DNA of 44,186 bases from Microcaldota archaeon (lineage in GTDB: Archaea; Micrarchaeota; Micrarchaeia; Micrarchaeales; Micrarchaeaceae). Shown here piece by piece: positions 1-44,186 of this stretch. The stretch covers positions 86,172 to 130,357 of the forward strand of contig JAJZVQ010000001.1 in the NCBI GenBank assembly GCA_021845575.1, read 5' to 3'. A program made the position numbers and the translations under genes. The notes below the pieces were generated by a model that was not told the origin of the DNA, did no database searches, and saw only the letters and a list, made by a program, of their open reading frames with translations. Every line of letters starts with the position of its first letter. Position 1 is the stretch's first letter.

Positions 1-227
1 TTTATCTGTTTGTCGTCTAAGGAACCGATATTAATATCCCTTTTTATATTAAGTTTGTCTTCTATCGCATAAGAAAATGCATTTGCCATACTGATATTTA
101 TCCCCTTTACTTCTACAAGTGCCCTTCCGATAGGCAAAGCACCGTTTATGTCTTTTCCGGCAATCCTAACAATGGATTGCACTGCTTTTTCCTCTTTTTT
201 GAATTGTTTTTCTTTTCCGGCTACCAT
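1..227 (-). CDS. rps13: Ribosomal protein uS13 (S13), N-terminal part, runs off the left edge
   Basis: Small-subunit head protein that contacts the P-site tRNA and the central protuberance of the large subunit. Seen: the reading frame from the ATG at 225-227 gives SIVRIAGKDINGALPIGRAL followed by VEVKGINISMANAF, which is the N-terminal helix-two-turns-helix region typical of archaeal uS13. About 75 codons are present and the C-terminal half lies outside the window. A TATA-like element at about 244-254 lies some 25 bases before the ATG, which suggests a leaderless or near-leaderless transcript. In archaea the next genes on this strand are usually uS4 and uS11, here out of view. The family call is confident. 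Confidence 0.93.
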   Translation of the reverse strand, partial: MVAGKEKQFKKEEKAVQSIVRIAGKDINGALPIGRALVEVKGINISMANAFSYAIEDKLNIKRDINIGSLDDKQI

Positions 228-552
228 AAAATAGAACCCATGTTATTTATAAATGTTTGACTCAAACAATCAGCTAATACGCTTATAATTTATATTTTAA
301 TAAAACAGTTAATTATTATGCGGAAAATATTTATATATCTATCCTTTTTTGTTTTATTGCGCAATAAATGATATTTTTTGTTGTTAAGTCGCACCCGTTC
401 AGTTATAATATGTTGATAATATAAGACCTTACATTTATAAACCTTTCATATATCCATGTCATAGCGCCGTCAAGCGATTGTTATTTTGTTAAGAACACTC
501 AAGCAAGGTCGGTTATTTATATCTCCTAAAGCTAAATGTATATGTGATAATT
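228..552. other. Intergenic region between divergent genes, promoters only
   Basis: About 325 AT-rich bases between divergently transcribed rps13 and the hypothetical gene that follows. It holds a TATA-like box for rps13 near 244-254, a palindrome at 255-267, and a TATA-like stretch near 512-521 for the rightward gene. I found no open frame of coding character, no tRNA and no C/D box guide RNA on either strand. Confidence 0.6.
255..267. promoter_or_regulatory. Palindrome upstream of the rps13 TATA box
   Basis: GTTTGA-C-TCAAAC is a perfect 6+1+6 inverted repeat immediately upstream, on the minus strand, of the probable TATA box of rps13. Its place next to the core promoter fits an activator or repressor site for the ribosomal operon. 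The regulator is unknown and a chance occurrence cannot be excluded for a 13-base site. Confidence 0.3.
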
Positions 553-1278
553 ATGCCTATTTGTGTCTCTGCCGGTAAAACAAATAACAATACAAAATCT
601 AAAGTGTTTTTATACTTGTATCCCCAGCAGGATATATTAGACCTTGAAGTAGAAAAAGGAAGTTATCGTATTAGAGAATACCCCAAAAAAACCGAATTAG
701 AATCAAAATACAAAACCGCAAGAACTGACAAACAAAGATTGGAAATAAAAAACAAAATCCTGCGCATTAGATTAGTCGAATCCAAAAAATGGTATAAGTT
801 GACTCTTAATGCCTGTATAGACAAGAGGTATAGGCAACAGGGATATAATGTGTTCTTTGCGCTTCTTGACGGAACTAGAATTTCAGACGTGGTAGATATC
901 AAGCAAAATGATAAAATAATTTATGTGGGCATGGACGCAAAAACCCACCGCACTCAAAGACAGGATGGAAGTTATTTGTATCCAGACAATGACAGGATAC
1001 TTGTCCAATTAGGTAACGTATGGAAGCTTACCGTAAGTGGATTCCATATGTGGGATTGCGTCGAAAAGGTTGCAAAAGCCGCGCACGATAAAGGCATCGA
1101 TACTCTTGTTGATGAAGATCTTACTGAATTTCTTGTACATAATATAAACAATCCAAATTTTGTTTTAAACAAATATCAGATGGCAGATTTGTCAAAACTA
1201 AATGAGTCTGAGAAACGGGCTTTCCTGAAGGCACGCGAAGGAAAACCATGGCTTTTAAGGGACATCATCAGGGAATGA
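553..1278 (+). CDS. Conserved-looking hypothetical protein, 241 aa
   Basis: I do not recognise this protein. It appears soluble with no signal peptide or membrane segment. The first third is rich in Lys and Glu; the C-terminal half carries VSGFHMWDCVEKVAKAAHDK and then TLVDEDLTEFL, which look like an ordered domain. The reading frame also offers a GTG at 544, but GTGAT at 544-548 makes a good Shine-Dalgarno for the ATG at 553, so I prefer 553. It stands alone on its strand, and an inverted repeat that could end its transcript follows. No function is proposed. Confidence 0.75.
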   Translation: MPICVSAGKTNNNTKSKVFLYLYPQQDILDLEVEKGSYRIREYPKKTELESKYKTARTDKQRLEIKNKILRIRLVESKKWYKLTLNACIDKRYRQQGYNVFFALLDGTRISDVVDIKQNDKIIYVGMDAKTHRTQRQDGSYLYPDNDRILVQLGNVWKLTVSGFHMWDCVEKVAKAAHDKGIDTLVDEDLTEFLVHNINNPNFVLNKYQMADLSKLNESEKRAFLKAREGKPWLLRDIIRE

Positions 1279-1294
1279 AAATAGTATATTATAA

Positions 1295-1344
1295 CCTAAA
1301 AAATTTTTAGTGCTTGTGAAACTGAAGGTTTATAATTTTTTAGG
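1295..1344. promoter_or_regulatory. Inverted repeat between hypothetical gene and phosphate genes (terminator or attenuator)
   Basis: CCTAAAAAATT at 1295-1305 and its exact complement AATTTTTTAGG at 1334-1344 enclose 28 bases. An overlapping shorter palindrome, CTAAAAA-A-TTTTTAG at 1296-1310, would compete with it. The element lies after the stop of the upstream gene and about 30 bases before the phosphate gene, so it could be a terminator or a leader structure. The stems are almost all A-U, so stability is doubtful. Confidence 0.3.
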
Positions 1345-1373
1345 TATCTAAGAAATACACTTAAAATGATAAT

Positions 1374-2009
1374 ATGAAATTTTTTGACAAACTCCTCAAT
1401 CCCAACGAAAAAAGTGTCATGGCAGATTATAACAATATACTAAAATTTGCTGAAATGGCTAGCGACCAGTTCATACTGATAATAGATGAAAAAACAAATC
1501 TGAATAGAATAAAAGATATTGAGAAAGAATGCGATGAAGCCGTTTTTGATTTAAAAAACGATCTCATGAGCGGGGGGATTGCTCCGAATGTGCTGGTTAA
1601 TATGCTGGGGCTAGCGGATACAGAAGATGACATTATAGATTTCATGTATATTCTTTCAAAGGAGTTTATCAGGTACAAAATAAAAGATCCGACAATTGAA
1701 AAAATTATCAAGGACAATATGCGAAAATTTAATTTATTATTCAGAAATGCGATTTCTGCACTGGAAAAAATGCAGAGTTCTGGTGTGCTTGAAGATATAA
1801 AAAAATTCAGAATCGAGATTGAAAATTATGAACGATTGGGAGACGATATAAAAGACAAATTGATAGATTTAGAATACAATAATGAAAGTCTTAATTTCAA
1901 GGATTTTCATTTTATAAATGAAGTTGCCCATAAAATGGATGACGCGCTAGATTCATGCGAAGATTCTTCCGATGAATTTTTGGCTATAATGAGTTCAATA
2001 ACAACATGA
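1374..2009 (+). CDS. PhoU-like DUF47 family protein, phosphate transport accessory
   Basis: An all-helical protein of 211 aa with the acidic, helix-rich composition of the DUF47/PhoU-like family. Such proteins are commonly encoded directly before PiT phosphate permeases, where they are thought to modulate transport, probably through metal-binding acidic clusters. Visible examples are KDIEKECDEAVFDL near residue 47 and HKMDDALDSCEDSSDEFL near the C terminus; both match the E/DxxxD pattern of PhoU repeats. The ATG at 1374 is preceded by TGATAAT. The PiT gene begins 13 bases after the stop, so the two are one operon. The assignment rests on composition, motif and context, not on a search. Confidence 0.8.
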   Translation: MKFFDKLLNPNEKSVMADYNNILKFAEMASDQFILIIDEKTNLNRIKDIEKECDEAVFDLKNDLMSGGIAPNVLVNMLGLADTEDDIIDFMYILSKEFIRYKIKDPTIEKIIKDNMRKFNLLFRNAISALEKMQSSGVLEDIKKFRIEIENYERLGDDIKDKLIDLEYNNESLNFKDFHFINEVAHKMDDALDSCEDSSDEFLAIMSSITT

Positions 2010-2022
2010 CTGCGGCGAAAAT

Positions 2023-2946
2023 ATGATAGACTTAACTCCCCTCATTTTCGCACTTGCGTTTATTTTAATCGCCCTTGTGTCAGGAAATAATCTTTCATCC
2101 TGTTCTGGATCTATAATCGGAGGAAGGATAATGAATAAGAGAAATGGGATATTACTGACAATGGCAGGGTATATTCTCGGGTTTTTGATTGAAGGAAGCT
2201 TTCTCAAAACAACATTCGCAATACTTTTACCCGTTCCGTCGGCAACCATGGTCCTGCTGGTGCTTTCCATAATGATAGCAGTTTTTATAATTGCACAATA
2301 TTCAAAACTGCCTTTATCCCTATCCGTAAGTTTAACCAGTGCTTTGTTTGGCGTAAGCTTGGCGTTAAATCTTATAACTAATTGGGGTTTCATGGCGGGT
2401 ATAGTCCTGTTCTGGATCCTTGCCATAGTTTTGTCAATAACGATTGTTCCTTTTATTGTCGGGTTTATACATAAGACCATACAAAAAAGAAACATATGGT
2501 CATCATTGAAAAATATAAGGCTTCTTTTGATAACGCTTTCATTTTTTGCGTCATTTACGTTAGGTGCCAACACGATAGGATTGATATATTCGACAATGCC
2601 GTCTAATTTATTATCGTTGGCGGTAGTTATAACGGCAATAATAGCAGGGAGTGTAATATTTAGCGCTGGACAGCTAAACAAAATAGGCAATGAAATTATC
2701 TCATTAAGATACGTGAATGCAATTTCTGCCCAAACGGTTTCTGTGGGATTGGTTGAAATTGCAACATTACTGGGTATGCCTTTATCGAATACCCAAACAT
2801 TTGCAATGAGTGTTTACGGCGCAGGCGCGGGTTATAAAACAAAATTGATAAAGACAAAAATAATAAAACAAATTTTATACTCGTGGGTGGCGCTGTCTTT
2901 GGTATGTTTTATCGTTGCTTACGGAGTTTCATTTTTGATTTTGTAA
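2023..2946 (+). CDS. pit: Inorganic phosphate transporter, PiT family
   Basis: Membrane permease of 307 aa with about eight to ten hydrophobic segments, expected to carry phosphate with a cation across the cytoplasmic membrane. It has the two inverted family repeats: LVSGNNLSSCSGSIIGGRI near residue 18 corresponds to the first PiT signature, and LLGMPLSNTQTF near residue 250 to the second. In the usual signature (GANDxAN) an Asp follows Asn. Here the sequence is GNNLSS, so the Asp is absent, a variant that may change ion or substrate use. It is short for the family and lacks a large central loop. It is co-transcribed with the DUF47 gene. Confidence 0.85.
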   Translation: MIDLTPLIFALAFILIALVSGNNLSSCSGSIIGGRIMNKRNGILLTMAGYILGFLIEGSFLKTTFAILLPVPSATMVLLVLSIMIAVFIIAQYSKLPLSLSVSLTSALFGVSLALNLITNWGFMAGIVLFWILAIVLSITIVPFIVGFIHKTIQKRNIWSSLKNIRLLLITLSFFASFTLGANTIGLIYSTMPSNLLSLAVVITAIIAGSVIFSAGQLNKIGNEIISLRYVNAISAQTVSVGLVEIATLLGMPLSNTQTFAMSVYGAGAGYKTKLIKTKIIKQILYSWVALSLVCFIVAYGVSFLIL

Positions 2947-2959
2947 GATTTAACTGATA

Positions 2960-2967
2960 TTTTTTTT
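2960..2967 (+). terminator. T-run terminator after the phosphate operon
   Basis: Eight consecutive T residues lie 14 bases after the PiT stop and before the tRNA-Gly gene. Archaeal RNA polymerase commonly terminates at such T-tracts without a hairpin. Confidence 0.4.
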
Positions 2968-3023
2968 AGACTTCCAACCATTTCTAATATATAATTTTCG
3001 TTTAGATATTTACTTAAATAAAC

Positions 3024-3096
3024 GCGACTGTAGTCTAGCCTGGTAGGACGTTGCCTTGCCAAGGCAGCGACCCGGGTTCAAATCCCGGCAGTCGCA
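3024..3096 (+). tRNA. tRNA-Gly (GCC)
   Basis: The cloverleaf was folded by hand. Acceptor GCGACTG pairs with CAGTCGC, the discriminator is A, the D-stem is GTCT/GGAC, and the anticodon stem is TTGCC/GGCAG with one wobble pair. Loop TTGCCAA gives anticodon GCC, and the T-arm is CCGGG-TTCAAAT-CCCGG. The gene is 73 bases long without intron, and CCA is not encoded. A TATA-like stretch lies just upstream around 3004-3018. Confidence 0.96.
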
Positions 3097-3115
3097 TAGT
3101 CTAAATTTGGTTAAC

Positions 3116-3772
3116 ATGAAAACACTAATACTCTCAGATATCCATTACCCAATATCTAAAATAAGTACAATCGAAGAAATACTCAACCAGCAGAAACCCG
3201 ATAATGTGATTCTTTTAGGAGATATCATAGAACCTTTCAATGGCATGAAAAGTATATTGGATCTGCATAAAGAATTCATACAGCTTTTCAGCAAAATTTT
3301 TCCGATGAATAAAACTGTCTATATTTTAGGGGATAACGATTATGAAAAGGATAAAGGTATCGAGGAATACCTTAACAAACTGGAAAAAGTAAATGACGAT
3401 TTATTCATTTTCAAATCCGGGAATATGATGTTTTACCACGGAAATATAGAAAACAATAACAAATTAATGGAATCTTTTGGATTGCATATCGGAAGGGTAT
3501 TAGATAGGATTAATGAAAACGTATTTCCGTTATTGTTGTCAGTTGTGATAAATGTTAAGCTTGTATCTCCGAAATACTACAAATTTATAGGGCATATTCA
3601 TTTATTAAAAAAGTTGCGGATCAGCAAGACCACATTCTGTGGTACACTCAATCCAGGTAGAATAATATACTCCAAGGAAAAAAGTCTTGGCTACATTATA
3701 ATAAATCATTACAAACCATTTACGGTGGAAAATTTTGACGATATAAAATTAATACATATTCTTGACGGATAA
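3116..3772 (+). CDS. Calcineurin-like metallophosphoesterase, 218 aa
   Basis: Predicted cytoplasmic metal-dependent phosphoesterase. Motifs in order: LSDIHYP (D-x-H, residues 6-8), LLGDIIEP (GD motif, about 36-42), LGDNDYE (GDND, corresponding to GNHD, about 77-82), YHGN (about 110) and IGHIHLLKK (GH-x-H, about 163-166), ending with GTLNPGR as in the YfcE/MJ0936-type branch. The open frame extends upstream into the tRNA, but the ATG at 3116 begins with MKTLILSDIH, the expected family N terminus, so that start is used. The substrate is unknown. It starts 19 bases after the tRNA-Gly. Confidence 0.88.
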   Translation: MKTLILSDIHYPISKISTIEEILNQQKPDNVILLGDIIEPFNGMKSILDLHKEFIQLFSKIFPMNKTVYILGDNDYEKDKGIEEYLNKLEKVNDDLFIFKSGNMMFYHGNIENNNKLMESFGLHIGRVLDRINENVFPLLLSVVINVKLVSPKYYKFIGHIHLLKKLRISKTTFCGTLNPGRIIYSKEKSLGYIIINHYKPFTVENFDDIKLIHILDG

Positions 3773-3795
3773 TTTTCTATTTTATGCTATCTGTT

Positions 3796-3951
3796 TTATC
3801 CCTTGCGGGATGCAATCACTTTTTTCCGATTCATTTTGCGCATTATTTTATGCATTACACATATGTCTATCCCATTATCCTGCCTTATCTTAGCGATTAT
3901 TTTCTCCTCCTCATACCTCATTTTTTTCTTTATTTGTTGTTGATTTTCCAT
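3796..3951 (-). CDS. Small basic hypothetical protein, 51 aa
   Basis: A short minus-strand frame with ATG at 3949-3951 encodes a highly charged peptide rich in Lys, Arg, Glu, Met and Ile (it begins MENQQQIKKK and ends RKKVIASRKG). That composition is much more protein-like than the hydrophobic, Tyr/Phe-rich frame on the opposite strand. No clear Shine-Dalgarno is seen. It could be a small helical, nucleic-acid-binding protein, but I do not recognise it. Confidence 0.4.
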   Translation of the reverse strand: MENQQQIKKKMRYEEEKIIAKIRQDNGIDICVMHKIMRKMNRKKVIASRKG

Positions 3952-4009
3952 ACCTATATTATCGAGCAAAAAGTATTAAGATATTACGCAATATATGATA
4001 AATAGATTA

Positions 4010-4105
4010 TAGCCCCACCCAGATTCGAACTGGAGTTTCCAGGTTCAGAGCCTGACGTCCTTTTATGGTTGCCAAAACGGGCAATGACCACTAGACGATG
4101 GGGCT
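4010..4105 (-). tRNA. tRNA-Gln (CTG) with a non-canonical intron in the D-loop
   Basis: Folded by hand on the minus strand. Acceptor AGCCCCA pairs with TGGGGCT, discriminator A. The D-stem is GTCT/GGAC. The anticodon stem is TCAGG/CCTGG with loop CTCTGAA, so the anticodon is CTG. The T-arm is TCCAG-TTCGAAT-CTGGG. The gene is 96 bases, and removing the 23-base insert at 4063-4085 leaves a normal 73-base tRNA. No intron follows position 37, the usual archaeal site; the insert lies in the D-loop. CCA is not encoded. Confidence 0.9.
4063..4085 (-). other. D-loop tRNA intron (23 nt) with bulge-helix-bulge fold
   Basis: On the minus strand the insert forms a perfect 5-bp hairpin (TTGCC, loop CGTTTT, GGCAA). 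Below it a 3-base bulge TCA, a 4-bp helix GTGG/CCAT (one wobble) and a 3-base bulge AAA form a bulge-helix-bulge motif of the kind cut by the archaeal tRNA splicing endonuclease. Cutting after the second base of each bulge gives the coordinates shown, with an uncertainty of one or two bases. Confidence 0.75.
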
Positions 4106-4163
4106 ATACTATTAAATAGATTATCAGAAATATATTTAATATCTTTTTATAATTTACAGGAAA

Positions 4164-4910
4164 ATGATTATCATGTATGCACGGGCGAACATCAGTACCA
4201 AAAAGGAAATAAGGGATATTATAATTGCGGATGCAGTGCTCATTATCGCATTTTCCTTTGTGCTTATGGGAGGAGTATCAAATTTTTCCGCACAGGTGGG
4301 AAATGTATCAAAAGAATTAGGGCTCAAAGGGGTTAATTCCCCATTCACGTTAATTATATACCTTATTCCATTAGTCGCAGTTGGCGTTACGCTGAGTTTT
4401 GTACTGCACGAGCTAATGCACAAATTTGTGGCGCAGCACTATGGAGCGATAGCAGGATTCCAGATGTCTACCACTGGGTTATTGATAACTTTCCTCACAG
4501 GATTTTTTGGATTCCTTTTTGGGATACCTGGTGCCACCGTCATTTATACAAGCAATTTTACCAAAAAAGAGAACGGCATAGTGTCCATTGCAGGGCCATT
4601 GACTAATTTTGCAGTATTCGGAGTTTTTCTTTCCGTGTACCTGATATTCGGGAACAGCCTTGGAAGTTATATCAGTTATGGTATATCGTTGACTTTGTTC
4701 ATAAGCATATTGCTTGCCTTCTTCAACATGCTTCCGATATTCCCGCTTGATGGGAGCAAGGTCTTAGCGTGGAATAAACCTATCTATATAACGACTATGG
4801 GAATAATATTCATATTAATGATGGTATTTACACCAATTCCATATTACATTATATTATTCATGCTTGTGATTGCGGTCATGTTTTCTCTATTCTACAGGAA
4901 TGTGTTATAG
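4164..4910 (+). CDS. Site-2-protease-like membrane metallopeptidase, family M50
   Basis: Integral membrane zinc protease expected to cut substrates within or near the membrane. Seen: VLHELMHKF (HExxH zinc motif, about residues 82-86) inside a hydrophobic segment, and FNMLPIFPLDGSKVL (about 190-204), the second conserved M50 motif with LDG supplying the third zinc ligand. About five to six hydrophobic segments surround these. At 248 aa it is a compact member without PDZ or CBS domains. ATG 4164 and ATG 4173 are both possible starts. The rdgB gene begins 10 bases after the stop. Confidence 0.88.
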   Translation: MIIMYARANISTKKEIRDIIIADAVLIIAFSFVLMGGVSNFSAQVGNVSKELGLKGVNSPFTLIIYLIPLVAVGVTLSFVLHELMHKFVAQHYGAIAGFQMSTTGLLITFLTGFFGFLFGIPGATVIYTSNFTKKENGIVSIAGPLTNFAVFGVFLSVYLIFGNSLGSYISYGISLTLFISILLAFFNMLPIFPLDGSKVLAWNKPIYITTMGIIFILMMVFTPIPYYIILFMLVIAVMFSLFYRNVL

Positions 4911-4920
4911 ATTGGTTGTC

Positions 4921-5475
4921 ATGAAAATATTATTTGCTACTGGAAACAACGACAAAATGCGAGAATTTGAGCGCATTCTGAATAATATCAAAATAGAGCA
5001 GCTTCAATTGGATATACCCGAAATTCAATCCATTGAAGTTGAGGAAGTTGTAAAATTCAAGGCAGAATATGCTTACAAAGAGGTTGATTTGCCTGTAATT
5101 GTTGAAGATAGCGGATTGTATATAGAAGCATGGAACAGGCTTCCTGGTGCATTGATAAAATGGTTTGAATCAGCAGTCAAAAGCGAAGGAATCTGCCGCA
5201 TGATGAAGAACGAAGCGAATAGGTCAGCTATCGCAAAATGTTGCATAGATTTTTATGATGGTCAGCACAACATATTTTTGGGTGCAGTCAATGGCAAAAT
5301 AAGCGACAAACCCCTAGGTGAAAATGGATTTGGTTGGGACAACATTTTTGTTCCACAAAAATATCACAAAACATTTGCTGAAATGTCTTCCGAAGAAAAG
5401 GACGGAATATCACACAGGAAAATCGCATTAGGCAAACTCGCCGCTTTTCTGGCAAATAAGAACAACTCCCCCTAA
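4921..5475 (+). CDS. rdgB: XTP/dITP diphosphatase (RdgB/HAM1 family)
   Basis: House-cleaning nucleotide pyrophosphatase that hydrolyses XTP, ITP and dITP to monophosphates, keeping deaminated purines out of DNA and RNA. Seen: FATGNNDKMREF (TGNxxK phosphate-binding motif, residues 5-16), VEDSGLYIEAWNRLPGAL (catalytic DSGL, about 60-77), GWDNIFVP, and TFAEMSSEEKDGISHR near the C terminus, all in family order. It is 184 aa, the normal length. The ATG at 4921 begins MKILFATGNN, the expected N terminus; upstream in-frame codons belong to the preceding gene's 3' end. Confidence 0.95.
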   Translation: MKILFATGNNDKMREFERILNNIKIEQLQLDIPEIQSIEVEEVVKFKAEYAYKEVDLPVIVEDSGLYIEAWNRLPGALIKWFESAVKSEGICRMMKNEANRSAIAKCCIDFYDGQHNIFLGAVNGKISDKPLGENGFGWDNIFVPQKYHKTFAEMSSEEKDGISHRKIALGKLAAFLANKNNSP

Positions 5476-5480
5476 ACAGA

Positions 5481-5502
5481 ATATATCCCGATCAGGATAT
5501 AT
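5481..5502. terminator. Inverted repeat at the convergent rdgB/dnaG junction
   Basis: ATATATCC-cgatca-GGATATAT is a perfect 8-bp stem with a 6-base loop, lying six bases after the rdgB stop and covering the last codons of dnaG. It could serve as a bidirectional 3'-end structure for the convergent transcripts. No T-run follows directly. Confidence 0.35.
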
Positions 5503-6940
5503 CCCCATTTTCTGCGGTATACATCTTCAAATTCTGGAATTTTCTAAGTATTTGGTTTGATCTTATTCCATACACTTCCTTGATTCCGTTTCTGTATGCA
5601 AGCTCTATCAATCTCTGGGTTATTATGCCGTCGAACACTATCGCGTATACTCCTTCAATATCTTGAATAGATTGTATAAGCTCCCTTATTGGCACTTCCT
5701 TTATCAAGGTTTCATCTTTTCTATACAATCTGCCCCTTAATGTATTTTGTAGTTCACTTAAGGCATTTATACACGCACTATTTGGGAATGCTGCCGTATC
5801 ATCTATTTTGTTGGTTTTTGAATCTTCACCGTATATGCTTTTGATGTCTTCAGTAGTAACCTCTTCAAATCCTTCATCGTCATTTCTTTTCTTTTCAACA
5901 CTGCTTTTTTCATAATTCTCTCTTATTTTAGAAGGGCTCAATATCTCATTTTTCTCTCTTTCTGCGGCAATGGTGGGTTTGGATTCGGCCGTGTTTAATA
6001 CATTAACCTTATTTCCGCCAATTTCGACTTTTTTATCATTTGTTTCCCTTTGTAGTTGTTGCCTGTCTCTGTTATTTCTCTGTTCCTTGAATCTGTTGTT
6101 GTAATTGGTGTGCTGCAAATACTGCTCTATAGGTATCTTATTCCTCAACGCCTTTATCAACTCTTTCCTTGTCAATTCCTCCACTTCTTTTCCGTCTGGT
6201 GCCTTTATTATGAAATCGATATCTGCCGATTCAACAATGCCCTTAATTATTATATCTCCTCCTCTATCCCCGTCTACAAATAATGTCGTGTCTTTTTTAG
6301 TGCACAAGTCGATTATAGTTTTAGGTATGTTCCCGACTGCCCCTCCTACCGCTATGCAGTTTTCAATGTCGTTTCTCAAAAGGTTTATTACGTCCGCCCT
6401 TCCCTCAACAATTATCAGTTCATCCGCTTTGTCTATATCAGGACCTGCAGGAAGCGCTTCAGGGCCATATGTTGATATAATGCTGGCTTTAACATCAGTC
6501 TCGACAAGTTCGCTTATCTCCTTGCTGTCGGGTATTTCAGTGGCAAGCATGTTTTTTACCAAATCCTTTGCCCTTGTTATTATTTTTCTTCTTTTTTCGT
6601 TTCTTGTGTCCTCAATCTTTTCTACTTTGAATAATGTCTCGAATGGTCCGACTCTATCCACTGATTCTATCGCCGCTGCTAGTATACATGTCTCGACCCT
6701 TCCCAGCGATGAAGGAAGATGCAGTTTTCCTAATGTCTTATTGCTGTTTGATGACGCTTCAATCTCAATTCTGCCTATTTTTCCGTTCTTTTGAAGTTCC
6801 CTCAAATCTAAACCGCTTCCTAATAACCCCTCAGTCTGGCCAAATACCGCCCCTATTATATCCGGTTTTTCTACGGAACCATGTATCTCAAATTTTGCTT
6901 CTACCATGTATTTTATTATATCGATATATGTTTTTGCCAT
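5492..6940 (-). CDS. dnaG: Archaeal DnaG-type TOPRIM protein (primase/exosome subunit)
   Basis: Archaeal DnaG has a TOPRIM catalytic fold; the family is found both as a primase-like enzyme and as a subunit of the RNA exosome. Seen: the conserved N-terminal block around VFGQTEGLLG and SSLGRVETCILAAAIESVDR, then TOPRIM from about residue 175 with IIVEGRADV (catalytic Glu) and FVDGDRGG (metal-binding DxD). A Lys/Glu/Asn-rich linker of about 100 residues leads to a C-terminal conserved domain. GTGAT lies four bases before the ATG at 6938-6940, so I start there and not at the GTG or ATG slightly upstream. The length is 482 aa. Confidence 0.93.
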   Translation of the reverse strand: MAKTYIDIIKYMVEAKFEIHGSVEKPDIIGAVFGQTEGLLGSGLDLRELQKNGKIGRIEIEASSNSNKTLGKLHLPSSLGRVETCILAAAIESVDRVGPFETLFKVEKIEDTRNEKRRKIITRAKDLVKNMLATEIPDSKEISELVETDVKASIISTYGPEALPAGPDIDKADELIIVEGRADVINLLRNDIENCIAVGGAVGNIPKTIIDLCTKKDTTLFVDGDRGGDIIIKGIVESADIDFIIKAPDGKEVEELTRKELIKALRNKIPIEQYLQHTNYNNRFKEQRNNRDRQQLQRETNDKKVEIGGNKVNVLNTAESKPTIAAEREKNEILSPSKIRENYEKSSVEKKRNDDEGFEEVTTEDIKSIYGEDSKTNKIDDTAAFPNSACINALSELQNTLRGRLYRKDETLIKEVPIRELIQSIQDIEGVYAIVFDGIITQRLIELAYRNGIKEVYGIRSNQILRKFQNLKMYTAENGDIS

Positions 6941-6981
6941 TTCCATCACTTTTCAGAAATAGCCAAGATTAGTGTGTATAA

Positions 6982-7019
6982 TGTATCATTGACATTCGAT
7001 TGTATCATTGAAGTTCGAT
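6982..7019. repeat. 19-bp tandem direct repeat upstream of dnaG
   Basis: TGTATCATTGACATTCGAT is followed directly by a second copy that differs at two adjacent positions (AG for CA). The pair sits about 40-80 bases before the dnaG start, close to where its promoter should be, so it may be a double regulator-binding site. The surrounding 200 bases contain no gene. Confidence 0.5.
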
Positions 7020-7173
7020 TAAATAATATCGCAAAATGTTATTAAATAAATGTAAAATATTATCCATAATACCACTAATATTGGCTTTTATCTGAAATAA
7101 TATCTTACTTAAAATATAAAAAAGTATTGTATTTAAACTGCCAAAATAAAAATTCCATTAAATCGGATTTCGT

Positions 7174-7563
7174 TCAAAAAATACCTATTATCGCTTCTAT
7201 CTTCCTCGAGATTGCCAGCGCGTTGTTTTTGGTTATTGTATAGCTCCTTTTAGTTTTTTTCATCTCTTCCAATTTTATAAAGAACCATCCCTTTCCATTC
7301 ATTCTCCACGCTATCATTGTTTCCATCCCGGTATTTTCCTGCCATTTTTTGAGCATTTCCAGTTTTTCTATTTCAATTGACACATTCGATTTTTCCCATG
7401 CCTTGCATTCAAAAGCCACACCTTTCCCATTTCTTATCCCTACTATATCCGGCGAAGTTGAACTTACTCCGCTTCCAGCCGCTCTGATTACTGAAAAATT
7501 ATTGCTTTCAAGTATGCCCAATAATTCCCTTTCGCTTCTGGCGCCTTTAGAATACCTTTTCAT
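7174..7563 (-). CDS. hjc: Holliday junction resolvase Hjc
   Basis: Structure-specific endonuclease that resolves four-way DNA junctions in archaeal recombination; it acts as a dimer. Seen: KGARSERELLGILE (conserved N terminus with catalytic Glu), AAGSGVSSTSPDIVG (metal-binding Asp in PDIV, with the flexible loop before it) and GVAFECKAW (ECK catalytic motif), which together form the PD-(D/E)xK core. Length 129 aa is typical. I start at ATG 7561-7563 because the protein then begins MKRYSKGARSERE. It follows dnaG on the same strand but is separated by more than 200 bases. Confidence 0.95.
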   Translation of the reverse strand: MKRYSKGARSERELLGILESNNFSVIRAAGSGVSSTSPDIVGIRNGKGVAFECKAWEKSNVSIEIEKLEMLKKWQENTGMETMIAWRMNGKGWFFIKLEEMKKTKRSYTITKNNALAISRKIEAIIGIF

Positions 7564-7894
7564 ACAAATCAACAGCAATATTTTAGTATTATTATAACAC
7601 CCTACTTATATAAAATGGGTTTTATTTTTTTGTATGAAGCAGTATCCAGAGTATAACAGGACAATATATAACGACAATTGACAAATCTATGCATCGCCTT
7701 CATCCTACGATTGAAATCATGACTTTCTGCCATATATTTTTGTAAGGAGGAAATAGCTGCTTTTATTTAGTTTTTGCAATGAAAAAACACTATTTTTCTC
7801 GTGATAATAACTATTTTTCTGGTTATCCTTCAGAAATATAGAAAGATATTTATATGTTTTTGTCTCACAAAGATGTAGTTCGTTAAAGGTGATA
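7564..7894. other. Intergenic region before the acidic small gene
   Basis: About 330 AT-rich bases. The only signals I see are an imperfect direct repeat (ACTATTTTTCT at about 7789 and 7810), a TATA-like box around 7848-7857, and the Shine-Dalgarno GGTGAT at 7888-7893 for the next gene. No tRNA or guide RNA pattern was found. Confidence 0.5.
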
Positions 7895-8038
7895 ATGATG
7901 CCAAAATACGAAGAACTTGAGTTAGCAAAGGATAGCAAGAAAGAACCGGCGCCTTCAGATGAAGACGACGAAGACGACGAAGACGATGAAGACTACTACG
8001 ACGACGAAGACGATGACGACGAAGGAGACAGTTATTAG
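7895..8038 (+). CDS. Very acidic small protein, 47 aa
   Basis: Encodes a short Lys/Glu-rich head (PKYEELELAKDSKKEP) and a tail of about 25 residues that is almost entirely Asp and Glu with three Tyr. GGTGAT lies just before tandem ATG codons at 7895 and 7898, and a TATA-like box lies about 45 bases upstream, so it has the signals of a real gene. I do not recognise a family. Acidic tails of this kind occur in DNA mimics, histone chaperones and proteins that bind basic partners; that is analogy only. It precedes the Cdc48 gene by about 160 bases. Confidence 0.65.
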   Translation: MMPKYEELELAKDSKKEPAPSDEDDEDDEDDEDYYDDEDDDDEGDSY

Positions 8039-8196
8039 TAGTTGAGAAAGCGTCTTGCAAATTTGTTTTTTTATTATTTTATAATATACGCATAATTAAT
8101 AATATTATATTGATAGTATTAATTACTGATAATATTAAATACTTTTTTTGCTATTTATTATCTGTTTAAAAATATCGTTCTGGTTTAGTGATTGAA

Positions 8197-10353
8197 ATGC
8201 CGCATGGAATTGAGCTTACGGTTGCAGGTGCATTAGTGACAGATGACGGAAGAGCGATAGCCAGAATAGATTCAAAGGCAAGAAAATTTCTAAATGTCAC
8301 TCCCGGAGACATAATAGACATAAAAGGGAAAAGAAGGTCCACAGCGGCGATAGTCTGGCCTGCGCATACGCAGGATGAAGGATTGGATTTTATAAGAATA
8401 GATGGTTATATCAGGCAGAATATAGGCGCGGGCATAGGTGATAAGGTATTTGTAGGGAAGGCGGACGTTAAAATCGCAGAAAAAGTAATATTAGCCCCGC
8501 CAGTCAATCAGAGGGCTCCGCTCTCTCCAGATTTTTCAGAATACGCTAAAAACAAGCTTGAAGACAAACCGGTATCAAAGGGAGATGTCGTTCCGATACC
8601 GATGTTTGGTTACGTATTTAATTTTATTGTAGCCCAGACGGTTCCGCACGGAATCATCAAGGTTTCAAAGAGTACAGAAATAATAGTGAAGAATGAACCC
8701 ATATCGGAATCGGTTGTAAGGATAGGGGACGTGCATTATGAAGATATAGGAGGATTGAAGAGTGAGATACAAAAAATCAGGGAAATGGTGGAATTGCCTA
8801 TTAGGTATCCTGAACTTTTCGAAAGATTAGGCATCGATCCTCCAAAAGGAGTTCTCCTTTTCGGTTCCCCCGGAACCGGAAAAACCCTTCTTGCAAAAGC
8901 CGTGGCTAATGAGAGCGATGCAAATTTCATCGATATATCGGGGCCCGAACTTGTGAGTAAATTTGTCGGGGAAAGCGAAGAGAAACTTAGGGAAATATTC
9001 AACACAGCAAAGGAAAAAGCACCCACCATAATATTCATGGATGAAATAGACGCAATAGCCCCAAAAAGAGAGGAAGCAACAAATGAGGTCGAAAGAAGAA
9101 TGGTATCTCAACTGCTTACCTTGATGGATGGTATGGCGACAAGGGGGCAGGTAATTATAATAGGTGCGACAAACAGGGAAAATTCCATAGATCCTGCATT
9201 GAGGAGGCCAGGAAGGTTTGATAGGGAGATAGAAATAGGAGTTCCAGACCGAAATGCAAGGAAGGAGATTTTGCAGATCCACACCAGGAATATGCCGCTT
9301 ACCGAAGATGTTAATCTCGATAAACTGGCAGATCTTTCACATGGTTATACGGGCGCAGATCTTGCCGCATTGGCGAGAGAAGCGGCGATGTTCACCCTTA
9401 GGGGAATACTTCCCAAGATAATGGACAAAAATTCCATACCAAACGAGCTGCTTATCGAGTTGAAAGTCAGCATGAATGATTTTATGAGTGCCTTCAGCTC
9501 CATACAGCCAAGCGCATTGAGGGAAGTATTTGTGGAAAGACCAAACGTGCATTGGGACGATGTCGGCGGTTTGGGCGAAGTAAAAACACAGATCAAAGAG
9601 GCTGTCGAGCTTCCGATAAAGAATCCAGAGGTATTTGAAAGAATGGGGATAAGGCCTGTAAAGGGAATATTGCTCGTAGGGGCGCCCGGAACCGGAAAAA
9701 CCCTTCTTGCAAAAGCCGTGGCTACCGAAAGAGAATCAAACTTCATATCCATAAAAGGTCCTGAATTGCTCAATAAATATGTGGGCGAAAGCGAAAAGGC
9801 ATTAAGGGAGATATTCAGAAAGGCTAGAATGGCCTCTCCATGCATTATATTCATGGATGAAATAGACGCAATAGCTTCTTCGAGAGGCGCAGGCAACAAT
9901 GATGCTCTCGTAACAGAAAGAATAGTGGATACATTGTTGACGGAACTCGACGGCTTGCAGACAATGAAAAACATAGTAGTGCTCGCGGCGACGAACAGGC
10001 CGGATATCCTTGACCCTGCTTTGCTAAGGCCGGGAAGGTTTGACAAGATAATCGAGATACCGATGCCTGATGAAAAAACAAGGCTTTCGATATTAAAGGT
10101 ACACACAAAGCATATGCCCTTGTCTGATGACATCGATCTGGACGAATTGGCGAAGATGACCGATAAGTATACCGGCGCCGAGATAGAGAATATCTGCCGC
10201 GAAGCCGGAATGAATGCGATAAGGGACAATGCAACGACTGTTAAAAGGGAATACTTCATTAACGCCATAAAGGACGTAAGACCTGCAATCCCGAAGGAAA
10301 TGGCGGAAAGCATAAAAAAGTTCAAGGATGAACCGGAAAATATGTATAGATAA
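8197..10353 (+). CDS. cdc48: Cdc48/VCP-like double AAA+ ATPase
   Basis: Hexameric unfoldase that extracts and unfolds proteins, in archaea probably feeding the proteasome. Domains: a Cdc48 N domain with double-psi barrel (about 1-180), D1 with Walker A GSPGTGKT at 223-230 and Walker B IIFMDEIDA, then D2 with Walker A GAPGTGKT at 495-502 and Walker B IIFMDEIDA; both arginine-finger regions (RRPGRFD, LRPGRFD) are intact. The length of 718 aa is normal. GTGAT at 8188-8192 is the Shine-Dalgarno for ATG 8197, so I reject the GTG at 8188. Short DNA stretches are identical between D1 and D2. The C terminus does not end in the HbYX proteasome-docking motif. Confidence 0.96.
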   Translation: MPHGIELTVAGALVTDDGRAIARIDSKARKFLNVTPGDIIDIKGKRRSTAAIVWPAHTQDEGLDFIRIDGYIRQNIGAGIGDKVFVGKADVKIAEKVILAPPVNQRAPLSPDFSEYAKNKLEDKPVSKGDVVPIPMFGYVFNFIVAQTVPHGIIKVSKSTEIIVKNEPISESVVRIGDVHYEDIGGLKSEIQKIREMVELPIRYPELFERLGIDPPKGVLLFGSPGTGKTLLAKAVANESDANFIDISGPELVSKFVGESEEKLREIFNTAKEKAPTIIFMDEIDAIAPKREEATNEVERRMVSQLLTLMDGMATRGQVIIIGATNRENSIDPALRRPGRFDREIEIGVPDRNARKEILQIHTRNMPLTEDVNLDKLADLSHGYTGADLAALAREAAMFTLRGILPKIMDKNSIPNELLIELKVSMNDFMSAFSSIQPSALREVFVERPNVHWDDVGGLGEVKTQIKEAVELPIKNPEVFERMGIRPVKGILLVGAPGTGKTLLAKAVATERESNFISIKGPELLNKYVGESEKALREIFRKARMASPCIIFMDEIDAIASSRGAGNNDALVTERIVDTLLTELDGLQTMKNIVVLAATNRPDILDPALLRPGRFDKIIEIPMPDEKTRLSILKVHTKHMPLSDDIDLDELAKMTDKYTGAEIENICREAGMNAIRDNATTVKREYFINAIKDVRPAIPKEMAESIKKFKDEPENMYR
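8869..9875 (+). repeat. Identical DNA tracts shared by the D1 and D2 domains of cdc48
   Basis: The 40 bases at 8869-8908 (Walker A of D1) are identical to 9685-9724 (Walker A of D2), and the 29 bases at 9031-9059 (Walker B) are identical to 9847-9875. Flanking sequence is clearly diverged, including at synonymous sites. This is an internal repeat inside one gene, not a mobile element. Confidence 0.85.
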
Positions 10354-10379
10354 CGATAAAATAGATAAATAGTGATAAA

Positions 10380-10775
10380 TTGAAATTTCTTTATTCTGAC
10401 AAAAAGAGTGGACTGACTGCCACAATGGATCTGAACGACGAAATGATCTCGTTGCTTTTGAACAAGAAAATCGGAGACGAAATAGACGGCACAGCTTTGG
10501 GGCTTACGGGTTATAAATTAAAGATAACCGGAGGTACGGATTCAAGCGGATTTCCTTTGGAAGCCAGTATAAGCGGACAGATAAAAACAAAGGTTATAAG
10601 GGAAAGATTAAATAAGAACAAAGAGAAAATAAATAAAAGGATTACGGTAAGGGGCAATGTAATATCGTCAGATGTAAAGCAGGTAAGCGCACTCATAACA
10701 GAGTACGGTTCAAAGCCGATAGAAGAATTATTTACGGCAAAGAAGAAAGAGGAAGAAAATGACAAAAAAAACTAA
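10380..10775 (+). CDS. rps6e: Ribosomal protein eS6 (S6e)
   Basis: Archaeal/eukaryotic small-subunit protein. Seen: KIGDEIDGTALGL followed by GYKLKITGGTDSSGFPLEA, the hallmark GG(S/T)DxxGFPM-type segment, then KTKVIRERLNKN and the basic KINKRITVRGNVIS region. Length 131 aa with a Lys/Glu tail is normal for archaea. The start is TTG at 10380, with GTGAT at 10372-10376 as Shine-Dalgarno. It lies between cdc48 and aIF2-gamma; the eS6-aIF2-gamma pair is a widely conserved archaeal arrangement. Confidence 0.93.
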   Translation: MKFLYSDKKSGLTATMDLNDEMISLLLNKKIGDEIDGTALGLTGYKLKITGGTDSSGFPLEASISGQIKTKVIRERLNKNKEKINKRITVRGNVISSDVKQVSALITEYGSKPIEELFTAKKKEEENDKKN

Positions 10776-10785
10776 AATGATATAA

Positions 10786-12000
10786 ATGGACATAAAGCAA
10801 AGCGTATTGAATATAGAGACACTGGGTCACATAGACCACGGCAAGACCTCATTGACAAGGATGATAACCGGCATATGGACAGACAGGCACAGTGAAAGCA
10901 TAAAGAGAAATATGACGATAAAATTGGGGTATGCCGATGCGGTGATAAGAAAGTGTGAGGAATGCGAAGGAAGCGAGGCATATACTGTTAAGGACAAGTG
11001 CGACAAATGCGGTGGGGATGCAATACCTTTAATCAGGATCTCAATGATAGACGCACCGGGACATGAAACCCTTATGGCGACCGCAATAGCTGGTGCGAGC
11101 GTCATAGATGCGGTGCTTTTTGTCATTGCCGCTAATGAGCCATGCCCGATGCAGCAGACAAGGGAACATTTAATGATTATGAATCTGCTTGGGATAAAGA
11201 ACGTCATAATCGTTCAGACGAAGATAGATATTGTAGGAAAAGACAAAGCCATAGCGAATTATAAACAGATAAAGGAGTTCATAAAAGGAAGCGTTATAGA
11301 AAATTCTCCCATAATCCCGGTAATGACAAACAGGGGAATAAATATAGACGTACTTCTCAAAAAGATAACAGAGTTGCAAAGGCCTAAGCATGACATTGAA
11401 TCCCCTCCGATAATGTACGTAGTCAGGTCATTCGACGTTAACAAACCGGGCACAAAACCGAAATCGCTTGTAGGCGGAATTTTAGGTGGAGCGGTAATAA
11501 AGGGAAAATTCAAAATCGGAGACGAAATAGAGATACGGCCAGGAATCAATATATCGGAAAACGAAAAGAAAAAGGAATACAAGCCCGCAATAACAAAGAT
11601 ATCCAGTATGAATAACGGAAGCGAAAATATCGAAGAGGCTTTGCCAGGAGGTCTTATCGGATTATCAACCGAAATAGACCCTATGTTCGTAAAAGCGGAC
11701 AGCATGGTCGGAAATCTTGTCGGGCATGTGGGAAAGCTCCCAGATGTGGTAAACAGCATCTCTTTCAGTTACAAGAGGATAAACAGGCCGGACATGCAGG
11801 AACCGCCCATCCACGAAAACGAGGCGTTGATATTGGGAGTGGGAACAGCTACCATAGTGGGCTATGTGGTTAAATCCAAGAAGGATACTATCAATGTCGA
11901 ACTGAATCATCCCGTGTGCATGGAGAAACATTCAAAGATAGCGATATTGAGGAACATAGGGAAGAGATGGAGGCTCACGGGCTATGCAATTTCAAAGTAA
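10786..12000 (+). CDS. eif2g: Translation initiation factor aIF2 subunit gamma
   Basis: GTPase core of the aIF2 heterotrimer that delivers initiator Met-tRNA to the small subunit. Seen: G1 GHIDHGKTSL (about 14-23), G2 region with NMTIKLGYADA, a four-Cys zinc knuckle (CEECEGSE and CDKCGG, about 56-79), G3 DAPGHETLM, and an NKxD-like G4 as QTKIDIVGK. EF-Tu-like domains 2 and 3 follow, ending in KRWRLTGYA. Length 404 aa is typical. The G5 position reads PVMTNRG in place of the usual SA motif. ATG 10786 is preceded by TGATATAA, the same leader as dnaJ in this window. The gene starts 10 bases after eS6. Confidence 0.96.
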   Translation: MDIKQSVLNIETLGHIDHGKTSLTRMITGIWTDRHSESIKRNMTIKLGYADAVIRKCEECEGSEAYTVKDKCDKCGGDAIPLIRISMIDAPGHETLMATAIAGASVIDAVLFVIAANEPCPMQQTREHLMIMNLLGIKNVIIVQTKIDIVGKDKAIANYKQIKEFIKGSVIENSPIIPVMTNRGINIDVLLKKITELQRPKHDIESPPIMYVVRSFDVNKPGTKPKSLVGGILGGAVIKGKFKIGDEIEIRPGINISENEKKKEYKPAITKISSMNNGSENIEEALPGGLIGLSTEIDPMFVKADSMVGNLVGHVGKLPDVVNSISFSYKRINRPDMQEPPIHENEALILGVGTATIVGYVVKSKKDTINVELNHPVCMEKHSKIAILRNIGKRWRLTGYAISK

Positions 12001-12042
12001 TGGGATATCACGCAAGGAATTGTAATATTCGATGTGTTGCAT

Positions 12043-12699
12043 ATGAAAAAAGAACTTGAACAAAAACTTGCAATCAAATACCCCTTTCTCAGACCGAAGC
12101 AAGATCCAAAAATAATCGAGGATTTTTTCGATATCGAATCAAAATTTATATCTGAAGATGAATTGAGAAAACTCGAAGAATCCTCTTTGACCAAAGGCAT
12201 ATCAAAGGAAATAAGAAAAAGAAAAGAAAAACCAACAACAAAGATCTACGGAAAAGATGCCTGCAATCCTCCGTTTATCAGTGATTTGATGGTTTTCGGA
12301 CTTGAATGCGGGGATGGTTGGTATAATCTGTTGGATGATTTATGTTGCAAAATTCAAAAACATCTTGATGAAAATCCGCAGCTAGAATCTTTCAAGATGC
12401 GCCAGATAAAGGAAAAATTCGGGGGGCTTTCTTTTTATTATCAAGGCGGAGACGATTACATATCAAAGGGTGTAAGGGAAGCCGAACAGCAAAGCTACAA
12501 AACATGCGAGTTATGCGGAAATGACGGGAATCCATGCAGAAGCGAAACCGGGTGGCTAAAAACCCTGTGCAAGAAGCATTCAGTAGAACACAATTATAAA
12601 GAGGTGCAGAAAATATCAACGGCGCAAAAATTAAAACCACTTGCAAGAGCAGAGAATATAAAAGATGCAAATTGCAAAAAAAGCAAAAACAAAGGATAA
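12043..12699 (+). CDS. Phage-type hypothetical protein with a C-terminal zinc-ribbon-like region
   Basis: 218 aa. The core FGLECGDGWYNLLDDLCCKI, then MRQIKEKFGGLSFYYQGG, then a Cys cluster (TCELCGNDG, PCRS, TLCKKH) matches from memory a family of uncharacterised proteins common in bacteriophages and bacteria. Those have the same order of GDGWY, (V/I)KEKFG(T/G)L and a CxxC..C..C cluster. An extra charged segment of about 40 residues lies between the KYPFL N terminus and the core. The role is unknown; metal binding by the Cys cluster is likely. ATG 12043 is chosen over GTG 12034. It follows aIF2-gamma by 42 bases, an odd neighbour that suggests transfer from a virus. Confidence 0.7.
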   Translation: MKKELEQKLAIKYPFLRPKQDPKIIEDFFDIESKFISEDELRKLEESSLTKGISKEIRKRKEKPTTKIYGKDACNPPFISDLMVFGLECGDGWYNLLDDLCCKIQKHLDENPQLESFKMRQIKEKFGGLSFYYQGGDDYISKGVREAEQQSYKTCELCGNDGNPCRSETGWLKTLCKKHSVEHNYKEVQKISTAQKLKPLARAENIKDANCKKSKNKG

Positions 12700-12797
12700 G
12701 ATCATCATTGATGGCAAAAAGGAAAATAAAACATGATTATTGGTGGCTGTTGATAATAAGTATTTAGTGCATTGAATTGCGAAGAGTGTGTGTATCT

Positions 12798-13199
12798 ATG
12801 GAAGAATACCTGTTTGTGTACGGGTCGCTAAAAAGCGAAAGCGGCAACACCCTGTCGGTTATAGACAAGAACATGCATTCATTGCTTGCAAAACATTCCA
12901 GATTTATGGGAAAGGCAACCTGTCGCGGTAAACTATACCTCATAAACAATTATCCCGGTGTTGTGCTTTCTAATGCAAAATCAAATATTGTTTATGGCGA
13001 AGTTTATAAGATTTTAGATAGTTCCATCCTATCACGTTTAGATAAATATGAGGAATGTTCTCCGGATTTTCCCGAACCTACCAAGTACAAACGCGAAAAA
13101 TGCAATGTTTACATTGACGGAAAGGTTATAACCTCTTGGATATTTATATATAACCGTTCAGTCAGAGACAAGAAAGAGATCAAATCCGGAAAGTGGTAA
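12798..13199 (+). CDS. Gamma-glutamylcyclotransferase-like (AIG2/GGCT) protein
   Basis: Small cytoplasmic protein of the GGCT/AIG2 fold, whose members form 5-oxoproline or pyroglutamate from gamma-glutamyl amines or peptides. Seen: EYLFVYGSLKSE (the YGSL substrate-cradle motif, residues 3-14), RGKLYLINNYPGV, VYGEVYKI and LDKYEECSP, where the Glu of YE matches the family's catalytic acid. Length 133 aa is typical. The start at ATG 12798 places YGSL at the N terminus as expected. The true substrate cannot be told from sequence. Confidence 0.85.
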   Translation: MEEYLFVYGSLKSESGNTLSVIDKNMHSLLAKHSRFMGKATCRGKLYLINNYPGVVLSNAKSNIVYGEVYKILDSSILSRLDKYEECSPDFPEPTKYKREKCNVYIDGKVITSWIFIYNRSVRDKKEIKSGKW

Positions 13200-13223
13200 G
13201 CAAATACCCGCAAACAGGAATCA

Positions 13224-13268
13224 AGGCGGTGTCAAGCACAAAATACAAATGTGCTTGCTGTTCCGCCT
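13224..13268. terminator. Two-tier stem-loop between convergent genes
   Basis: AGGCGG (13224-13229) pairs with CCGCCT (13263-13268). Inside, CAAGCACA (13233-13240) pairs with TGTGCTTG (13250-13257), leaving small internal loops and a 9-base apical loop. It lies between the cyclotransferase stop and the histone-like stop, so a bidirectional 3'-end structure is the simplest reading. Its two-tier form with an ACA a few bases downstream also recalls an H/ACA guide, but the internal loop is too small and the ACA spacing poor. Confidence 0.5.
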
Positions 13269-13273
13269 GAGCT

Positions 13274-13531
13274 TTACAGGTTTTCTTCGGATATTAATAC
13301 TGCGGATGCCCCTATTCTTTTTAGATTAGTTTTTTTTGCGTATTTCTTTGCCCCAGATATGCTATCTACCAACTTTTCTGCAAGTATTGCTTTAATTGCT
13401 ACGTCGGTTGCACTATCCTTGTTGATTTCTGCGTCTTTGTATATCTCTGCGAAGTCACTATTGCTCAGGACATCAAATGCCTTCCTTTTTATTCGCTCCC
13501 TCCTTTCCCTACAATTTTTTTCGTTCCCCAA
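13274..13531 (-). CDS. Divergent archaeal histone-fold protein, 85 aa
   Basis: The C-terminal 50 residues follow the archaeal histone fold. INKDSATDVAIKAILAEK matches the long middle helix with the preceding loop, and AKKYAKKTNLKRIGASAV lines up with the loop 2-helix 3 block (HMfB: ARHAGRKTIKAED) at A, K/R, N/G, K, I and A positions. The N terminus is longer and more basic than in canonical histones. The Arg-Asp pair (RKTxxxxD) that clamps loop 2 is absent: Leu and Ala occupy those positions. Expected role: DNA wrapping or a DNA-binding regulator. The start is an unusual TTG at 13529-13531; upstream in-frame ATGs are blocked by stops. Confidence 0.6.
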   Translation of the reverse strand: MGNEKNCRERRERIKRKAFDVLSNSDFAEIYKDAEINKDSATDVAIKAILAEKLVDSISGAKKYAKKTNLKRIGASAVLISEENL

Positions 13532-13718
13532 TTCTATCCCCTTTTGGATTAAAGGAGCTCTCCACTCTCCATTTCATCCAATTGTCAATATGATTTCCCT
13601 AATATAAATATCTTTCCAAAAAATTATCGGAATTTTCCAACATAATTTAAGAAAATTAACAAAAATGCAGTTTCCATAAAAGTTGATTCAGATTAATTGT
13701 TGCCTTTTGTGGATTTTT

Positions 13719-14618
13719 CTATTCTATTTTAGTAATAACTCCCACAGCAAACATCCTAGGCGATTTAGATTTGACGAAAATCAATCTATCTCCCATACTC
13801 AAGGGCAGTTTTTTGGCAAGCTCCAATCTGTACGTATTGTCCTTGACATGCGACAGTTTAACTGAAGAATAAGTAAAATACCCTGCAGCTTCGATTTTTT
13901 CGCCTTCCAAATCCACCTCCTTTGCAAATTTACTAACTGTAATACTTACTTCCGCAGAACTTGTCGGTTTTATGATATTAGTTGAAAGCACATCCCCTTT
14001 TTTAATCTCATTGTAATCCAATCCTTTTATAGCCAGTCCTACCCTGGTTCCTGATTCGGAACTCTCAACGTCTATATCATTTACCTGTATATGTTTTATT
14101 GTTACGCCTTTTCCCGAGGAATGAAAAAGATTATCATGCACGTGCACTTTACCTTCAGTAATTATCCCCAATGCTATATCGCCGACACCTTTTACCGGAA
14201 ATGCCCTATCCAATATTATTTTTGTGGTTTTTCCATTTTCAGGGATCTTTTCGCAGCTTCCCAAATACTCCAACATATTCGATTTATCAATGTTTTCATA
14301 ATTTACAGACAACCCTTTTAGTATATTTCCAATATCATTGTCTTTTGTTAAAATCAGCTTTTTGCCAAGCAATTCGCAGCATGCAACCACGTCCGCGAAA
14401 AGCGAATCTATACTTTTAGTGCTTAGCAGTACCAGGTCAGACAAAAGCAACGATTGCGGCAAAGAATAATACTTATCGCTTATATCTGATGGAGTAAGCA
14501 AGGTAATATTCCTATCTTCCAATTTTCTATTGTAAAATGTTATGCCGTTTTCGGAGCCCTTCTTTCCCAGACTCTCAGCCAATTCCCTGTCATTAGGCAA
14601 TGCTATCAAAAGATTCAT
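13719..14618 (-). CDS. EF-Tu/SelB-like protein with a degenerate GTPase domain
   Basis: 299 aa. Residues from about 125 on read as EF-Tu/SelB domains 2 and 3: FPVKGVGDIALGIITEGKVH and VTIKHIQVNDIDVESSESGT, then VGLAIKGLDYNEIKKGDVL, all typical of domain 2 of EF1A/SelB-class factors. The first 120 residues occupy the place of the G domain, but P-loop GxxxxGK(S/T), DxxG and NKxD are all missing. So it is probably not a GTPase. Proteins of this kind (pseudo-GTPase EF-Tu-like) exist in archaea and their role is unclear. ATG 14618; SHOCT gene 11 bases upstream, same operon. Confidence 0.75.
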   Translation of the reverse strand: MNLLIALPNDRELAESLGKKGSENGITFYNRKLEDRNITLLTPSDISDKYYSLPQSLLLSDLVLLSTKSIDSLFADVVACCELLGKKLILTKDNDIGNILKGLSVNYENIDKSNMLEYLGSCEKIPENGKTTKIILDRAFPVKGVGDIALGIITEGKVHVHDNLFHSSGKGVTIKHIQVNDIDVESSESGTRVGLAIKGLDYNEIKKGDVLSTNIIKPTSSAEVSITVSKFAKEVDLEGEKIEAAGYFTYSSVKLSHVKDNTYRLELAKKLPLSMGDRLIFVKSKSPRMFAVGVITKIE

Positions 14619-14629
14619 GACTTCACTCT

Positions 14630-14983
14630 TTATTCCTTGTCAAGTTCCTCCTTCATTCCTTCGTATTCCTTTTTAGTAATTTCCCCCTTTGCATACCTTT
14701 TCCTTAATATCGCATACGATTCATCGTTATCCTCCGATCTTCTGCCTTTGCTGCAGCCGATTGCCCCATTGAAAATTACCTTAAACAACCATACAAAAAA
14801 TAATATTACAAGAACAAGCCAAAATAATCCAAACAGGCCCATTAATCCCATTCCTATCCCCAATACGGAAAACGTGCCAAATCTGGAATCGAATGCGGCT
14901 ATTGCAACAATAATTACCAGCACGGCAATGGCAGCATAAAGCAACCAATGCGATTTATTTCTATACCTATCTTCTTTCTTCAA
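14630..14983 (-). CDS. Small membrane protein with C-terminal SHOCT domain
   Basis: 117 aa. Two long hydrophobic helices (about 13-30 and 42-72) are followed by a cytoplasmic tail ending ILRKRYAKGEITKKEYEGMK, the SHOCT (short C-terminal domain) signature. SHOCT proteins are widespread, mostly of unknown function, and are often membrane-linked oligomerisation tails. The start is TTG at 14981-14983 with GTGAT as Shine-Dalgarno. It is the first gene of a two-gene operon with the EF-Tu-like gene. Confidence 0.8.
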   Translation of the reverse strand: MKKEDRYRNKSHWLLYAAIAVLVIIVAIAAFDSRFGTFSVLGIGMGLMGLFGLFWLVLVILFFVWLFKVIFNGAIGCSKGRRSEDNDESYAILRKRYAKGEITKKEYEGMKEELDKE

Positions 14984-15094
14984 AAAATCACTCTTATAAA
15001 TAACAATATAAAAATTTATACCTTGTCAAAAAATGAAGATTTGGAAACGGTAAAGGGCATGGATGAACCCCTATGTTTCAATCACTCAAAAATT

Positions 15095-15120
15095 CTGCAA
15101 TCCCTCTTATAGGATTGCAG
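15095..15120 (-). terminator. Hairpin terminator downstream of hsp20
   Basis: On the minus strand CTGCAATCC, an 8-base loop and GGATTGCAG form a perfect 9-bp stem beginning 11 bases after the hsp20 stop. AATTTTTGAG follows, so it has the form of an intrinsic terminator or a 3'-end stabiliser. Confidence 0.6.
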
Positions 15121-15131
15121 ATAAAAAGCCA

Positions 15132-15569
15132 TTATTCGACATTTACTTCGCTGCCTCCATGTTCATTTTCCTTTTTGATTTCTATTTTCAGAGTTCCGTT
15201 TTGATAATTCGCTTTTGCCGTATTGGATTTGACTTCTTCAGGAAGGGGTATCCTTCTGTAGTAACCCGAAGATGATCTCTCCTTTCTATAATAATCCTTT
15301 CCTTCTTTTTCTACGGATTCGGTTCTTTCTGCTCTTATTACCACTTCGTCTTTTTTGACCTTTACTTTTATATTTTTCTTGTCCATCCCCGGAATATCCG
15401 CGCTTACGATTAATGAATCTCCCTTATCTTCGATATCCACGCTTGGGAATGACAACCCTTCATTAAAAAGTTCTCCAAAAAGTCTACCCCTATTTCCAAA
15501 AAACTCAAACGGCTCTTCAAAAAACTTATCCTCCACAGGCATTATACTATGTTTTTCTCCTTTTCTCAT
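15132..15569 (-). CDS. hsp20: Small heat-shock protein Hsp20 (alpha-crystallin family)
   Basis: ATP-independent holdase chaperone of 145 aa. Seen: an N-terminal arm with FFEEPFEFFGNRGRLF, then the alpha-crystallin domain starting FPSVDIEDKGDSLIVSADIP, PGMDKKNIKVKV, YYRKERSSSGYYRRIPLPEE and the closing A-x-Y-x-N-G-x-L block (KANYQNGTLKIEI). The C-terminal I-x-I/V anchoring motif is represented only weakly, as EVNVE. GGTGAG seven bases before ATG 15567-15569 fixes the start. It is divergent from the HTH-grpE-dnaK-dnaJ operon. Confidence 0.95.
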   Translation of the reverse strand: MRKGEKHSIMPVEDKFFEEPFEFFGNRGRLFGELFNEGLSFPSVDIEDKGDSLIVSADIPGMDKKNIKVKVKKDEVVIRAERTESVEKEGKDYYRKERSSSGYYRRIPLPEEVKSNTAKANYQNGTLKIEIKKENEHGGSEVNVE

Positions 15570-15578
15570 TTTCTCACC

Positions 15579-15597
15579 TGTCAATTTTTTTTTGACA
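15579..15597. promoter_or_regulatory. Inverted repeat at the hsp20 transcription start, probable heat-shock operator
   Basis: TGTCAA-N7-TTGACA lies 10 bases before the hsp20 ATG. The probable hsp20 TATA box on the minus strand is at about 15606-15614, which would place the transcription start near 15584, within this repeat. A repressor bound here would block initiation, as described for the archaeal heat-shock repressor Phr. The divergent HTH gene is the obvious candidate regulator. The spacer is a T run. Confidence 0.5.
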
Positions 15598-15692
15598 TTT
15601 CAACTTTTATATAATTAAAAAGAAAAATATTTAAACCTTTTGCTACATAATATTAAGGAATAATTGAAAATAATCGAAGCGCAAGGGTATAT

Positions 15693-16133
15693 ATGGAAAA
15701 AATAATCATAAAATCGATAAACAAGCCAACCCAAAAAGACACCGATTATCTTATCATATGGTTTTGCAAGGCATTTGGTCTTGTAGGCGAAAAGGGCGGA
15801 AGCGATATAGAAGTACAGATTATGAAGAAGTTTCTAACCGCTTCATTTGACAATAAAGGGCTTTCGAGTTCGGAGATAAAGATAGGAAAGGAGCCAATCG
15901 CAAGAAGTACCATAATATACAATCTAAACAGGTTTATAGAAAGCGGGTTGGTGGTCAAAAAGGGAAGGAAATATTATTTCAGGGCAAAAGAGCTCTCTTC
16001 CGCGATAGAGGAGATAGAGTATGATATTGAGAGGGAAATGCAGCGCATGTTGGATATAGCGAAAGAATTCGACAAGCTTTTCGAAATGAACCGCAGAAAA
16101 ATCAGAAGAATTAAAACTGCTAAGGGGATTTGA
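15693..16133 (+). CDS. Winged-helix transcription regulator of the stress operon
   Basis: 146 aa. The middle reads as a winged helix-turn-helix: FDNKGLSSSEIKI, then PIARSTIIYNLNRFIESGLV (recognition helix) and VVKKGRKYYFRAKELSSAIE (wing and following helix). The C-terminal third is a charged amphipathic helix (EIEYDIEREMQRMLDIAKEF) likely to dimerise. It is the first gene of the grpE-dnaK-dnaJ operon, its stop overlaps the grpE start (TGATG), and it diverges from hsp20. It is therefore probably the local heat-shock regulator. A TATA-like box is at about 15627-15636. Confidence 0.75.
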   Translation: MEKIIIKSINKPTQKDTDYLIIWFCKAFGLVGEKGGSDIEVQIMKKFLTASFDNKGLSSSEIKIGKEPIARSTIIYNLNRFIESGLVVKKGRKYYFRAKELSSAIEEIEYDIEREMQRMLDIAKEFDKLFEMNRRKIRRIKTAKGI

Positions 16134-16744
16134 TGGAAGAAAAGAATGAAGAGATAAAGAAAGACAATGCCGTGGGCGATGAAAAGCCAGTCAAAAGCGG
16201 CGGTCAGGAAGCCGTCGAGAAAACAGTAAGTAGCGCGGAATACAATGAATTGAAAGAAAGATTTTTGAGGCTTGCGGCAGAATTTGATAATTATAAAAAG
16301 AGAACGGCGGCAGACATAAGCAACGCCAAAGAGCTCGGAGTTGCAGAATTTATCCGCTCTATGCTTTATATAATAGACGAATTCGATATCGCCCTTAATT
16401 CGGCAAGCAAATCATCCGATAGAAACCTAGTCAAAGGAATAGAGCTGCTCTATACAAATTTTATAGACACGCTTAAAAGCAACGGCCTTAAGGAAATAGA
16501 CACCAGCGGAAAGTTTGATCCGTACAAACATGAGATAATAATGACCAAAAAAAGCAATTCAAAAGACGGGCATATCATCGAAGTAATAAAAAAAGGATAC
16601 ATGTTCAAGGATAAATTACTCAGAGTGGCTTCGGTGATTGTCTCAAAGAATGACGACGAAGATGAATCAGCCAGCGAAAAGGAGAACTCCGCTAAAAATG
16701 ACAAAAATGAAAATAATAAGAACGATACTAATAAACAAAAATAA
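16133..16744 (+). CDS. grpE: GrpE, nucleotide exchange factor of DnaK
   Basis: Co-chaperone that releases ADP from DnaK. Seen: a charged N-terminal coiled coil, then ELKERFLRLAAEFDNYKKR (the conserved GrpE helix motif, about 43-61), IRSMLYIIDEFDIAL, IELLYTNFIDTLKSNGLKEI and the beta-domain segments GKFDPYKHEIIM and VIKKGYMFKDKLLRVASVIV. Length 203 aa is normal, with an Asn/Lys/Asp-rich tail. The start ATG 16133 overlaps the upstream stop by one base. GrpE, DnaK and DnaJ are of bacterial origin in those archaea that have them. Confidence 0.95.
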   Translation: MEEKNEEIKKDNAVGDEKPVKSGGQEAVEKTVSSAEYNELKERFLRLAAEFDNYKKRTAADISNAKELGVAEFIRSMLYIIDEFDIALNSASKSSDRNLVKGIELLYTNFIDTLKSNGLKEIDTSGKFDPYKHEIIMTKKSNSKDGHIIEVIKKGYMFKDKLLRVASVIVSKNDDEDESASEKENSAKNDKNENNKNDTNKQK

Positions 16745-16769
16745 ATGAAAAAATAAAAAAGGTGTAAAT

Positions 16770-18596
16770 ATGAAAATAATAGGAATAGATCTTGGAACTT
16801 CAAACTCTGCCGCTGCAGTGCTACAGGGTGGAAGGCCTGTAATAATACCGAGCAGTGAAGGGGCTAGCCTTTATGGAAAGGCATTCCCAAGTTATGTTGC
16901 GTTTACAAAAGACGGGCAAAGATTGGTCGGGGAGCCGGCAAGAAGGCAGGCAGTGGCGAACTATGAAGGAACCGCTTCCGCATTCAAGAGAAAAATGGGA
17001 ACCGATTTTATTTACAAGATATACGGCAAGGAATACAAGCCGCAGGAATTGTCCGCGATACTTTTGCAGAAGATTAAAAACGACGCCGAGGCTTTCCTCG
17101 GTGAAAAGGTCACGAAAGCGGTAATCACAGTACCCGCATATTTCAACGATAACCAAAGGCAAGCGACAAAGGATGCGGGCGAGATTGCGGGTTTGGAAGT
17201 GGTAAGGCTTGTCAACGAGCCTACTGCGGCGTGCCTGGCTTTCGGTTTGGATAAAGCTGGCAAGGAGATGAAAATACTGGTTTATGACCTTGGTGGGGGA
17301 ACCCTTGACGTCACGATAATGGAATTCGGGAATGGCGTATTCGAAGTAAAATCAACCAACGGCGATACGCAGCTTGGGGGCACCGATATGGATAACAAGA
17401 TAATAGATTTTCTGTTGCAGGAGATAAACAAGCAATACGGTATAGATTTGAAGAAAGACATGCAGGCTCTGCAGAGGCTGAAGGAGGCGGCAGAGAAAGC
17501 AAAGATAGAGCTTTCGACAGTATTGACAAGCGAGATAAACCTTCCGTTTCTATCGCAGGACGCTCAGAAGAATCCAATACACTTCACATATTCGCTCACA
17601 AGGGCAAAGCTCGAAAGCTTGGTCGTTCCTATAATAGAAAAATCAACGAAATCAGTAATGCAGGCACTGAAGGACGCAAAGCTTGAGCCAAGCAACATAG
17701 ACAAGATTATCCTGATTGGAGGTCCAACGAGAATGCCGATAGTGCAGAGATATGTCGAACAGCTTCTTGGAAAGAAAGCCGAAAGGGGAGTCGACCCTAT
17801 GGAAGCTGTCGCATTGGGTGCAGCGATTCAGGCAGGAGTTCTTACAGGAGAAGTGAAGGACATAGTGCTTCTTGATGTCACTCCTCTTACATTGAGCATA
17901 GAGACACTGGGCGGTGTCGCAACTGCGCTGATAGAAAGGAACACGACCATTCCGATAAAGAAATCAAAGATATTCACAACTGCAGACGACAATCAAACAA
18001 GGGTAGACATACACATAGTGCAAGGCGAAAGGGCACTTGCCAAGGACAACATAGACTTAGGGAAGTTTGAGTTGACCGGAATTCCCCCATCACCGAGAGG
18101 ATTGCCGCAGATAGAAGTGACGTTCGACATCGATTCCAATGGAATACTGCATGTGACCGCAAAGGACACTGCCACCGGAAAGGCGCAGAGCATGGATATT
18201 GTAGCCCCGCATAAGATGAACCAATCCGAAATAGACAAGAAAATGGACGAGTGGAAAAAATATGAGGAAGAGGACAAGAAAATAAAAGAGGATATAGAAA
18301 CGAAGAACAGTGCAGAATCACTGATATACACTACCGACAAGACCCTCAGCGAGTATAAAGAAAAAATTCCCTCCGAACTGTATCAGAAAATCAGCAATGC
18401 AAAGGATGATCTGCAGAAAGCAGTCAATGAAGAAAAATACGAAGAGGTAAAGGAAAAGATGGAAGAACTCGGAAAAGCGCTGCAGGGCATAGGCGAAAGC
18501 ATGTATAAACCAGGAAACCAGGATAGTGGAAATCCCGGGGGTTCCGATAATGCGGGAGACGGAACGCAGGATGCGGATTTTAAGGTAGAAAAATGA
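16770..18596 (+). CDS. dnaK: DnaK (Hsp70) chaperone
   Basis: ATP-dependent foldase of 608 aa. Seen: [14 protein letters not shown] (phosphate 1), VTVPAYFND-type [47 protein letters not shown] (phosphate 2), [13 protein letters not shown] (adenosine site), the linker [15 protein letters not shown], the substrate-binding beta domain, and a C-terminal helical lid with a Gly/Asp/Asn-rich tail. It lacks the insertion in the N-terminal quadrant found in proteobacterial DnaK, as is usual for Gram-positive and archaeal forms. Shine-Dalgarno GGTG precedes ATG 16770. Confidence 0.97.
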
Positions 18597-18601
18597 TATA
18601 A

Positions 18602-19711
18602 ATGGAAGATTTTTACAAAATTCTCGGAGTGGAAAAAAACGCGACCGCAGACGAAATAAAAAAGGCATATAGGAATCTCGCGCTTAAATACCACCCCGAT
18701 GTGAACAAAAGCAAGTCCGCCGAAGAGAAGTTCAAGGAGATAAATGAAGCATATGCCGTATTGAGCGACGCAGAAAAAAGAAAGGAATACGATGCATACG
18801 GACCCGAAGGATTCAATCAAAAGTTCACTCAAGAAGACATATTCAGGAACTTTGACTTTGAAAAGGTGTTTAGGGATTTTGGCATCAACTTCGGAAATGA
18901 CGAGGATTTTGGAAGGGGGGTATTCGGTGATCTGTTCGGTTTTTCTTCTAACAGGAAGGAAGAGGATCAGGGAAGCAGTATCCTTGCCAGGGCGGATATA
19001 ACGCTTGAAGACGCGTATAAGGGAACGGTCAAAAAAATACGGCTCAGGCATGTGCTGAAATGCGATAACTGCGGAGGCAGCGGAGCCGAGCCGGGCAGTA
19101 ATATTATAAAATGCGACAAGTGCGGGGGCGTTGGCCAAATCAAGACCACAAGAAGGACGATGTTGGGTATAATGCAGACAATATCCGTATGTCCGAAATG
19201 CGGAGGCACTGGAAAGATTTTTGAGAAGCCATGCAGAAGCTGCGGAGGAACCGGGAAAAAAGTCGGCGAGCAGACAATAGATGTGGATATACCCAAAGGC
19301 GTGGAGAATGGGACTAGATTAAGATTGAGGGGAATGGGCGATTATGGGAAATCGGGTTCAGGAGATTTATATGTCGAAATTAATGTCCTCAAAAACCCGA
19401 AATTCGAAAGGAAGGGAAACGACCTCTATACAGAGTTGCACATACCCTTTTATACCGCGATCCTAGGCGGAAAAGTAAAGGTTCAGACATTTGAAGGGGA
19501 GAGAGAACTAACGATAAATGAAGGCACTCAAAACAACTCTAAAGTAACATTAAGCAATTATGGGATGCCGGAACCGAGAGGCAACAGAAAAGGCGATGAA
19601 GTGGTCATCATAAAAGTAGATATGCCAAAGAACTTATCCAAGGAGCAAAAGGAGCTGATAAGGAGATTTGAGGAACTCGATTCAAAGAAAAAGATTTTCG
19701 GATTATTTTGA
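18602..19711 (+). CDS. dnaJ: DnaJ (Hsp40), type I co-chaperone
   Basis: Stimulates DnaK ATPase and delivers clients. Seen: J domain 1-70 with HPD at 31-33, a short G/F-poor linker, and four CxxCxGxG zinc repeats ([32 protein letters not shown], about 150-215). The C-terminal beta domains follow, with [20 protein letters not shown] and ending KIFGLF. The linker is Asp/Phe/Asn-rich, with less Gly than in bacteria. Length 369 aa. TGATATAA precedes ATG 18602, which begins five bases after dnaK. Confidence 0.97.
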
Positions 19712-19757
19712 TTGAAGTAATCAATTGATTTTTTCCGTGTGATATTTTTGCATATCG

Positions 19758-19779
19758 CCCCTATGGAATGGGGTTTTTT
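19758..19779 (+). terminator. Intrinsic terminator after dnaJ
   Basis: CCCC-(T)-AT-gga-ATGGGG forms a short GC-rich hairpin with one bulged base, followed by six T residues at 19774-19779. It sits about 50 bases after the dnaJ stop and before pth2. Confidence 0.6.
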
Positions 19780-19851
19780 AGGAGATGAAACCTTTTTCTT
19801 GAAGCAATAATCTTCAGAAGACTATAAAGATTTTTTCTTGTTTACTATATT

Positions 19852-20208
19852 ATGGACGAAATAAAGCAGGCAATAATATTGAGAACGGATCTTGAAATGA
19901 GCAAAGGCAAGATAGCCGCGCAAGCCGCCCATGCGTCACTGATGAGTTTCTTTGAAGCAGAAAAAAGGGATAAGGAAGTCACAAGGGAATGGCTGGAAAA
20001 AGGCGAAAAAAAGATAGTGTTGAAAGTAAGCGACGAGGATTCGTTGATAAAGTTATACAATGCATTCAAATTTAAGAAAGTGCCATGTGCGCTTGTGACC
20101 GATGCCGGGCTTACGGAAATTCCGCCGGGGTCGAAGACCGCGCTCGGGATAGGCCCTTGGTACGGCAGTGCGATAAACGAGTTTACGTCTATGCTGAAGC
20201 TGCTTTGA
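19852..20208 (+). CDS. pth2: Peptidyl-tRNA hydrolase, archaeal/eukaryotic type (Pth2)
   Basis: Releases tRNA from peptidyl-tRNAs lost by stalled ribosomes. Seen: [20 protein letters not shown] followed by AHASL (catalytic K and H, residues 6-30), [33 protein letters not shown] (catalytic Asp and the Pth2 signature) and [10 protein letters not shown]. Length 118 aa is exact for the family. A CTATAAAG box lies about 28 bases upstream, which suggests a leaderless message. The DUF167 gene follows 13 bases later. Confidence 0.96.
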
Positions 20209-20221
20209 TAAAACAACGAAG

Positions 20222-20470
20222 TTGGGTGAAAGCACGCAAATAAACGTAAAGGTTGTTCCAAACGCCAAAGCCGCAGCTGTCATAAGGGTCGATGAACTGA
20301 ACTACAAGATAAAAGTGAATGCCCCTCCCATTGAAGGAAAAGCGAACAAGCGCCTTATAGAAATTCTTGCAGAACATTTCAATGTCCCGAAATCCAGCAT
20401 AAGGATTATTAGGGGATTGGCAAGCAACAACAAGATTATCGGGATAACATCCGGCAATAAACTTTTATAA
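20222..20470 (+). CDS. DUF167 (YggU) family protein, 82 aa
   Basis: Small alpha/beta protein of the YggU/DUF167 family, conserved across all domains and without a proven function. Seen: [33 protein letters not shown] (the PPxxGKAN signature, about 36-54) and a C-terminal [16 protein letters not shown] block. The start is TTG at 20222; no ATG in this frame precedes the domain. It forms an operon with pth2. Confidence 0.92.
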
Positions 20471-20475
20471 AATTA

Positions 20476-20904
20476 TTATTTTTTCCGTATTGCAGCTATC
20501 TTGATTTCGAATATCAGAGTTTTACCCGCCAAAGGCGGATTGAAATCAATAGTGACAGAGTCCGCATCGAGTGCCTTAATTACCCCGGAATGTCCAGCAT
20601 TCGAAGTTACGGCCATTCCCGTTTTTATCTCACCGCTTCCGAATTGTGATCTTGGCACCCTTACAATCAGATCTTGTTTTACATCGCCGTAAGCTTCTTT
20701 TGCGGGAATTGTTATGCGCTTTGTCTGGTTCAATTTCATGCCTACAACCCCCTCTTCGAATCCTTTAATCATATCGCCCTTGCCTACGGTAAAATTCAAT
20801 TGCCTTTCTCCCACATTCGAATCAAATACCGATCCGTCTTCCAGAGTTCCCGTATAATATACGCCAATACTATCTCCTATTTCTACAATATCCTCTTTTT
20901 TCAT
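20476..20904 (-). CDS. FKBP-type peptidyl-prolyl isomerase (SlyD-like, short archaeal form)
   Basis: Accelerates proline isomerisation and acts as a folding helper. Seen: GVYYTGTLEDGSVFDSN (FKBP entry strand with catalytic Tyr and Asp), QLNFTVGKGDMIKGFEEGV, GMKLNQTKRITIPAKEAYGD, then an insert-in-flap-like segment of about 45 residues before VTIDFNPPLAGKTLIFEI. That domain order is the archaeal short FKBP/SlyD layout. It lacks the His-rich tail of bacterial SlyD. The start ATG 20902-20904 gives 142 aa. It is convergent with DUF167, with only five bases between stops. Confidence 0.93.
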   Translation of the reverse strand: MKKEDIVEIGDSIGVYYTGTLEDGSVFDSNVGERQLNFTVGKGDMIKGFEEGVVGMKLNQTKRITIPAKEAYGDVKQDLIVRVPRSQFGSGEIKTGMAVTSNAGHSGVIKALDADSVTIDFNPPLAGKTLIFEIKIAAIRKK

Positions 20905-20995
20905 CTTGTCATCCCATATTTTTGATATCAACTTTTACAGCACAAATCCTATAAACACATCTGAATATGTTTACCATTTGCAAATCCTATTTCGT

Positions 20996-21172
20996 TTATT
21001 CTTCTCGGTAGTGTACAGCCACACTGCGGTATCCATTGTAAATTCTCCTTTGCAGAACAGCCTGATCACTCAATGAACCGTATTTTTTTTCGCATATTTC
21101 CAATTCCTTTTTCGCCTCCTTTTCTTCCTTGAATATTTTGTCAAGTTTCTTTTCCATTTCAATATCTTTCAT
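20996..21172 (-). CDS. Small charged coiled-coil protein, 58 aa
   Basis: A Lys/Glu-rich helix (IEMEKKLDKIFKEEKEAKKE) followed by RRIYNGYRSVAVHYREE. GGTGAAAAA directly before ATG 21170-21172 is a good Shine-Dalgarno, so I shorten the frame to that start. It is the last gene of the topA operon and begins 20 bases after the aminopropyltransferase-like gene. I recognise no family. Confidence 0.6.
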   Translation of the reverse strand: MKDIEMEKKLDKIFKEEKEAKKELEICEKKYGSLSDQAVLQRRIYNGYRSVAVHYREE

Positions 21173-21192
21173 TTTTTCACCCATTTCCAAAT

Positions 21193-21969
21193 CTAAAAAA
21201 GATTTTTAGACATCCTTTTATACCCTTCAAATATATGTTTGTTTTCATTGTCAATTTTCATATTATCATTCAATCTTTTTATGATCTCCATTTTTCCGAT
21301 ATCCTTGCTGCATAACTCTATAAGGTTCATCGCCCTGCCGCCTTTCACAACAAACAGATGCCTGAATCGTTTAAGCAATAATTTATTATAACTCAAAAAT
21401 CTCATTTTTTGGACCACGCCACCTGTAAGATTTATCGCCAATATCCCATCCGCATTCATCGCATTGTATGCATCATTTATAAAATCCTCCGACAGGAATC
21501 CCTCAGGTATATCCAAATTACTGTATGCATCAAGTATTATTGCATCATATCCTTTCTTTCCCTTTACAAAGTTCGCGCCATCCTCTATTATTATATTTGC
21601 CTTTATTCCCGGGTAAAATTTTTTTGCCATTTCCACCATGTCCTTATCTATCTCCACTATATCGAGGTCTATTTTACCCCTGAAAAGATTATCGAGCTGG
21701 TACGCTATCGTTCCTCCTCCAAGCCCTATCATAAGGATTTTTGGATTTTTGTACAGATAAGCAAGAGGCAGGAAAAAATCCCAATACGAACCCGTGTATA
21801 TAGAATTATAAGGCATTCTTGAGTATGTTATTCCATTAAACAGCATTACCTTGTTTCCCGAAATCCCGCGCACAATCTCCAGTCTCTTGTTTTTGCCTTC
21901 TATGACAAACTCTTTTTTGTAGGGGTATATCAAACCCAACTTTTCAAATAACTTATCCACAAATCCCAT
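21193..21969 (-). CDS. Spermidine synthase-like (aminopropyltransferase/methyltransferase fold) protein
   Basis: 258 aa with a Rossmann-type core: MIGLGGGTIAYQLDNL (nucleotide-binding loop), DIVEIDKDMVEMAKKFYP (acidic residue for the ribose), NIIIEDGANFV and AIILDAYSNLDIPEGF. This layout matches the spermidine synthase-like family (beta-barrel N terminus with YSRMPYNSIYTGSYWDF, then the core). The catalytic Asp region of true aminopropyltransferases (D-S/T-D-P) reads DAYSN, so polyamine synthesis is uncertain and another transferase activity is possible. It is translated with trmI and topA upstream on the same strand. Confidence 0.8.
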   Translation of the reverse strand: MGFVDKLFEKLGLIYPYKKEFVIEGKNKRLEIVRGISGNKVMLFNGITYSRMPYNSIYTGSYWDFFLPLAYLYKNPKILMIGLGGGTIAYQLDNLFRGKIDLDIVEIDKDMVEMAKKFYPGIKANIIIEDGANFVKGKKGYDAIILDAYSNLDIPEGFLSEDFINDAYNAMNADGILAINLTGGVVQKMRFLSYNKLLLKRFRHLFVVKGGRAMNLIELCSKDIGKMEIIKRLNDNMKIDNENKHIFEGYKRMSKNLF

Positions 21970-21992
21970 ACAGCCATCTCTATTACGTCAAA

Positions 21993-22553
21993 TCATTTCT
22001 CCGCAAAAACCAAGTAAGCAGTGTGCCAGACCCCCTTTGTCGAAGGCCTCATCCCCTCCTTTCTCACAAGCATATCCCTGGCAATTATCTCGAATGTTAT
22101 TGTGTCCTTGAAGCCGAACTTTTCCAGTTTGCCGACGAATCTTTTTACCTGTTCCATCTGCGGAAGATATCCCGCAATCCTGCCGCCTTCCTTAAGCGCC
22201 CTATATGCATTCCTTATCCCTTTTTCGGAATTTGGCATGTCAAGCGTCACCAAATCAACATCTCTTTCGTCTATTTTTTTTGTGAAATCGCCGTGTTTTA
22301 TGACAAGATTATCAAGGTTTTCCATTGCCTTGTTTTTTTCCGCGACTTTTATGAAATCTTCCCTGACATCGTAGGTTGTTACCTTCTTGCATATCCTTGC
22401 GAGAGACACTGCAAGCCACCCGCTTCCTGTTCCTGCATCAAGGCACACGCTATTCTTGTCGACGCCGGTATATGCGATGATCATTCCAATATCCTTAGGC
22501 AGTATCACCTGAGGCGCCCTTTTCAATCTTCTGTAGTGTTTAGGTATAAACAT
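21993..22553 (-). CDS. trmI: tRNA (adenine-N1)-methyltransferase TrmI-like
   Basis: AdoMet-dependent enzyme, in archaea methylating A57/A58 in the T-loop of tRNA. Seen: RAPQVILPKDIGMIIAYTG (the TrmI substrate-channel motif), CLDAGTGSGWLAVSLA (motif I), TTYDVREDFIKVAEKN, VDLVTLDMPN (catalytic Asp in motif IV), GGRIAGYLPQMEQV and RPSTKGVWHTAYL at the end. At 186 aa it is shorter than bacterial TrmI and lacks most of the N-terminal domain. The ATG at 22551-22553 overlaps the topA stop (TGATG), so the two are translationally coupled. Confidence 0.9.
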   Translation of the reverse strand: MFIPKHYRRLKRAPQVILPKDIGMIIAYTGVDKNSVCLDAGTGSGWLAVSLARICKKVTTYDVREDFIKVAEKNKAMENLDNLVIKHGDFTKKIDERDVDLVTLDMPNSEKGIRNAYRALKEGGRIAGYLPQMEQVKRFVGKLEKFGFKDTITFEIIARDMLVRKEGMRPSTKGVWHTAYLVFAEK

Positions 22554-24754
22554 CACATCACTTTATTATCTGTCTTGCTCCTTTTCTTTTTTGTATTCTT
22601 GGTTTTTGAAGGTTTTTTTGGATTTTTTCGCTTTTTTTCATTACCTTCATCCTTTTTTACGTTCTCTTCTGCCTTTGCCTCCTGTTGGTCTGTTCCGCCC
22701 TTTTCGCCAGCCTTGTCAAATTCCTTTTTAGTGTTCCAGTCTTTTTTGGAGATGCAGTTTGGATCAAGATCCATCTCAAACGGCCTCCTGCCCTTTCTGA
22801 TGACTTTTATTATGGGCGTCTTGCAGAATTCGCATATCTTTCCTACGGGTTCTATCTTAGCGTTTTGCGGCAATGAATAGGTGTTTGTGCAGTTCGGATA
22901 ATTCGTACAAGCAACAAAGAGCTTTCCGGCTCTAGACCTCCTTATTACCAATTCTCCGCCATCAACGGGGCATTTCCCTAGCGAATTGACGCTTTCTTTT
23001 AAGCCCTGCCTAATCTCCTCCGATATTTTGTCTTTGTTGGCGTCGAACGCTTTCAGGGCTTCGAGCAGCATCTCCTTGCCCTCCTCTATCACTTCCTCCT
23101 CTTTTTTTGCGCCCGTGCTTATCTTTTCCATATCCTCCTCAAGTTTTTTCGTAGTTTCCTCATTTACTATCATTGCGCAATTTTTGTCCAATGCGTCAAA
23201 GACGCTCAATCCAAATTTCGTGACACTTATGCTTGTTCCGGTTATATAATTCCTTTTGAAGAGCGTATCGATGATCGCAGCCCTTGTGGCTTTTGTTCCG
23301 AGATTCCTTTTTTCAAGTTCGGAGATAAGCCCAGCTTTAGTGTATCTTTTAGGAGGTTGGGTCGTCAGTTCCCTGTTCTCGACATCCGAAGCGCTCACCA
23401 CGCTTTTCTCCTTGAACTCAGGCAGCTGCTGCTCGTCTATCTTCACGAACGGGTATATGTCAAGCCATCCCTTCTTTGCTATCAATGTTCCGCTCGCGGC
23501 ATAAACCTCCTTGCCGAATTTCGCGGTAACCTTTACCCTATTTGCCGATGCCGGTTCTGCAAAACATGAAAGGAATCTTCTAACTATCAGATCGAAAAGC
23601 CTCTCTTCCTCTCTCTCCAGCCCTGACGGGATTACACCTGTCGGGAATATTGCGGGGTGCGCCTCATCGGTTTTTTTGCCCTCCACAGGGTTCAATTTCC
23701 CTTTCAACAATAAACTTGCGTATTCTTTATACTGCCCTATTTTTGCCAATGATTCTACAATCCCCTTTAAACCTAATGAAGGTGGAAGTTTTTGCGACGA
23801 GGTCCTTGGATATGATATATAAGATCTTTCGTAAAGAGACTGCGCGACTGCAAGGGTTCTTGAAGGATCAAAATGGAGCACCCTGCTTGCTTCAAGCTGC
23901 AACGATGTCAGATCGAATGGAGGGTAAGGATCTATCTTTCTTTCGCTGTATTCGACTTTTTCCACAATTCCGGCATTCTTATTGGTCTTTGTCTCTTCAA
24001 ATGCATCAATCGCATTGTTTTTGTCGAATATATCTCCCTTTATATTGAGAAATTCTATCCCTCCGATTATCGCAAAGATCCTCCAAAAAGGTTTCGGGAC
24101 AAAATTGGATATCTCATATTCCCTTTTTGCAAGCAGCGCAAGTGTAGGGCCCTGTACTCTTCCTATGCTCAATGAGTTTGAACCAGTGATCTTCCATCCC
24201 ACCGCAGCCCTTGTAAGTGCCCTGCTCAGGTTGATTCCCCATAGCCAGTCAAGCATGTGCCTTGTCTCGCCCGCATAGAAATTTTTAATGTCAAGGTCAA
24301 GCAGATGGTCGTATGCATTTATAAGATCCGTCGTCGTAGTTGTCGAAAATTTCATTCTCTTTGCAGATTTCAGGTTTCCGGCAAATTTTATTATATTGGT
24401 GCCTATTACGGTCCCCTCAATATCGTAGTCGCATGCATTGACAAAAAAATCGCATTTCTTCGCTATCTCATATATCACATCAAGGTATTTTTTAGTAAAT
24501 TCCGAACCTTTGCTTACCTTATATGACGGCGCCCATTCCGTATTTAATACTGGATATCCGCTTTTGCCGTCGGATTGCCTTATTGTGAAAAGGTGCCCTA
24601 CTGCCGCAACCACGTATGTCTTTTCACCCTTATTCTCTATTACGTAATAACTCACCTTTTCGTTGCTTACTGCCCTTCTTGCGGAATTTTTGCCCAGCGC
24701 TTCTGCTATTCTTGCCGCAACACTCGGTTTTTCCGAAATAATAAGCGTGTTCAT
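22553..24754 (-). CDS. topA: DNA topoisomerase I, archaeal type IA
   Basis: Relaxes negative supercoils by single-strand passage. Seen: an N-terminal TOPRIM domain (LIISEKPSVAARIAEAL; DYDIEGT near 110), the GRVQGPTLALL motif (about 198-208), catalytic Tyr315 in YISYPRTSS, TKATRAAIIDTL (about 490), and at the C terminus a zinc-ribbon pair (CPVDGG with CTNYPNC; CEFCKTP). A Lys/Glu-rich tail of about 45 residues ends the protein. Length 733 aa. It heads a four-gene operon: topA, trmI, aminopropyltransferase-like and coiled coil. Confidence 0.96.
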   Translation of the reverse strand: MNTLIISEKPSVAARIAEALGKNSARRAVSNEKVSYYVIENKGEKTYVVAAVGHLFTIRQSDGKSGYPVLNTEWAPSYKVSKGSEFTKKYLDVIYEIAKKCDFFVNACDYDIEGTVIGTNIIKFAGNLKSAKRMKFSTTTTTDLINAYDHLLDLDIKNFYAGETRHMLDWLWGINLSRALTRAAVGWKITGSNSLSIGRVQGPTLALLAKREYEISNFVPKPFWRIFAIIGGIEFLNIKGDIFDKNNAIDAFEETKTNKNAGIVEKVEYSERKIDPYPPFDLTSLQLEASRVLHFDPSRTLAVAQSLYERSYISYPRTSSQKLPPSLGLKGIVESLAKIGQYKEYASLLLKGKLNPVEGKKTDEAHPAIFPTGVIPSGLEREEERLFDLIVRRFLSCFAEPASANRVKVTAKFGKEVYAASGTLIAKKGWLDIYPFVKIDEQQLPEFKEKSVVSASDVENRELTTQPPKRYTKAGLISELEKRNLGTKATRAAIIDTLFKRNYITGTSISVTKFGLSVFDALDKNCAMIVNEETTKKLEEDMEKISTGAKKEEEVIEEGKEMLLEALKAFDANKDKISEEIRQGLKESVNSLGKCPVDGGELVIRRSRAGKLFVACTNYPNCTNTYSLPQNAKIEPVGKICEFCKTPIIKVIRKGRRPFEMDLDPNCISKKDWNTKKEFDKAGEKGGTDQQEAKAEENVKKDEGNEKKRKNPKKPSKTKNTKKKRSKTDNKVM

Positions 24755-24761
24755 AAAATCG

Positions 24762-25046
24762 TCATATCTTTTTTCTTCGTGTAATTTCGTTTACTTTTCT
24801 TGCTTTAGGCATGCCCCTAACAGCAGGTTTGTTTGTCCTTTTCCTTGTTTCTTCCTTTCCGTAAAAAATCAACCTTAGGTTTAAAAATGCAATAATGATC
24901 GCAATTACCGCAACAACATAAAATATAGCATTATCACCATAATATATAAATAGGGTTATTGCAAGAATAGCAAATATCACGAATAATGATGAATAAAATA
25001 TCTCCATTTTCATTTTTTTAGTCTTTGAAATCAAAAAATAATCCAT
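24762..25046 (-). CDS. Small two-helix membrane protein, 94 aa
   Basis: Two hydrophobic helices (IFYSSLFVIFAILAITLFIY and AIFYVVAVIAIIIAFLNLRL) are followed by a strongly basic tail (KEETRKRTNKPAVR and NEITRRKKI) that should be cytoplasmic. The frame is open further upstream, but ATG 25044-25046 is used because upstream sequence is promoter-like and not hydrophobic or conserved in character. It ends seven bases before topA. Function unknown. Confidence 0.6.
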   Translation of the reverse strand: MDYFLISKTKKMKMEIFYSSLFVIFAILAITLFIYYGDNAIFYVVAVIAIIIAFLNLRLIFYGKEETRKRTNKPAVRGMPKARKVNEITRRKKI

Positions 25047-25064
25047 GGTATCATTGGTGTTATT

Positions 25065-25424
25065 TTGAATATTTATATAATCATATTTATAACGCTTACG
25101 GCGGCATTGATTGCGTCTATCGCACAAGTCATGTACAAAAAGGGGCTGGACAAAAAAATCACGGGCATGAAAGACCTGCTGGCTCTGGCTAAAAAACGCA
25201 ACATAATAATAGGGCTTGTCATGTATTTTATCAGCCTTGTCGTCTATTTATTCGCATTGAAGAATGCGCCCCTCTCATTTGTATACCCTTTATTCGCAAG
25301 TACTTTCATCTTCGTGTTTTTTATTTCTTCGTACCATCTGAAGGAACCATTCAGCAAATATAGGGTATTGGGCATATTTCTTATATTCGTCGGAATAGTG
25401 ATAGTAAGCATTTCAACAGTGTGA
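25065..25424 (+). CDS. EamA/SMR-like four-helix transporter subunit (first of a pair)
   Basis: 119 aa with four hydrophobic helices in the small-multidrug-resistance/EamA-half pattern: IASIAQVMYKKGLDKKITG between helices 1 and 2, YLFALKNAPLSFVYPLFAST (the conserved P-x-x-x-x-Y/P block of helix 3) and LGIFLIFVGIVIVS. This looks like a half-size drug/metabolite transporter acting as a dimer with the next gene product, as in EmrE- or ArnE/ArnF-type pairs. The start is TTG at 25065 with GGTG upstream. Substrate unknown. Confidence 0.8.
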   Translation: MNIYIIIFITLTAALIASIAQVMYKKGLDKKITGMKDLLALAKKRNIIIGLVMYFISLVVYLFALKNAPLSFVYPLFASTFIFVFFISSYHLKEPFSKYRVLGIFLIFVGIVIVSISTV

Positions 25425-25428
25425 GCAC

Positions 25429-25764
25429 ATGAAAAACAGTTCAATGGCAAATGAAAAAACAAGAAGCATAGCAATAATAATATGTTCAACCTTATTGGGG
25501 GCAGTAGGCCAGTTCTTTTTCAAATACTCATTCATATCCGAGTTCTTTCTTTTTATCTCTTTAGGCCTCATCGCCTATATAGCTTCCACTGTTTTATATT
25601 TTTACGTATTGAGCAGGACGCACCTTTCATGGGCATACAGCATGGGCGGGCTTTCGTATATATTTGCGGTGATTCTGGCAAATTTCATAGAAGAGATCCC
25701 TTTTTTGAGGTGGATAGGGGTTATAGTAATTGCGGCAGGCATATTCCTGATAGGAATCAGCTGA
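25429..25764 (+). CDS. EamA/SMR-like four-helix transporter subunit (second of a pair)
   Basis: 111 aa, again with four hydrophobic helices and the family pattern: LLGAVGQFFFKYSFISEF, VLYFYVLSRTHLSWAYSMGG and WIGVIVIAAGIFLIGIS. Gap of four bases from the first subunit and GTGAG before the ATG. The two proteins are similar in layout but clearly diverged, which suits a heterodimer in antiparallel topology. Seen: hydropathy and motif. Inferred: partnership. Confidence 0.8.
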   Translation: MKNSSMANEKTRSIAIIICSTLLGAVGQFFFKYSFISEFFLFISLGLIAYIASTVLYFYVLSRTHLSWAYSMGGLSYIFAVILANFIEEIPFLRWIGVIVIAAGIFLIGIS

Positions 25765-25826
25765 TTGATATAAAATTCTGAAAAGAATCTGGAAGTTGCA
25801 TGCAAACAGCACTTCAGACAATTTTC

Positions 25827-25876
25827 CCTTCTGCCATTTTCTTTGAACCGCCCCCAACAAATTCTTTTTTCATATT
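25827..25876. repeat. 50-bp direct repeat, copy A: displaced alaS 3' end
   Basis: Forty-nine of 50 bases match 26760-26809, the last coding bases of alaS, at an offset of exactly 933. In the alaS reading frame (minus strand) this copy reads MKKEFVGGGSKKMAEGKIV and then a stop, a full match to the AlaRS C terminus. Weaker similarity continues upstream into the last codons of the MNT gene with a one-base shift. With copy B it brackets the HEPN-MNT module. Confidence 0.9.
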
Positions 25877-26211
25877 TCTTTCATTTTTTCTTTGTTAAAG
25901 AATTCAGCTTCCTTTTCTGTGGCTATGTGGAATTCAAACGCATATTTGAAACCCTTTTTATATAATTTTTCCAGCATTTTCTGCCTGATACCATCTATGT
26001 TAGTTATAATTAAAATATCAATGTCACTTCTATAAGACCAGTTATTGCCAAGCACAGACCCAAACACATAGACTTTTGAATCCTTATCAATTTCTCTGAC
26101 GCAATTTTTGAGCTTTATTAACAAAGTATCTAAATTGTCAAATTCTTTTTTTCTGTTTTTTGCATCATTTATCAAATAATTGTATAATATCCTGTTATTC
26201 TTATACTCCAC
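25870..26211 (-). CDS. MNT-type nucleotidyltransferase (antitoxin of HEPN-MNT pair)
   Basis: 113 aa. Minimal nucleotidyltransferase: VYVFGSVLGNNWSYRSDIDI holds GS, ten residues, then DxD, the metal-binding signature of the fold. In HEPN-MNT modules the MNT protein neutralises the HEPN toxin, in studied cases by adding AMP to it. The start is GTG at 26209-26211, overlapping the HEPN 3' end. The final codons (FNKEKMKEI) lie in sequence related to the alaS 3' end, so this C terminus was formed at the insertion junction. Confidence 0.85.
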   Translation of the reverse strand: MEYKNNRILYNYLINDAKNRKKEFDNLDTLLIKLKNCVREIDKDSKVYVFGSVLGNNWSYRSDIDILIITNIDGIRQKMLEKLYKKGFKYAFEFHIATEKEAEFFNKEKMKEI

Positions 26212-26617
26212 TTTTGTACACCTTATTACAGATATTTATAAACTGCAACAGTTCTTCTTTAGTATAAATCTTGTCTGTATTGTATACCGCTAATATATGC
26301 GCTGATTCAAGATTTAATAATGTTTGGAGGTCAGTTTTTCTTATCTCTTTTAATGTTATATTTTTTGTGATTTTAATCAAAAGCCCAATTAATGAAACTA
26401 AACTTTGTGTTCTTGGGTAATCTATTCCATATGTCAATAACTTGGATTTTAAAAATAATTCTAAGCCGACTTGCAAATTAATCGCTGTTTCATCATAATA
26501 CCCAAGATTAAAATTTTGTATGGCAATCTCTTTTTTTCGCAATGCCCTACCCAACAGAACTTTTTCTTCATTGCTTGTGTTTGACATGCTACCACTAATT
26601 ATTTGGTTATACCCCAT
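26201..26617 (-). CDS. HEPN-domain protein (toxin-like partner of MNT)
   Basis: 138 aa, all-helical. ALRKKEIAIQNFNLGYYDET, then NLQVGLELFLKSKLLTYGID and YTKEELLQFINICNKVYKS are typical HEPN features (helix 1 with Y/D, the AxQ-x-x-E-hK region, and the closing helix). The catalytic RxxxxH RNase motif of many HEPN toxins is not evident, so this may be a non-nuclease or guard-type HEPN. Starts at ATG 26617 or ATG 26587 are both possible; a TATA-like stretch about 25 bases before 26617 favours a leaderless long form. Overlaps the MNT gene by 11 bases. Confidence 0.8.
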   Translation of the reverse strand: MGYNQIISGSMSNTSNEEKVLLGRALRKKEIAIQNFNLGYYDETAINLQVGLELFLKSKLLTYGIDYPRTQSLVSLIGLLIKITKNITLKEIRKTDLQTLLNLESAHILAVYNTDKIYTKEELLQFINICNKVYKSGV

Positions 26618-26746
26618 TTTTATATTTATCTAAATAAAATAATTTAAATAAACTCTGCAAAATAATAATATTACAGCCATAGCAGAAAGCCGATTTGGAT
26701 AAAACTAATATCGGATTAGAATTTTGCCATCGTCAAAACTGGTTTT

Positions 26747-29425
26747 CTAGGTAATCTTGCCTTCTGCCATTTTCTTTGAACCACCCCCAACAAATTCTTT
26801 TTTCATATTCTTTGTATGCTCTTTGGTAAACTCTATGGCGCTTATTCCTGAACTATTCCCGCTGATGCATACTACATCCCCTTCTTTATTAAATAACATT
26901 ACCGTAATCTCATTCTTTTTATTTGTTGTATTTGTCGCGATTTTTCTTAGCATCTCGCTGTCATAATCAAGCTGACTTATCCCTTCTTTTGCGTCTTTGC
27001 CGAACTTGTCCAATATTTCATCCGCAACGTAATTACTTAATGCCTCTTCAGCTTCCTTTCTTTTTCTTTTTTCCTCTCTGAGTTCATTCAACTGTTTTGC
27101 GACTGTCGCATCGAGTTTATCAATATCGCTTCCAGAAATTTTTGCAAGTTCCTTTATCCTGTTCTCCATATTTCTTAAATAATCAAATGCGGCAGGACCC
27201 GCGACAAATTCGATTCTGTCGATTCCGTCATGTATTCTAGAAGTAGAAATAATCTTTATCAATCCGATGCTGGCTTCCCTGTTCATCAGATGCAGCCCGC
27301 CGCAGGCTTCCGCATCTATGAGTTTTCCGCCCATATCCCTTATTTCCACGATTCTGAGCATTCCAGCAGGTACGCCATGCCCCTGGTATATCGAAAAGCC
27401 AAATTCCTTTTCTGCGGTGCCCCTGTCAATTTCAGACATTTTTACTTTTATTCCGTTGAATATGAATGAATTGGCAGCGTCTTCGATGTTTTTTACATCG
27501 TTTTCGGATAATTTTTCGTAATGGGATATATCTATATGCGCTTTGTCAGGCCCTTTTGCCGCGCCCTCCTGCCATGCATGCTTTCCAAGCACACTTCTTG
27601 CTGCCGCACTTACCAAGTGGGTTGCGGTATGGTGCGCCATTAATCTTAATCTTCTTTTTTCGTCGACTTTGCACACTACATTATCTCCTTCGCCGAAATC
27701 GGGCTTTTTTTCAAGCACATGTACTATCACTTCGTTTATGCTCTGGACATCCATTACTTTTATCCCGTTAATTGTTCCGCTGTCCGCTTCCTGACCGCCG
27801 CTTTCCGCATAGAATGGCGATTTATCCAGAATGACTTCCCTGTCCATTACCCTCAATACGCGCGAATTCGAACTGTTTTCAAATGAATAGAATAGTTTTT
27901 CCGTTTTTGGAAGATTCTCAATATTTATTCCCACTCCCTTTGCCATTTTTTTCTTCGCTTCTGCAAAATCGCTTTTTACTATATCCGAATAAAAATTGTC
28001 AGGAACATCGAATATTACTCCGCGGTCGTTCGCAATCTTTGAGATGTATTCAGGAGTTATACCCTTGCTTTCGTAAAGCAGTTTTAATTTTTTTGAATCC
28101 AATTCCTCATTATTTTTCAATATTGAATTGACTGTTGACAGCGCCGCAGCTTTTGTATTCTTGTATCTTTTCATTTCAAGTTCTATTATCCTCTGCGCTT
28201 CATCAATACCGTCAGACAATCCATTATATAGCCCTTTCAGTTCGTCTGCATGCATTTCCATTAATTTTATTATGTCTATATTCAAACCGTATCTGTCTAT
28301 AAGGTCGAACATCCTTCTCAATATTATCCTCAGGTTATAACCCCCGCCAACATTGCTTGGCAGAGCGCCATCGGCAATTCCGAAAAGCAATGTTTTGGAA
28401 TGGTCCGCAATTGCGTATACCGCCTGCATCGGTTTTATCGTATTATAATAATTGTTTTTGTCGATTCCTGTTCTATTCATTATCTCTTTGTCGTATTCCT
28501 CCATGTTTTTCAATTCCCCTATATCAACGTTGCCTGAAACCTCCGCAACCTTCCTGTATAAGTTTTTGTCGGGTTTTATCCCATTATTTTTATAAATGTA
28601 AGACAACACGTTTCTGAATACTGCGTCGTAGGCGGTTTCGTCCTTTGTATAAAACCACAGCAGCCTTTCGAACCCCCATCCGACATCCACAACCTTGCCT
28701 TCAAGCTCGTTTATTTTTCCGTTAGAGTATTCAAATTCAGTAAAAACGCTGTTTACAAGCTCAAGTCCGTTTGAAAAACTTTCAAGACAGGGCCCAAATT
28801 CGGAAAAATCTCCCATCGCCCATACGTCTTCTATATAAGTAAGGTTTTTCTTGTCCACTTTAAGGTAATTCGTCAGAAAATCAAAATTCAGCCCGATTGT
28901 CCTGTCTCTCCAATATCCTTTTTTAGGATAGTTAAATGCGTGCTGCCCTGCCATCATGAATGAAGTAAAATGCCTTCCCGAAATCCCGACATTAGGCACA
29001 TCATTGAAGCGCATGCACATCTGAGGCACAAGCAACGGGTTGGCATTATACTCAAAAAACATTTTCCCATTTTCTATTCTTTGGAAATCCTGTATGCTTG
29101 CGATAGTAAAATACAAATCCTGCCTCCATCTGCTCACAACTGGGTACCTCTCCACTATTTCATGCCCTTCCTTTTTGAAAAAGCCGGAAAAAATCTCCCA
29201 AAATCTGACATAATCAAATTCTTTAGGATTTGTGCTTATGAAACTGTACGGTTCGTGTTCGGGATCCCCGCAAAGCTCCCTTTCCGGATCCGCAGTCCAA
29301 AAATTCTTTCCGCATTTCGCACATTTTTTCCTTTCGAAACCCTCCCTTTCAAAAACTTCCGTATAATAATATTTTTTGTATTCGCTGCTGAATTGATTCC
29401 TAAGAAAATCCTTGTTTAATTCCAT
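26747..29425 (-). CDS. alaS: Alanyl-tRNA synthetase, archaeal type
   Basis: Class II synthetase charging tRNA-Ala. Seen: an archaeal N terminus with a CAKCGKNFW zinc element, the catalytic core (HEIVERYPVVSRWRQDLYFT as motif 1/2 region, GWGFERLLWF as motif 3), the editing domain with HHTATHLVSAA (HxxxH) and EACGGLHL (C and H zinc ligands), then a coiled coil and a C-terminal Ala-x domain ending GGGSKKMAEGKIT. Length 892 aa is normal. ATG 29423-29425 is chosen because MELNKDFLRNQF is the expected start. Its 3' end is the target of the flanking repeat. Confidence 0.96.
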   Translation of the reverse strand: MELNKDFLRNQFSSEYKKYYYTEVFEREGFERKKCAKCGKNFWTADPERELCGDPEHEPYSFISTNPKEFDYVRFWEIFSGFFKKEGHEIVERYPVVSRWRQDLYFTIASIQDFQRIENGKMFFEYNANPLLVPQMCMRFNDVPNVGISGRHFTSFMMAGQHAFNYPKKGYWRDRTIGLNFDFLTNYLKVDKKNLTYIEDVWAMGDFSEFGPCLESFSNGLELVNSVFTEFEYSNGKINELEGKVVDVGWGFERLLWFYTKDETAYDAVFRNVLSYIYKNNGIKPDKNLYRKVAEVSGNVDIGELKNMEEYDKEIMNRTGIDKNNYYNTIKPMQAVYAIADHSKTLLFGIADGALPSNVGGGYNLRIILRRMFDLIDRYGLNIDIIKLMEMHADELKGLYNGLSDGIDEAQRIIELEMKRYKNTKAAALSTVNSILKNNEELDSKKLKLLYESKGITPEYISKIANDRGVIFDVPDNFYSDIVKSDFAEAKKKMAKGVGINIENLPKTEKLFYSFENSSNSRVLRVMDREVILDKSPFYAESGGQEADSGTINGIKVMDVQSINEVIVHVLEKKPDFGEGDNVVCKVDEKRRLRLMAHHTATHLVSAAARSVLGKHAWQEGAAKGPDKAHIDISHYEKLSENDVKNIEDAANSFIFNGIKVKMSEIDRGTAEKEFGFSIYQGHGVPAGMLRIVEIRDMGGKLIDAEACGGLHLMNREASIGLIKIISTSRIHDGIDRIEFVAGPAAFDYLRNMENRIKELAKISGSDIDKLDATVAKQLNELREEKRKRKEAEEALSNYVADEILDKFGKDAKEGISQLDYDSEMLRKIATNTTNKKNEITVMLFNKEGDVVCISGNSSGISAIEFTKEHTKNMKKEFVGGGSKKMAEGKIT
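26760..26809. repeat. 50-bp direct repeat, copy B: intact alaS 3' end
   Basis: This copy lies inside alaS, covering the codons for its last residues. It differs from copy A (25827-25876) at one position (A at 26783, G at 25850). Since alaS here is complete, the insert between the copies has restored the gene end and pushed a duplicate about 0.9 kb downstream, as integrative elements do at tRNA and protein gene ends. Confidence 0.9.
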
Positions 29426-29432
29426 ATAAACA

Positions 29433-30299
29433 TCATTTTTGTATTTTACCGCTCCACACATTACACCGATTTTTAAAAAATATGCACATGTTGCATTTCC
29501 ATGATTCGTTTTCTGGTACAGGCAGGGCTTCCCTCTCTCCCTTCCAATATCCGAATATAAATTTATTTATGTTATTCAATTCCTCTTCTTTGTAATCTAA
29601 TTTATAAAGCTTTATTGTTTTATTTGTAAACTGGTTTCTATACCTTATATACATTGCGTCGCTTATACCCGGTATGGATTTTATTGAAGAAAAGAACATC
29701 TCTTCGATTTTTTTAATTTCTTTTGTTTCATCGTTAACGTTATAAACGGATAACTCCCTCGCAAATTCCTCACTGATTTTCAGGTTTGCTGAATTGTATG
29801 CTCTCCTGAATGTGTAATTGCTGTATTTGCCGCTTTTCATGTCTTCAAGAAGTTTCTTATAATAAATTACTTGAACTTTGTTGGAAAGAAGCTGCTCTTT
29901 GTTTGGTACTGTATCCTTAAACCTTGTTTTGTCTTCCAATACAGATACTTTATTGTTTCTGATATCCAATTCATCAATCTTCCCTATTACGTCAAATCCT
30001 TCGATAAAACCGAAAATTTGCAATTCGCGCGTTTTCTTGTTTTTTCTTAATTCATTCAATGCAACCCAGTTCGTATAAAGGATTTTGTATACATAATCCG
30101 CATAAGTTTTTGGCTCTAACTGTAAAGGAACATTTACTTCTTTCTCTAGCATCTCGTGAATTATTTTGCCTTTTATTTCTTCTTTTGAGATTTTTTCACC
30201 ATAAAGGTACCTAAGCTCCATCTGCTTCTCGCACCAATACTGCGAAGCAATGTCTGTTACTCTTATGCTTCTCTTTTTCAATTTTTTAAGTATATCCAT
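29433..30299 (-). CDS. Exo5/Cas4-like PD-(D/E)xK nuclease with probable Fe-S cluster
   Basis: 288 aa. DIASQYWCEKQMELRYLYG holds the first cluster Cys, GKIIHEMLEKE the GxxxH element, IGKIDELDI and VLEDKTRF the catalytic D and ExK-like positions, QVIYYKKLL the QxxxY motif, and WKCNMCIFFKNRC three more Cys. That set (one Cys upstream, three at the C terminus) is the Fe-S nuclease pattern of Exo5/Dem1 and Cas4. No CRISPR array or cas gene is present, so a repair exonuclease is the better reading. It lies seven bases before alaS, same operon. Confidence 0.85.
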   Translation of the reverse strand: MDILKKLKKRSIRVTDIASQYWCEKQMELRYLYGEKISKEEIKGKIIHEMLEKEVNVPLQLEPKTYADYVYKILYTNWVALNELRKNKKTRELQIFGFIEGFDVIGKIDELDIRNNKVSVLEDKTRFKDTVPNKEQLLSNKVQVIYYKKLLEDMKSGKYSNYTFRRAYNSANLKISEEFARELSVYNVNDETKEIKKIEEMFFSSIKSIPGISDAMYIRYRNQFTNKTIKLYKLDYKEEELNNINKFIFGYWKGEREALPVPENESWKCNMCIFFKNRCNVWSGKIQK

Positions 30300-30324
30300 A
30301 ATTTTACCTTATAAACATAATTTC

Positions 30325-30652
30325 TTATTGCATAATTGTTGTTGCCGAAGAAGTAACCGTTGAAATTGTAGTTGATGGACTAATAGGTGTTGATGAATTT
30401 ATGGTTATGTTGTTTGCAGCATTTGGTGTGCAGCCCAATTTATGTATCTGCGTACCATTTGTCTCGTTTACTGTTATGAGTATGCAGGGGTGTTTTGGCT
30501 GATATAGTGGTTGTCTTATTAATATTCTTCTGCGGGATTGAAGTAGTTATTTTGGATTGATGCTGTGACAATGCCACGCTTGCAAACACAACCCCAATTA
30601 TCGCAGCTGCAAGTGCCGCTATTACTATATGCGTGTAGGTTCCTTTCCTCAT
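30325..30652 (-). pseudogene. Signal-anchored Ser/Thr-rich secreted protein interrupted by a one-base frameshift
   Basis: The first 53 codons give a basic start, a hydrophobic segment (IVIAALAAAIIGVVFASVAL) and a Thr/Ser/Lys-rich stretch. The frame then stops early at 30440, but at the CCCC run (minus strand, 30487-30490) a shift of one base continues sensibly for about 55 codons: PCILITVNETNGTQIHKLGC, then a Ser/Thr-rich tail (NSSTPISPSTTISTVTSSAT) to a stop at 30325. Without the extra C the protein would be 108 aa, a cell-surface protein with a long Thr/Ser tail. Possible causes are a real mutation, an assembly error, phase variation or programmed frameshifting. Confidence 0.6.
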
Positions 30653-30733
30653 AAAATTACTTCTTGGACAAACTATTTAATTCTTTATTATTGATTCTTA
30701 AGTATTAATAATATTTGAGGAATTGGCATTTGG

Positions 30734-30803
30734 GCAGTATCAGCCCGCCAACCATTCGTCATTGCAAAGAGCTCAGCGATTACCTCATTCATCACTATAC
30801 TGC
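30734..30803 (-). ncRNA. C/D box small guide RNA for 2'-O-methylation
   Basis: All elements are present in canonical order on the minus strand: terminal stem GCAGTA/TACTGC (30798-30803 with 30734-30739), C box GTGATGA (30789-30795), 12-nt guide ATGAGGTAATCG, D' box CTGA (30773-30776), 10-nt spacer, C' box ATGACGA (30756-30762), 12-nt guide ATGGTTGGCGGG, D box CTGA (30740-30743). With L7Ae, Nop5 and fibrillarin such RNAs methylate the base paired five positions upstream of D or D'. Predicted targets are CGATTACCTCAT (U5) and CCCGCCAACCAT (C5), location unknown. It begins 28 bases after the HAD gene stop and may be processed from that message. Confidence 0.85.
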
Positions 30804-30830
30804 TTTCTCAAAAAGAATTAATAAACGTTT

Positions 30831-31487
30831 TCAAAGGTTTTTATAAAATTCTTCCATGTTTCTAAAAAGATATTTTGGTTTTTCCGCTTTTAGCAGACTG
30901 TAGTCGTCAAGACCGGAACTGATAACGCACGAATCGATTTCCGCGAATTTTGATGCGAGCACATCGTCAATCATATCCCCTACATACACTGCCTTTTTCT
31001 TTTTCAATTTAAATTTTTTCAAGATGACATTTATACAGTAAGGGTTTGGTTTTAGCAGCATGGAATCCTGTGCGCTTACAATCATATCAAAGTAATGACT
31101 GACATTCAATTTTTTTGCCTCCCTCACAATCCTCCATCTCCCGCCATTGCTGAATACTACAATCTTTTTATTTTCTTTTTTAAGCAATTTAAGGATTTTC
31201 ACTATTTGGTCTTGCGGTTTTGGCATGGCGAAAAACACGATCAAATCTATCAAAATTCTGTATCTTTTTTCTTCATCCACTTCAAATTTTTCGATGCTCT
31301 CAAGATCTTTCTTGCTTATCTTGAATTCCTTTTTTTTATCCAAATCCTCAAATTTCTTTTTGCTTTCCTCTTTTTTTATTTTCCAAAACGGGTTTATCCT
31401 CTCATTCAATTTGTTCAACAGCCTTATCTTGGTTATTGTTCCGTCCCAATCAAAAATAAAGATATCGTAGTTATCAATCATTCCCAT
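30831..31487 (-). CDS. HAD-superfamily hydrolase (phosphoglycolate-phosphatase-like)
   Basis: 218 aa, cytoplasmic. Seen: IFIFDWDGTITKIR (motif I, nucleophile DxDGT, about residues 9-22), a helical cap, VVFSNGGRWRIV (motif II Ser), the motif III Lys in LKPNPYCINVILK and AVYVGDMIDDVLASK (motif IV, GDxxxD). Substrate unknown; phosphoglycolate phosphatase or pyrophosphatase are possibilities. GGTGA precedes ATG 31487. The leuS stop is 12 bases upstream, so the gene is co-transcribed with leuS. Confidence 0.9.
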   Translation of the reverse strand: MGMIDNYDIFIFDWDGTITKIRLLNKLNERINPFWKIKKEESKKKFEDLDKKKEFKISKKDLESIEKFEVDEEKRYRILIDLIVFFAMPKPQDQIVKILKLLKKENKKIVVFSNGGRWRIVREAKKLNVSHYFDMIVSAQDSMLLKPNPYCINVILKKFKLKKKKAVYVGDMIDDVLASKFAEIDSCVISSGLDDYSLLKAEKPKYLFRNMEEFYKNL

Positions 31488-31499
31488 CTGTTCACCGGT

Positions 31500-34334
31500 T
31501 CATTTCCAAATTATTTCTATGCTTGGTTTTTGCGGAAGTGCCCTTGCCGACCTTCCAGAAGTTGACTCATTTTCGCTTTCAATTACTATTTCGGAATTGA
31601 ACTTGTTTTCGAAAAACGATTTTACCTCATTAAACGAATTTTGCATCTCTTTCATATTTAAATCAAGTCTGCCCACCAACTCCTTGGGATTTTTGAATTG
31701 CGAGAGGAATTTTGCCGTTTTTTCCTTATCCTTGCCCGCCCTTGTTATCGCCTCGCTGATTTTTTTTGTCTCTGCGAGCACATTATATGCATCAAGTTTC
31801 CATTCACTTGCGATTATTATTTTTATTTTTTCTATTTTCTTTCCCTTGTTATCCTGCATTTTTGAAGTCAAATCAATCGTGTGTGTTATGTCAATGGCAG
31901 TAGCATCGATTATATTCTCGTATACTTCCAATTGCGGGTTTAATAAGCTTTCATTGGCAACAGGCCACTTCTCATTCACAATCAAGGAATTATTTCCAAG
32001 CATGTGCCAAAGTTCTTCGGAAATATGCGGCATGACGGGAGTAAGCATTTTTATCACCTCAGTGATATATTCTTCCAGCACTATCTTGTTAGAGCCACCC
32101 ATTTCGTTATATCTCTTTAATTCGTTTACGGAATTATAAAATATTTCGTCATATGCGCTTTTTATCATTACATCGTCAAAAAGCTCTGTCGCCGTTTTTA
32201 TTTTTTTGCTGAGTCTGGAATAGAGCCAAAAATCTATGTTTTTTAATCCCTCATTCGTGCCCATATTCCTTGTTGCCGCAAGGTTTTCCACAAATGCGAA
32301 CAGGTACTCTATTCTGGATTTGATTCCGTTAACCGAAGCCTCCCTAAAATCCGAATCCATTCCGAGATCCGAATTTGCGACAATATTCATTCTTAACGGA
32401 TCCGCGCCGTATTTTTTTAAGGCGTCTGTCAAAGGGACTACATTTCCAAGGCTTTTGCTCATCTTTTCCCCTTCATATATCACCATTCCGTTTGTCACTA
32501 TCTGTTTAGGCCAAAACTTCTCGGGAAACAGGGCTACGTGGTTGAATATATACATTGTCAAATGGCTCGGTATAAGCTCCGAAGCCGAATGCCTTGAAGT
32601 GAACGTGTACCAATAATCCAAAGATTTTTTGCATTTGTCTATTATCAGGGAGTCTATTCCTGTCGTTTTTGATACCCCTTCCAAATCTCCCTTTGAATTG
32701 AACACATAATCAAAGAACTCCCCTTTCAGGTTTTCTGGTTTTATGTTATTTTCATGTAGTATGTTCGAGAAGGTGTAAAAAGACATGTAGATAGTCGAAT
32801 CCGATAAAGATTCTATTATATGATCTGGGTTAAAAGGGAATTTTGTTCCCAATCCCTGCGCCCTTTCGGCAGCTTTCATATCAAGCCAATCCACAATCAT
32901 TTTGTAGCTGTGCCGCATTTTTTCAGGATATATCCTTATCTTATCCAGATAATTGCGCACGCCCTCCTTCCACTCCTTGTTTCCGTAATCTATAAACCAT
33001 TGATCGTTCACCTGTTTTACGACTACGCGTGTCCCGCATCTGCAGTATACATCCTCTTCATTTATCAATACATACAAATCCAGTGCCTTATTCTCTTTTT
33101 TCAGCATTTCGGTAATCGCAGTACGCGCCGCAGGCTCGTCCATTCCCGCATAATCCCCTACTGTCATATATCCGTTCCTTGCCTCTTTTTTGTATAACTC
33201 TTTTGTCGCTCTTTCCACTATATCGCTGCTTGATTTGTCGTTCCAGCCGAACAGGGCCAGATGTACCAATGAGGGAATATTGTTTTTGTCGGATTCGCCC
33301 CTAATCTCTATCACTTGTTTATATGGCTCTTTGGGGATTGCGATCCCTTCCTTTTCCAGCTTTTTAAGCGCAACATAATCGAAGGGTGCATGAGCCGGAA
33401 CGGACATCACAATCCCCGTTCCAAAATCGGGTTTGACAAAAAATCCGTGCAGTAACGGAATTACCTCGTTTGTTATCGGGTTTATTGCCATCTTCGACTT
33501 AAGTTCATTGCCCTCTATTTCTTTTATTGTCTTGATATCAAACTGATAGGAAAGAAGTTCGGACACCTTTTTAGAAATGTACAGTTTATCGCCATTTATC
33601 TCGGCAAGCACGTATTTTTCGTTCTCGTTTATGAATAAGTTTGTCACTCCGTAAAGTGTTTCGGGTCTGTACGTTGCACATGCAAAAGCGGCGTCCGAAT
33701 CGTTTTCCCTGAATTTTACCATTACTATCCTTTCAATCTCGGGTTGTACATCGTGTTTTGTGTCGTGCTGGCCTACCGCATTATTCTCGTTCGGGCACCA
33801 CCCGAGATAATGGTTTCCCTTTACGAGGTAACCCTTTTCCTTGAGCTTGTAAAACTGCCATTCCACCATTTTGCTGAACAAAGGGTCTATGGAAGTAAAC
33901 TTTCTTCTCCAATCAATTCCGAAACCAGCTTTTTTCATCGCATGCTCGACACTTGCGCTGAAATACTGGGCCACGAAATTTGGATCACTCATCTTCTCTA
34001 TGTTTTCCATTGATATGTGGTATATGTTGGTAAGATCATCTATTATCTCTTCCTCCTTTGCGGTTATCCTTTTGGCTATTGCCAGAACAGGCGTGCCCGT
34101 TTTATGGAATCCCATCGGGAAAAGGACATTATACCCTTTCATTCGCATATATTTTGCGTAAGTGTCAGTAGTGCCATAAGTCAAAAAATGCCCTATGTGC
34201 AGTGCGGTATTGGGATAGGGCCATGCGGCAGTGATCAAAATTTGCTTTCTTCCGTCAGGCTCCGCTTCGAATACCTTGCTTTCATTCCATTTATTCTGCC
34301 ATTTTTCGTCTAATTCTTCATAATTTATGCCCAT
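31500..34334 (-). CDS. leuS: Leucyl-tRNA synthetase, archaeal/eukaryotic type
   Basis: Class I synthetase. Seen: ALHIGHFLTYG (HIGH, 46-49), the CP1 editing domain with ATYRPETLYGVTN and GTGIVMSVPAHAPFDYVAL, a zinc-type Cys pair around YCRCGTRVV, EGEKMSKSLGNVVPL (KMSKS, about 640), the anticodon-binding helical domain, and the C-terminal extension found in archaeal LeuRS. Length 944 aa is normal. ATG 34332-34334 begins MGINYEELDEKWQNKW, the usual N terminus. It is divergent from the prepilin peptidase gene, 84 bases between starts. Confidence 0.97.
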   Translation of the reverse strand: MGINYEELDEKWQNKWNESKVFEAEPDGRKQILITAAWPYPNTALHIGHFLTYGTTDTYAKYMRMKGYNVLFPMGFHKTGTPVLAIAKRITAKEEEIIDDLTNIYHISMENIEKMSDPNFVAQYFSASVEHAMKKAGFGIDWRRKFTSIDPLFSKMVEWQFYKLKEKGYLVKGNHYLGWCPNENNAVGQHDTKHDVQPEIERIVMVKFRENDSDAAFACATYRPETLYGVTNLFINENEKYVLAEINGDKLYISKKVSELLSYQFDIKTIKEIEGNELKSKMAINPITNEVIPLLHGFFVKPDFGTGIVMSVPAHAPFDYVALKKLEKEGIAIPKEPYKQVIEIRGESDKNNIPSLVHLALFGWNDKSSSDIVERATKELYKKEARNGYMTVGDYAGMDEPAARTAITEMLKKENKALDLYVLINEEDVYCRCGTRVVVKQVNDQWFIDYGNKEWKEGVRNYLDKIRIYPEKMRHSYKMIVDWLDMKAAERAQGLGTKFPFNPDHIIESLSDSTIYMSFYTFSNILHENNIKPENLKGEFFDYVFNSKGDLEGVSKTTGIDSLIIDKCKKSLDYWYTFTSRHSASELIPSHLTMYIFNHVALFPEKFWPKQIVTNGMVIYEGEKMSKSLGNVVPLTDALKKYGADPLRMNIVANSDLGMDSDFREASVNGIKSRIEYLFAFVENLAATRNMGTNEGLKNIDFWLYSRLSKKIKTATELFDDVMIKSAYDEIFYNSVNELKRYNEMGGSNKIVLEEYITEVIKMLTPVMPHISEELWHMLGNNSLIVNEKWPVANESLLNPQLEVYENIIDATAIDITHTIDLTSKMQDNKGKKIEKIKIIIASEWKLDAYNVLAETKKISEAITRAGKDKEKTAKFLSQFKNPKELVGRLDLNMKEMQNSFNEVKSFFENKFNSEIVIESENESTSGRSARALPQKPSIEIIWK

Positions 34335-34418
34335 AGGATTTACCTTTTTAAGTGATCTGCCTGTATCTTTTATTCAGAGAATATTTTTATACTTTTGTCA
34401 GGAAAATACCTTGTTAGC

Positions 34419-35291
34419 ATGGATATATTTATGGTAAGAGTGGCGAGTCTGGTCGCGGTCGCATTGTTATACCTGCTTTATGACCTGTTCAACAACAGGA
34501 GCATACCAAGCGTTTTCGCTTATGCGACAGTCGCCTTCGGCGTATTCATGACTATCCTTTATTTTAATTATGCAATGATACTTATTAGCATTGCGGTCGC
34601 TGCCGCGATTTTCGGCATAGGGTATTTACTGTACAGGAAAGGACAGCTCGGATTCGGCGACATAACAGAATTCGCAGCACTGTCGCTGATATTTCCGTTT
34701 CAGCAGACGCCGCTCATGAATAATCTATACCAATATAACATACCCTTTATAGTGTCTGTGGTAATCGCGGCGGGATTGGCGGCGCTTCTCATCGTACCCA
34801 TTTTCTACATCCCTGCCGCAAAGAAAAAATTTCCCAAAGCGCTTATTAATTACATATCAAAGAAAGACGCATCCAGATCCATAATAGTTGGTTTATCCTA
34901 TATGCTATTGATTGCCGTAATGGTTCTTTTTGTCAGAATACAGATATATGGGATTTTGATTCTGGCGGCGCTCACATTCGGTTCGGTGTTCACAATATTA
35001 TTCGAAAATCCCATAACGAATTCGATGGTTGCGAATGTCGGGATAAACGAACTCGAGGAGGAGGATATAATAGCGATGAATATGCTTAGCGAGAAAACAA
35101 AAAGGAAGCTTAATAGCGAGATAAAGGGATTTACGGGTCTGGTAACAAGGGATATGATTGTTAAAATGAAAAGGAAGCATATCAAAATAAAGCTGCCAGT
35201 ATACAAAAAAGGAATTCCATTCGCCGTTCCATTATTTGTAGGAGTTATAATAACCCTATTGTTTGGGAACCTGTTCTTCATACTTTTGTGA
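34419..35291 (+). CDS. Prepilin/preflagellin peptidase-like membrane aspartic protease (A24 family)
   Basis: 290 aa with eight to nine hydrophobic segments. YDLFNNRSIPSVFAY (first catalytic Asp with the N-x-x-I-P pattern) and GQLGFGDITEFAAL (GxGD, second Asp) identify the FlaK/PibD/TadV-type A24 protease, which cleaves class III signal peptides of archaellins and type IV pilins. A cytoplasmic loop of about 60 residues precedes the last two helices. ATG 34419 is preferred over TTG 34395; a TATA-like box lies at about 34382-34391. No obvious class III pilin is encoded in the window, so its substrate must be elsewhere. Confidence 0.88.
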   Translation: MDIFMVRVASLVAVALLYLLYDLFNNRSIPSVFAYATVAFGVFMTILYFNYAMILISIAVAAAIFGIGYLLYRKGQLGFGDITEFAALSLIFPFQQTPLMNNLYQYNIPFIVSVVIAAGLAALLIVPIFYIPAAKKKFPKALINYISKKDASRSIIVGLSYMLLIAVMVLFVRIQIYGILILAALTFGSVFTILFENPITNSMVANVGINELEEEDIIAMNMLSEKTKRKLNSEIKGFTGLVTRDMIVKMKRKHIKIKLPVYKKGIPFAVPLFVGVIITLLFGNLFFILL

Positions 35292-35299
35292 TGTTGCCT

Positions 35300-36463
35300 T
35301 CATCGCCTTTGCCGTCTTCCCACATACCTCCCAAATCCCATCTCCTTGAATTCGCTTATGTCAAGCCTTATCTCTTTTAGTTTTATCCTGGCAAAATCCT
35401 CTATCTCCCTTATCTTATCTGTCTGTCCGTAATTAAAGATTGTGAATGCCACTCCATCGTTTTCTATTCTGGCGCTTCTCCCGACTCTGTGCACATATGT
35501 TATTGCATCATTCGGTGCATCAAAATTTATCACCCCTTCCACATCCACTATATCTATTCCTCTTGATGCGACATCAGTGGTTACGAGGAATCCGCTTTTT
35601 TCGGATCTGAATCTGCGCATCGCATTTTCCCTGATCTTTTGCTGCAATCCGCCATGCAGTAACATCGCGCCATAACCGTAATCCTTCAATATTTTATAGA
35701 TTACCAATGAGTTGTACTTAGTGTTCGAGAATACAATGCCTTTTCTGATATCAGTTTTATGCAGGTATGCGAGCAGCGCGGAGAATTTGTACGAAGTGCT
35801 GGATACCGCATAAATGTGTTTTATTCTTGCCCCGATAATCTCCGCTTCCTCGTACCTGCTTACCTTCTCCTGGTTTTCCATATATCTTTTTGCAAGCTCT
35901 TTTATTTCTTCAGAGATAGTCGCTGAAAATAGCAGTGTCTGCCTGCCCTTTTGTGCGTTTGAGATTATATACTCAATGTCCCTTTTGAAACCCATGCTGA
36001 GCATCATATCCGCTTCGTCAAGAACAAGGAATTTTATGTCCCATGCCTTCAATACGTCCCTATTCAGCAGGTCTATTATCCTTCCAGGAGTCCCGATTAC
36101 TATATCTACCCCTTTTTTTATCCTGTCGGATTGCGGCTTTAGCGAGACGCCCCCGTAAACAACCATCGTGGTTATGTCCAAATTTTTGGATAGCTTTTTT
36201 GCAACATCGCCGACCTGCAATGCAAGTTCCCTAGTGGGCAGCACTATTATCGCAGAGACATTCCCGCCGTGCACTGCGGATTGGAGAATCGGTATCAGGT
36301 ACGCAAGGGTTTTGCCTGTTGCGGTTCTTGCTCTCACGATTACGCTGTTGCCTTTGGTAATCTCGGGTATCACTTTATATTGCATTTCGGTAGGTTTTGA
36401 AAAACCCATTTTTTTTATCGAATCCAGCAGTTTTTCGCTGCTGCATATCTCCTCAAATTTCAT
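35300..36463 (-). CDS. DEAD-box ATP-dependent RNA helicase
   Basis: 387 aa, two RecA-like domains. Seen: Q motif GFSKPTEMQYKVIP, motif I ARTATGKTLAY (an unusual TATGKT in place of TGSGKT), Ia PTRELALQVG, Ib TPGRIIDLL, II VLDEADMML, III SATIS, IV IVFSNTK, V ATDVASRGIDI, VI YVHRVGRSARI. The frame is open 300 bases further upstream, but ATG 36461-36463 with GGTAAT before it matches the family start. The 5' region can form a hairpin. Likely role: RNA remodelling, for example at low temperature or in ribosome assembly. Its 3' end meets the peptidase 3' end convergently. Confidence 0.95.
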   Translation of the reverse strand: MKFEEICSSEKLLDSIKKMGFSKPTEMQYKVIPEITKGNSVIVRARTATGKTLAYLIPILQSAVHGGNVSAIIVLPTRELALQVGDVAKKLSKNLDITTMVVYGGVSLKPQSDRIKKGVDIVIGTPGRIIDLLNRDVLKAWDIKFLVLDEADMMLSMGFKRDIEYIISNAQKGRQTLLFSATISEEIKELAKRYMENQEKVSRYEEAEIIGARIKHIYAVSSTSYKFSALLAYLHKTDIRKGIVFSNTKYNSLVIYKILKDYGYGAMLLHGGLQQKIRENAMRRFRSEKSGFLVTTDVASRGIDIVDVEGVINFDAPNDAITYVHRVGRSARIENDGVAFTIFNYGQTDKIREIEDFARIKLKEIRLDISEFKEMGFGRYVGRRQRR

Positions 36464-36556
36464 ATTACCAATTATAAAACAAAATCTATAATCCTTTGTG
36501 CGGCAAAGCGGAGCATCCTCTTCGACTGCCCTTCGCCATCTTATTATTTTATAGGA

Positions 36557-36604
36557 ATATTTAAATATGTATTTATGTATATATTTATTTACTAAAGTAA
36601 ATAA
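36557..36604 (+). promoter_or_regulatory. Promoter and 20-bp palindromic operator of the T4SS-like operon
   Basis: A TATA-type element ATATTTAAATAT (36557-36568) would place the transcription start around 36590. A perfect palindrome, TTATTTACT-AA-AGTAAATAA (36585-36604), covers that position and ends just before the first gene, which fits a repressor operator. The TATA element is itself symmetric and may also drive the divergent helicase gene. Confidence 0.55.
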
Positions 36605-36616
36605 GTGGTTGAGAGA

Positions 36617-37021
36617 ATGAAACAACAAAAAGCAATGACCGGAGTTTTTAGATTGCCTGCGATTGCCAAAAGGGTTTTTAGGATTATCCTGCCGTTTGTT
36701 ATCACCGCGATGATCCTTGTCAAGGTTTCGGCAGCGCAGAGCGCATCTTCCGGCATAATATCGCAAATAACATATATCAAGGAGGTTCTTTCCCAGGTAG
36801 GCCCGGCTTTAAGCGCGCTTCTATTTGTGCTTGCAGGGATATTCTACGCCATCGGCCAGATCCTTCCATACGACAAGAAAGCAAATTTCCATACCACCGC
36901 CATAAACATAATCATAGGGGCGGTAGTGGTCGGCGTATTGAGCGTCGCATCAAACACGCTTGCAACCGCTTCGACACATCTGCTGAGCAATTTTACGAAT
37001 GTGAGCTTGAATAGCAGTTGA
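36617..37021 (+). CDS. VirB2/TrbC-like (CedA1-like) pilin subunit
   Basis: 134 aa. A basic start and hydrophobic segment (FRIILPFVITAMILVKVSAA) form a signal peptide with possible cleavage after SAA. The mature part has two hydrophobic helices (VGPALSALLFVLAGIFYAIG and INIIIGAVVVGVLSVASNTL) joined by a short basic loop (PYDKKANFH). Signal peptide plus two helices with a basic loop is the layout of conjugative VirB2-family pilins and of CedA1. First gene of the operon; the start ATG 36617 is preferred over GTG 36605. The assignment is by architecture and context. Confidence 0.65.
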   Translation: MKQQKAMTGVFRLPAIAKRVFRIILPFVITAMILVKVSAAQSASSGIISQITYIKEVLSQVGPALSALLFVLAGIFYAIGQILPYDKKANFHTTAINIIIGAVVVGVLSVASNTLATASTHLLSNFTNVSLNSS

Positions 37022-37025
37022 TTGG

Positions 37026-38051
37026 ATGCAAAGCCCGTTCTTAGGTTATGACATCGCAGTAGGACTTGTTTCCATAATGATAGCCGTGTCAGGCATAATA
37101 CTCGGATTGGGGATAGCGACCGATGACAAAAAGCTCAAGGATATCGGAAGAAGCGAGCTTGTGCAGGCAATAGTGAATGGGGTGATTGTGGGGACACTCT
37201 TCTTCATATTTTCAGATTACGGGATAATTGCAAATATAAGCAACTTCCTTGTCAAAAGTTCGTCTAGCATAGTGTGCAGCGGAACCGCAAATAATTATGC
37301 GATATGCTTCGCACAGCAGTTTCTTGTTGGCTTGAGCCCCATAACCGTAAATAACGCCCAATACCCCACCCTATTCATGAGCGTGACCGGGCTTCTGGCT
37401 CCGATTACGATGCTTTACGGGACACTCGCATTTATTTCATCCCTTTCGTTCAATGCCGTTGTGGTCTCTATAAGCCTTGCCTCCCTGTTCAAGCCGATTC
37501 TGACGCAGCTGAACTACATGATCACAGCCTTGTCGATGTCGCTGCTTAGCCTCGAGGCGCAATCCATACTTCTTAGATTTATAGATTTGACAGCTCTTCC
37601 CGTATTGCTGCCTGTCGGAATGGTACTGAGAAGCTTTTATTTCACCAGAAGGCTTGGCGGGACGATACTCGCGGTTACGATAGCGTTTTTCGCCGTTTTG
37701 CCCCTGACCTATCTGCTGAACGCCCAGCTTGTCGCGGAATACGCTTCAAATTCAAACCAGTCTATAAACGGGCTGGTGTTGAATTCTACCAGCGTGAAAT
37801 CTAATCTGATAAACGATATACAAAATTCCGGGATAAATGCCCTTTCAGTATCATCGATCTCGAGCAGCATCGAATCACTTTTGGCTAGCGCGTATGGCGT
37901 TTTGAACAAGATCTTTGATTATGTTGCGTTGGTGATAGTCGAGGCGTTTTTCCTGCCGATATTCAGCATAATGCTTACGATAGTCTCAGCAAGGGAACTG
38001 GCGAGGATCTTCGGTTCAGAAGTGTCATTCGGCAGATTTGACATATTTTAG
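37026..38051 (+). CDS. Polytopic membrane channel protein, VirB6/TrbL- or CedA-like
   Basis: 341 aa with about seven to eight hydrophobic helices, an extracytoplasmic Ser/Asn-rich segment (about 230-275, NSNQSINGLVLNSTSVKSNL) and two Cys near 85-95 that could form a disulfide outside. The stretch SLASLFKPILTQLNYMITAL and the block around LPVGMVLRSFYFTRRLGGTI recall the central region of VirB6/TrbL/CedA proteins, which form the inner-membrane conduit of type IV secretion or DNA import. It starts four bases after the pilin stop. No search was possible, so the family is inferred from topology and neighbours. Confidence 0.6.
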   Translation: MQSPFLGYDIAVGLVSIMIAVSGIILGLGIATDDKKLKDIGRSELVQAIVNGVIVGTLFFIFSDYGIIANISNFLVKSSSSIVCSGTANNYAICFAQQFLVGLSPITVNNAQYPTLFMSVTGLLAPITMLYGTLAFISSLSFNAVVVSISLASLFKPILTQLNYMITALSMSLLSLEAQSILLRFIDLTALPVLLPVGMVLRSFYFTRRLGGTILAVTIAFFAVLPLTYLLNAQLVAEYASNSNQSINGLVLNSTSVKSNLINDIQNSGINALSVSSISSSIESLLASAYGVLNKIFDYVALVIVEAFFLPIFSIMLTIVSARELARIFGSEVSFGRFDIF

Positions 38052-38059
38052 GTAATTTT

Positions 38060-38785
38060 ATGGATATCGCATTTTATGTATTTATGTCGTTTTTTTTCAT
38101 TGCGCTTGCACTTGGCGTGCTTACGCTTAATGCCGTTGCGGTTGTTTTCGGAATTCTCATGCTTTCAATCTCCATATTCGTCTACAAGGGATGGTATATC
38201 ATTGAAGATTTGATATTCAGGCATTCAAACGTGATAGAGCTTCTTGACGGATATGAGCTGAGCGGCAACAGATTTACGGCCATAAGGAGAATGGGCAATG
38301 CGTTTATATCGACAGCCGCCGCATCAATCGATACATCGCATATAGGCGAAATGGACAGGGAAAAACTTGAAAATCTTATCAAAAATACAAACAAGCCCTT
38401 CAAGCTGATCATGTATGTCCAGAAACTCAACACATCAAAGATACTCAACGAATTGAAAACGAAACAGTACATGAAAGAAAAGGAGATCGAAAGGGTTTCG
38501 AGAAGCAAGCACAGCGAAGGAAAAGCAAACCAGCTAAAAAGGGAGATCATACAGATAGAAAACGACATAAACGAGATGGCGTCAGGGAAAATTCCCTTAA
38601 AGCTCGCATATTACGTTGTCGTATCGTCCTATTCCGAAAGCATGTTCACCGCGCAGGAAAACGCCATATTCTCGATCAAGGAGATATCCAACGCGTTTAA
38701 CGGGATTCTGAACTCCGAAGCCAGGCTGCTGGAAGGGCAGGAACTCGCAGAATTGCTGAGATTTGACAGTACAATGGTGTTTTGA
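38060..38785 (+). CDS. VirB3-like membrane hairpin fused to a VirB4 N-terminal domain
   Basis: 241 aa. Two hydrophobic helices at about 4-44 (FYVFMSFFFIALALGVLTLN, then AVVFGILMLSISIFVYKGW) resemble VirB3. They are followed by a soluble part with IELLDGYELSGNRFTAIRRM and a charged coiled coil (about 125-175), as in the N-terminal domain of VirB4/TraC. The stop overlaps the start of the ATPase gene (TGATG), so a VirB3-VirB4 protein appears split into membrane/N-domain and ATPase parts. GGTAATTTT precedes ATG 38060. Confidence 0.6.
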   Translation: MDIAFYVFMSFFFIALALGVLTLNAVAVVFGILMLSISIFVYKGWYIIEDLIFRHSNVIELLDGYELSGNRFTAIRRMGNAFISTAAASIDTSHIGEMDREKLENLIKNTNKPFKLIMYVQKLNTSKILNELKTKQYMKEKEIERVSRSKHSEGKANQLKREIIQIENDINEMASGKIPLKLAYYVVVSSYSESMFTAQENAIFSIKEISNAFNGILNSEARLLEGQELAELLRFDSTMVF

Positions 38786-39900
38786 TGGATAAGCTATCCA
38801 ATTCCTACAACGCTTCAAAAGCCGTTCATGTGATGAGGGAGAGCGAAAGGTTTGACAACGACTCAATAAAAGGAATATATCTGGGAAAAACCCTCGCATA
38901 CAAACTGCCGTTTTTTCTTAACCAGGAAAGCCTTCTAAATCCGCACATAGCGATACTTGGCATGACAGGATGTGGAAAGACGTTCCTCCTAAGATCGATT
39001 ATAGGCAGATCATTCACTTACCATAGCAGGGGTTCCATTGTGATGGACTGGAACGGGGAGTATTCCGAAATAGTCAATTTCCTCTCGGGAACCGAATGCG
39101 AAATCGGCAACCGCGGCGATCTGGAAAAAATAGGCAAGAAAAGGAATGACGGAATTGTGAGCTTCAATCTGTCAAAACTCCGGGACAAGAACGAAAAAGA
39201 GAGAATTGCCGTTGACATACTCGGCAATGCCATATCTGAAATGCGCCTTCGCAAGTTGAATGGGAGGCTGTCAAAATTGGTAATCATAGATGAGGCATGG
39301 AAGCTTCTGAAGGCGCAGGAGCTTGCGCTTTTATTCAGGGAAAGCAGAAAGTACGGCTTCGGAATTATAGTGGCAACGCAGCTTGCCAGAGACATAATAA
39401 ACGAAATTATCGCCAATTCCGCATGCATAATAATATTCAAGCTGCAGAACAGCACGGATTTCGAGCTGCTTGAAAAATCCGGCATAATAAATTCCGAGGA
39501 AGTGGCGAGGATAACCGAACTTCCCATAGGTTCATGCCTCGTACTCCAAAGGTACAAGGAAAACCCGAATCTGATAAACAAGATATTCATAGAGAGAATC
39601 GAGGGCATGGATTATTCGTGTTATAAATTTTTTGGTGGTGCAATGAGATTTGAGGTTGTTGCGGAAGAATTCATAAATCAGACAAATAAACTTGGTGCGG
39701 ATTCAGAAATCAAAAACGCCATAATCAATTATGCCGAGCAAAACGAAAGGAGGATTGATTTGGCGAATTTCATCTCGTTTCTATTCAAATCCGGCTTTGG
39801 AAGGGCGGACATTGTGAGATATCTGAGGTCGCTGAAGGTAGACGACATTTCAATATTGAAAGCCTACAATTCTGCGTCAAGGCTCATTGTAGACGTTTAG
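38785..39900 (+). CDS. VirB4/HerA-family ATPase (ATPase-domain-only protein)
   Basis: 371 aa, no membrane segment. Walker A GMTGCGKT at 59-66, MDWNGEYSEIV (the strand-2 D-x-N/G-E of HerA/VirB4), Walker B LVIIDEAWKLL (Asp169, Glu170), then ESRKYGFGIIVATQLARDI (sensor with Gln) and NSACIIIFKLQNSTDFELL. These are the signatures of VirB4/CedB/HerA hexameric motors that power pilus assembly or DNA movement. The C-terminal 100 residues form an additional helical domain. Translationally coupled to the upstream N-domain gene. Confidence 0.85.
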   Translation: MDKLSNSYNASKAVHVMRESERFDNDSIKGIYLGKTLAYKLPFFLNQESLLNPHIAILGMTGCGKTFLLRSIIGRSFTYHSRGSIVMDWNGEYSEIVNFLSGTECEIGNRGDLEKIGKKRNDGIVSFNLSKLRDKNEKERIAVDILGNAISEMRLRKLNGRLSKLVIIDEAWKLLKAQELALLFRESRKYGFGIIVATQLARDIINEIIANSACIIIFKLQNSTDFELLEKSGIINSEEVARITELPIGSCLVLQRYKENPNLINKIFIERIEGMDYSCYKFFGGAMRFEVVAEEFINQTNKLGADSEIKNAIINYAEQNERRIDLANFISFLFKSGFGRADIVRYLRSLKVDDISILKAYNSASRLIVDV

Positions 39901-39908
39901 GTGGGGCG

Positions 39909-40547
39909 ATGATTCTAAGTTCTTCGTTTGCGGTCAATGCGTCAATCAAGCCAAACACCAATATGAGAGACATAAGGAATACGATGAACCAGCTGCCCAA
40001 TCTGAGACTTGTCTCTTTCGGAACGAAGATCTCATACGAGATACTGGACAACTCCGGCGAGGAGCATTCGGTACTGGAAATACTTCCGAATCGCGTAAAA
40101 ATCATCTTCTTTTTTTCAAAACCCAATCCATTAACCTATAATAGCAACCTTCTGAAATTTCTCTCCATGCTTGCGTATCTCGACAGGCATTTCGTCATCG
40201 AACTGAGAACGCTTTATCCATACGTCATAGAAGCGATACGCGAATCAATGTTCCCGAACAGCAATATCGAAAACAACAACGTACTTTTAGAGATGAAGAT
40301 CGAGGCCCTGAGCGATGCGAACAGGGAGTTATCCGCCTATGTCCTTGAAATCGAAAAAAGGAAGCTCGAGGAAGCCGAAAGATACGCGGTATTTAAAAAG
40401 TTTTTTGAAGATGCCACGGAAAACATCTGCAAAAAGAGCGGCTACAGGAAAGAGGTCGTGGAAAGAAACCTCAATTTTATAGGGATTGACGAAGCCACAA
40501 TAAAAAAGGCCACCGACATGTTGACTGCCGAAAAAAAATTCAGGTGA
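39909..40547 (+). CDS. Soluble T4SS-cluster protein with coiled coil, 212 aa
   Basis: Not recognised. No signal peptide or membrane helix. The first half has alternating hydrophobic strands (RLVSFGTKISYEILD, RVKIIFFFSKP), and the second half is a charged helix (about 125-165, VLLEMKIEALSDANRELSAY then EIEKRKLEEAERYA) with a C-terminal helical bundle. GGTGGGGCG precedes ATG 39909. Its place between the two ATPases suggests a cytoplasmic adaptor or a split part of the motor; that is inference from position only. Confidence 0.7.
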   Translation: MILSSSFAVNASIKPNTNMRDIRNTMNQLPNLRLVSFGTKISYEILDNSGEEHSVLEILPNRVKIIFFFSKPNPLTYNSNLLKFLSMLAYLDRHFVIELRTLYPYVIEAIRESMFPNSNIENNNVLLEMKIEALSDANRELSAYVLEIEKRKLEEAERYAVFKKFFEDATENICKKSGYRKEVVERNLNFIGIDEATIKKATDMLTAEKKFR

Positions 40548-40551
40548 TTGA

Positions 40552-41295
40552 TTGGAGCTCAAAATAAAAAAACTGAAGCTTTCCGCAATCGAGATATTCT
40601 TTGTGCTATTGGCATTTATTTTTGCCGCGTTTATCGCATTGGGGATAACGCCCGAGGACCTGTTCGGTGCGCTGTACAATTACTTAGACATAATCTACAT
40701 TGCGGCCGGTTTGTCAATATTCTATTCCATAAAAAAACTTTCGGAAAGCGCGGTTATGAACAGGAAGATATCGATAAACTACGCCGGCGAAAATTATGCG
40801 GAGAAAAAGGTAATAGCGAGGGAAGAAATAAAAAGGGTCATAGGCGAAAATCACGGCGCAAACGTCGAAACACTGCTGGACGCATTCGCGAAGGATATGG
40901 ATGCCGGGAAACAGGCAAAGGAGGAGCTGGAATTTGCATTGAGGAAATTCGAGAAGGAAGACGACAATTTCCATTACCGCAATGGCAGAAACGCTCTTGC
41001 GGCAAGGCACGTATACGAGATGGCGATGCTACGCGGGGATTATTCATTGGAAGGCGAGGACATACTTAAAGCGAACCGCGTAATATGGCAGCCAATCGGC
41101 AAGTTTGAACCGGAATCCTTAAGCAAGTTTGAACCGGAATCGTTAAAAAATCGCCATATCGTCATCCTTTCGTTCAACGGGATGCAACGCAGATTTTTAT
41201 CAAAGTACCTTTGTATGTTCAACGAAAAATGCGCCGGATTGTTCTTTCTGAATCTGTGCGGCTATGCGGTGATAGAAGATGTTGTATTACACTGA
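40552..41295 (+). CDS. Membrane-anchored T4SS-cluster protein, 247 aa
   Basis: Two hydrophobic helices near the N terminus (about 11-32 and 45-60), then a charged cytoplasmic part of about 180 residues that ends in a hydrophobic, Cys-containing segment (KCAGLFFLNLCGYAVIEDVV). Start TTG 40552 with GGTGAT upstream; the previous stop is only four bases away. A tandem duplication repeats KFEPESLS (41099-41146). A VirB8-like or other inner-membrane scaffold role is possible but unsupported by motif. Confidence 0.65.
   Translation: MELKIKKLKLSAIEIFFVLLAFIFAAFIALGITPEDLFGALYNYLDIIYIAAGLSIFYSIKKLSESAVMNRKISINYAGENYAEKKVIAREEIKRVIGENHGANVETLLDAFAKDMDAGKQAKEELEFALRKFEKEDDNFHYRNGRNALAARHVYEMAMLRGDYSLEGEDILKANRVIWQPIGKFEPESLSKFEPESLKNRHIVILSFNGMQRRFLSKYLCMFNEKCAGLFFLNLCGYAVIEDVVLH
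41099..41146 (+). repeat. 24-bp in-frame tandem duplication
   Basis: GCAAGTTTGAACCGGAATCC plus TTAA (41099-41122) is repeated at 41123-41146 with one base changed (G for the last C of ATCC). It duplicates eight codons (KFEPESLS/KFEPESLK) within the membrane-anchored T4SS protein. The near identity implies a recent event. Confidence 0.85.
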
Positions 41296-41461
41296 GGAGA
41301 TAGCAAAAATGGGCTTGGCTGTCGCATTGGCATTGATTTTCGCAATCGCATTTGTCGATTCTTTTGCCTCATCGGAAAAGCAGTCAAAGGCCATGAGAGG
41401 TTTGATGATAAGCTGCATTTTGCTGTTGGCATTCTGCGTATTGTTGATCAAGGTGTTTTGA
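41279..41461 (+). CDS. Two-helix mini membrane protein, 60 aa
   Basis: Two hydrophobic helices (MGLAVALALIFAIAFVDSFA and MRGLMISCILLLAFCVLLIK) separated by a short charged loop (SSEKQSKA). GGTGATAGAAG precedes ATG 41279, and the gene overlaps the 3' end of the previous one. The hairpin layout is like VirB3 or the accessory CedA2-type subunits. Function unknown; membership of the complex is inferred from the operon. Confidence 0.65.
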   Translation: MLYYTEEIAKMGLAVALALIFAIAFVDSFASSEKQSKAMRGLMISCILLLAFCVLLIKVF

Positions 41462-41739
41462 TGTTGGAATATGTAAGGGGCATATACAAGGCAGAAAGGG
41501 ATTATCTGTTCGTAAAGATTCTGATGCTGTGCGCAATGAGCCTGATCATATCCATGGCTTTGATAAGAATGTTCCCCGCGCCGCATGTTTTTGCATATTA
41601 CGTCTTTGCCGCCTTCGCAATTGCTGATATTCTAATCTCTTTCTTGTTGGCGTCTAAACACCGCAACAGTGCCGCGGCGATTTACAGGCTTGCGTTTTAC
41701 ACCGCGATTTCTGCAATCGCGCTGGCAGTGATTATATGA
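41461..41739 (+). CDS. Three-helix small membrane protein, 92 aa
   Basis: Three hydrophobic helices (ILMLCAMSLIISMALIRMFP, VFAYYVFAAFAIADILISFL and AFYTAISAIALAVII) with a basic loop (ASKHRNS). The start ATG 41461 has GGTG upstream and overlaps the previous stop. The end overlaps the start of the large ATPase (ATGA), so translation is coupled through the whole end of the operon. No family recognised. Confidence 0.65.
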   Translation: MLEYVRGIYKAERDYLFVKILMLCAMSLIISMALIRMFPAPHVFAYYVFAAFAIADILISFLLASKHRNSAAAIYRLAFYTAISAIALAVII

Positions 41740-44003
41740 CAAAGGCATTATTCGAAGTGTGTGCGATTTCAAATCAGGGTACGGACAAAAGAAGGTTCAT
41801 CGAAGCCATGGGAAGAAGGGAATTTGCGATAATACACAATCTGGAAAATGGAAAGCTATACATTTATTTTCAGGAAGACGACGTAGTCAACAAGACCATG
41901 CTGCTTAACAGCCTGCCGGGTTTTGATATCGCCGAAAGGCAGACCGAGATAAACATTGCAGAAATGCACGTGATGTCCCTTTACAAAAGCGGCGAGAGCG
42001 AAATCAAGCCGATCAAGGATATCATATCGCTGCAGAACGCTTCCGGAATCGTGATGCTTGTCTTTGTCCCTGCGGCTGACAGCGAAATAGAAATTTTTAA
42101 GAATGACATCGAAAGGCAACTCTCGGAAGGCAAGACCAAGACCACATCATCGACAACCGGAAGTTTTTTCGGCGGGAATAGGACGAACATATCCGCGCAT
42201 ATGGACATATTTGAAAAGACGGACGAAAGAAAACTTTTGACATCGATACTCGAAGATATCGACAGCACGATGCTTTCCGGAAATTCCGTTTACAAGCTCT
42301 TTTTTGCAGTCAGCGAAGATAAGCAAAATTCCATATCCAAGGCGCTTGCGGAAAGGCATATCCTGCTTCACGAAGAACTTATAAAGATGAAGGGACCAAA
42401 TCCGGATCGGTTGTTCGATGTTTTAAGGACGAAAAAATCAATACTCTATGGAATGTCGCATATAACAAATTTCATGGAGGTATACGCAAACAGGTTAAAC
42501 TACGTGATTGAAACGTTCAGCGAAAGCACCAAAGGCGGCATAAAAATAGGCACATACCTGAAGAATGGAGTGCATAATACAAATAACGAAATAGGAATCG
42601 AAAAGTCGGCATTCAATCTTGGATTTGTCCTTTCAGGGCTGCCGGGAACCGGAAAAACAAGCGAAGCAATGTCCATAATAGAGCAGATTATAAGAAGCGA
42701 ACCAAGCAAGACAAGGATTGCGATTATATCGCCAACGGACGAGTGGAACGACTTTGCGCTGGCGCACGGCCTGCATCTTATAAGCATAAACAATGACTCT
42801 TTGCCCATCAACTTTTTTTCATGTCCAAACGGCAGCGCAGACAAATTTTGCGAGGATCTTGCGCTTCTTATTTCTGCCGCGTCAAATTCAGGGCCTTATC
42901 AGAACCCCATGGAAAAATGCCTGTTGAACGCGTTTAAACGCTCCTATAGAAAAAGCGGTAGCCCGAATCCCAGCAAGGTATACAATAATATAGAGGAAAG
43001 CATCATCAAGCTTCACGGAAAGATCTCGAATGTCGGTATCAGATACACAAAGCACGGCGAGAATATAAAGGCCGCATTGGAAAACCTCAGGGTTATACTG
43101 AATAGGGCGGAGTATTCGGTCACTGAAGGAATCCAAATTTCATCCCTGCTCGATAGCGGAATTGTGTTTGATCTGTCGCATGTCAGCAATAACATAAAGC
43201 CGTACATCTACGCGCTGCTGCTCAACCAGCTTTATTCCATAGCAGGCGAGTTCGATGTTTATGGCGACGATTCGCTGAGGCTGTTAATCGGGATTGAGGA
43301 AGCGCAGATAATCTTTAGCATGAACGACAGGAAAGAATCGGCAGCGGCAAAGGATCTTGAAAAACGGATACAGGATTTCAGGAAAAAAGGCGTCGGAATC
43401 ATGCTCATTGTGCATAGCATAAGCGATATCGATGTCGGTATAAGGAGGTTGTGCCAAAACAAACTTTATTTGAAACAGGCTCCGGACATTGCGGGGATAG
43501 CGGCAAAGGATTTGGTGTTTACTTATTCCGACATGGACAACGTAATAATGAAACTCAAGCACCTGGATTCAAGGGTGGGCGCGTTCGATTTCGTGAGAAA
43601 AATAGGCAGTGAAAAGATTTCTTCGGATTCAATTTTTGTCAGGACAAGCGACTACAACCTAAAGAGATTTGACGCAAACGCAAAAGAGATTTACGAAAGA
43701 AAAAGAATAAAGGTTGAAAAGGACAACAGGATAAAAAGCGCGTTTACGCTGCTTGACATAAGAAAAAAGGGAGACAATCTAAAAAAAATTTCAAACGCCA
43801 GAATAATCTATCTTGGAGAAATAATCGGCAGCCAAGAAATAGAGGAAAACAGGTTTGACGTGAACGATCTGCTGGAAGGCAGGGAATACATTCTTGAACT
43901 GCTAGGAGAAAACAACAGGCAGGTCTACAGGCACAAATTTACGGCAAGGGAAAAGATAGACCTTTTATTGAGCAATAAAGGATTGGAAAAGTACGTTGTC
44001 TGA
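41736..44003 (+). CDS. Large HerA/VirB4-type ATPase, 755 aa (second motor of the cluster)
   Basis: No membrane segment. An N-terminal domain (1-270) with alternating strands and helices resembles VirB4/TraC N domains and has a Gly/Thr/Ser-rich hinge (GKTKTTSSTTGSFFGG, about 130-145). Then come Walker A GLPGTGKT (301-308), IAIISPTDEWNDFA (strand-2 acidic motif), NPMEKCLLNAFKRSYRK, Walker B LLIGIEEAQIIF (Glu521/Glu522) and GVGIMLIVHSISDIDVGIRR (sensor region, His for the usual Gln). About 130 extra residues close the protein. It could be the VirB4/CedB pilus motor or a soluble VirD4-like coupling ATPase. GTGATTAT precedes ATG 41736. Confidence 0.8.
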   Translation: MTKALFEVCAISNQGTDKRRFIEAMGRREFAIIHNLENGKLYIYFQEDDVVNKTMLLNSLPGFDIAERQTEINIAEMHVMSLYKSGESEIKPIKDIISLQNASGIVMLVFVPAADSEIEIFKNDIERQLSEGKTKTTSSTTGSFFGGNRTNISAHMDIFEKTDERKLLTSILEDIDSTMLSGNSVYKLFFAVSEDKQNSISKALAERHILLHEELIKMKGPNPDRLFDVLRTKKSILYGMSHITNFMEVYANRLNYVIETFSESTKGGIKIGTYLKNGVHNTNNEIGIEKSAFNLGFVLSGLPGTGKTSEAMSIIEQIIRSEPSKTRIAIISPTDEWNDFALAHGLHLISINNDSLPINFFSCPNGSADKFCEDLALLISAASNSGPYQNPMEKCLLNAFKRSYRKSGSPNPSKVYNNIEESIIKLHGKISNVGIRYTKHGENIKAALENLRVILNRAEYSVTEGIQISSLLDSGIVFDLSHVSNNIKPYIYALLLNQLYSIAGEFDVYGDDSLRLLIGIEEAQIIFSMNDRKESAAAKDLEKRIQDFRKKGVGIMLIVHSISDIDVGIRRLCQNKLYLKQAPDIAGIAAKDLVFTYSDMDNVIMKLKHLDSRVGAFDFVRKIGSEKISSDSIFVRTSDYNLKRFDANAKEIYERKRIKVEKDNRIKSAFTLLDIRKKGDNLKKISNARIIYLGEIIGSQEIEENRFDVNDLLEGREYILELLGENNRQVYRHKFTAREKIDLLLSNKGLEKYVV

Positions 44004-44186
44004 TCTCTTATAGGCTTATTAATTGTAATTATGTATACTATATAATAGTGAAGTAAATGAAGTTGACCCAGGTTGTAAGGATAGAAGTAATTATGGAATA
44101 TTGGAAAATCCTGCAGGGATAACACTGGCCGCATAATTTTGCATTGCACAAAATCAGAGTATAAATTTTATTGATAAAGCCAGATT
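44004..44186. other. Region after the T4SS-like operon
   Basis: AT-rich end of the window with no complete gene. An open stretch of about 35 codons without a start (stop at about 44136) has a protein-like composition (NEVDPGCKDRSNYGILENPA) and could be a gene remnant, but it is too short to call. Confidence 0.4.

Follow-up and report, generated by a model that had tools for sequence, protein, structure and literature searches.

A nine-gene locus in a Micrarchaeota chromosome as a candidate for DNA uptake or connection to other cells

A compact gene cluster in a Micrarchaeota genome may bear on two questions about ultrasmall archaea, namely how they are linked to host cells and by what route they gain host genes. 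Gene transfer from Thermoplasmatales to Micrarchaeota has been reported (PMC8975820; PMC5498576), and counts in favour of the DNA-moving machine proposed below. The Mia14 paper reports type IV pili without any mention of VirB or HerA (PMC5498576), and secretion, VirB and HerA go unmentioned in the A_DKE paper (PMC8975820). The accessible parts of the literature that pair Micrarchaeota with type IV secretion systems (T4SS) describe no such Micrarchaeota locus.

Layout of the locus

The window is the whole stretch of DNA that was analysed, 44,186 nucleotides of contig JAJZVQ010000001.1. At 36617-44003 (+) it contains nine co-directional, mostly overlapping ORFs, separated by overlaps (g3/g4, g6/g7, g7/g8 and g8/g9) or by gaps of a few bases. 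This matches the overlapping or near-contiguous genes described in a first-pass annotation of the sequence, and inspection of the neighbours also bore out the housekeeping genes that it had placed on the left. The 130-kb contig that carries the locus stops 183 bases past g9, so an additional gene may lie further downstream. Transmembrane (TM) counts for g1-g9 are from hydropathy.

36464..36616, no strand: A/T-rich divergent intergenic region between a DEAD-box helicase gene (-) and g1 (+), by sequence a likely candidate promoter region
g1, 36617..37021, +: VirB2/TedC-type pilin, 134 aa; signal sequence, then two TM helices
g2, 37026..38051, +: polytopic protein, ~7 TM, 341 aa; channel candidate, CedA/VirB6-like by position
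g3, 38060..38785, +: 241 aa; two N-terminal TM helices and a soluble domain
g4, 38782..39900, +: HerA/VirB4-type ATPase, 372 aa, no TM; probable start at ATG 38785, overlapping the g3 stop
g5, 39909..40547, +: soluble protein, 212 aa, no TM; coiled-coil-like C-terminus
g6, 40552..41295, +: fast-evolving membrane protein, 247 aa; N-terminal TM (1-2 TM)
g7, 41279..41461, +: double-TM protein, 60 aa; CedA2-like in size and topology only
g8, 41458..41739, +: triple-TM protein, 93 aa, overlapping the g9 start
g9, 41736..44003, +: second ATPase, 755 aa; soluble except for one weak hydrophobic segment

Pilin, channel candidate and motors

The g1 protein begins with a signal sequence, whose AxA-like site was placed by eye between VSA and AQ (residues 39/40), and a basic loop (consensus PPDKKANFH) joins its two TM helices. 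In an alignment of 32 sequences 15 residues are invariant. The prediction of a VirB2-type pilin was borne out at the family level, as 26 of the 32 members match PF18895 (T4SS_pilin, best 4.8e-7) and 16 match PF04956 (TrbC/VirB2, 2.8e-5). Taken alone, the window's own g1 scores 17.4 bits, under the curated cut-off of 26.6, and the g1 profile matched no pilin among PDB sequences, neither CedA1 nor TedC.

The next two genes had been read as a VirB6-like channel and a VirB3-VirB4N protein, and neither assignment was confirmed. Alignment of 32 g2 sequences revealed two invariant cysteines between TM2 and TM3, Cys84 and Cys94, and the motif LLPxGxVLRxFYxTRxLGG. A Pfam scan of g2 gave no match, including none to VirB6, and the VirB6 fold was dropped when a Foldseek search of the predicted model (pLDDT 78) against the PDB returned nothing with E < 0.2. 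For g3, profile searches and a Pfam scan gave no match, to VirB3 and VirB4N included. The CedB profile aligns to g4 only from profile position 251 onward, and by its location and length g3 would suit the N-terminal region of CedB or a VirB3-VirB4N piece. A VirB6-like g2 and a VirB3/VirB4-N-like g3 are thus only consistent with the gene order, topology and size. A VirB4 N-domain shared with g9 was also considered and rejected, since hhalign of g3 and of g5 against g9 gave no match.

Both predicted ATPases held up, with intact Walker motifs in each. The g4 protein (Walker A GMTGCGKT, Walker B VIIDEAW) matches DUF87 (6.8e-12), CedB (1.7e-13), CedD (8.4e-13) and VirB4 4ag5 (3.4e-13), and it exceeds the gathering score for DUF87 and P-loop_TraG. 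The g9 protein comprises an alpha/beta N-domain (1-270), a HerA/VirB4-type motor with a helical insertion (290-640) and a C-terminal beta-rich domain (665-753). It aligns to g4 by hhalign (97%), and Foldseek with its AF2 model (pLDDT 85.9, pTM 0.81) recovered S. solfataricus HerA first (4d2i, 6e-15), then full-length R388 VirB4 (8rtd, 5e-14 over ~800 columns) and VirB4 4ag5 (1e-11). HerA scores as well as VirB4, so the VirB4-type assignment of g4 and g9 is at superfamily level only. Motors of this superfamily also move proteins or build pili.

Given that both motors match HerA, and that HerA is the top fold match of g9, the cluster might be a DNA-repair or defence locus of HerA-NurA type that lies near membrane genes by chance. 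This is very improbable. NurA (PF09376) is absent from the whole genome, with seven controls positive, and on this ground we rejected the HerA-NurA reading, which the first-pass annotation had named as the outcome that would overturn its own. Synteny across the operon, in which a VirB2-type pilin and membrane proteins take part, also argues against it, as does a separate HerA-like gene on contig C33, which the tree separates from g4 by a very long branch.

Conservation and a second locus

The gene cluster is real and old. In all 31 other loci examined, which come from two families of one order, g1-g2-g3-g4 are contiguous in the same order and on the same strand, usually followed by g5, g6 and g9; the synteny expected from the first reading was thus found. 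Conservation of the locus extends to about a hundred related genomes, among them those of both cultured Micrarchaeota, Mia14 and A_DKE. Among 164 genomes, 96 have both g9 and g2, 43 have neither, and 15 and 10 have a single one of the two (Fisher 2e-17, kinship ignored). Because g9 is unlinked in 8 of the 31 genomes examined, this association is not only physical. Roughly one in four genomes of the order lacks both genes, and the locus is therefore dispensable in some lineages. A fixed chromosomal address was dropped as an idea, since no flanking gene is common to most loci (the largest class comprises 8).

Outside the window, the same genome contains a paralogous second locus (contig C1 of genome G000), and nearly all genomes carry such a locus. 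g2 aligns to its array of channel proteins (hhalign 99.9%, E 1.1e-35), in which a Pfam scan found no VirB3, VirB4N or VirB6 match. Weak phylum-wide g2 matches might have been noise; this was ruled out, as true homologues arranged in tandem account for them. The second-locus motor contains an insertion of ~111 aa after the Walker A region that is absent from g4, and the tree places g4 apart from the second-locus motors (100/99). By tblastn in plasmids, the best-listed matches of the second-locus motor are mostly distant TraC ATPases (22-25% identity).

The g5 profile (33 homologues) gives weak but positional matches in second loci, up to 51 bits. Because it also belongs to the second locus, g5 is probably a core subunit and not an accessory one. 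The early mention of several unknown subunits was right. The three small membrane proteins also listed there, g6, g7 and g8, do have TM segments, although g6 is not very small. Several relatives' g6 proteins have an extra N-terminal secreted-type ectodomain in the alignment. ORFs with 2 TM at the position of g7 occur in about 25 loci, and ORFs with 3 TM at the position of g8 in most loci (about 25), in both cases equal in size to their counterparts but with diverged sequences. Half-versus-half HMMs recovered 4-8 of 13 real g7 sequences (0/650 shuffled) and 2-4 of 12 real g8 sequences (0/600 shuffled). It is possible that g8 is the membrane anchor of g9.

A related arrangement occurs in a distant Micrarchaeota genome (L284). 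There, a g9 homologue (matching the g9 profile with E 4e-66) is preceded immediately by a 117-aa ORF with 3 TM, in the same place as g8, and is co-oriented with a polytopic 10-TM protein and a PrgI/TraC/TraG fusion. Unlike in the nine-gene locus, a single protein of 890 aa with TraC/TraG domains unites VirB3 and VirB4, and there is no g1 or g2 homologue.

Comparison with known systems and possible roles

Taken together, the nine genes very probably encode a T4SS-type, pilus-linked translocation machine, with the kinds of components known from bacterial conjugation pili (pilin, channel candidate and two motors of DNA-pump type). No T2SSE (PilB/TadA) ATPase or T2SSF platform match was found in any of the nine proteins. 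The first-pass annotation had described a domesticated chromosomal machine, and this part of its interpretation stands with the pilin and the motors, on order-wide chromosomal conservation, with no homologue found in 72,556 plasmids or in IMG/VR. Conjugative elements combine MPF and MOB. Here, no carriage on a mobile element was found, and a whole-genome search for the MOBP relaxase family (PF03432; control positive in Lactococcus lactis) gave no match, in line with the predicted lack of a relaxase as far as this one MOB family goes. Recognised relaxases are also missing from archaeal conjugative plasmids (PMC12857230).

Ced, found in Sulfolobales and Desulfurococcales (CedA, CedA1, CedA2, CedB, CedD, CedE), is likewise chromosomal and without a relaxase. 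Its pilin, polytopic channel, 2-TM CedA2, TM-bearing CedB and CedD (PMC11868833) can be matched type for type with a two-helix pilin, a polytopic channel candidate, a small 2-TM protein and two HerA/VirB4-type ATPases. The second ATPase was at first taken as an addition to Ced; this was wrong, as Ced has two of its own, CedB and CedD (PMC11868833). The locus differs from Ced in that the signal sequence of the pilin is of cleavable type, as in TedC, the N-domain and the motor are encoded separately (g3, g4), and g5, g6 and g8 are extra, all within one compact operon in another phylum. By profile score it is not a curated Ced member: g4 reaches 50.1 bits against a CedB cut-off of 700 and 47.8 bits against a CedD cut-off of 600, and g9 matches neither profile. 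No protein of the genome passes the CedB cut-off, which one control passed, with Sulfolobus among the positives.

Ted of Thermoproteales (TedA, TedB, TedC) shares the order of a pilin gene followed by a ~7-TM gene (tedC-tedA), a VirB4-type motor and a pilin with an AxA-type signal sequence (PMC9905601). However, Ted loci have one VirB4 plus HerA, ParA or Rad50 genes, whereas here the VirB4-like motor is split and there is a second, dedicated ATPase, which has a beta-rich tail.

The best explanation as a whole, to which we give a probability of roughly 0.55, is a chromosomal, minimal, relaxase-less T4SS of Ced/Ted type that moves DNA via cell contact. We consider the chances of a DNA-import version of this machine to be evenly balanced. 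Exported g1 would assemble a VirB2-type pilus, and g2, with g7 and g8 as small membrane partners, would form the membrane channel. If g3 anchors the g4 ATPase to this channel, the two would act as a single split VirB4/CedB. The second ATPase would be g9, probably with g8 as its anchor, in the position of CedD in Ced and VirD4 in conjugation, and g5 and g6 may be assembly or contact subunits. The machine would most likely contact cells and move DNA, with import the likeliest direction and kin or the Thermoplasmatales host as the source. Since the genome lacks NurA, a Ced-linked repair route is not evident. A machine of this kind would extend the range of domesticated conjugation machines beyond Crenarchaeota into a DPANN phylum, and its layout is unusual.

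Alternatively, the locus could be a host-contact conduit, a pilus and channel of an epibiont comparable to the Patescibacteria T4SS, that exchanges proteins or metabolites with an archaeal host or manipulates it, with DNA not the main substrate. We regard this as possible but doubtful. Cultured Micrarchaeota are host-dependent (PMC5498576; PMC8975820), and the Patescibacteria T4SS (MPF-FATA class) is also chromosomal, occurs in ultrasmall host-dependent cells and has VirB2-like pilins and VirB3/4/6 (PMC12102498; PMC12857230); Southlakia cannot grow as an epibiont without its T4SS genes (PMC12857230). That system differs in having VirB1, VirB8 and VirD4, and six pilins, where Micrarchaeota have one pilin and up to six channels in the second locus. 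In DPANN, the available part of one account describes two adjacent nanohaloarchaeal VirB4-family ATPases (VirB4/TraG loci) next to giant (SPEARE) adhesins and proposes that they work in a T4SS directed at the host; unlike here, one of the two ATPases forms a fusion with a giant adhesin, and a VirB2-type pilin and polytopic channel do not feature in that part (PMC10266531). Some second-locus channel proteins bear Ig-like adhesion domains, with Big_3_5 and CARDB domains found, which together with the ectodomain of some g6 relatives would suit a host conduit. Against it, the nine-gene locus of this genome has no recognisable effector or adhesin, the locus is missing from about a quarter of related genomes, and the near-universal-looking second locus would be a better candidate for an essential host interface.

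It is unlikely that the genes make only a filament, that is, a T4SS-derived pilus for adhesion or biofilm whose motors serve assembly and retraction with no macromolecule transport. In favour of this reading, no protein is better conserved than the pilin (60% identity between Mia14 and A_DKE), and the g4 motor is poorly conserved, lacking the inserted domain here and in many lineages. Two distinct motors with intact ATPase motifs and a conserved polytopic channel protein nevertheless exceed the needs of an adhesive pilus.

More speculatively, and rather improbably on present evidence, the genomes may encode two parallel T4SS-type nanomachines, a near-universal one that binds the Thermoplasmatales host and the patchy nine-gene one that imports DNA across the contact. 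If true, the latter would be a route for symbionts to acquire host genes, and the first machine demonstrated to transfer DNA from one archaeal phylum to another in a symbiosis. The occurrence of the operon in both co-cultured species provides a gene shortlist for cryo-EM, proteomics and contact expression.

The two loci also differ in make-up: up to six channel paralogues stand in tandem in the near-universal one, and the patchy one has a fast-evolving motor and a dedicated second ATPase.

Layout and subunits of the nine-gene operon

The nine genes (g1 to g9) described in the first-pass annotation are present as one co-directional run on the plus strand (window 36617-44003). The pairs g3/g4, g6/g7, g7/g8 and g8/g9 overlap, and AGGTGAT/AGGTGG-like ribosome sites can be read ahead of several starts. 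The window ends with the contig (130,357 bases), 183 bases beyond g9; the assembly (G000) is 779 kb and 94% complete. The left flank contains a DEAD-box helicase (opposite strand), a type IV prepilin peptidase, tRNA synthetases, Exo5 and topoisomerase I, in agreement with the housekeeping genes predicted there. The prepilin peptidase, two genes left of the operon, is presumably not required by VirB2-type pilins:

Window 34395-35288, plus strand: type IV leader (prepilin) peptidase A24

In the family of the pilin, g1, 26 of 32 members match T4SS_pilin in Pfam and 16 match TrbC/VirB2. The candidate channel, g2, has seven transmembrane (TM) segments and, in the alignment, an invariant cysteine pair; no Pfam match or PDB fold match was found for it. 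Place and topology of the small membrane proteins g7 and g8 are conserved across loci. Some relatives of the membrane protein g6 (L079:9159-9974, L071:8340-9353, L082:13494-14492 and others) carry an added N-terminal, cysteine-containing ectodomain ahead of the TM helix, a candidate contact module that is missing from the g6 of the window.

Motors and the probable place of g9

Matches in Pfam, NCBIfam and PDB place g4 in the HerA/VirB4 family, and g9 is linked to g4 by hhalign (97%). The predicted model of g9 comprises an alpha/beta N-domain, a motor and a C-terminal beta-rich domain, and with this model Foldseek retrieved HerA and full-length R388 VirB4 with nearly equal strength. The N-terminus of HerA is a beta-barrel; by our comparison of secondary structure, strands and helices in the modeled g9 N-domain appear to alternate as in VirB4, unlike the start of HerA. 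A stand-alone protein of ~100 aa, encoded 3' of the motor (L007:7216-7530, L257:10989-11282, L268:4206-4505), aligns with the last ~80 residues of g4 (E 2e-7 to 8e-11); this domain apparently exists both fused to the motor and as a separate gene. A HerA-NurA system was rejected for the operon because a search of the genome found no NurA, and a T2SS-type type IV pilus because a domain scan of the nine proteins gave no T2SSE or T2SSF match.

A third kind of T4SS locus occurs in a distant Micrarchaeota genome, G147:

L284:6920-15829, one co-oriented run: an 890-aa PrgI + TraC + TraG fusion, a 10-TM protein with a signal-like N-terminus, a 117-aa 3-TM protein and a g9 homologue (1076 aa)

The locus also includes a 517-aa protein with a signal-like N-terminal segment, and it is flanked by T2SSF genes and by a gene for a T2SSE ATPase that carries ferredoxin-like domains. 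As the g9 homologue stands alongside a PrgI/TraC/TraG protein, ATPases of the g9 type can coexist with a complete VirB3-VirB4 and are not simply substitutes for it. This leaves for g9 the place of second ATPase, which it would hold as VirD4 does in conjugation or CedD in Ced. On the same grounds g8, with its three TM segments, may serve as the membrane anchor of g9.

A paralogous second locus

The search with g2 also revealed tandem arrays of distant g2 homologues (hhalign, 99.9%, E 1.1e-35) in a paralogous locus. It begins with a pilin and a 6-TM protein, continues with up to six g2-like and two g3-like proteins and a HerA/VirB4 ATPase of ~505 aa, and after some small proteins closes with a g5-like protein and a membrane protein of ~800 aa; g5 thus recurs near the motor here too.

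L251 (Mia14), L252 (A_DKE), L253, L254, L285, L286: second locus
L007 (G000, contig C1): partial second locus
L286:6284-16342 (G026) and L255:6450-12628 (G062): array channel proteins of 800-1100 aa

The G000 assembly yielded no channel array, contig C1 ending at L007. Both systems share a contig in G015, and in Mia14 they lie ~20 kb apart. The tree splits the motors of the two systems (support 100/99), that of the nine-gene operon evolving much faster: second-locus motors of Mia14 and A_DKE are 74% identical, and the Mia14 g4 motor finds as its first match in A_DKE the second-locus motor, at 24%. Big_3_5 Ig-like domains occur in three L286 array proteins and CARDB domains in one from L255. 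Rickettsiales have VirB6 proteins that are likewise tandem and extended, and these large Micrarchaeota channel proteins recall them.

Probable function and distribution

Ced, a DNA import system, comprises a pilin, a channel, a 2-TM protein, a membrane-anchored ATPase and a second ATPase (PMC11868833). The parts of the nine-gene operon equal these type for type, and the machine would work in the manner of a Ced/Ted-type T4SS. Curated Ced membership was rejected, the operon scoring far below the cut-offs. Also rejected was a conjugative element: a PF03432 search of the genome found no relaxase, in line with the first-pass annotation of the window, and no mobile-element carriage was detected as searched. 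Among the plasmids searched none encodes g2 or g4, nor does any contig in IMG/VR, as searched, encode g2 or g9. Given the matching parts and the import of DNA by Ced, the operon is most simply read as encoding a relaxase-less machine that would import DNA upon cell contact.

The leading alternative is an interface with the host, like that of Patescibacteria. The operon is present in Ca. Mancarchaeum acidiphilum Mia14 (G009, L091) and Ca. Micrarchaeum harzensis A_DKE (G030, L090), each cultured together with a Thermoplasmatales host (PMC5498576; PMC8975820). However, such a role better suits the near-universal second locus with its adhesion domains than the patchy nine-gene operon, for which we therefore favor DNA as substrate, with modest confidence.

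Scanning named genomes with the g2 alignment gave 79 loci, with titles nearly all Candidatus Micrarchaeota or Micrarchaeaceae and a few Marsarchaeota. Contiguous g1-g2-g3-g4 was found in all 31 other loci examined; g9 lies inside the same operon in 23 and, in the other 8 genomes, on another contig or elsewhere, alone or with g5/g6. Across 164 genomes of the order (g2 at E < 1e-40, g9 at E < 1e-20), 96 have both genes, 43 neither, and 15 and 10 only one. The Fisher p for co-occurrence (2e-17 in all; 1e-10 in genomes at least 85% complete) ignores kinship, and genera of mixed presence do occur. Beyond the order, g9 turned up in a single further family, which belongs to the same class. In G024, a genome without g9, the g2 homologue (contig C1:384094-385065) contains an in-frame TAG, and this copy of the system may be decaying.
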